Positions 1 through 28,591 are shown, counted from the first letter of the stretch. The stretch is DNA of 28,591 nt from a virus (IMGVR_UViG_3300010371_000095:1-28591), one strand, 5' to 3'. Numbers and translations are program-made. The notes: generated by a model not told the origin, from the sequence alone.

Positions 1-1
1 C

Positions 2-166
2 AAGACCGGCCGCATCCATAGCAGCCAGAAGCGGCTCGCCGTTGAGAACCGGCTCGCGGAGCGCATCAGACCGCAGCCGGTGACGGATCGTCGCTCGCTC
101 GTTGGGCGACTGATGGGCGATCCAATCAAAGGCAGGTCAGCTTTAGACCAGAGGAGCGGGAAGTGA
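2..166 (+). CDS. 3' end of an unidentified gene (partial)
   Basis: Reading frame 2 is open from the window edge to a TGA at 164-166, giving the last 54 residues of a protein that begins upstream. The tail is rich in Arg, Lys and Gln and has no recognisable motif, so no function is assigned. Its stop overlaps the GTG of the next gene as GTGA, the usual sign of translational coupling in this phage, and this is the main reason to accept it as a real gene end. It is probably the last part of an early or middle gene. Confidence 0.55.
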   Translation, partial: KTGRIHSSQKRLAVENRLAERIRPQPVTDRRSLVGRLMGDPIKGRSALDQRSGK

Positions 167-387
167 GCCAGCACTGGTATCCGTACGAGGTTCCGCGCCG
201 ACGCCGGAACTACTGGGCATTGGGCGGTCGCGTCTTCTGCCCGGCTGCAATGTTGATGGAAGTAGGCTTCGTAGCCATGGAGGCGAGCGTCGGGAACGTT
301 GCCATGGCGGTGTTTCACGCGACGGCAGGTGTCGCCGTTCAGGCGGCGTGGAGCGCGATTTTCTGGTTCAAATTCACCGTCCGATAG
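163..387 (+). CDS. Small hydrophobic protein, possible membrane protein
   Basis: This 74-residue protein starts with GTG at 163, a few bases after a good Shine-Dalgarno (GAGGAG near 151-156), and overlaps the previous stop by four bases. The N-terminus has a basic stretch (four Arg at residues 12-15). Residues about 44-69 are continuously hydrophobic and rich in Ala, Val and aromatics, compatible with one membrane helix, with a weaker hydrophobic patch at 25-38. No family is recognised. It lies 10 bases upstream of the 276-aa gene, so the two are probably co-expressed. A small phage membrane protein could be an exclusion factor or a holin-like protein, but nothing here decides that. Confidence 0.5.
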   Translation: MSQHWYPYEVPRRRRNYWALGGRVFCPAAMLMEVGFVAMEASVGNVAMAVFHATAGVAVQAAWSAIFWFKFTVR

Positions 388-397
388 GAGAGAGAAC

Positions 398-1228
398 ATG
401 GCATTTTTTGACAGCAGCAAGTGGACGGGACGCGCTGACAGGTCGGAAGTACAGGTCGCAGAGCGCGCGGCCAGTTTCCCCGCTCAGTCCGTTCGGCCGA
501 AGGTGCAAGCGCCGGTGTCTTCACCCATCCCAGCTGAACAGGTCGGCGAAGGCATGAGCGACGCGGCGCTCGAGGAATACGAGGCCCTTGCGGCTGTCGT
601 AGGTATCTCCTCGCCCGATCTCAACGTTGAGCGGTTCAAGCGGTATCTCCGCGCGTCCGGCATGACCGTTTATTCGCTTTCCGAGGTCATCAAGTACATG
701 GACGCCAAGGCGGCCAAGGAGAGCAAGGAACAGTCCGGCTGGGAATGGCGCCCGCTGCGCGAAAAGGACCGTGCCCCGGGTGTATTATTCGGAACTCGTG
801 CGTCGGGTCGGCGATGGGACGGAGAGCCCGCAAGTACACCGGCGAGCGACTACTATCAAGGGCCTATTCTGGTGACGGCCGACAAGCAGCGCGCCGATTT
901 CCTGGCCTGGCGCACCAGAAACATGATGATGCCAAGCGAAGAGCCAGTTTTTCATGATCGCTGGGAGGGGCAGAGCTCGCGGCCCTATGATCGGACAGTG
1001 CCGCTCCACGCCGTCCGCAAGGTCGCTCGCATCGAAAAAGAGTTTTCCGGCGATGTAGCGTTCTTCGTCTGCGACTACGCGCTGGCGCCGATGATCGAAT
1101 ATCCGGACCCCTTCCTGATGGCGGTCATTGCCAATGATAAAATTGGACGCGGAGTAGGGCGCTTCATCATCGACTTTTGGGACGAGCCTGGGTTCGGCAT
1201 CGAACGGATGATCCACACCGATCTTTGA
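398..1228 (+). CDS. Conserved-looking phage protein of unknown function, 276 aa
   Basis: The ATG at 398 is chosen because AGGAGAGAG lies just before it (386-394). The open frame extends back to 299, but that part overlaps the previous gene and has a shadow-like Arg-rich composition. Residues about 20-60 are a low-complexity Ala/Pro/Val linker. Residues about 65-105 look helical, and the remainder is mixed alpha/beta with many Trp, Phe and Tyr (a Phe-Phe-Val-Cys-Asp stretch near the C-terminus), suggesting a folded domain. No catalytic motif or signal peptide was seen. The gene is followed at once by a strong hairpin, so it probably closes the first transcription unit. Confidence 0.7.
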   Translation: MAFFDSSKWTGRADRSEVQVAERAASFPAQSVRPKVQAPVSSPIPAEQVGEGMSDAALEEYEALAAVVGISSPDLNVERFKRYLRASGMTVYSLSEVIKYMDAKAAKESKEQSGWEWRPLREKDRAPGVLFGTRASGRRWDGEPASTPASDYYQGPILVTADKQRADFLAWRTRNMMMPSEEPVFHDRWEGQSSRPYDRTVPLHAVRKVARIEKEFSGDVAFFVCDYALAPMIEYPDPFLMAVIANDKIGRGVGRFIIDFWDEPGFGIERMIHTDL

Positions 1229-1239
1229 AGTTCGGCAAA

Positions 1240-1266
1240 GGGCGGCCCTGCGCCGCCCTGCTTTCT
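1240..1266 (+). terminator. Rho-independent terminator candidate
   Basis: A perfect 7-bp stem (GGGCGGC at 1240-1246 with GCCGCCC at 1252-1258) encloses a 5-base loop. It is preceded by a short A run and followed by a weak T-rich stretch (TGCTTTCT). It lies 12 bases after the stop of the 276-aa gene. The poor T-tract makes partial termination possible. The Shine-Dalgarno of the next gene (AAGGGG) begins right after it. Confidence 0.55.
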
Positions 1267-1282
1267 AAGGGGCATCTAGCAA

Positions 1283-1891
1283 TTGGCATCACGCAAGCAA
1301 CGATCGGATCGGCGGCAAGGCATCCGGGAACTGAACGGCCGCCTATCTCGGCAGACACAAATCGCACGAGAGCGGGGCATCGCCCATTTCGAGGCTGTCG
1401 AGCAGGATGCGCTTTCGGTGGGGCTGGCTGCCCGTGAGCGCGTCCACCGCCTCCCCAAGGGGAAGTCACGCGATCAACTCGCGGGGTCGTTCTGCGGCCG
1501 CCTGCGGCTCACTGGCGAGCTATCGGAAGCGCAGTACCAAGCCTCGGTGATCTATCTCGAGGAATGCCACAACAATTCCATCGTGTGCGCGTCTCCGCGT
1601 CAACCAGGTGCGGTCAATCTCAATGCCGTCCGTGGCAGCGGCGCACTGGTGCCAGAAAACGTCTCGTGGGCCCATCGGTGCGTTGAGCACTACCGCGACT
1701 CCAAGCGCGCCGTGCAGGAGAAGCAGAACGAGTTGCGCGGCATGGCCAACCTCTTCGGCGCGCTATCGGTCTGTGTGCTGCAGGACCATGAGGTGATGAA
1801 TCTCGTTGGCGATCTTCGGTATGCGCTTTCGGCTCTTGCCCGGCACTATAGGCTTGAGGGTAGGGGCGTGTTCAAGGAGGAGGCAGCATGA
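1283..1891 (+). CDS. Phage protein of unknown function, 202 aa, possible late regulator
   Basis: Translation is proposed to begin at a TTG (1283), ten bases after AAGGGG at 1268-1273. The first 45 residues are strongly basic and Gln-rich. Residues about 60-90 hold a Leu-Arg-Leu-x-Gly-x-Leu-Ser-x-x-Gln-Tyr segment, and the C-terminal third is helical with conserved-looking Cys, Leu and Arg. Similar Ile/Leu-Ser-x-x-Gln-Tyr-x-Ala-x-x-x-Tyr segments occur, from memory, in uncharacterised alphaproteobacterial prophage proteins of the packaging region. A regulatory or DNA-binding role is inferred only from charge and position. The stop overlaps the next ATG as ATGA. Confidence 0.6.
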   Translation: MASRKQRSDRRQGIRELNGRLSRQTQIARERGIAHFEAVEQDALSVGLAARERVHRLPKGKSRDQLAGSFCGRLRLTGELSEAQYQASVIYLEECHNNSIVCASPRQPGAVNLNAVRGSGALVPENVSWAHRCVEHYRDSKRAVQEKQNELRGMANLFGALSVCVLQDHEVMNLVGDLRYALSALARHYRLEGRGVFKEEAA

Positions 1892-2262
1892 TAAACGCGC
1901 CATCAGTCCATGTCGATAGTGACAGTCCGCTGCATTCTTCCCTGTATAAGACTTTAACGCCTCTCCGTCTTTTCAAGAGAAGCGGCGAGGCAGTTTATTT
2001 CGTGGTTCAAGGCATCGGAAACGCAGATGACGCCGAATTGGTCGATGAGCATGGCAGGTATATCTATGATGACCATTCCTGCCCGACCAACTATATCCCC
2101 ATTACAGCGATCATGACCCGATACGACAGTGATCCGCACGGGTGTTTCGAGTACGTCAGAACGGTTTGGCTACCTATCGGTCTCGACCCCGATGAACCTG
2201 AAGGGGGGATCCGAGAGATATTCCCGGAAATCGGCGCAGAGGCGACCTACAACGAGCCTTGA
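1888..2262 (+). CDS. Hypothetical acidic protein, 124 aa
   Basis: The ATG at 1888 overlaps the previous TGA and follows an excellent Shine-Dalgarno (AAGGAGGAGG, about 1874-1883), so start and coupling are well supported. The protein is acidic, with many Asp, Glu and Tyr, and contains two Cys (in a Cys-Pro-Thr and a Gly-Cys-Phe context). No motif, transmembrane segment or signal peptide was seen, and no family is recognised. It is the last gene before a terminator at 2318-2346 and so ends the second short unit. Confidence 0.65.
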   Translation: MINAPSVHVDSDSPLHSSLYKTLTPLRLFKRSGEAVYFVVQGIGNADDAELVDEHGRYIYDDHSCPTNYIPITAIMTRYDSDPHGCFEYVRTVWLPIGLDPDEPEGGIREIFPEIGAEATYNEP

Positions 2263-2317
2263 CCGCTGCCGGCAAATCAGATACCGGTCAGGATAATTAG
2301 TCGACGAACTACGTTCG

Positions 2318-2346
2318 GAGCCGCGCGGAAACGCAGCGGCTCTTTT
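2318..2346 (+). terminator. Rho-independent terminator with GAAA tetraloop
   Basis: A 7-bp stem (GAGCCGC at 2318-2324 with GCGGCTC at 2336-2342) continues, after one bulged A, into three more G-C pairs capped by a GAAA tetraloop (2328-2331). It is followed by TTTT. It sits 55 bases after the stop of the 124-aa gene and separates the left-hand genes from the structural block. Confidence 0.75.
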
Positions 2347-2365
2347 GATTCCGGGGTCGTCGTGT

Positions 2366-2539
2366 ATGCTGCGCCACAAGCCGTTTGATGGTAAGTGGCC
2401 TAGCGCTGCCGAGTTTGTTGTAGCGAACTGCCACTACGGCGAACCTCTCATCGTGACTAAGAGAGATGTCTGGGCGCGTTTCAATAGGCGTCAAAGACTG
2501 CATCGACGGCCCCCGTTGATCGAAACAGTGCGCGCCTAA
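2366..2539 (+). CDS. Possible small ORF, 57 aa
   Basis: A short open frame begins at ATG 2366, just after the terminator, and encodes 57 residues with a folded-looking first half (Phe, Trp, Val, Cys, Tyr) and an Arg-rich tail. A TTG at 2345 is in frame but falls inside the terminator T-run. No convincing Shine-Dalgarno precedes either start, and the opposite strand is also open here, so this may not be a gene. If it is not, the 2263-2562 gap holds only the terminator and possible promoter DNA. Confidence 0.3.
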   Translation: MLRHKPFDGKWPSAAEFVVANCHYGEPLIVTKRDVWARFNRRQRLHRRPPLIETVRA

Positions 2540-2562
2540 AGCTTCTTCGAAAGCATCCATCA

Positions 2563-2646
2563 ATGTCTCCAGTCACCCTCATCATAGGTGTGGCTGCAAT
2601 CGTTGTTGTGGTGATCACAATCATCTCCATTCTTCGTCTGGACTGA
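2563..2646 (+). CDS. Possible 27-residue single-helix membrane peptide
   Basis: ATG 2563 to TGA 2644-2646 encodes 27 residues, of which about 20 in a row are Ile, Val, Leu, Ala, Gly and Thr, followed by a short Arg-Leu-Asp tail. This is the composition of one membrane helix. The frame ends 12 bases before the TTG of the next gene. No clear Shine-Dalgarno precedes it, so expression is uncertain. Very small hydrophobic peptides are often missed in phage annotation. A chance hydrophobic ORF is the alternative. Confidence 0.4.
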   Translation: MSPVTLIIGVAAIVVVVITIISILRLD

Positions 2647-2658
2647 CCGGAGGCTGGC

Positions 2659-3090
2659 TTGGGAAAGTCGACCGCGACTAGCAATTCGCTCCTGAAACTG
2701 GTCTTCAATGCCACGGCATGGGCGAACATTGCCGACAACGCGGCGAGCTCGCCTGCGACTGTCCTTTATGCGGCACTCCACACGGCTGACCCGGGCGTCG
2801 GTGGCACGCAGTCCACCAACGAGGTATCCTATACCAGCTACGCCCGCGTTTCGGTGGCGCGCACCACTGCCGGCTGGACGGCTTCAACCTCCGCCTCGAC
2901 TTCGCCGGTCGCCGCGATCACATTTCCGGCGGGGACTGGCGGTTCCGGTACGGCGACTTACGGCTCTATCGGCATGCTGGCGAGTGGCGCGGGTATCATC
3001 CTCTACAGCGGTCCCGTCACTCCCAACATCGTTCTCGGCAGCGGGATCACGCCCGTTCTGGGGACGGGCTCGACCATTACGGAATCCTGA
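2659..3090 (+). CDS. Phage tail fibre protein, Gp80-like family
   Basis: The start is a TTG at 2659, supported by CGGAGG at 2649-2654. The 143-residue protein has the pattern of a small phage structural family often labelled tail fibre or Gp80: a short helical N-terminus, then Val-Leu-Tyr-Ala-Ala-Leu-His-Thr-Ala-Asp-Pro near residues 34-46, a Tyr-Ala-Arg-Val-Ser-Val strand, Ser/Thr/Gly-rich linkers, and a late Gly-Ile-x-Leu-Tyr strand. The family is thought to be virion-associated. It opens the run of peripheral structural genes, three bases upstream of the next ORF. The family call is from memory of the motif pattern. Confidence 0.7.
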   Translation: MGKSTATSNSLLKLVFNATAWANIADNAASSPATVLYAALHTADPGVGGTQSTNEVSYTSYARVSVARTTAGWTASTSASTSPVAAITFPAGTGGSGTATYGSIGMLASGAGIILYSGPVTPNIVLGSGITPVLGTGSTITES

Positions 3091-3092
3091 CG

Positions 3093-3284
3093 ATGGGAAA
3101 AGTTGTCGTAGCCACGGCGACAATGGTCTCGCACGGGCGCATGGGGCCGTTCGGCCGTCTCACCAAGCAGTTGCAGGATGTGATGCGCGGCGCTGTCATC
3201 AAGGCCCAGGTCCGGGGCGTCACGGATGGCGACGAGCTGCGCCGGGTTCAGTTTGAGGCGCGGGATCGCTTCCTGAGCGAATAA
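3093..3284 (+). CDS. Small basic protein of unknown function, 63 aa
   Basis: ATG 3093 follows the previous stop by two bases, so translation is probably coupled. The 63-residue product begins with a short beta-like Val-Val-Val-Ala-Thr segment, then a basic amphipathic stretch, and ends in an Arg/Glu-rich helix. No family or motif is recognised. Its position between two virion-protein genes suggests a role in assembly or a minor structural part, which is inference only. Confidence 0.55.
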   Translation: MGKVVVATATMVSHGRMGPFGRLTKQLQDVMRGAVIKAQVRGVTDGDELRRVQFEARDRFLSE

Positions 3285-3301
3285 TCGTCGGAGCCGATTA
3301 A

Positions 3302-4033
3302 ATGCTTGGCTTTGGTTCGATTTCGGGGACGCCGATCAGCGCCATCCCCTCGGCGGGAACCGTCGTCACTGCGGTGCTTGGCGCCGCCGGAGCCGGCGCG
3401 CTTGCGGCAATTGGCTCATCGACCGCCAGCAGCGTTTTGGTGTCGGCGGGGGCGAGCAGCGCGGCGTTTGTAGGGGTCGGATTTTCGATTGGCGTCTTTG
3501 CCGCCGCTGGTACAGCGACTGTCACGTGGCTCGGGACTGGCCTCAGGACTGCGCTTCTCTCGTCGATCGGAGCGGGCGCTTTCTCTGCCGTAGGGGTCTC
3601 GACAGCAGTAGCGACTCTCGCGTCGGTGGGGGCCGGCGTGTTGTCGGGGGTAGGGACGGCAACCGCCGTCGGCGTCCTGAATGCTTCCGGGGCGGCCGTC
3701 TTTTCGCCGGTAGGTCTTGGCCTTGCAGTTGCGATCCTGACGAGTGCCGGCACCTCGGCATTCTTCGGGGTCGGTAGTGCGTTCGCCGAGTCGGTTTTCA
3801 GCTTCGTCGGCGCCGCGGTCGCGAAGTTCATCGCGCCGCTTCAACCGGCGCCACCGGCCCGCACGGTCTACGTCCCGGCGCAAAACCGCACTCTGGCGAT
3901 TGCCTACGAGGATCGGACCGAGGGCGTGCCGGAAGATGACCGCAGCGCGGCTGTCTTGTTCGGCAATCGCGTGCTTGCGGTCGATCCCTACAGCGTTTTG
4001 ATCCTTGAGCCACTGGCTAAGCTGGAGCCCTAG
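3302..4033 (+). CDS. Repeat-rich putative structural protein with 10-residue periodicity
   Basis: This 243-residue protein has an unusual plan. Residues 28-177 consist of fifteen consecutive 10-residue units without insertions, usually alternating between units starting Ser/Ala-x-Gly and units starting Gly-x, and ending in Val, Leu or Ala. The units contain only small and aliphatic residues and almost no charge. Residues 178-243 are a different domain, Pro-rich then beta-like, with a Val-Tyr-Val-Pro segment and acidic turns. A regular short period in Gly/Ala/Val/Ser suggests a beta-solenoid stalk, but a membrane-interacting or disordered protein is possible. ATG 3302 follows GGAG near 3290. 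It is followed directly by the Gp77-like adaptor gene, so a fibre or decoration role is plausible. Confidence 0.7.
   Translation: MLGFGSISGTPISAIPSAGTVVTAVLGAAGAGALAAIGSSTASSVLVSAGASSAAFVGVGFSIGVFAAAGTATVTWLGTGLRTALLSSIGAGAFSAVGVSTAVATLASVGAGVLSGVGTATAVGVLNASGAAVFSPVGLGLAVAILTSAGTSAFFGVGSAFAESVFSFVGAAVAKFIAPLQPAPPARTVYVPAQNRTLAIAYEDRTEGVPEDDRSAAVLFGNRVLAVDPYSVLILEPLAKLEP
3383..3832 (+). repeat. Fifteen tandem 30-bp coding repeats (10-residue units)
   Basis: Within the 243-aa gene, codons 28-177 divide into fifteen 10-codon units with no length variation. Pairs of units form a 20-residue super-repeat with Gly at the third position of most odd units and Val-Gly at the unit border. The DNA copies have diverged strongly, so the repeat is old at DNA level and appears to be kept at protein level. 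Confidence 0.65.
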
Positions 4034-4309
4034 ATGCCGCTATCCTGGCCATCGAAAGATCCCGGCGCCTCGCTCAACTACGCGCTCGATTGGTCGCGGT
4101 TCTTGAATACCGACACGATCACCGATTCGTCGTGGACGATTTCGGACTCGTCGCTGGTCAGTGTCGACGACAGCTTCACCGCCAAGGTAGCCACGATCAA
4201 GCTGGCGCAGGGCGTTCTTAACCAGACCTATACGCTGGTCAACACCGTCACGCTCGCTTCGACGCAGATCGCGGTCCAGCACGTGACAATCAAGATAGCG
4301 ACAAGTTAG
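4034..4309 (+). CDS. Phage fibre-tail adaptor protein, Gp77-like
   Basis: The 91-residue product begins with Met-Pro-Leu-Ser-Trp-Pro-x-Lys-Asp-Pro and continues with Asn-Tyr-x-Leu-Asp-Trp-Ser near residues 15-21. From memory this is the signature of a small family annotated as phage fibre-tail adaptor (Gp77). The rest is beta-rich (Asp-Thr-Ile-Thr-x-Ser-x-Trp-Thr, then Val-Thr-Ile-Lys-Ile at the end), consistent with a single Ig-like sandwich. The length matches the family. It starts immediately after the stop of the repeat protein (TAG then ATG), so the two are probably translated together and may contact each other in the virion. Confidence 0.7.
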   Translation: MPLSWPSKDPGASLNYALDWSRFLNTDTITDSSWTISDSSLVSVDDSFTAKVATIKLAQGVLNQTYTLVNTVTLASTQIAVQHVTIKIATS

Positions 4310-4318
4310 AGGCCGGCC

Positions 4319-4639
4319 ATGGCAACGCTCTATGTGACGGAGTTCAAGGCCCTCAGCGCGGCCGCTGGCGGATGGGGCTCGCAGCAGTTTATGCCGTTTG
4401 GGTCGCAGCCGCCAATCGCCGAACAGACCGTGGCGATTGGCGGTTCGTCGGCTGCCTCTAACGCGTTCAATACCGCTACATCCTACGTTCGACTTCATGC
4501 CGATGCTATCTGTTCCGTCGAATTCGGAGCATCTCCGACAGCTACGGCGACGACCGCCCGGATGGCCGCCGGCCAGACGGAATACTTCGCTGTGCCAGGC
4601 CACGCCGGTTTCAAGGTCGCTGTAATCAGCAACACGTAG
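4319..4639 (+). CDS. Beta-rich phage structural protein, 106 aa
   Basis: ATG 4319 follows the previous stop by about ten bases. The 106-residue product has an Ala/Gly-rich first half and an ordered second half with a Val-Arg-Leu-His-Ala-Asp-Ala-Ile-Cys-Ser-Val-Glu-Phe strand region, a Pro-Thr-Ala-Thr turn and a terminal Phe-Lys-Val-Ala-Val-Ile-Ser strand. Proteins with this ending recur in virion gene clusters of many phages and usually carry no functional name. It probably forms a small beta-sandwich in the head-tail or fibre region. No enzymatic motif was seen. Confidence 0.65.
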   Translation: MATLYVTEFKALSAAAGGWGSQQFMPFGSQPPIAEQTVAIGGSSAASNAFNTATSYVRLHADAICSVEFGASPTATATTARMAAGQTEYFAVPGHAGFKVAVISNT

Positions 4640-4737
4640 CCCACTGGGCTTTCCAGGTTCTACCGCGCGTGGGGAAGTTGGCCGCTGTCCCCGGCGAGAT
4701 GCGCTTTTGAAAGGCCATAGGAAAGGAGATTAGCCCG

Positions 4738-5175
4738 ATGGCTAATGTCGTCACCGAAGTCTTCCAGTCGGGCTATCGCCTGTTCCGAGGGGAAGCACTG
4801 ACCAATGCCTTCGCGAGGATCAACAAGGTCTTCAACGGCGGCACTCAGGTCTCTCCCATCCTGTCCACTACGGCGGATGGGCTGACCGCGACTCCCAGCG
4901 GTACGCAGTCAACGTCGCTCTTGCTCACGGCTGGCATCAATCGTGTCGCTACCGTTGCTACGGCGGCGGACGGTGTGAAGTTGCCCGCCTCTGTCGCTGG
5001 CATCTCGATCATCGTCATCAACGATGCGGCGAGTAACGCCATGCAGGTCTTCGGCACGTCGCCGGACACGATCAACGACGTGGCGACGGCCACCGGCGTT
5101 TCGCAGGCAGCCGGCAAGATCGCGATCTACACCTGCCCGGTCGCGGGCAAGTGGTACCGCAACCTCAGCGCCTAA
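4738..5175 (+). CDS. Putative virion protein, 145 aa
   Basis: ATG 4738 has a strong Shine-Dalgarno (GGAAAGGAG, about 4720-4728). The protein starts with a short helical segment (Val-Phe-Gln-Ser-Gly-Tyr-Arg-Leu-Phe-Arg-Gly), followed by beta-rich Ser/Thr/Ala/Val sequence ending in Cys-Pro-Val-Ala-Gly-Lys-Trp-Tyr-Arg-Asn-Leu. That late motif is common in phage proteins that coat or decorate the particle. No catalytic residues are visible. The 98-base gap before it holds a weak hairpin (4638-4650) and could hold a promoter, though no convincing one was seen. Confidence 0.6.
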   Translation: MANVVTEVFQSGYRLFRGEALTNAFARINKVFNGGTQVSPILSTTADGLTATPSGTQSTSLLLTAGINRVATVATAADGVKLPASVAGISIIVINDAASNAMQVFGTSPDTINDVATATGVSQAAGKIAIYTCPVAGKWYRNLSA

Positions 5176-5210
5176 CCCCTCAACATCTTCATTTCGAAAG
5201 GACCAATCCA

Positions 5211-5801
5211 ATGGCTGGTTGGCTCACTCCTGGTATGCCTGCTGTCTCCAAGTTCACGGGACAGGAAGCTTTCTATCTCGACACCAACAACGGGCAGGGG
5301 ATCAATCCCGAGAGCGGCGCGGTATCGCCGACTGTTCTCGCTGCCCTGACGCAGTTCTACGGCAACTTCGCCAGCAAGACGACCGTCGCCGGGTCTCGGT
5401 ATTTCTCGAGCGTCACCTTCGGCACGCCGATGACCATCACCGGCATCAACGTCGAAGTCGGTTCGACCGGCGGCACCGACAACTGGCTTGTCGAGTTGCA
5501 CGATTCGACCGGCGCGCTCGTCGCCACGTCGAACACGGCTGGCGTGACTGCCGGTACTGCCGGCGCGTGGCAGCAGATTGCCTTCACGGCGCCTGTAACC
5601 GTCGCTGCTGGCACGTACTTCATCGTCGTCCAGTCCAACGGCACCACGGCCAAGCCGGCGGTCTACAACTTCCCCGCGCCCGCTTCCGCACCGTGGCCGC
5701 TGCTCACCGGCTCTTCGACGGGCACGTTCGGCACATCGGCTGCCATCACGCCGCCGACGACCTACACCGCGAACGTCGGGCCTGTCGCCCTCGTCTACTG
5801 A
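5211..5801 (+). CDS. Beta-sandwich virion protein, possible carbohydrate-binding fold
   Basis: ATG 5211 is chosen over the in-frame codon at 5151 because GAAAGGA precedes it (5195-5201) and the longer form overlaps the previous gene. The 196-residue product has an N-terminal motif common in phage proteins (Phe-Tyr-Leu-Asp-Thr-x-x-x-Gln-Gly-Ile-Asn-Pro-Glu-Ser, about residues 21-35) and a helix, then a domain of alternating strands from about residue 60 with Trp-Leu-Val-Glu-Leu and Gly-Thr-Tyr-Phe-Ile-Val-Val. This resembles jelly-roll or carbohydrate-binding modules. It may be a minor capsid decoration or host-contact protein. It ends the first structural cluster. Confidence 0.6.
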   Translation: MAGWLTPGMPAVSKFTGQEAFYLDTNNGQGINPESGAVSPTVLAALTQFYGNFASKTTVAGSRYFSSVTFGTPMTITGINVEVGSTGGTDNWLVELHDSTGALVATSNTAGVTAGTAGAWQQIAFTAPVTVAAGTYFIVVQSNGTTAKPAVYNFPAPASAPWPLLTGSSTGTFGTSAAITPPTTYTANVGPVALVY

Positions 5802-5861
5802 CCCTTCAAGGGCTGGCACGCTCCTGAGCCAAACGGGGAATAGGCGAAATCGTATCGGCCG

Positions 5862-5981
5862 ATGCTGTTCGTGGCAGTCAAACGCGGGCCAGCCAGCGCT
5901 CCGGCGCTCACTTTAGGCGCCACTTTGGGAACAGCATCCTTTTGGGGCTCTCCCGGCCGGAGTCGCGGTGCGGCGCGCTGA
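5862..5981 (+). CDS. Doubtful 39-aa ORF in the gap before the packaging genes
   Basis: The 193-base gap between 5801 and 5995 contains an open frame from ATG 5862 to TGA 5979-5981. It lacks a Shine-Dalgarno and encodes a Gly/Ala/Arg-rich peptide of low information. A small hairpin (AGCGC 5895-5899, GCGCT 5904-5908, UCCG loop) lies inside it, without a T-tract. The gap is more likely regulatory DNA, perhaps a promoter for the packaging operon, although no consensus boxes were seen. Confidence 0.2.
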   Translation: MLFVAVKRGPASAPALTLGATLGTASFWGSPGRSRGAAR

Positions 5982-5994
5982 GGACCGAGTGATC

Positions 5995-6105
5995 ATGTGC
6001 CGAGGTGACTATTGCGTCGCAACGGAATCGCCCGCTCCCCGCCGCAAGCGGCTGCATCTGTGGGGTGACTTTGCCATCCGGCGCCTAACAGGCGAGACCG
6101 TCTGA
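5995..6105 (+). CDS. Small basic Cys-containing protein, 36 aa
   Basis: ATG 5995 follows GAGGA (5980-5984) at about ten bases and runs to a TGA that overlaps the next ATG as TGATG. The 36-residue peptide has Cys at residues 2 and 7, a basic centre and a helical tail (Phe-Ala-Ile-Arg-Arg-Leu). Good spacing and coupling support a real gene. No family is recognised. It is the first of three small genes leading into the terminase pair. Confidence 0.5.
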   Translation: MCRGDYCVATESPAPRRKRLHLWGDFAIRRLTGETV

Positions 6106-6410
6106 TGGACGTGCAATCCCTCGCAGATGATCTGGCAAAGCGTCTCGGCGAGCGCGTTCCTTACCGGGATCACTCTGGACCGCACGAACAGCTGCATGTT
6201 GTTGCGGAAAGCCCTGAGAAGCTGGAGGCGATGGTCGAGACCTTGGCGGATCATCTTCTTGCCGAAGGGAAGAGCATCACACCCTGCCGACTCCCGTCAC
6301 CTCGTGATTGGCCCGACTGGCGCGGCCGCTCCGGGGATGTCGAAATCCGGCTTCTTCATGCCGGGTTTATTTCCGGCCCTGAATGGCGAGTGGATGTCTG
6401 CTGTGCGTGA
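6105..6410 (+). CDS. Small alpha/beta protein of unknown function, 101 aa
   Basis: ATG 6105 overlaps the previous stop. The N-terminal half is helical and charged (Leu-Ala-Asp-Asp-Leu-Ala-Lys-Arg-Leu, then Pro-Glu-Lys-Leu-Glu-Ala-Met-Val-Glu). The C-terminal half alternates strands and ends in Val-Asp-Val-Cys-Cys-Ala. No family is recognised. The following gene starts inside its last 17 bases. The chain of overlapping starts suggests production in fixed proportion with the terminase, but a packaging role is inferred only from position. Confidence 0.55.
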   Translation: MDVQSLADDLAKRLGERVPYRDHSGPHEQLHVVAESPEKLEAMVETLADHLLAEGKSITPCRLPSPRDWPDWRGRSGDVEIRLLHAGFISGPEWRVDVCCA

Positions 6411-6654
6411 TCTTCGCCCGGTTTCGCAAGACGAGTTCCAAGCCTTTCTGTCTTCGTACCCAAATCCGCTCTCTTCTCGCTCGACGCAAAACGGCCGCGT
6501 CTTCTACGAAGACAAGTCCAGTGGCGATGAATGGCCGGATAGCCTCGTCGCTTCGTACAATACACCGCAGCCGCCAAAGAAGCCACGCGCATCTGGTTGG
6601 CGCATTCCCGCTGAAAACAATCAAAGCGTAATCAAAGATGCCTCGGGGCGGTAA
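6394..6654 (+). CDS. Hypothetical protein, 86 aa, upstream of TerS
   Basis: The start at ATG 6394 is preferred to the in-frame codon at 6127, because the upstream part is a shadow of the 101-aa gene and reads as Arg/Trp/Ser-rich noise. The 86-residue product opens with Ser-Ala-Val-Arg-Asp-Leu-Arg-Pro-Val-Ser-x-Asp-Glu-Phe, contains a Tyr-Glu-Asp-Lys-Ser-Ser-Gly-Asp-Glu-Trp-Pro-Asp segment, and ends in Pro/Lys-rich sequence. It overlaps both neighbours. No function is assigned. Confidence 0.5.
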   Translation: MSAVRDLRPVSQDEFQAFLSSYPNPLSSRSTQNGRVFYEDKSSGDEWPDSLVASYNTPQPPKKPRASGWRIPAENNQSVIKDASGR

Positions 6655-6916
6655 GCGGGAAGGGGCCGGTCGCAAAGTTGGCTCGCTCACAACCAAGACG
6701 CGGGAGATCGCTGACCGTGCGACGGCCGAAGGTCTCACCCCTCTGGACTATATGCTGACCGTCCTCCGCAACGAGACCGCTGACCCCAAGGACCGTATGT
6801 GGGCGGCCGAGAAGGCCGCGCCCTATGTCCACCCCAAGCTGGCGGCGATCGAGCACAGCGGGGCAGGCGGAGGGCCGCTACAGGTGATCATCTCGTCCAC
6901 TGATGCAGACCTATAA
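6638..6916 (+). CDS. terS: Terminase small subunit candidate
   Basis: This 92-residue protein opens with Pro-Arg-Gly-Gly-Lys-Arg-Glu-Gly-Ala-Gly-Arg-Lys, a start widely seen in phage small terminase and DUF5681-type proteins. It continues with two predicted helices (about 20-50 and 50-75) and an Ala-Ala-Pro-Tyr-Val-His-Pro-Lys-Leu-Ala-Ala-Ile-Glu-His segment, also typical. The small subunit recognises the packaging site on phage DNA and regulates the large subunit. The gene overlaps the large subunit start by 14 bases, the expected arrangement. It is shorter than P22 gp3 and could be a truncated or different TerS class. Confidence 0.7.
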   Translation: MPRGGKREGAGRKVGSLTTKTREIADRATAEGLTPLDYMLTVLRNETADPKDRMWAAEKAAPYVHPKLAAIEHSGAGGGPLQVIISSTDADL

Positions 6917-8234
6917 GCCCAACCCAGGGCAACTGCGGGCCACGTCGCTGCTCACCGGGCCGCAGCGGCATACATTGCTTGCTGGCGGTGCTCGGTCGGG
7001 CAAGACATTCCTGCTGACGCGCGCTGTCGTGGTGCGCGGCTTGAAGGGCGAAGGCTCTCGACACGCCATCCTGCGCTTTCGTGGCAACGCCGCTCGGTCG
7101 TCAATCGCGCTCGATACGCTGCCCAAGGTTATGTCCGTCTGCTTTCCTGATGTGAAGCTGACGGAGCACAGGCAGGACGGCTTCTTCGAGCTGCCGAACA
7201 AGTCGCAAATCTGGATCGGCGGCTTGGACGACAAGGACCGGGTCGAGAAGATTTTGGGGCAGGAGTACAGCACCCTCTACCTCAACGAGTGCAGCCAGAT
7301 ACCCTACAGTTCGGTCGTTGTCGCACGAACGCGTCTAGCCCAGCAGGTGGAGGGGCTCAAGCAGCGGGCTTACTACGACCTCAACCCCGGCGGTGCGAAC
7401 CACTGGACCAACCTTGAGTTCGGCAAGCACGTCGACCCGATTTCCGGCGTGGCGCTGAGCGACCCAGATAATTTCCAGCGAGCCTTCATCAGTCCGGAAG
7501 AAAACGCCATCAACCTGTCGGAAGAGTTTCTCGACAGCCTCCGCAATCTGCCGACCAAGCAGCGCAAGCGCTTCTTCGAAGGCGAGTACATCGAGGAAAT
7601 CGACGGCGCGCTTTGGACGATAGAGTTGCTGGACCAGCATCGGGCGGAAACGCGACCCGATCTCAAGCGCATTGTCGTCGCGATTGATCCATCGGGTTCA
7701 TCCGGGGATGAAGACAAGCGGTCGGATGAAGTCGGCATCATTGTTGCCGGCGTTGGTGAAGACGGCATTGCTTACGTGCTGGAAGACCTGAGCGGGCGGC
7801 ATGGCCCTGGTGGTGACACGGGCTGGGCCTCGATCGCGGTCTCTGCATATGAGCGGTGGGGCGCCGATGCCATCGTTGCCGAGACGAACTACGGCGGCGC
7901 GATGGTCAAGGAAGTGGTCCGGGCGCGCGGCGCACATATTCCGTTCCGCGAAGTGAGGGCCTCGCGGGGCAAGCATGTCCGAGCCGAGCCGATCGCTACG
8001 CTCTATGCGCAGGGCAAGGTTCGCCACTACGGCCGCTTCCCTCGGCTCGAGGATCAACTGCTGGCGTTCTCGTCTGCCGGCTACACGGGCGACCGTTCGC
8101 CTGACCGAGCCGATGCCATGGTGTGGGCAATTTCTGACCTGTTCCCGTCCTTGACGGCGACCGAGAAGGCGAAACTCAAGCCGCCGATGACGATGCGCAC
8201 CTACACCAACGCGCAAGGCTGGATGGGCAGGTAG
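6903..8234 (+). CDS. terL: Terminase large subunit (packaging ATPase and nuclease)
   Basis: The 443-residue protein has both domains of the DNA-packaging motor. The ATPase half has Walker A Gly-Gly-Ala-Arg-Ser-Gly-Lys-Thr at residues 28-35, Walker B Thr-Leu-Tyr-Leu-Asn-Glu with catalytic Glu129, and a Tyr-Tyr-Asp-Leu-Asn-Pro coupling-type motif at 157-162. The RNase H-like nuclease half has Asp262 (in Val-Ala-Ile-Asp-Pro), Glu327 (in Ala-Glu-Thr-Asn-Tyr) and an Asp pair in Asp-Arg-Ala-Asp-Ala at 401-405. The motor pumps DNA through the portal and cuts concatemers. Length and order match the Terminase_6 superfamily. The ATG lies inside the end of terS. Confidence 0.95.
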   Translation: MQTYKPNPGQLRATSLLTGPQRHTLLAGGARSGKTFLLTRAVVVRGLKGEGSRHAILRFRGNAARSSIALDTLPKVMSVCFPDVKLTEHRQDGFFELPNKSQIWIGGLDDKDRVEKILGQEYSTLYLNECSQIPYSSVVVARTRLAQQVEGLKQRAYYDLNPGGANHWTNLEFGKHVDPISGVALSDPDNFQRAFISPEENAINLSEEFLDSLRNLPTKQRKRFFEGEYIEEIDGALWTIELLDQHRAETRPDLKRIVVAIDPSGSSGDEDKRSDEVGIIVAGVGEDGIAYVLEDLSGRHGPGGDTGWASIAVSAYERWGADAIVAETNYGGAMVKEVVRARGAHIPFREVRASRGKHVRAEPIATLYAQGKVRHYGRFPRLEDQLLAFSSAGYTGDRSPDRADAMVWAISDLFPSLTATEKAKLKPPMTMRTYTNAQGWMGR

Positions 8235-8238
8235 ATAT

Positions 8239-10419
8239 ATGGCCGATCCGGAAGAGGTTGAGGTTTCGGACGATGACAAGCTCATCGACGAAGCCCACCA
8301 CAACTTTGCCCTGTGCGAGGATTGGGAGTCCTATTCGCGCGACCTTTATGTCGAGGACCAGAAGTTCGGTCATGCCGATCCTGACAACCAGTATGCATGG
8401 CCAAACCAGCTCCTCACGGATCGCCTGCTGCAACAGCGGCCGACGCTGACCATTAACAAGGTCCGCATCCACTGCCTGCAGATCATCAACGACGCCAAGC
8501 AGAACAAGGCCGGCATCAAGGTCAATCCGACCTCGAACGAAGCCACCTATGAGGCGGCCGAAGTCTTCGAGGACGTGATCCGGCACATCGAGTATCGCAG
8601 CCGGGCGCCACAGGCCTACGACAAGGCCATGGAGAACGCGGTCTTCGGTGGATACGGCGCCTGCCGCGTGGTGAGCGACTATATCGCGCCGGACAGCTTC
8701 GACCAAGAATTGTTGATCCGGGGCATTCCGGACCCGCTGACGGTCTACATCGACCCGAACGCCAAGGAAGCCGACAAGTCCGACATGGACTTCGCCTTTG
8801 TGTTCGACGACATGAGCCGGGAGAAGTTTAACCGTCTGCATCCTGAGTTCAAGGACGAGATCGCATCGTCACAGCTCGGGGCGGACTTCACGACCTATTC
8901 GGGCTGGATCACCGCAGATACGGTTCGGGTGGCCGAATATTGGTACCGCAAGCACGACCGAAAGACGCTGGTGTCCGTGGTCAATCCCGAGACGGGCGAG
9001 CGCGTGTCCCGCTTCAAGGACGATGTGCAGCCGAGCGTGCTCAAGGCCCTCAGGGCCAACCCGGATGCCGACTTTCGCGAGCGCGAGACGGATGCCGTCA
9101 CGGTCAAGTGCGTGAAGATTGCCGGTGACAAGATCATCGACCGGTACGATTGGCCCGGCCAGTACATTCCCATCATGCCGATGGTGGGCGAAGAGACGGT
9201 GATCGACGGGCAGATGGACCGCAAAGGCCATGTCCGCTACCTCAAAGACCCGCAGCGCATCTACAACATGGAGACTTCGGCCGAAGTCGAGTTCGGCGCG
9301 CTCCAGACGAAGACGCCCTATGTGGCGGCGGCGGAATCCATCGAAGGGTACGAAGAGTTCTACCGCCTCGCTAACGTCCAGAACCTCGCCTATCTGCCGT
9401 TCAAGGCGTTCGATGATGAAGGGCGCCCTCTTCAACCGCCGCGCCGCGAAGACCCGCCGCGCGCCTCCGAAGCCTATCTGCGCAACATGCAGAACGCCGA
9501 GCAAGAGATGATGATGGCTTCGGGCCAGTATCAGGCTCAGATGGGCGAGAACGAGAACGCCAAAAGCGGGAAGGCCATCGCAGAGCGCCAGCGGCAGGGC
9601 GACAACGCGACGTACCATTTCATCGACAACCAGGCGATCATGATTCGCCAGATCGGCCGTGTGCTGATCGACGTGATCCCGAAGTTCTACGACACGAAAC
9701 GCCTTCTCCGCATTCGCGGCGAGGACGGCATCATGAAGAACATCCTGATCGACCCTGCCGCGCAGCAAGCCGTGCAGCAGCAGAATGATATCGCGGCGCG
9801 CGAGACCAACATCGTCTTCAACCCGAACGTGGGGATTTACTCGGTCGAGGCAGACATCGGACCGAACTACGCGACCAAGCGGCAGGAAGCGTGGAATGCC
9901 ATCGTGCAAATCCTCGCGCAGGACAAGCAGTTGGCGCCGATCATCGGGGATCTGCTGTTCATCAACGGTGACTTCCCCGGCGCCGACGAGATTGCCAAGC
10001 GCCTTCGCCGCATGGTGCCGCAGCAGGCGCTCAACGATGGTCCGCCACCGCAGGATCAGGCGATGCAGCAGCAGATTCAGCAGCTCACGCAGATGGTACA
10101 GCAGTTGGGCGAGCAGTTGAAGAACAAGGACGCCGAGACGAACATCAAGGCGTTCGACGCCGAGACGAAGCGGCTGGTGGCCATCGGCAATGCCGGGCCC
10201 ATCGTGACGCCCGAGCAGGCTCAGCCGCTCATCGCTCAGAACGTTGCGCAGATGGTGCAGGGCGGCATGCCGGAGGCGTTTGGGGCGCATCCTGCGCCGC
10301 CTCAGCAGCCCCAACCACAGCAAGGGGGATTACCCAATGGCAAAACTATCGACCAAGGAGCGCAAAAAACTCCCGAAGCGCGAGTTCGCCGGTCCGGATC
10401 GGAGCTATCCGGTGAATGA
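8239..10419 (+). CDS. Portal protein, P22 gp1-like
   Basis: At 726 residues this is almost exactly the length of the P22 portal (725). It has the family's acidic helical start, an Asp-Pro-Asn-Ala-Lys-Glu-Ala-Asp-Lys-Ser-Asp segment in a Thr-Val-Tyr-Ile-Asp-Pro context near 170-185, and a long helical C-terminal part (about 600-660) rich in Gln that would form the barrel above the head. The dodecameric ring is the DNA channel, the docking site for terminase, and the platform for gp4. It lies four bases after terL. The last 83 bases also encode the next protein in another frame. Confidence rests on length, position and motif style. Confidence 0.92.
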   Translation: MADPEEVEVSDDDKLIDEAHHNFALCEDWESYSRDLYVEDQKFGHADPDNQYAWPNQLLTDRLLQQRPTLTINKVRIHCLQIINDAKQNKAGIKVNPTSNEATYEAAEVFEDVIRHIEYRSRAPQAYDKAMENAVFGGYGACRVVSDYIAPDSFDQELLIRGIPDPLTVYIDPNAKEADKSDMDFAFVFDDMSREKFNRLHPEFKDEIASSQLGADFTTYSGWITADTVRVAEYWYRKHDRKTLVSVVNPETGERVSRFKDDVQPSVLKALRANPDADFRERETDAVTVKCVKIAGDKIIDRYDWPGQYIPIMPMVGEETVIDGQMDRKGHVRYLKDPQRIYNMETSAEVEFGALQTKTPYVAAAESIEGYEEFYRLANVQNLAYLPFKAFDDEGRPLQPPRREDPPRASEAYLRNMQNAEQEMMMASGQYQAQMGENENAKSGKAIAERQRQGDNATYHFIDNQAIMIRQIGRVLIDVIPKFYDTKRLLRIRGEDGIMKNILIDPAAQQAVQQQNDIAARETNIVFNPNVGIYSVEADIGPNYATKRQEAWNAIVQILAQDKQLAPIIGDLLFINGDFPGADEIAKRLRRMVPQQALNDGPPPQDQAMQQQIQQLTQMVQQLGEQLKNKDAETNIKAFDAETKRLVAIGNAGPIVTPEQAQPLIAQNVAQMVQGGMPEAFGAHPAPPQQPQPQQGGLPNGKTIDQGAQKTPEARVRRSGSELSGE

Positions 10420-10621
10420 TGGCGCCCATGCCGCCAATGCAAAGGCGCGCGCATCGCAGATGGAGAAGGCCGGTAAGCTTTCCGAATCCGCCAAGGAAAA
10501 GATCGACGCCAAAGCCAACCGCGTCCTCGATGAGGATGACGGCAAGATGAAGCGCCACATGAGCCCGCGCGACCACATGCGCCGGTCCAGTGCTGGCCGT
10601 GTTCGGGTGAGCAGCAATTGA
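10337..10621 (+). CDS. Small basic DUF6582-like phage protein, 94 aa
   Basis: ATG 10337 is selected because AAGGGGGA lies just before it (10321-10329), even though it falls 83 bases inside the portal gene. The product starts Met-Ala-Lys-Leu-Ser-Thr-Lys-Glu-Arg and contains Leu-Pro-Lys-Arg-Glu-Phe-Ala-Gly-Pro-Asp-Arg-Ser-Tyr-Pro at about 12-25, then Ala-His-Ala-Ala-Asn-Ala-Lys-Ala-Arg-Ala. This is a recurring phage pattern that I associate with DUF6582. Its role is not established; the same motif also occurs as a segment of larger phage head proteins. It may help head assembly. The stop overlaps the next TTG. Confidence 0.7.
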   Translation: MAKLSTKERKKLPKREFAGPDRSYPVNDGAHAANAKARASQMEKAGKLSESAKEKIDAKANRVLDEDDGKMKRHMSPRDHMRRSSAGRVRVSSN

Positions 10622-10950
10622 CCCGTCGTGGCTTTGCTCGCGTTCATCCGCTGGTGAAGAACACCGCCCGCGAGTTTGCAGGTGCCTTCTTCGACAACCA
10701 GGATGTGTTCTCCGACAACCGCTACGAGCGGACGGAGGAGTTTCGCATCCGCGAGAAGAGCCAGAGGGCCTTTGTCAATGCGCACTGGCCTGAGTTCGTG
10801 AAGCTGGCGCGCAAGGCGCTGACGGTGTTGCTCGCAGAGCCCGGCCGGGATGAGAGCGAGAAGACGCAAATCTATGACGCGCTGATCGCCGAACGCGGAC
10901 TGCCGAGCGACGAAGACATGGTTGCGCCCTCCATTATGAGGCTGAACTGA
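10618..10950 (+). CDS. Hypothetical head-region protein, 110 aa
   Basis: The start is a TTG at 10618 that overlaps the previous stop as TTGA, with a GGTGAG element upstream. The 110-residue product is mostly helical and charged, with an aromatic segment (Phe-Ala-Gly-Ala-Phe-Phe-Asp-Asn) near residue 20 and a Phe-Arg-Ile-Arg-Glu-Lys-Ser-Gln-Arg-Ala-Phe stretch in the middle. No family is recognised. Its place between portal and scaffold suggests an assembly-related role, without direct evidence. Confidence 0.6.
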   Translation: MTRRGFARVHPLVKNTAREFAGAFFDNQDVFSDNRYERTEEFRIREKSQRAFVNAHWPEFVKLARKALTVLLAEPGRDESEKTQIYDALIAERGLPSDEDMVAPSIMRLN

Positions 10951-11246
10951 TGGATATCGAGAAAAGAACGAATATTCAGGCGGAACGCGAAAATGCGTTT
11001 GAGATCACCGAAGCGGCACTTGTTCGTGCCTCCACGGGTGAACCCCCTGTCATTTACGATGTTCGAACGGACGAGACGAGACCGATTTCGCAGGATGACA
11101 TTGATCAACTTCTTATAGTCGGAAGCACGCAGGCTCTTCTGCGGAGGGCGATCCGCCATCTCGACGAGATGGCGGGGAAGGTCATTCGCCACGAGATGCC
11201 GAGAGACGACTTCCATGCGATCATGAGAGCGCTGGGAATTCATTGA
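10950..11246 (+). CDS. Hypothetical protein, 98 aa
   Basis: ATG 10950 overlaps the previous TGA (TGATG). The 98-residue protein is acidic and helical, with a Pro-Pro-Val-Ile-Tyr-Asp-Val-Arg segment near the middle and a helical, His/Arg-containing C-terminus (Ala-Ile-Arg-His-Leu-Asp-Glu-Met). Base composition looks slightly more A-rich than the portal and coat genes, which may hint at a different origin. No function is recognised. Confidence 0.6.
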   Translation: MDIEKRTNIQAERENAFEITEAALVRASTGEPPVIYDVRTDETRPISQDDIDQLLIVGSTQALLRRAIRHLDEMAGKVIRHEMPRDDFHAIMRALGIH

Positions 11247-11482
11247 TGAGACCGAATAAGCCCAAGTCTCCCGTCAAGGCCGACATGAACGCCGATGTCA
11301 TGCGTCGCGAGCGCGAATGGAAGGTCCGCGATGGCCTCGATACGCTACAGCGCGCGGAGGAAATCAGGCGTGATCCGCAGTTGATGCAGGACATCGACGA
11401 CTGCCGGCAGCAGAAGATGAAAGACCTCGCCTCGATCAAGGTCACGGTCGCGCCGAAGTCGATGAAGATGAAGCGGGACTAA
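11246..11482 (+). CDS. Hypothetical charged protein, 78 aa
   Basis: The ATG at 11246 is chosen because it forms TGATG with the previous stop; a TTG one codon earlier (11243) is possible. The product is strongly charged and helical, with alternating Arg/Lys and Asp/Glu (Arg-Arg-Glu-Arg-Glu-Trp-Lys-Val-Arg) and a Lys/Met-rich tail. It could form a coiled coil. It may be a minor assembly factor next to the scaffold. No family is recognised. Confidence 0.55.
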   Translation: MRPNKPKSPVKADMNADVMRREREWKVRDGLDTLQRAEEIRRDPQLMQDIDDCRQQKMKDLASIKVTVAPKSMKMKRD

Positions 11483-11545
11483 GGTCTCCAAGACGAAAAC
11501 CGAACGGCGCGGTATCGCCGCTTACTCACCCAAGGACATATCCTG

Positions 11546-12421
11546 ATGGCAGACGAACCGACGGGTGTGCAGCCCGACGCGGGCGAACTTGCGCCCAAGA
11601 ACGAACCCAACGTTGCAGTCCAGGCAAAGGATGTCGCGCCAGCTCTGGCAGGTCCGGCGCCGGACGCCCCCGACGATGCCGAAGCCGGCGATGATGCGGC
11701 TCCTGCCGCTGCCGCAGCAGCGGACGAACCGGAACTGACGCCTGAGCAGAAAAAGCTCAAGCAGGCCGAATGGAACGCCAAGCAGAACCGCTACGAGGCG
11801 AGTCAGGCCAAGAAGCGCCTCGCCGAGCTTGAAGCCGAGAATGCGGCCCTCAAGGCAGCCGCGACCAAGCCAGCGGCCCCGAATGCCAATGATGCTGCTG
11901 CGGCGAATGCGAACGCCCCGGAAGGCGGTTTCCGCTCCCAGCAGGAGTTCGATGCCGCCGTGCAGCGTGAAGCTGATACGCGAGCCATTCGCGAGCGTGC
12001 GCAGGCTGATCAGCGCGCCTTCGATGATGCCTGCAACGCCACCTTCAATAAGGGCGTCGAGACCTACAAGGACGATTTCCAGCAGGCCGTGTCCAATCTC
12101 CAGTCGGTCGGCATCATGAACCGCGACGTATTGGATCTGGTGCTCGCCACCGAAGACCCCGCGAAAGTGCTGTTCGATCTCGGCAGCGATCCCGACCGGG
12201 CGCAGGCCATCCTCGACATGACGCCGGCAAAGCGCGCCGTCGAGATCGCCAAGTTGTCCGTGGTCGCGCCGAAGAAGGCTGCCGACCCGCTTTCGCGGGC
12301 GCCCGCTCCCATTCGCCCCGTCGAAGGGACTGCCCGCGTGTCGGGCGATCCGCGCGACGATGACGACGATGCCGCCTGGTTCGCCAAGCGGCAGGCACAG
12401 CGCGCCGCGCGCTACGCCTGA
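11546..12421 (+). CDS. Putative scaffolding protein
   Basis: The 291-residue protein has the usual form of a head scaffold. It has a disordered, acidic Ala/Pro/Asp-rich N-terminus (1-65) and a helical coiled-coil stretch at about 66-110 (Gln-Lys-Lys-Leu-Lys-Gln-Ala-Glu, then Leu-Ala-Glu-Leu-Glu-Ala-Glu-Asn). A helical middle follows, then a C-terminal tail with an Asp run followed by a basic end (Lys-Arg-Gln-Ala-Gln-Arg-Ala-Ala-Arg), like the basic coat-binding tail of the P22 scaffold. P22 gp8 is 303 residues, close to this length. Position directly before the coat gene supports the call. A weak AAGGA lies about ten bases before ATG 11546. Confidence 0.8.
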   Translation: MADEPTGVQPDAGELAPKNEPNVAVQAKDVAPALAGPAPDAPDDAEAGDDAAPAAAAAADEPELTPEQKKLKQAEWNAKQNRYEASQAKKRLAELEAENAALKAAATKPAAPNANDAAAANANAPEGGFRSQQEFDAAVQREADTRAIRERAQADQRAFDDACNATFNKGVETYKDDFQQAVSNLQSVGIMNRDVLDLVLATEDPAKVLFDLGSDPDRAQAILDMTPAKRAVEIAKLSVVAPKKAADPLSRAPAPIRPVEGTARVSGDPRDDDDDAAWFAKRQAQRAARYA

Positions 12422-12660
12422 ACCCTCTCTTCTTCCCGAACTGCTCCGGGTTCTCGGGCAGCCTAGACCTCGTTCAATCCCATGCGGCTAACGAGGGCCG
12501 CATCGAAGCCGACACGACACGTCGAGACTGAGCCCGCTTTCATTCGCTTACGGGCAGCGAAAACTCACCGGCACAGCATAGAGCCTCAACCCCTCCGTCT
12601 GAACAGCGGACGGCTCCTGCCGTGCCTCGAAAGCAATTTGGCTCACTCGAGGTTTTCGCA
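12422..12660 (+). promoter_or_regulatory. Coat-gene leader with four predicted hairpins
   Basis: The 239 bases between scaffold and coat contain no convincing gene but four stem-loops in a row. They are at 12441-12461 (7 bp with one bulged T), 12482-12503 (ATGCGGC with GCCGCAT, 8-base loop), 12543-12561 (TTCGCT with AGCGAA) and 12595-12613 (CCGTC with GACGG). None has a T-tract, so they are not simple terminators. A GAGG lies about ten bases before ATG 12661. The leader may stabilise or process coat mRNA, or hold a late promoter. No consensus promoter was seen. Confidence 0.45.
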
Positions 12661-13938
12661 ATGGCCAATACCCTTCTCACTACGAGCAAGATCACCCGAG
12701 AGGCCGTCTTGCTCTTCCTCAACGCGAACCAGCTGATCCGCAACGTCAATCGCCAGTACGACGCCGACTTCGGCAAAGCCGGCGAGAAGATCGGCTCCCA
12801 GCTCCGCATCCGCCTCCCCAACGACTACACCGTCACGAAGGGGCCGGCCGCGAGCATTCAGGACACTGCGGAACAGCAGACCGTCCTCACGATGGCCACT
12901 CAGGCCCACGTGGACATCTCGTTCACCACGGTCGAACAGGCCCTCAGCCTCGACGATTTCGACGACATCATCCTCGAGCCGGCGATGAACAACCTCGCTG
13001 GTCAGGTGGCGCTCGATATTGCCTCGGTGACGGATCAGGGCTTCGTGTCCATCCCGTCGGGCCCTGGACAGGCTCCGCCGGCTCCGCTGACCGCGACGAC
13101 TGGCGGCTTCTGCAACATCGCCTTCAACGTCGATACCAACGGCACTCTGCTGTCCCCGAACAGCGGCACCGTTCTGGATGCCGGCGCGATCCTGTCGAAC
13201 AACTCGGCTCGGCTCGACAAGCGCAAGATCGTCCAGAGCCCCCGCACCGAAGCCCGTCTGGTCAACAGCCTGAGCGGCCTCTTCAACCCCGCCACTCGTA
13301 TCTCCAAGCAGTACGAGTCCGGGCAGATGAAGAACGCCCTCGGGTTCGACTTCTTCATGGACCAGACCGTCATCAACCACACCACCGGCACGATGACGAC
13401 CGCGACGGTTTCGGGCTTCTCGACCGCTGCGCCCTATAGCCTCCCGGTCAATGCCATCACCGGCACGCTCAATGTCGGCGACATCATCACGATTGCCGGC
13501 GTCAACGCCGTCAACCGCGTGAACAAGCAGACTACCGGCGAACTCCGTACCTTCGTGGTAACGGGCGCGGTGAACAACGGCGGCACTTCGATCTCGGTCT
13601 ATCCCGCGATCATCGGGCCGACCAACGGCAGCCCGGTCCAGTACCAGACTGTTGCGGCGATCCCGCTGGCGAACGCCACCGTCACCAACATCTTCGGCGG
13701 CGGCACGACCTACCGCAAGAACGCCGCCTATGTGCCCGAGGCCATCACCATGGCCACCGGCGACCTCCCGCTGCCGGACAATGTGAAGGCGGCGCGGGCG
13801 CAGTACGACGGCATCAGCCTCCGCATCCTGACCCAGTACATGGTCGGGACCGACCAGGAGGTCACCCGCTGTGATATTCTATACGGGGGCCTAGCGGTCA
13901 GGCCCGAATGGGGCTGCATCGTCGCGGACGTCATATAG
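12661..13938 (+). CDS. Major capsid (coat) protein, P22 gp5-like
   Basis: The ATG at 12661 gives 425 residues, close to the 430 of P22 coat. An upstream in-frame codon at 12622 is unlikely because GAGG precedes 12661. The N-terminus (Ala-Asn-Thr-Leu-Leu-Thr-Thr-Ser-Lys-Ile-Thr-Arg-Glu-Ala-Val) and the following Gly-Ser-Gln-Leu-Arg-Ile-Arg-Leu-Pro-Asn segment are typical of the P22 coat family, an HK97-fold shell protein with an extra inserted beta domain. The central Thr/Gly/Val-rich part (about 255-350) could be that domain. The C-terminus Leu-Tyr-Gly-Gly-Leu-Ala-Val-Arg-Pro-Glu-Trp matches the expected family ending, so the gene appears complete despite the endonuclease next to it. Confidence 0.9.
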   Translation: MANTLLTTSKITREAVLLFLNANQLIRNVNRQYDADFGKAGEKIGSQLRIRLPNDYTVTKGPAASIQDTAEQQTVLTMATQAHVDISFTTVEQALSLDDFDDIILEPAMNNLAGQVALDIASVTDQGFVSIPSGPGQAPPAPLTATTGGFCNIAFNVDTNGTLLSPNSGTVLDAGAILSNNSARLDKRKIVQSPRTEARLVNSLSGLFNPATRISKQYESGQMKNALGFDFFMDQTVINHTTGTMTTATVSGFSTAAPYSLPVNAITGTLNVGDIITIAGVNAVNRVNKQTTGELRTFVVTGAVNNGGTSISVYPAIIGPTNGSPVQYQTVAAIPLANATVTNIFGGGTTYRKNAAYVPEAITMATGDLPLPDNVKAARAQYDGISLRILTQYMVGTDQEVTRCDILYGGLAVRPEWGCIVADVI

Positions 13939-13966
13939 CTAGACAAACACGACCCACCTGAGGTAA

Positions 13967-14000
13967 ATATGCAGGGCGTTCAACAGGATGCCCTGCATAT
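13967..14000 (+). repeat. Perfect 11-bp inverted repeat over the endonuclease start
   Basis: ATATGCAGGGC (13967-13977) and GCCCTGCATAT (13990-14000) are perfect inverted copies separated by 12 bases. The hairpin contains the ATG at 13969 and overlaps the alternative ATG at 13999, so in mRNA it would hide both. There is no T-tract. It could delay endonuclease translation or act as a 3' end for coat mRNA. Confidence 0.7.
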
Positions 14001-14634
14001 GGACATGAAACGAGTGAAGGATTTGACTGGCCAGAAGTTTGGCCGGTGGGTCGTCGTGCGGTTCTCGCATGCCAAAGGCAACGCCGCGTACTGGTGGTGT
14101 CGTTGTGAATGCGAGGCGCATACTGAAAAATCGGTCTTCGGCGGCGATCTGAAGCGTGGCGAGTCGACTAGTTGCGGATGTCTGTCTCGGGAAGAGCGCG
14201 CCGCCAGAAGCACCAAGCATTCGCTTAGTCGTCACCCTGCTTATCGGTCGTGGATCTATATGCGCAATCGGTGCAACAACCCGAACTACGATGGGTACGG
14301 GATTTATGGTGGTCGCGGCATTTCTGTCTGCGAGCGGTGGAACACGTCTTTTGAGGCGTTCTGGGAGGACATGGGGCCAACATGGGCCCCCGGTCTGTCG
14401 ATCGATCGGATAAATTACAATGACAATTACAGTCCTGAAAACTGCCGCTGGGTAACCGCGAAAGAGCAGGCCAGAAATCGGCGCACTGAGACGATCATTG
14501 AGACGCCGGCCGGACCAATGTGTGTAACCGAGGCGGCGGAACTTTATGGTCTTTCTCGGCAGACCTTGTTTTCACGACTGCGATACAAGTGGACCGATCC
14601 TTACGATCTGGTTCGGCCGCCTCACCGCAAGTAA
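13969..14634 (+). CDS. Free-standing HNH-type homing endonuclease candidate
   Basis: The 221-residue protein has three parts. Residues 44-71 form a Cys cluster (Cys44, 46, 48, then Cys69 and 71) that may bind zinc. The core at about 88-171 has Tyr-x-x-Trp-x-x-Met-Arg-x-Arg-Cys, Gly-Gly-Arg-Gly-Ile-x-Val-Cys-x-x-Trp, and Ser-Ile-Asp-Arg-Ile-Asn, then Asn-Tyr-x-Pro-Glu-Asn-Cys-Arg-Trp. This is the signature of the phage HNH group in which Asp-Arg replaces the usual His pair. The C-terminus (184-221) looks like a helix-turn-helix. Such enzymes nick DNA and spread their own gene. ATG 13969 has GAGG five bases upstream; ATG 13999 or 14005 are possible. It lies between coat and the next head gene as an insertion. 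Confidence 0.8.
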   Translation: MQGVQQDALHMDMKRVKDLTGQKFGRWVVVRFSHAKGNAAYWWCRCECEAHTEKSVFGGDLKRGESTSCGCLSREERAARSTKHSLSRHPAYRSWIYMRNRCNNPNYDGYGIYGGRGISVCERWNTSFEAFWEDMGPTWAPGLSIDRINYNDNYSPENCRWVTAKEQARNRRTETIIETPAGPMCVTEAAELYGLSRQTLFSRLRYKWTDPYDLVRPPHRK

Positions 14635-14644
14635 ATAAAGCAAC

Positions 14645-14670
14645 GCCCCTTCGCGGGGCCTTTTCTTTTT
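14645..14670 (+). terminator. Rho-independent terminator after the endonuclease
   Basis: GCCCC (14645-14649) pairs with GGGGC (14655-14659) around a TTCGC loop, followed by CTTTTCTTTTT. It ends the endonuclease transcript 10 bases after its stop. The T-tract runs directly into CGGAG, the Shine-Dalgarno of the gene starting at 14682. Confidence 0.75.
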
Positions 14671-14681
14671 CGGAGTGCCGC

Positions 14682-15101
14682 ATGACGGAACGCGAATATC
14701 CCCGCTGGGTCAATCGTCGGTCGGACGGCGTTGGCTCCGTCATTGCTGAGACTGCGGAAGAAGAGGCGAGCATCCTTGCCCGCTGGGCGGCAGAGGATCA
14801 GGGGGCGACGGAAGCTCCGAAAACTGAGGTGACCGCATCAACCGCCGCGCAACAAATCGACGCCGATGCTCTTGAGAAGGCGTGGTGCGATGGCATCGTG
14901 AGCGCCCTTGAGGCTGCGCGCGAGGCGGGCGTTCCCGAAGAGCAGATCACCCTCATCCGGTCGGCCTTCGATCCGAAGGTGACGGAAAGACTGGCGTCCA
15001 AAACCGAAAACGCCCTGACCCAGCCCGAAGGCACCAAGGCACGCGGCGGATGGCCCAAGGGCAAGCCTCGCGGCAAGCGCCCATCGGTTTCGGTGAACTG
15101 A
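14682..15101 (+). CDS. Hypothetical head-tail region protein with basic tail, 139 aa
   Basis: ATG 14682 is chosen because CGGAG precedes it and the longer open frame back to 14520 crosses a terminator and the endonuclease gene. The 139-residue product has an acidic helical middle (Ala-Glu-Glu-Glu-Ala-Ser-Ile-Leu-Ala-Arg-Trp) and ends with an AT-hook-like basic stretch, Gly-Gly-Trp-Pro-Lys-Gly-Lys-Pro-Arg-Gly-Lys-Arg-Pro. That tail could touch DNA. No family is recognised. It lies one base before the gp4-like gene and may be a portal-vertex or head-completion accessory. Confidence 0.65.
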   Translation: MTEREYPRWVNRRSDGVGSVIAETAEEEASILARWAAEDQGATEAPKTEVTASTAAQQIDADALEKAWCDGIVSALEAAREAGVPEEQITLIRSAFDPKVTERLASKTENALTQPEGTKARGGWPKGKPRGKRPSVSVN

Positions 15102-15102
15102 C

Positions 15103-15849
15103 ATGTCGGCACTGGCGCTCGATACCTTCGGCGATCTCATCAGCCTCGCATTGAGGAACGCCGGCATCATCGGTGTTGGCCAGACGGCGGCTGCCGAAGA
15201 CATGAACGATGCCGGCCGTATGCTCAACATGATGCTGGGCCAATGGCAGCGCCGCCGCTACCTCGTCTATCGCCTCAAGGAAATGTCGCTCTCGGCGACC
15301 GGGGCACAGTCCTACAGCATCGGCCCCGGCGGCGACTTCAACGTGAGTGCGCGGCCGGCAGAGATCAATTACGCCTTCGCGCGCCAGGTCATCAACTCCA
15401 ATCCTCAGCAGATTGACTATCCGCTGCAAATCCTCCCGTCGCGTGAGGACTATGCGCTGATCCAGTTGAAGAGCCTGGCGTCCTTCCCGCAATGGGCGTG
15501 GTTCGACGCTGCCTATCCGCTGGGCAATTTCTTCGTCTATCCCGTCATCACCTCGCAGTTCGAAATCTTCATCGGCTTCTCGGAGATTTTGCAGTCCGTC
15601 GAGAGCCTGACGGACCAGATCAACGTGCCGCCCGAATATGTCGAGGCGATGGTCTACAACCTCGCGCTGCGGCTGGCGGCGAACTACAATTCGCCGATCA
15701 ACCCCGTCGTGCCCGGCCTCGCCAAGGCTGCGCTCGAAACCATGCGCACCGTCAATGCGCAGGTGCCGCGGATGTCGATGCCGAGAGGATTGATCTATCC
15801 GCCTCGGTATAATATCTACAGCGACAATGCCGGGGGATGGGGCTCCTGA
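15103..15849 (+). CDS. Head completion / tail accessory factor, P22 gp4-like
   Basis: The 248-residue protein matches the plan of P22 gp4-family adaptors. An N-terminal helical region contains Leu-Ile-Ser-Leu-Ala-Leu-Arg-Asn-Ala-Gly, then Asp-Ala-Gly-Arg-Met-Leu-Asn-Met-Met-Leu-Gly-Gln-Trp-Gln-Arg-Arg. A beta-rich middle follows (Tyr-Ser-Ile-Gly-Pro-Gly-Gly-Asp-Phe). The C-terminal part has Pro-Pro-Glu-Tyr-Val-Glu-Ala-Met-Val-Tyr-Asn-Leu-Ala. P22 gp4 (166 aa) binds under the portal after packaging; this longer form is common in other podoviruses. It is directly followed by the gp10-like gene, as in P22. Confidence 0.85.
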   Translation: MSALALDTFGDLISLALRNAGIIGVGQTAAAEDMNDAGRMLNMMLGQWQRRRYLVYRLKEMSLSATGAQSYSIGPGGDFNVSARPAEINYAFARQVINSNPQQIDYPLQILPSREDYALIQLKSLASFPQWAWFDAAYPLGNFFVYPVITSQFEIFIGFSEILQSVESLTDQINVPPEYVEAMVYNLALRLAANYNSPINPVVPGLAKAALETMRTVNAQVPRMSMPRGLIYPPRYNIYSDNAGGWGS

Positions 15850-17564
15850 TGCCCCTCGTTGCACTGCAGGGCGGGAACTATCAGGGCCGCAGTACACAGG
15901 CCAGCTCGCGCATGCTGGCGGTCAATCTCTATCCTGAGGCCAATCCGCCGACCGGCGCGCCTCTGACGCCCGTGACGTACTATCAGACACCAGGGCTGCT
16001 GGCCGAAGGCGTCCCGCCGAGCATCGAAGGCATGCGACAACTCTACCGGGCCACCAATGGCAATCTCTATGCCGTCGTTGGTCCCAACGTCTATGCCGTC
16101 TCCAACACGTTTCAGTTCACGTTGCTGGGGACGATTGCAGACGCGGCAACCCCCGTCGTGTTCGCAGACAACGGCCTCGTCATTGTGATCGTGGATGGCT
16201 CGGCAACGGGCTACGCCATCGACATGACGACCGACGATTTTGGGCCCATCACCGATCCAAGCTTTGTCGGGGCGCAGTGGGTTTCGCAGCAGGACGGCTT
16301 CTTCATCTTCAACAAGCCGGGGACGAACCAGTTCTACATCAGCCTCGAGAACGTGACGTTCGAGATGCTGACGGGCGCAACGGGCCGCATTCTCGCTGGC
16401 AGCATCGTGACGCCGGGTTCGGGATACGTCACCGGCTCTTATTCCAACGTGCCACTGACCGGAGGGACGGGGACGGGCGCCACGGCCAATATCGTCGTGA
16501 CGGCAGGCGCGGTGTCGTCCGTGACCATCGTCAACCCCGGTGCGGGCTACACCCTCAACGACACGCTGTCCGCCTCTGCCGCGAACCTGGGCGGTTCGGG
16601 ATCGGGGTTCGCCTATGGCGCCGATGAAGTCGCGACTGCCTTCGACCCGCTGGACGTGGCAACGAAATCCAGCACCGCGGATCCGATCGTAGCGTGCCCG
16701 ACCATCCATGGCGTATTGTGGCTTGTGGGTCAGCTCACCTCCGAGGTGTGGGCGCCGAGCGGAGCGGCCGATTTCTACTGGCAGCGCATTCAGGGCGCGG
16801 TCATCAACCACGGCTGCGCTGCGCCGTACTCCATGACGCAGCAGGACGTGTCGCTGTTCTGGCTCTCGCAGGATTTGCAGGGGCACGGCATCGTTGTCCG
16901 GGCGCAGGATACCACGATCCTCCGCATTTCGACCAACGCTATCGAGCAGGACATCCAGACCTACTCTTCGATCTCGGACGCCATTGGCTTTTGCCATCAG
17001 GTTGAAGGGCATTCCTTCTACGTCCTGACGTTCCCGAGCGCGGACGTGACGTGGGCGTATGACCTCTCGACCGGCCAGTGGCACCGCCGATCATCGATTG
17101 ACAACAACGGCGTCCTCCACCGCTGGCGCGCCAACTGCTTCGCCTTTGCCTACGGGATGAACCTTGTCGGCGATTACCAGAACGGCAGCCTCTACTCGCT
17201 GGATTCGACCATCTTCACCGATGCCGGAACGGCGATCCCGCGCATCCTGACGCTCCCGCACCTGACCCGCGGGGGTAAGCGTGTGATGTACTCGCAGATG
17301 CAGGCGAAAGCGCAGGTCGGCTACATCGTGGCCACGCCGACCTCGACGCCGCCCATGATCTCACTAAGGTGGAGCGACGATGCTGGCGTAACGTTCGGCA
17401 ACAAGGTCGAACAATCCTTGGGAGCGAGCGGCCAGTACATCACGTCGCCGCAATGGCAACGGCTGGGCATGGCCCGCGACCGTATTTTTGAGCTGAGTTG
17501 GTCCGCCAACGCTGACGTGGCAATTGCCGGGGTTTGGGTGAATTTTCGCGAGGCGGCTTCCTGA
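15849..17564 (+). CDS. Packaged DNA stabilisation / tail hub protein, P22 gp10-like, with inserted domain
   Basis: With ATG 15849 (TGATG overlap with the gp4-like stop) the protein has 571 residues; ATG 15837 would add four. The N-terminus (Gln-Gly-x-x-Tyr-x-Gly-Arg-Ser), the Leu-Tyr-Pro-Glu segment and the beta-propeller-like repeats fit the gp10 family (PF11134), which plugs the portal channel below gp4. P22 gp10 is 472 residues. Part of the difference is a Gly/Thr/Ala/Val-rich block at about 183-255 with Pro-Gly-Ser-Gly-Tyr (189-193) and Pro-Gly-Ala-Gly-Tyr (230-234), which looks like a separate small beta module inserted in a loop. The hub core resumes after it. Confidence 0.85.
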   Translation: MPLVALQGGNYQGRSTQASSRMLAVNLYPEANPPTGAPLTPVTYYQTPGLLAEGVPPSIEGMRQLYRATNGNLYAVVGPNVYAVSNTFQFTLLGTIADAATPVVFADNGLVIVIVDGSATGYAIDMTTDDFGPITDPSFVGAQWVSQQDGFFIFNKPGTNQFYISLENVTFEMLTGATGRILAGSIVTPGSGYVTGSYSNVPLTGGTGTGATANIVVTAGAVSSVTIVNPGAGYTLNDTLSASAANLGGSGSGFAYGADEVATAFDPLDVATKSSTADPIVACPTIHGVLWLVGQLTSEVWAPSGAADFYWQRIQGAVINHGCAAPYSMTQQDVSLFWLSQDLQGHGIVVRAQDTTILRISTNAIEQDIQTYSSISDAIGFCHQVEGHSFYVLTFPSADVTWAYDLSTGQWHRRSSIDNNGVLHRWRANCFAFAYGMNLVGDYQNGSLYSLDSTIFTDAGTAIPRILTLPHLTRGGKRVMYSQMQAKAQVGYIVATPTSTPPMISLRWSDDAGVTFGNKVEQSLGASGQYITSPQWQRLGMARDRIFELSWSANADVAIAGVWVNFREAAS

Positions 17565-17890
17565 TGGCTTCTGCTCCTTATCCCGGTGCCTATGCGCCAG
17601 TCATCGCGCCCGGCGGAACGTTCTTCGCGCTTCCTTGGCTCGCGTTCTTCCAGCAATTTGCCAGCCAGCCAGCCGCTCCGTCCACCATCACGGCGACTGG
17701 CTCGCCGTTCGCCTACACCGCATCCGGTCCCGGCTCGTTCTTCATCAATGGCGGGACGATCTCGGATCGCGAGTTTACCCGAGGTGGAGTGACGGTGCCG
17801 TTCGGCAGCAACATCGTCAACATGGCCAACAATGATCGCGTGACGATCACCTACACCGGCTCGCCATCCTTCGTATTCATCCCGGCGTAA
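17564..17890 (+). CDS. Small putative structural protein, 108 aa
   Basis: ATG 17564 forms TGATG with the previous stop. The 108-residue product has a Pro/Tyr/Gly-rich N-terminus, a hydrophobic helical segment (Phe-Phe-Ala-Leu-Pro-Trp-Leu-Ala-Phe-Phe-Gln-Gln-Phe, about 24-36) and a beta-rich C-terminal half ending in Val-Phe-Ile-Pro-Ala. It occupies the position where P22 carries the tail needle gene, but it lacks the long coiled coil of a needle, so that identity is not supported. A minor tail or neck protein is more likely. Confidence 0.6.
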   Translation: MASAPYPGAYAPVIAPGGTFFALPWLAFFQQFASQPAAPSTITATGSPFAYTASGPGSFFINGGTISDREFTRGGVTVPFGSNIVNMANNDRVTITYTGSPSFVFIPA

Positions 17891-17893
17891 TTT

Positions 17894-18661
17894 ATGCTCC
17901 ACGTGAAGCTTTCCGTCTGCCGGGAGTTCTCGGCGGAGCGGGTCAACGCGGTCGTCAACCACCCCGAAGTCCGTCCCTGGGTCGGGGGCGGTGAAGGCCC
18001 GGTAGACCTCACGCCGCTGGTCGCCAATCCCGCCAACGTCCTCCTGACGGGGGAAGGGGGCGGTGTACTGTTCCAATGCCTCGCGCCGGGGCTCTACGAG
18101 GCACACTGCCAATTCTTGCCCGAGGCACGCGGACCGCAGTCCATTCAGGCGGTCAAGGATGCGCTGCGGTGGCTATTCACCAGTTCCGATGCGGTCCAGA
18201 TCGTCACCAAAGTTCCCGCCGGCAACAAGGCCGCGCTTGGCCTCGTGCGGGCCATCCACGGGCAAAAGCTATTCGAGCGCGAGAAGGTCTGGCCGGTCGG
18301 CGATGAATTGCAGGGCGTCGGCTATTACAGCCTCACGCTGATGCAATGGGCCGGAAAGGCCGATGGACTCGCCGTCAGTGGTCAGTGGTTCCATGACAAG
18401 CTCGAGGCTGCCAAGGCCGCAACTGCGGGTGCCCTCCCGCCGCATGACGACGATCCGGCCCATGACCAATACGTCGGCGCCACGATCGAAATGATCGCGG
18501 CCGGGCAAGTCGAGAAGGCCCTGAATTTCTACAACCGGTGGGCGATCTTTGCGGGTTACGGCCCGATTGCGCTGATCGCCACCAACCCACTCGTTCTCGA
18601 CATCGGCGATGCCATCTTGGCCGTCCGTGATCGAGACTTCGATGTTCTTCTTTGCCGATGA
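17894..18661 (+). CDS. GNAT-like phage protein (DUF2824 type)
   Basis: The 255-residue protein starts at ATG 17894, three bases after the previous stop. Residues about 20-130 resemble DUF2824 proteins of P22-like tail clusters, which have an acetyltransferase-like fold: Val-Asn-His-Pro-Glu-Val-Arg-Pro-Trp-Val-Gly, a Gly-Gly-Val-Leu-Phe strand, Tyr-Glu-Ala-His-Cys-Gln-Phe-Leu-Pro-Glu, and Lys-Val-Pro-Ala-Gly-Asn-Lys-Ala-Ala. The classical acetyl-CoA loop is not obvious, so activity is uncertain. The C-terminal 90 residues are helical and unique. The family call is from memory. The location before the ejection genes matches P22-like phages, where such proteins are thought to aid assembly. Confidence 0.65.
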   Translation: MLHVKLSVCREFSAERVNAVVNHPEVRPWVGGGEGPVDLTPLVANPANVLLTGEGGGVLFQCLAPGLYEAHCQFLPEARGPQSIQAVKDALRWLFTSSDAVQIVTKVPAGNKAALGLVRAIHGQKLFEREKVWPVGDELQGVGYYSLTLMQWAGKADGLAVSGQWFHDKLEAAKAATAGALPPHDDDPAHDQYVGATIEMIAAGQVEKALNFYNRWAIFAGYGPIALIATNPLVLDIGDAILAVRDRDFDVLLCR

Positions 18662-18673
18662 AAGGCGCTGAGC

Positions 18674-18910
18674 ATGACCGTCTATGATCTTCCGCTTGCC
18701 CCGCCAGATTGGCGGTTTGCCCACCTCATGCCAGATGATGTGACCGCGCGAACGGACGGTGAAATCCTATCTATCTGTCGCGGCGAAGGCGACCATGTGG
18801 ATCACGTGGACTTCGCGGCTGAATATGCGGTCGACGAGTCCAGTATCCGTGCGGCTATCGCGGCCCTTGATCGGGTTTCGTTTGCCGATGCGGCTGTGAA
18901 GGCTGTCTGA
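18674..18910 (+). CDS. Small acidic protein, 78 aa
   Basis: ATG 18674 lies about ten bases after AAAGG. The 78-residue acidic product contains Asp-Val-Thr-Ala-Arg-Thr-Asp-Gly-Glu-Ile, a His-Val-Asp-His-Val-Asp-Phe segment and a helical end. The sequence Glu-Tyr-Ala-Val-Asp-Glu-Ser-Ser-Ile-Arg-Ala-Ala-Ile-Ala could be a short helix-turn-helix-like segment. No family is recognised. It precedes the gp7-like gene by one base. Confidence 0.55.
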   Translation: MTVYDLPLAPPDWRFAHLMPDDVTARTDGEILSICRGEGDHVDHVDFAAEYAVDESSIRAAIAALDRVSFADAAVKAV

Positions 18911-18911
18911 A

Positions 18912-19586
18912 ATGCCTGTCGGCGCGGCCCTTGGCGTTTCAGGCATTGTCGGCGCGGGCGCGAGCCTGCTAGGCTCTCAGCAGCAGGCATCGGCTGCGAA
19001 CCGTGCTGCCGATATGCAGCAGCAGCAGTACAAGCAGACGCGTACAGACCTCATGCCCTTCACTCAAGCGGGGCAAAACGCGACGAATATGCTGACCACG
19101 GCACTCCCCGGTCTCACTGCGCCAATCAACCTCACCGAGGATTGGCTACGGCAGACGCCGGGCTACCAGTTCACGCTGAACCAGGGGCTCAAGTCTGTGC
19201 AGAACGGGGCGGCCGCTCGTGGCCTCGGGGCATCGGGGGCCGCCCTCAAGGGCGCGGCTGGATATGCGACCGGACTGGCGGACAACACCTACCAAAACCA
19301 GTTCAACAACGCGAACGTCAACAAGCAGAACGCCTACAATTTCCTGATGGGGACGGCTGGCCTCGGCGAGAATGCAGCAGCGCAATCCGGGCAGATCGGG
19401 CAGGCTGGCGCGGCGCAGGCCGGCAACTCTCTCATCGGCGCCGGCACTGCGCAGGCTGCCGGGCTCAACGGCGCGGCAAATGCCCTCACGAACGCCGCCA
19501 ATAGCTACGGCGGCTACCAGTGGGCACAGAACAATCCTTACGCGGCAAGCAACCCGTTCGGACAATCGCGGGGGCTCTACGGTTGA
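18912..19586 (+). CDS. DNA ejection protein, P22 gp7-like
   Basis: The 224-residue protein (P22 gp7 is 229) has a glycine-rich hydrophobic N-terminus (Val-Ser-Gly-Ile-Val-Gly-Ala-Gly-Ala-Ser-Leu-Leu-Gly, about 9-21). A Gln/Ala-rich amphipathic helix follows (Gln-Gln-Gln-Ala-Ser-Ala-Ala-Asn-Arg-Ala), then Pro-Gly-Tyr-Gln-Phe-Thr-Leu-Asn-Gln-Gly near 82, and Ala/Gly/Gln/Asn repeats to the end. This is the recurring plan of the smallest of the three P22-type ejection proteins, which leave the virion with the DNA and help form a conduit. In P22 the N-terminal leader is removed; whether that happens here is unknown. It starts the ejection trio. Confidence 0.85.
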   Translation: MPVGAALGVSGIVGAGASLLGSQQQASAANRAADMQQQQYKQTRTDLMPFTQAGQNATNMLTTALPGLTAPINLTEDWLRQTPGYQFTLNQGLKSVQNGAAARGLGASGAALKGAAGYATGLADNTYQNQFNNANVNKQNAYNFLMGTAGLGENAAAQSGQIGQAGAAQAGNSLIGAGTAQAAGLNGAANALTNAANSYGGYQWAQNNPYAASNPFGQSRGLYG

Positions 19587-19589
19587 TCC

Positions 19590-20927
19590 ATGGCTGACAT
19601 CGACACGTCGTTTTACCCGAGGGCCAACCCGAACGCGCTGTTCGACACGGCCAACCAGGCCATCGGGGTTCGCAATGCTCAGGCGCAAAATGCGCTTCTG
19701 GGTATCGGGATACAGCAGCAACACCAAGACCTCGTGCGCCAGCAGGTCGGGACGCTGGTGGATGCGTTCTCGTCTCTCGCAACCAATCCGAATGTCACCC
19801 GCGCCGATTTCGAGCGCGTCGGCTCGACCCTGTTGCAGCAGGGCGTGATCGATCCGAACACCTATAAGCAGGAAATGGCAACGCTTCCTGCGCAAGGGAC
19901 GCCGCAGCAGTTTCAGCAGATCGCGAACGGCTACCTCGCGCGTGCGATTGATGCTGGCTCGCGGTTCGGCATCGAATACGGGTACGGAGCCGGTTCCGGC
20001 GCATCGCCGACGAACATCACCGAGCCGAACGGCGCCGTCACCACCATGACGCAATCCGGTGCGGCTGGCCGTCTCGGGTACCAGAGCCCCATGGGCGCCC
20101 CCGCGCCTAGCGCAATGCCTCCAGCGAGCAATCCCTTCACTGCCGCTCCTGCGGCCGCTGCTGTACCGCCGAACGCCCTCACTGGTGGCGTTCATCCGAT
20201 GGCGGTGGCCGATCGCGCCGATCAGTTGCGTGCCGCTACCGGCGAGGTGTCTCCCCAAGCCCCCGTGCCGCTGGCGCCTGCCCAGCCTGCCGCCCAGACG
20301 GGCGGCGTCACCGGCCCATCCCCTCAGCAGGCGGCACAGTTCCAAGCCTCTGCGGCGCAGCAGCAGGCCGACAAGACTGCGGATGCGGACTATACGGCCA
20401 ACATCGTGCCATTGAAGAAGGTTGCAGCGCTTCTGCCAGAGGTCCCGCTGTTCGGCACGGGCGCGGGAATCCCCACCGATATCGCCAAGACGCTCGCCAC
20501 ATTCGGCGTCCCGGCTGCTGCGTTGCAGGCCAAGGACTCGTCCGAGCTCGAAAAGTACCTCACTGGCATCGCCCGCAATTCCGGGGCCGCTCCAAATGCC
20601 GTTGCGCAACTTGAAGCCGCGATGTCCGCAAATCCCAACATGAACACCGATAGGGCGGCAGCGAAGGATGTGGTAGGGACCATGCTGGCTCTCGCGCGAT
20701 TGCAGCACCTCAAGGTACAGACGCTCGGCGATCTTCCCGGCGAGCAATATTCCTCGGCCGCCAGCAAATGGGCGCAGAACCAAGACCCGCGCGCGCTCGC
20801 ATTCGACCTGATGGACGATAACGCCAAGGCAGCGCTCAGGAAGGAGTTGAACGCGAACCCGGCGCAGGCCAAGCGCTTCGTCGACACCTACAATGCCGCC
20901 AAGGCCGCGGGCATCTTCGATCAGTAA
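19590..20927 (+). CDS. Middle ejection protein, P22 gp20-like position
   Basis: The 445-residue protein lies between gp7-like and lysozyme-containing genes, the place of gp20 in P22 (471 aa). Residues 1-130 are helical and Gln/Asn-rich (Asn-Ala-Gln-Ala-Gln-Asn-Ala-Leu-Leu-Gly-Ile). Residues about 150-275 are a low-complexity Ala/Pro/Gln linker with little order. The C-terminal part (about 280-445) is again helical and contains Leu-Leu-Pro-Glu-Val-Pro-Leu-Phe-Gly-Thr-Gly. Sequence similarity to gp20 itself is not evident to me; the call rests on order, length and composition. Four bases separate it from the next ATG. Confidence 0.7.
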   Translation: MADIDTSFYPRANPNALFDTANQAIGVRNAQAQNALLGIGIQQQHQDLVRQQVGTLVDAFSSLATNPNVTRADFERVGSTLLQQGVIDPNTYKQEMATLPAQGTPQQFQQIANGYLARAIDAGSRFGIEYGYGAGSGASPTNITEPNGAVTTMTQSGAAGRLGYQSPMGAPAPSAMPPASNPFTAAPAAAAVPPNALTGGVHPMAVADRADQLRAATGEVSPQAPVPLAPAQPAAQTGGVTGPSPQQAAQFQASAAQQQADKTADADYTANIVPLKKVAALLPEVPLFGTGAGIPTDIAKTLATFGVPAAALQAKDSSELEKYLTGIARNSGAAPNAVAQLEAAMSANPNMNTDRAAAKDVVGTMLALARLQHLKVQTLGDLPGEQYSSAASKWAQNQDPRALAFDLMDDNAKAALRKELNANPAQAKRFVDTYNAAKAAGIFDQ

Positions 20928-20930
20928 CCC

Positions 20931-23354
20931 ATGGCTAGGGGAGACGACGTTTACCAGGGCTTGATCGCGAGGGGCGTTGGCCCCGTTGCGGCTGCCGCTC
21001 TGGCTGGCAATGCGCAGCAGGAAAGCTCGTTCAACCCGACTGCATGGAATGCGCAATCGGGAGCTGGCGGCTTGTTTCAATGGCGCGGCCCCCGCCTCGA
21101 CGGCCTGATGCAATACGCCAAGGCAACCAACCGTAGCCCCGGCGATCCCGAAGCTCAGCTCGACTATGTGGTTTCGGAACTGAACGGCCCGGAGTCGAAA
21201 GCCTACAAAGCCATCGAGGCGGCGACCGATATCCCATCCGCCAATGCGGCAGTGAAGCAATACCTCCGCTACGGCCCGAACGAGGGCGGCAAGCGTCTCC
21301 AATACTCCCTAGCCTTTGCCGGGAAGCCGATGCCGACGAACACTGATGCGACATCGCAGGATTTGGACGCCATCTTCGGCGGTGGCGGTGCGCCTTCCGC
21401 TGGCGCATCTCCGGATGTGACCTCCGGCCTCGACGCCATCTTCGGCGAAGAGAAGAACCCGTTCGGCACGACATCTAAGCCGGGCACCCCTCAGTACGTG
21501 AAGGATGCTGCCGCCTATCTCAAGGCTGGCGGAGCTAAGCCTATCGCCGATCCGACTGAACATCCGGGGATCACGCCTCCCGCCGATGTTGTCCCCGACT
21601 GGATGCGGGCGTTCTCGGCACATGCCGTCGAGGGCGTCCCGATCGTGGGTGCCTATGCGCGCAATGCCCGCAGCGCACTCATAGGTCCGGGCGCAGAAGC
21701 GCAGATGGAGGCCGTTGAACAGAAAGCGTCCCAGAGCGCGCCGGCCGCCGCCGTTACCGGTGATGTATTCGGGGCGGTGGCGCCGCTCGCGGCAACTGGG
21801 GGTTTCGTGCCCGGCGCCGCACGCGTGCTGGGAATGGAGGGAAGCATCCCCGTTCGCATGGGATTCGGCGCGCTTAGTGGAGGAGCGCTGACCGGGGCCG
21901 ACACATTGGCGCGGACTGGAGACGTTGAGCAGGCTCGCAACAACGCGCTGGTGGGAGGGGGTATCGGGGGCGGCCTCCCTCTCGTCGGCGCGGGCCTTGG
22001 AATGGCCAAGAACGCTTTCTTTGGCCCGAGCGGCGAGCGGATGGTTGCGAATGCCCTCAATGCGGATCAGAAGGGGGCGTCCAGCAACGTCGCCAATCTT
22101 CTGACGCAGCGTGGCCCAGGTGGGACCGTGGCTGATCTTGGCCCGAACACGCAAAGCCTTGCGGCCGGCCTCGCATCCCTGCCGGGCGAAGCTCAGGGCA
22201 TCGTCGTCAACAACCTCAAAGCCCGCGCGGCACAGACCGGCAACCGGCTAACGCAGGATATCGCGGGAACGATCGGGCAGGGACAGCCCATCGGCCAGCT
22301 CACGGACAGCATTATCGCGGCGCAAAAAGCCGCTGCCGATCCGCTCTATGCTGCTGTGCGCGGACAGCCGGTGCAAGCCACTCCCGGACTTACCGCCATC
22401 GCCAACACGCCGATGGGCAAGTCTGCCTTGCAGCAGGCCGTGACGATGATGCGCAACGATGGGCTGCAGCCCTCGTCAACCGCGGCACTTTACGACTACG
22501 CCAAGCAATCGTTGGACGATGTTGCCAACAGCGCTTTGCGCGTCGGGGAGAACAACAAGGCTCGACAGGCGACGGCGCTCGCTAACCAGATTCGGAGCGA
22601 AATCGACAAGCAGGTGCCGCAGTACGCTCAGGCAAGGGACGCATTCGCCGGCCCAGCCAAGGTGCTCGACGCGGTCAAAATGGGCCAAGACCTGTTCAGC
22701 AGCAAGACCTCTCCGGAAGATCTGCAAAAAACGCTCGCCGGCATGTCCACTTCGGAGCGAGATGGTCTGTTGGCCGGTGCTCAGGCCGCCGTCCAGAAGG
22801 TGTTCGGAACCGCTCGCACCGATGCGGCCGCGATGAAGAGCCTGTTCGACAACGACTATGGCCAGCAGAAGCTTGCGCTGCTCGTCGGCCCCGACGAAGC
22901 GCAGCAGATTGCCAATGCTCTCGAGCGCGAGCGCACGTTCAGCGACACGGCCGGCAAGGTCTATCGCAACTCGGCGACGGCGTCGAACCTGGCGCAGCAA
23001 AAGGTCGTGCAACCTGACCTCGCGGCGATGCCGGGGCGTCTTCCTCCTCAGAGCACGCTTGGCTTGGTCATGTCGGGTCTCGACAAGGCTCGGCAGATGC
23101 TTACGGCCTCTTATCGCAATGCCCAGAACGTCAAGGCTGCTAATCTGCTCACGGCTCCTGCCGGCGCCCCTCAGGCGGCCCGGATTGCGGCTGGCGGTGT
23201 CGCGCCCAATGCGTTGCTGGCCCCAGCCTCGGCTCCGGTTCTTGCAGAGCAGCAGGGCATTCCAATCTCGAATGCATTGACTTGGGCGCAGCCCGCCTTC
23301 AACGCGCTGCAAATTCCGCGGGTGGTCGTCAGCGGGGCAACGCCGTCGCTCTAG
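20931..23354 (+). CDS. Large ejection protein with N-terminal phage lysozyme domain
   Basis: Residues about 5-125 match the Phage_lysozyme2 (tail lysozyme) pattern: Leu-Ile-Ala-Arg-Gly-Val, Ala-Gly-Asn-Ala-Gln-Gln-Glu-Ser-Ser-Phe-Asn-Pro with probable catalytic Glu31, Gly-Gly-Leu-Phe-Gln-Trp, and Gln-Leu-Asp-Tyr-Val. The domain would cut peptidoglycan during entry. The remaining ~680 residues resemble gp16-type ejection proteins: a disordered linker with two Leu-Asp-Ala-Ile-Phe-Gly copies, a Gly/Ala-rich hydrophobic stretch (about 275-365) that may enter the membrane, and a long helical C-terminus. At 807 residues it is larger than P22 gp16 (609). The stop shares a CTAG with the stop of a minus-strand gene. 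Confidence 0.85.
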   Translation: MARGDDVYQGLIARGVGPVAAAALAGNAQQESSFNPTAWNAQSGAGGLFQWRGPRLDGLMQYAKATNRSPGDPEAQLDYVVSELNGPESKAYKAIEAATDIPSANAAVKQYLRYGPNEGGKRLQYSLAFAGKPMPTNTDATSQDLDAIFGGGGAPSAGASPDVTSGLDAIFGEEKNPFGTTSKPGTPQYVKDAAAYLKAGGAKPIADPTEHPGITPPADVVPDWMRAFSAHAVEGVPIVGAYARNARSALIGPGAEAQMEAVEQKASQSAPAAAVTGDVFGAVAPLAATGGFVPGAARVLGMEGSIPVRMGFGALSGGALTGADTLARTGDVEQARNNALVGGGIGGGLPLVGAGLGMAKNAFFGPSGERMVANALNADQKGASSNVANLLTQRGPGGTVADLGPNTQSLAAGLASLPGEAQGIVVNNLKARAAQTGNRLTQDIAGTIGQGQPIGQLTDSIIAAQKAAADPLYAAVRGQPVQATPGLTAIANTPMGKSALQQAVTMMRNDGLQPSSTAALYDYAKQSLDDVANSALRVGENNKARQATALANQIRSEIDKQVPQYAQARDAFAGPAKVLDAVKMGQDLFSSKTSPEDLQKTLAGMSTSERDGLLAGAQAAVQKVFGTARTDAAAMKSLFDNDYGQQKLALLVGPDEAQQIANALERERTFSDTAGKVYRNSATASNLAQQKVVQPDLAAMPGRLPPQSTLGLVMSGLDKARQMLTASYRNAQNVKAANLLTAPAGAPQAARIAAGGVAPNALLAPASAPVLAEQQGIPISNALTWAQPAFNALQIPRVVVSGATPSL

Positions 23355-23590
23355 TGCGCGTCCATAAGCCAGCCGTGGAACATGATCCCTGCCACCCAAG
23401 AGAACATTACGGAGACGCCAAAAAGGCTCTCTCGCGAGCCGGCGTCTCGGGTAGCAAAAATCGCAATCAGTATCGCCACGCATACGAAGAAGGCGTTGCG
23501 GCAGAGCTTCGGATCGTCCGGCAAGTGCCAGCGCCCGGTCTTCGGGTTCTGCTTGCGATAATCGTTCGGGCCAAGGTCGATGTCGGGCAT
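23351..23590 (-). CDS. Small two-helix membrane protein, 79 aa
   Basis: The minus-strand frame encodes a polar N-terminus (residues 1-30, rich in Asp, Pro, Lys and Trp), a hydrophobic stretch at about 33-48, a charged loop (Arg-Asp-Ala-Gly-Ser-Arg-Glu) and a second hydrophobic stretch at 56-75 ending in Met-Asp-Ala-His. This predicts two membrane helices with both ends on one side. No Shine-Dalgarno is visible, but the gene lies 21 bases after the 101-aa gene on the same strand. No family is recognised. Small membrane proteins beside phage regulators can act in superinfection exclusion, but here that is only a possibility. Confidence 0.55.
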   Translation of the reverse strand: MPDIDLGPNDYRKQNPKTGRWHLPDDPKLCRNAFFVCVAILIAIFATRDAGSRESLFGVSVMFSWVAGIMFHGWLMDAH

Positions 23591-23611
23591 TCAGGAGATA
23601 TAGCATGAACC

Positions 23612-23917
23612 TCAGTTCAGCACAGCCGGGCCTGGAAGAACTATGTCTGGCACCTCTATCACCAGAATACCTGGCAGTGGTGCGGGCTCCTCCCAAGCTA
23701 GGAGGGATGCTGGCACTGGTTCATTTATCAGATAGTCGTGCCCAAATGGCCCCGGCTCCTGATGGCGGAACGAACCAAGAGCAATTATCCGTCGCGGTTG
23801 CCGCGTTTTCCCATCTGATGACGCCAGCCAGTGAGGGACGAGCCAAGGCTGACCGTCGTGTTCGATGACATCGCACAGCAGCATTCTGGGCCCATCCATC
23901 AGGAGGCACTTTTTCAT
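23612..23917 (-). CDS. Unknown protein of the minus-strand operon, 101 aa
   Basis: ATG on the minus strand at 23917 overlaps the regulator's TGA (ATGA) and follows CAGGG at good spacing; a longer frame to 23959 is less likely. The 101-residue product begins with Lys-Lys-Cys-Leu-Leu-Met-Asp-Gly and contains Leu-Val-Pro-His-Trp-Leu-Ala, Arg-Arg-Ile-Ile-Ala-Leu, a Pro-Gly-Pro-Phe-Gly-His turn and a hydrophobic Pro-Gly-Ile-Leu-Val-Ile-Glu-Val-Pro-Asp-Ile-Val-Leu end. It looks like a compact beta-rich protein. No toxin motif or catalytic signature was found, so a toxin-antitoxin pairing with the regulator is not supported by sequence alone. Confidence 0.6.
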   Translation of the reverse strand: MKKCLLMDGPRMLLCDVIEHDGQPWLVPHWLASSDGKTRQPRRIIALGSFRHQEPGPFGHDYLINEPVPASLLAWEEPAPLPGILVIEVPDIVLPGPAVLN

Positions 23918-24120
23918 TGGTCGCCCTGAGGCGGCAACAGCCCGTGGCCGACTAACCAATCGCGCACAATCCGGCGCAGCGCTTCCGGACGGCCGGGCTT
24001 GTCCGCTTCTTCGGCGGCATAGGCGTCGATGCCATCGAGGAGGTCGCGGGGAAGGCGGACGGCAACCTGTTCGGTATCGGACCGTGGCCTGCCTCGCCCA
24101 ACTTTTTTTGCATGCAACAA
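23914..24120 (-). CDS. Ribbon-helix-helix (CopG/Arc-type) regulator, 68 aa
   Basis: After a basic N-terminus (Gly-Arg-Gly-Arg-Pro-Arg), residues about 19-62 follow the ribbon-helix-helix pattern: a strand Gln-Val-Ala-Val-Arg-Leu-Pro, helix one (Asp-Leu-Leu-Asp-Gly-Ile-Asp-Ala-Tyr-Ala), a Gly-Arg-Pro-Glu turn, and helix two (Ala-Leu-Arg-Arg-Ile-Val-Arg-Asp-Trp-Leu). Such proteins bind DNA as dimers through the strand. I propose TTG 24120 as start, with TTAGG upstream; TTG 24117 and 24183 are alternatives. Two 19-bp direct repeats cover its start and promoter region, fitting autoregulation. It heads the three-gene minus-strand operon. Confidence 0.75.
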   Translation of the reverse strand: MLHAKKVGRGRPRSDTEQVAVRLPRDLLDGIDAYAAEEADKPGRPEALRRIVRDWLVGHGLLPPQGDQ

Positions 24121-24157
24121 TTGGCAGCGCCTAATTTGTGCATGTAAGAAATAGCAG
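24109..24157. repeat. Two 19-bp direct repeats, operator candidate
   Basis: The sequence at 24109-24127 and that at 24139-24157 both start TGCATG and end in GCAG. They agree at 15 of 19 positions with a 30-bp period, close to three DNA turns. The first covers the proposed start of the RHH gene, the second its proposed -10 box. Spaced short direct repeats at the promoter are typical operators of ribbon-helix-helix repressors. Confidence 0.55.
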
Positions 24158-24176
24158 ACCGGTTGAGCGGTAGCAA
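24148..24176 (-). promoter_or_regulatory. Weak promoter candidate for the minus-strand operon
   Basis: On the minus strand, TTGCTA (24176-24171) and TATTTC (24153-24148) are separated by 17 bases, a partial match to sigma-70 boxes (four and three of six). A start near 24141 would give a leader of about 20 bases before TTG 24120. The -10 lies inside the second direct repeat. Confidence 0.35.
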
Positions 24177-24220
24177 CGCCCAACCGGCCCTAACCGCAAC
24201 CGAAGTTGGAGCCTTCGATC

Positions 24221-24667
24221 ATGGCTGATCGTCTTCATATCACGCGCCGTTTGGCGCTCCTAGGCGCTGCGGCAAGCTCTGTCGCGCTCGCCGTCCCGGC
24301 CGTCAAGGCTGCGCACCTCAATGAGGATATCGCCGCCAAGGTTGATCGGCTCTCCGCCGAGCTGTCAGCGGCCTTGTCCGAATGGTGCAAGGGCCAGTTC
24401 ACTGCCGTAGTGAAGCCGGGGGGTGACGTGCAGTTCGTGAGCGGCGATCAGTTGACCAAAGGGCTCGCCATGGGCCGGTTCTTGGCCTCTGGCTCGAACC
24501 GGAGCGTTGCCGAGTACCATCTGTTCGAGGCTGCAAAGTTGTGCAGCACCGAGTTCGGCGGTCGCTGGGACGTAAATCCGCTCAAGGTTCCCGGCGCCGC
24601 GACGCCGTTCTGCGTTGGCCTTTTCCAACGTCCGGGTTCCGGCGCGACCATCCAGTATTTCGACTGA
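24221..24667 (+). CDS. Predicted exported protein with Tat-like signal, 148 aa
   Basis: ATG 24221 follows a GGAG about ten bases upstream. The N-terminus has the build of a Tat signal: Ile-Thr-Arg-Arg-Leu-Ala-Leu-Leu-Gly with twin Arg at 9-10, a mild hydrophobic core at 11-28, and an Ala-x-Ala-like site near 28-31. The mature part (~118 residues) has three Cys (56, 108, 131), a helical start, a Val-Val-Lys-Pro-Gly-Gly-Asp-Val-Gln-Phe-Val strand pair and an aromatic end. No known family is recognised. Phage structural proteins do not normally carry signal peptides, so this is likely an accessory gene acting in the periplasm. Sec export is an alternative. Confidence 0.65.
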   Translation: MADRLHITRRLALLGAAASSVALAVPAVKAAHLNEDIAAKVDRLSAELSAALSEWCKGQFTAVVKPGGDVQFVSGDQLTKGLAMGRFLASGSNRSVAEYHLFEAAKLCSTEFGGRWDVNPLKVPGAATPFCVGLFQRPGSGATIQYFD

Positions 24668-24678
24668 TCCAAGAAATT

Positions 24679-24692
24679 CCCGCGAGAGCGGG
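24679..24692 (+). other. Short hairpin with GAGA loop after the exported-protein gene
   Basis: CCCGC (24679-24683) and GCGGG (24688-24692) pair around a GAGA tetraloop eleven bases after the stop at 24667. No T-tract follows, so it would be at most a weak terminator or a 3'-end stabiliser. Confidence 0.35.
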
Positions 24693-24729
24693 TCGCGTCC
24701 TCTGGCAGGGACGAAGCGCGAAACGAGAC

Positions 24730-24798
24730 CTCCAAGGCGCTCGGTTTCGCTTTGCGAACCCATGCGCTTCGGGCCTGCCAGGGCCGAGCGCTTTGGAG
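24730..24798 (+). promoter_or_regulatory. 15-bp inverted repeat covering the rha ribosome binding site
   Basis: CTCCAAGGCGCTCGG (24730-24744) pairs with CCGAGCGCTTTGGAG (24784-24798) over 15 positions, with one G-U. The right arm contains the GGAG Shine-Dalgarno (24795-24798) used by ATG 24807. The 39-base loop contains its own TTCGC/GCGAA stem (24746-24758). In mRNA this structure would hide the ribosome site of the antirepressor gene. Confidence 0.65.
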
Positions 24799-24806
24799 AC
24801 AATCCC

Positions 24807-25577
24807 ATGACCGACGAAATCGACCCGCACCGCCAGCCCATCGTGATCGCGAAGGATGGCGAGGCGTTCACCAATAGCCGTGACGTTGCTGCGTTCTTCG
24901 ACAAGGAGCACCGAAACGTCCTTGCGGCGATTGACGCGCTCATCGCTTCGGAGCCGAAGCTAGGGGGTGCTGAATTTTCAGCAGGGGTCTACACCCTGCC
25001 TGCCACGGGAGCCCAAGAGCATCGTCACTACGATATGACCCGTGACGGATTCTCGCTCCTCGCCATGGGATTCACCGGCACCAAAGCCCTAAAGTGGAAG
25101 CTTCGGTACATCGAAGCCTTCAACATCATGGAAGCCGAGCTTCGCGAGCGCGCCAAGACGGGCCCCATGATCGACGTGAACGATCCGGCGCAACTGCGCG
25201 GGCTGTTGCTCAGCTACGCCGACAAGGCGCAGGCACTCAAGCAGCAGGTGGACGATCTTCTGCCGTCCAAGGAGGCGCTGGAACGCATTGCGGAGGCCGA
25301 TGGCAGCCTGTGCATCACCGATGCCGCCAAGGCGCTCCAAATGCGGCCCGGCGACCTTTTTGCCTTTCTGCGGCGCGAGCACTGGATTTACCGCCGCGTC
25401 GGCGCCGCTCATGACGTTGGCTTCCAGCCCAAGGTCAATGAAGGTCTGCTGGAGCACAAGGTAACGACGGTCACTCGGCCAGATGGCTCGGAAAAGATAA
25501 CCGAGCAGGTACGCGTAACCCCAAAGGGCCTCGCGAAGCTGGCGACCGCCTTCAACGGCGACAAGAAAGCCGCCTAA
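24807..25577 (+). CDS. rha: Rha-type phage regulatory protein / antirepressor
   Basis: The 256-residue protein has two recognisable domains. Residues about 10-112 match pRha: Phe-Thr-Asn-Ser-Arg-Asp-Val-Ala-Ala-Phe-Phe, Lys-Glu-His-Arg-Asn-Val-Leu, a Tyr-Asp-Met-Thr-Arg-Asp-Gly-Phe-Ser-Leu-Leu-Ala-Met-Gly-Phe-Thr-Gly block, and Ala-Leu-Lys-Trp-Lys-Leu-Arg-Tyr-Ile-Glu-Ala-Phe-Asn. Residues about 155-250 match the C-terminal antirepressor (ANT/KilAC) domain with Ile-Thr-Asp-Ala-Ala-Lys-Ala-Leu-Gln-Met-Arg-Pro-Gly-Asp-Leu-Phe and Val-Thr-Pro-Lys-Gly-Leu-Ala-Lys-Leu. Rha proteins interfere with phage growth or host regulation in some lambdoid systems. ATG 24807 is chosen because of the GGAG upstream. 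Its place inside the tail gene block is unusual. Confidence 0.85.
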   Translation: MTDEIDPHRQPIVIAKDGEAFTNSRDVAAFFDKEHRNVLAAIDALIASEPKLGGAEFSAGVYTLPATGAQEHRHYDMTRDGFSLLAMGFTGTKALKWKLRYIEAFNIMEAELRERAKTGPMIDVNDPAQLRGLLLSYADKAQALKQQVDDLLPSKEALERIAEADGSLCITDAAKALQMRPGDLFAFLRREHWIYRRVGAAHDVGFQPKVNEGLLEHKVTTVTRPDGSEKITEQVRVTPKGLAKLATAFNGDKKAA

Positions 25578-25607
25578 GTCACTTTCGAATGTTCGATTTT
25601 TACCCAA

Positions 25608-25634
25608 GGCTCGCTTCGGCGGGCCTTTTTCTTT
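25608..25634 (+). terminator. Rho-independent terminator with cUUCGg loop after rha
   Basis: GGCTCGC (25608-25614) pairs with GCGGGCC (25619-25625), with one G-U, around TTCG, giving the very stable C(UUCG)G loop, followed by TTTTTCTTT. It lies 30 bases after the rha stop and is followed immediately by GAGGG, the Shine-Dalgarno of the fibre gene. Confidence 0.85.
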
Positions 25635-25643
25635 GAGGGCCGC

Positions 25644-27095
25644 ATGGCAACTCTTCTCCCCAACGGCAAACAGCAATTCCTCGACGCGAACGGATCGCCG
25701 CTCGCCTCCGGTTCGGTGTTCTTTTACGTGCCGGGAACTGAGGTCACAAAGAACACATTTCAGGATGCCGCCGGCACGATCCTCAACACGAATCCCATCG
25801 TTCTCGATGCATCCGGTGAGGCCGTCATCTACGGCTCTGGCACCTATCGGCAGGTAGTTTTCGATAGTGCTGGAAATTTGGTTTGGGACAAGCCGACGGC
25901 GGACACGGCCGTTGGCGGGCTCGCGTGGGGCGGCACGTCCACCGGTACACCGAATGCGCAGGTGATCGGCGCCTCGTCCTTTACCCAGCAAGACGGTCAG
26001 CAGATTTCCTTCATCGCTGGCGAAGGCCTGACAAACACCGGGCCGCTGACGGTTGCGCCCGGTGGCGGCGCAGGCATTCCGGTTCTGCAGGACTTGCAGA
26101 CCGGCCCAACACCTCTAACCGGCGGCGAAGTCGTCGCGGCCAACGCCGTGACGCTGATCTATGATCAGACGCGGGGTGCCTTCCATCTGCTCTCGGAGCC
26201 GGCGCCGATTCCGCCGACGACCTTCCAAGACGGCTCATTCCGCATTGAGAACACCAGCGACGTAAGCAAGCAGATCGCCTTCGATGCGTCCGGTATCGCG
26301 ACGGGTACAACTCAGACGCTCAAAGCGCCCAATGTGTCGATCACGGTTGGCGATGCCGCCATGTTTCAGGGGGCGTTGTTCGGCTGCACCCTGTCCAACG
26401 ATGCGGTCTCGCCTGGGAACGTCATCGACATTGCCGCCGGGTCAGCGCGCAACTCGACCAACGTTGACAACCTGATCCTCGCGTCAGCGCTCACCAAAAA
26501 CACGTCTCTGTCATGGGCGGTTGGAACTGGTGGCGGCTCTCTCGACACGGGGACGGTGGGCAACAGCACTTACCACGTGTTCCTGATCATGAGGACCGAT
26601 ACCCGCGTGGTGGACGTGCTTACATCTCTCAGCGCCTCGTCGCCGGCGCTCCCGTCGAACTACAGTCTGTTCCGGCGGATTGGGTCGATCATTAGGTCTG
26701 GGGGGAATGTTCAGCTATTCGTACAGGACGGGGACACTTTCATGTGGAACAACGCAAACCCGTCGGCTGACTATTCTGGCGGTAGCCGGTCCAAGTCGGC
26801 GCTGACCGTCAATGTTCCAACCGGAATTCGTGTGCGCGGCCTCTTTGAGACGAGCACTCGCGACACGAATAATGACCTCACAGCTAGCCTCTTCGATGGC
26901 GTGAACACCAACATCAGCGTGACCGCCAAAACGGTGAACACGAACAGCTCGAATATCAGCATGGGCAATATCGTGGAACTGTATCAGTTCACCAATACAA
27001 GCGCTCAAATACAGCTACAAGTCAGCGGCGGCTCCAATGCGAGCACGTCGGTAACTACCCTCGGATGGATCGACGGCCGGGGTCGATCGTCGTGA
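25644..27095 (+). CDS. Tail fibre / tailspike-like protein
   Basis: The 483-residue protein starts at ATG 25644, four bases after GAGGG. The N-terminus (Leu-Pro-Asn-Gly-Lys-Gln-Gln-Phe-Leu-Asp, then Gly-Ser-Val-Phe-Phe-Tyr-Val-Pro-Gly-Thr and Val-Leu-Asp-Ala-Ser-Gly-Glu-Ala) resembles the head-binding part of P22-type tailspikes and related fibres, which attaches the protein to the tail. The middle has the fibre motif Phe-Arg-Ile-x-Asn-Thr-Ser-Asp-Val-Ser-Lys, and the C-terminal 250 residues are beta-rich, Ser/Thr/Asn-rich and likely receptor-binding. No enzymatic tailspike motif was seen. The final 81 bases overlap a minus-strand gene. Confidence 0.8.
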   Translation: MATLLPNGKQQFLDANGSPLASGSVFFYVPGTEVTKNTFQDAAGTILNTNPIVLDASGEAVIYGSGTYRQVVFDSAGNLVWDKPTADTAVGGLAWGGTSTGTPNAQVIGASSFTQQDGQQISFIAGEGLTNTGPLTVAPGGGAGIPVLQDLQTGPTPLTGGEVVAANAVTLIYDQTRGAFHLLSEPAPIPPTTFQDGSFRIENTSDVSKQIAFDASGIATGTTQTLKAPNVSITVGDAAMFQGALFGCTLSNDAVSPGNVIDIAAGSARNSTNVDNLILASALTKNTSLSWAVGTGGGSLDTGTVGNSTYHVFLIMRTDTRVVDVLTSLSASSPALPSNYSLFRRIGSIIRSGGNVQLFVQDGDTFMWNNANPSADYSGGSRSKSALTVNVPTGIRVRGLFETSTRDTNNDLTASLFDGVNTNISVTAKTVNTNSSNISMGNIVELYQFTNTSAQIQLQVSGGSNASTSVTTLGWIDGRGRSS

Positions 27096-27584
27096 TTTGT
27101 AAGCCGGGTAGACTGAATTCGACCGGGACAGGTCATATGCGGAGTCGTTTACGATAGTGGAGCCGGCGGGCACGTTCACGTCCACAAGGGCTACGTTCGC
27201 CCCGATTTTGGCGCCATCGCCGATGGTGACGCGACCGATGATGCAGGCTCCGGCGCCGATCACCACACCTGAGCCTATTTTCGGAGCCTCGTTCTCGGCG
27301 TTGTTGCCGATGGTGACGTGCTGATAGACGACACACCGAGGGCCGATGGCAGCATTCCAAGCAATGTGGATGCCGTTGAAGTCATGCGGAAACCCGACCG
27401 TTGGATCAATGCCAGGGTTCGGCGGGATCGATGCGCAATAGCGCTTCTGGATTTTCGTCCCGAGCCGTCCTGAGCGAAATTCGAATGTCAGGCGATCCCA
27501 CCACGAACGCTCCGAAGCGGGCGTTCCTCTGATCTTACTGAGATGATCTAGCGCCTTCCTCAGGCGCCGAAATGTTCGGGACAT
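27015..27584 (-). CDS. Hexapeptide-repeat acetyltransferase (serine acetyltransferase-like)
   Basis: The ATG at 27584 (minus strand, TTGGAG about ten bases upstream) gives 189 residues. The N-terminal 70 are basic and helical. Residues about 70-145 follow a left-handed beta-helix plan: Phe-Pro-His-Asp-Phe-Asn-Gly-Ile-His-Ile, Ala-Ala-Ile-Gly-Pro-Arg-Cys-Val-Val-Tyr-Gln-His-Val-Thr-Ile-Gly, and Val-Val-Ile-Gly-Ala-Gly-Ala-Cys-Ile-Ile-Gly with further rungs. His in Tyr-Gln-His is a plausible catalytic residue. Such enzymes transfer acetyl from acetyl-CoA to serine or sugars. Beside fibre genes, an envelope-sugar acetylation role is plausible but unproven. The last ~27 residues are antisense to the fibre gene and look like an extension beyond the normal end. 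Confidence 0.75.
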   Translation of the reverse strand: MSRTFRRLRKALDHLSKIRGTPASERSWWDRLTFEFRSGRLGTKIQKRYCASIPPNPGIDPTVGFPHDFNGIHIAWNAAIGPRCVVYQHVTIGNNAENEAPKIGSGVVIGAGACIIGRVTIGDGAKIGANVALVDVNVPAGSTIVNDSAYDLSRSNSVYPAYKSRRSTPAVDPSEGSYRRARIGAAADL

Positions 27585-27597
27585 CGTTCGACGCTCC

Positions 27598-27624
27598 AAG
27601 GCCCCCTCGCGGGCCTTTTTCTTT
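27598..27624 (+). terminator. Rho-independent terminator before the second fibre gene
   Basis: AAGGCCC (27598-27604) pairs with GGGCCTT (27611-27617) around a six-base loop, and the run continues as TTTTTCTTTCT. It would stop plus-strand transcripts from the first fibre gene after crossing the acetyltransferase. The T-tract is followed by GAGG and ATG 27635. On the minus strand the same DNA forms part of the acetyltransferase leader. Confidence 0.75.
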
Positions 27625-27634
27625 CTGAGGCCCC

Positions 27635-28552
27635 ATGACCCTAGTTTACGCAGACCGCGTCCAGGAGACAACGGCCACCACCGGCACAGGCACGTATACG
27701 CTTGCCGGGGCGGTGACGGGTTTCCAGTCCTTCGCGGCGGTGGGAAACGGCAACACCTGCTATTATGCGGCGACTGATGGTACGGCATGGGAAGTCGGCC
27801 TCGGCACATACACTGCGAGCGGCACGACGCTTGCGCGTACGTCGATCCTTGCGAGCTCGAATGCGAATGCGGCGGTGAGTTGGTCAGCCGGCGCCAAGAA
27901 CATCTGGCTCGACTTCCCTGCGCTGGTTGCATCGTACCTTGCGGGAGGCGTGACGGGAACTGGCGCGGTCGTGCTGGCCACCAACCCGACGCTGGTCACG
28001 CCCGCCCTCGGCACACCGTCCAGCGGCACTCTGACGAATGCGACTGGCCTCCCGATCTCGACTGGCGTTTCCGGGCTCGGCACTGGCGTGGCGACGGCGC
28101 TCGCGGTCAATACTGGCTCATCTGGCGCGGTGGTAACGCAGGGCGGCGCTATCATCTCAGCCACTACGGCGACGACCCAGGGTGCGGGCGACAATTCGAC
28201 CAAGATCGCCACGACGGCTTATGCCGATCGCGTGGGGAATGTTCTCCCGATCAATGCGCAAACCGGCACGACTTATACTTTTGCGCTGACGGATGCGGGC
28301 TCACTGGTCACGGGTTCGAACGTATCGGCGATTACCTGGACCATCCCGCTCAACTCATCGGTCGCATTTGCTGTCGGTAGCGTCATCAACCTTGGTCAGG
28401 TGGGTGCGGGACAGATCACGCTCTCCCCCACTGGGGGCGTGACGATGATCTCGGCGAGCTCCAAGACAAAGATCGCTGGTCAATACTCGACCGCATCGCT
28501 CGTCAAGACGGCTACGGATACGTGGTTGCTCTTCGGGGATATCTCGACTTGA
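27635..28552 (+). CDS. Second tail fibre-like structural protein, 305 aa
   Basis: ATG 27635 follows GAGG at four bases. The first 100 residues carry a motif common at the start of phage fibre proteins (Tyr-Ala-Asp-Arg-Val-x-Glu-Thr-Thr, then Thr-Tyr-Thr-Leu-Ala-Gly-Ala and Thr-Trp-Glu-Val-Gly-x-Gly-Thr-Tyr). The middle has [21 protein letters not shown], a well-known fibre repeat, and [11 protein letters not shown], a collar motif. The C-terminal 100 residues form a beta domain ending in Thr-Trp-Leu-Leu-Phe-Gly-Asp. It likely lies at the tail or capsid surface. Confidence 0.8.
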
Positions 28553-28591
28553 TCCCCGCCGGCGTGTTCAAGCCGCAGGGGGTGGGGGTCA
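28549..28591 (+). CDS. 5' end of the next gene (partial)
   Basis: A TTG at 28549 overlaps the previous stop as TTGA and opens a frame to the window edge with 14 complete codons ([10 protein letters not shown]). The overlap style matches many genes here. The upstream GGGGAT is a weak Shine-Dalgarno. No function can be given. Confidence 0.4.

Follow-up and report, generated by a model that had tools for sequence, protein, structure and literature searches.

We found that the block of genes between the ejection and fibre genes of this phage is probably more than a set of cargo genes: it is likely to be a second region of immunity built like immI of P22, in which an antisense RNA resembling C4 takes the place of sar. 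The window, meaning the whole stretch of DNA analysed, is a 28.6-kb viral fragment (IMGVR_UViG_3300010371_000095:1-28591) that encodes P22-like portal and coat proteins and contains no integrase. A temperate life of the phage is suggested by the integrase of its nearest relative (IMG/VR contig 3300005535_000004, hereafter L048; portal 75% and gp16-like protein 63% against the window) and by the many copies of the RNA that sit in bacterial chromosome contigs.

Gene content of the island and its counterpart in P22

The island runs from a 79-aa gene (minus) through an 87-aa (plus), an RHH (minus) and a 148-aa Tat-signal gene (plus) and a 139-nt gap to a Rha/KilAC gene (plus) and a hairpin. With its flanks it comprises:

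20931..23354, plus: left flank, 807-aa phage lysozyme/ejection gene in gp16-like position (Phage_lysozyme2, E = 5e-23; phrog_5880, E = 2e-72)
23351..23590, minus: 79-aa protein predicted to span the membrane with two helices (two hydrophobic segments), in the position of P22 sieA
23605..23868, plus: 87-aa ORF, replacing an antisense 101-aa ORF (conservation in L048, third-position bias)
23914..24120, minus: RHH (CopG-type) regulator of 68 aa in the position of Mnt (Pfam RHH_1, E = 7e-4)
24104..24151, no strand: candidate operator, two TTGCATGCAA-like palindromes with a spacing of 30 bp (direct and inverted repeats)
24221..24667, plus: 148-aa protein with a twin-arginine signal (ITRRLALLG in the sequence), first gene of the plus operon
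24694..24803, plus: structured RNA in the 139-nt gap before ant (covariance model score, 102.9 bits)
24807..25577, plus: antirepressor Ant, 256 aa, Rha and KilAC domains (PF09669, E = 1.6e-25; PF03374, E = 1.2e-24)
25606..25627, plus: terminator-like hairpin at the end of the operon, a 9-pair stem followed by a T-rich tail
25644..27095, plus: right flank, fibre-type gene in the position of P22 gene 9 (phrog_26190, E = 1e-10)

The initial annotation had described five genes here that do not look like virion parts, three of them forming a minus-strand operon. The island does lie between the ejection and fibre genes, and four of the five genes (79-aa, RHH, 148-aa Tat and Rha) were confirmed at the coordinates given. 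The fifth, a 101-aa minus-strand ORF (23612-23917), was rejected, since its frame is not kept in L048 (26%, E = 0.6) and it is antisense to the 87-aa ORF, whose frame is kept (43%, E = 2e-8), with differences by codon position of 19/22/40 over 59 codons. The middle gene of the supposed operon is thus on the opposite strand. A search for homologues of the small proteins, which the annotation had recommended, succeeded for the 79-aa protein (54% identical in L048), which family searches place in no family; homologue searches with the 101-aa ORF gave none. Neither the Tat protein, the 101-aa product nor the 807-aa protein retrieved relatives from viral contigs, and the 807-aa protein found nothing in genome contigs either.

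The RHH frame is open from 23914 to 24183, its likely start being a TTG at 24120, and the RHH_1 match of its product falls slightly below the cut-off. The palindromes lie within the divergent promoter region and would be bound by this protein. As in Rha/KilAC antirepressors (PF09669, PF03374, phrog_63), the two domains of Ant extend across its full length; they score 89.9 and 87.1 bits against curated cut-offs of 29.9 and 25.3, and the protein matches phrog_63 at E = 1.7e-45. Ant is 42% identical to a protein of Paracoccus phage Pyei1, whose antirepressor is encoded in the early region, whereas ant lies in the tail module under the structured RNA. The closing terminator, which had been called strong, can be retained as a terminator-like hairpin at 25606-25627; it is no strong evidence by itself, because a scan yields 7 such sites and shuffled sequences 5.2.

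In P22, the same slot holds three minus-strand genes (sieA, orf59a and mnt), followed on the way to the tailspike gene 9 by arc, the sar RNA, ant and a terminator. There, Mnt is the repressor of arc and ant, sar is an RNA that binds the mRNA of ant, and the target of Ant is the C2 repressor (PMC11016777). The island shares with immI its position between the last ejection gene and the tailspike or fibre gene, a minus-strand membrane protein and RHH regulator, a divergent plus operon whose last elements are an antirepressor gene and a terminator, and a putative antisense RNA over the start of ant. It differs in that the position of Arc, the second RHH protein of P22, is taken by the Tat-signal protein, that the antirepressor is of the Rha/KilAC type instead of P22_AR, and that the RNA is on the ant strand, while sar is on the opposite strand. 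A sigma-70 scan, which misses some promoter types, found no opposite-strand promoter.

Structured RNA ahead of the antirepressor gene

The structured RNA before the antirepressor gene was overlooked in the initial annotation, and we regard it as the main feature of the island. Its parts, all on the plus strand, are:

24694..24770: C4-like antisense domain (alignment, covariation)
24696-24713: hairpin P2, which holds the a' loop (24701-24708)
24714-24719/24764-24769: stem P1', which encloses b' and hairpin H
24730-24744: b', which pairs with b
24743-24760: hairpin H (alignment, covariation)
24774..24798: target region, with a (24774-24781) pairing with a' and b (24784-24798) pairing with b'

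The self-complementary segments are interleaved in the order a'-b'-a-b, and b contains the GGAG that is the ribosome-binding site of ant. A repeat search of the gap found the inverted repeats 24702-24719/24764-24781 and 24730-24744/24784-24798, also interleaved, and none of 3000 dinucleotide shuffles of the gap reached such interleaved pairing. Across the 17 aligned members, pairing in b'/b reaches 97.2%, and 5 pairs have changed on both sides; for P2, P1' and H taken together the figure is 94.3%, with 7 such pairs. Neither covariation score was reached in 500 shuffles, and sliding abolishes the pairing. Because this shuffle control leaves the relatedness among members in place, independently found copies weigh more. 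In such copies, neither the P2 loop nor the a site is that of the window; the two have changed together, and compensatory changes keep the pairings also in seven copies that entered no model. The a'/a pairs in other copies are GGCCAAG/CTTGGCC, CTGCCA/TGGCAG, CCGCCA/TGGCGG, CCGTCA/TGACGG, CGCAAA/TTTGCG, CGACCAAG/CTTGGTCG and GCGGCCAC/GTGGCCGC. These a' pairings are short, each alone not significant against shuffled loops, and their support is the recurrence at one place. On the plus strand, G-U cells outnumber A-C cells (33 versus 11), which points to the plus-strand RNA as the paired molecule.

In the C4 RNA of phages P1 and P7, a'-b' precede a-b on one transcript (PMC5320573, PMC12197685), the same order as in the island RNA. 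Here too, a' and b' lie in loops or unpaired regions, and each is the complement of its partner (a or b) in the leader further downstream, where b overlies a ribosome-binding site ahead of the antirepressor operon. C4 RNAs are processed by RNase P. The layout of P1 (sim genes divergent from c4, then the a2/b2 sites, icd and ant) follows the same logic, although the neighbouring control gene in the island is an RHH gene, where P1 has C1 operator control. The folds differ: in place of the long P1 of C4, which closes both hairpins, the island RNA has P2 as a hairpin of its own and a P1' stem around b' and H. A long P1 closing P2 and P3 fits the window and not the other members, and a single-sequence C4 fold with P1 = GGGT..ACCC was dropped for fitting the window only. 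The RF01695 covariance model gave no match to the window RNA at E values up to 10, nor to 15 other member loci at the gathering threshold; the positive control, P1 c4, scored 68.8 bits. That the Rfam C4 model detects P1 c4 and has no match here speaks against our explanation. No other Rfam family matches either: the low-threshold hits (Pyrobac-1, R1162, miRNAs) were far under their cut-offs and were attributed to chance. Judged by its sequence, the island RNA appears to work like C4 with a different fold, and the model test places it outside RF01695.

Since a and b are 2 nt apart, the geometry suggests that both helices and P1' could hardly form in one molecule, which fits either action in trans or a two-state switch in cis. 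A switch acting in cis only is possible, although we rather doubt it. The rod made by a:a' and P1' would leave the ribosome-binding site of ant open, b':b would close it, and whether the gene upstream is being transcribed or translated would decide between them, with no RNA acting in trans. The predicted minimum-energy fold of the leader is indeed a long rod, P1' covaries and stacks on a:a', and both halves are always adjacent on one transcript. However, a' lies in the loop of a separately covarying P2, which would be superfluous for a pure rod, and the a'-b'-a-b order copies that of C4, which acts in trans (PMC12197685).

Copies of the RNA and the genes around them

Beyond the window's own RNA we found 32 copies (33 with the window), of which almost every one comes from a phage or prophage of the Hyphomicrobiales type. 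Lysogens of Bradyrhizobium pachyrhizi and Bosea vaviloviae are among the members (L173, L127). The element of L048 is kept with paired changes, but before a different gene. Two patterns retrieved L070 and L076, and a two-part a'/a pattern retrieved most other copies of the first set (17 including the window) from viral contigs and genomes. These were separated from chance by an independent b'/b helix, mostly of 10-19 pairs; most a'...a pattern matches in genomes missed this helix and were rejected as chance. With the a'/a and b'/b pairs left out, a covariance model (R1) detected nine new loci (one met in an earlier search) among 392 Bradyrhizobium-family genomes, and a second model (R2) seven more in the class and order samples. 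Loci per genomes sampled were 10/392 for the family, 8/397 for the order, 2/385 for the class and 2/398 for the phylum, a distribution that is indicative, as the samples amount to about 1,600 genome searches with repeats between them. A DNA search of plasmids found no copies.

Gene calling around the members was crude. An RHH gene lies upstream of the RNA in 20 of the 33 members, on the minus strand in every case, the profile used having been seeded by six of these 20. A Tat-signal protein is encoded directly upstream of the RNA in 13 (L221 was assigned by eye), and some members have no RHH or Tat gene in the available stretch of sequence.

The genes behind the RNA include several of antirepressor type: Rha/KilAC in the window and L070 (77% identical), Rha in L199, L231 and L232, Bro-N in L228 and L239 (the KilAC half of the latter 57% identical to that of the window) and a P22 Ant domain gene in L229. 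In 16 members the gene belongs to phrog_4652, a family represented by the proteins of L048 and L173. The predicted structure of a protein of this family (mean pLDDT, 77) has its best PDB matches in Cas7/Csm3-type proteins (TM about 0.45), and the family profile matches the solved SUSP1 Vipr protein at E = 1e-7. Downstream of the gene, 14 of the 16 Vipr-type members have guide-like GGY/NN pentanucleotide repeats scoring at least 25/30 (28/30 in L048), against at most 23 in shuffles and at most 21 in members without a Vipr gene. The window has no Vipr gene, and its best repeat score, 19/30, is inside the shuffle range. The window is not a VIPR locus; by the features tested, its close relative L048 is one. 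That 16 of 33 members carry a Vipr-type gene behind the RNA and not an antirepressor counts against our explanation of the island.

VIPR (vipr, vap and vrRNA) is an RNA-guided DNA-binding phage system, and the reported targets of its vrRNAs are rival phages and regulators of the lysis-lysogeny choice; the main text of that preprint mentions neither an antirepressor nor a C4-like element (PMC13142463). In the relatives a Vipr-type gene with repeats stands where the window has ant. Within the sequences searched, guide targets of the relatives' vrRNA-like repeats were mostly at chance level.

The initial annotation had put envelope-directed cargo at the centre of the island. In its stronger form, the island would chiefly be cargo for lysogenic conversion or exclusion: other phages would be kept out by the membrane protein and the Tat protein, and the regulators would do no more than time the expression of these. 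This reading seems unlikely to us. The island does occupy the position of P22 sieA and P1 sim, beside immI, Tat-signal genes recur in 13 members, and their mature parts vary widely, as expected for proteins in conflict. However, the cargo genes are the least conserved, the conserved core being instead the RHH gene, the first plus gene, the RNA and the antirepressor or Vipr gene, of which the RNA, RHH and output genes recur. A PADLOC search of the island proteins gave no match, and a defence-system label was rejected. By analogy with P22 sieA and P1 sim, the membrane protein or the Tat-signal protein may act in exclusion.

That the repeats are a DNA feature (a recombination or packaging site) or chance is very improbable: phage DNA often contains inverted repeats, the fold of the single sequence has a z-score of only -2 and the element precedes unrelated genes in different phages, but the two-sided compensatory changes in 33 copies, the G-U strand bias and the fixed position over the ribosome-binding site all argue against this.

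Proposed mechanism and recurrence of the module

In an immunity region of the immI type, the RHH protein would repress the divergent promoters. The plus transcript would cross the Tat-protein gene, then the RNA and then ant. In the RNA, the loop of P2 would expose a' and the stretch within stem P1' would expose b'; pairing of a' with a and of b' with b, which the sequence supports, would cover the ribosome-binding site of ant and probably silence it, blocking synthesis of the antirepressor but still allowing expression of the first gene. As in C4 of P1 and P7, the antisense half of one transcript may silence the target half of another, and this would keep the prophage quiet and block the ant of an incoming relative. 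If silencing fails, the antirepressor would, to judge from known antirepressors, inactivate the phage repressor, which is not encoded in the window, and favour lysis. Related phages would retain the control cassette and swap the output for other antirepressor types or Vipr-type RNA-guided systems.

We tentatively extend this to a portable immunity switch of Hyphomicrobiales phages, an idea that seems to us plausible but somewhat short of probable, in which a new C4-like RNA family has antirepressors and VIPR as interchangeable outputs. VIPR might then be a programmable antirepressor that its guide RNAs direct to regulators encoded by rival prophages, and the C4-like RNA would hold it in check for as long as it is not needed. 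On the immI reading, C4-type antisense control would extend to an RNA family of distinct structure, found in alphaproteobacterial phages and missing from Rfam. VIPR, a newly described system thought to precede CRISPR, would gain a concrete candidate control element and a class of functional neighbours, the antirepressors, which makes its purpose in temperate phages directly testable.

The comparison of relatives that the initial annotation had called for supports its view of the block as something other than virion parts, the island being self-controlled, regulatory and carried by temperate relatives. Since gene sets differ between relatives, the block is a variable module in a recurrent place and no fixed set of late genes. 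The fibre gene type of the right flank is also found 3' of the module in L048, L076 and L202. The slot of P22 immI recurs in distant phages as well. The annotation of PAE2 and PBR31 contains no such set; in Acetobacter phage phiAX1 the lysozyme-like gene is followed by an Arc-type gene (minus) and then by Arc-like and KilA-N genes (both plus). Among relatives with a P22-type portal, one has an Arc-type gene beside Arc and Rha/KilAC genes (G015), one an RHH gene beside KilA-N (G012), one Arc-like and KilA-N genes (G008) and one an inverted set of genes of Mnt-like, Arc-like and KilAC type (G011).

VIPR-type loci behind the C4-like RNA

VIPR-type loci adjoining the C4-like RNA are carried by alphaproteobacterial phages and prophages, and comprise a Vipr-like gene, GGY/NN repeats and usually a second small gene. 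The nearest relative of the window, L048, has one, and a repeat tract of another locus, L218, yielded guide-like matches:
L048:14500-15920, minus strand, VIPR-type locus directly 3' of the C4-like RNA
L218, +826 after its RNA, vrRNA-like repeat tract

Further loci of this type lie directly behind the RNA in L076, L173, L183, L200, L207, L209, L218, L220, L221, L233, L234, L240 and L242.

Read with a one-base-skip rule, an L218 repeat matches a Bradyrhizobium pachyrhizi prophage stretch (L173, near base 315) at 19 of 20 letters (16/20 for the shuffled control). L209 and L218 each gave one more near match (20/22 and 18/20 letters, respectively). Since many guides were tested, the matches of both loci could be due to chance.

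Deviant RNA copies and an antirepressor domain swap

Features of three further loci:
G025:C109:102165-102283, minus strand, second, divergent RNA copy (L227)
L131:4572-5243, minus strand, locus in a Xanthobacteraceae genome
L239:1614-2420, antirepressor, Bro-N in its front half and KilAC in its rear half

The L227 copy lies about 25 kb from the first copy on one Bradyrhizobium contig; by eye, the genes following it appear to be of replication type. The L131 RNA lacks the long b pairing and precedes a gene for an S24/LexA-like peptidase, and is possibly a decayed or repurposed copy. The L239 antirepressor is a front-domain swap relative to the window's Ant, with which its KilAC half is 57% identical.

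Other features of the window

27015-27932, minus strand, hexapeptide-repeat transferase-like gene (Hexapep, E 9e-10)
24156-24190, strong inverted repeat of 14 pairs, flanked by the candidate operator on one side and the Tat gene on the other

The transferase-like gene, antisense and beside the fibre gene, may be a surface-modification gene; in P22, its place is occupied by the gtr O-antigen conversion genes. The inverted repeat likely falls in the 5' leader of the plus transcript, and in the closest relative only the sequence adjoining it is kept (GCCCTAACCGCAACCGA).
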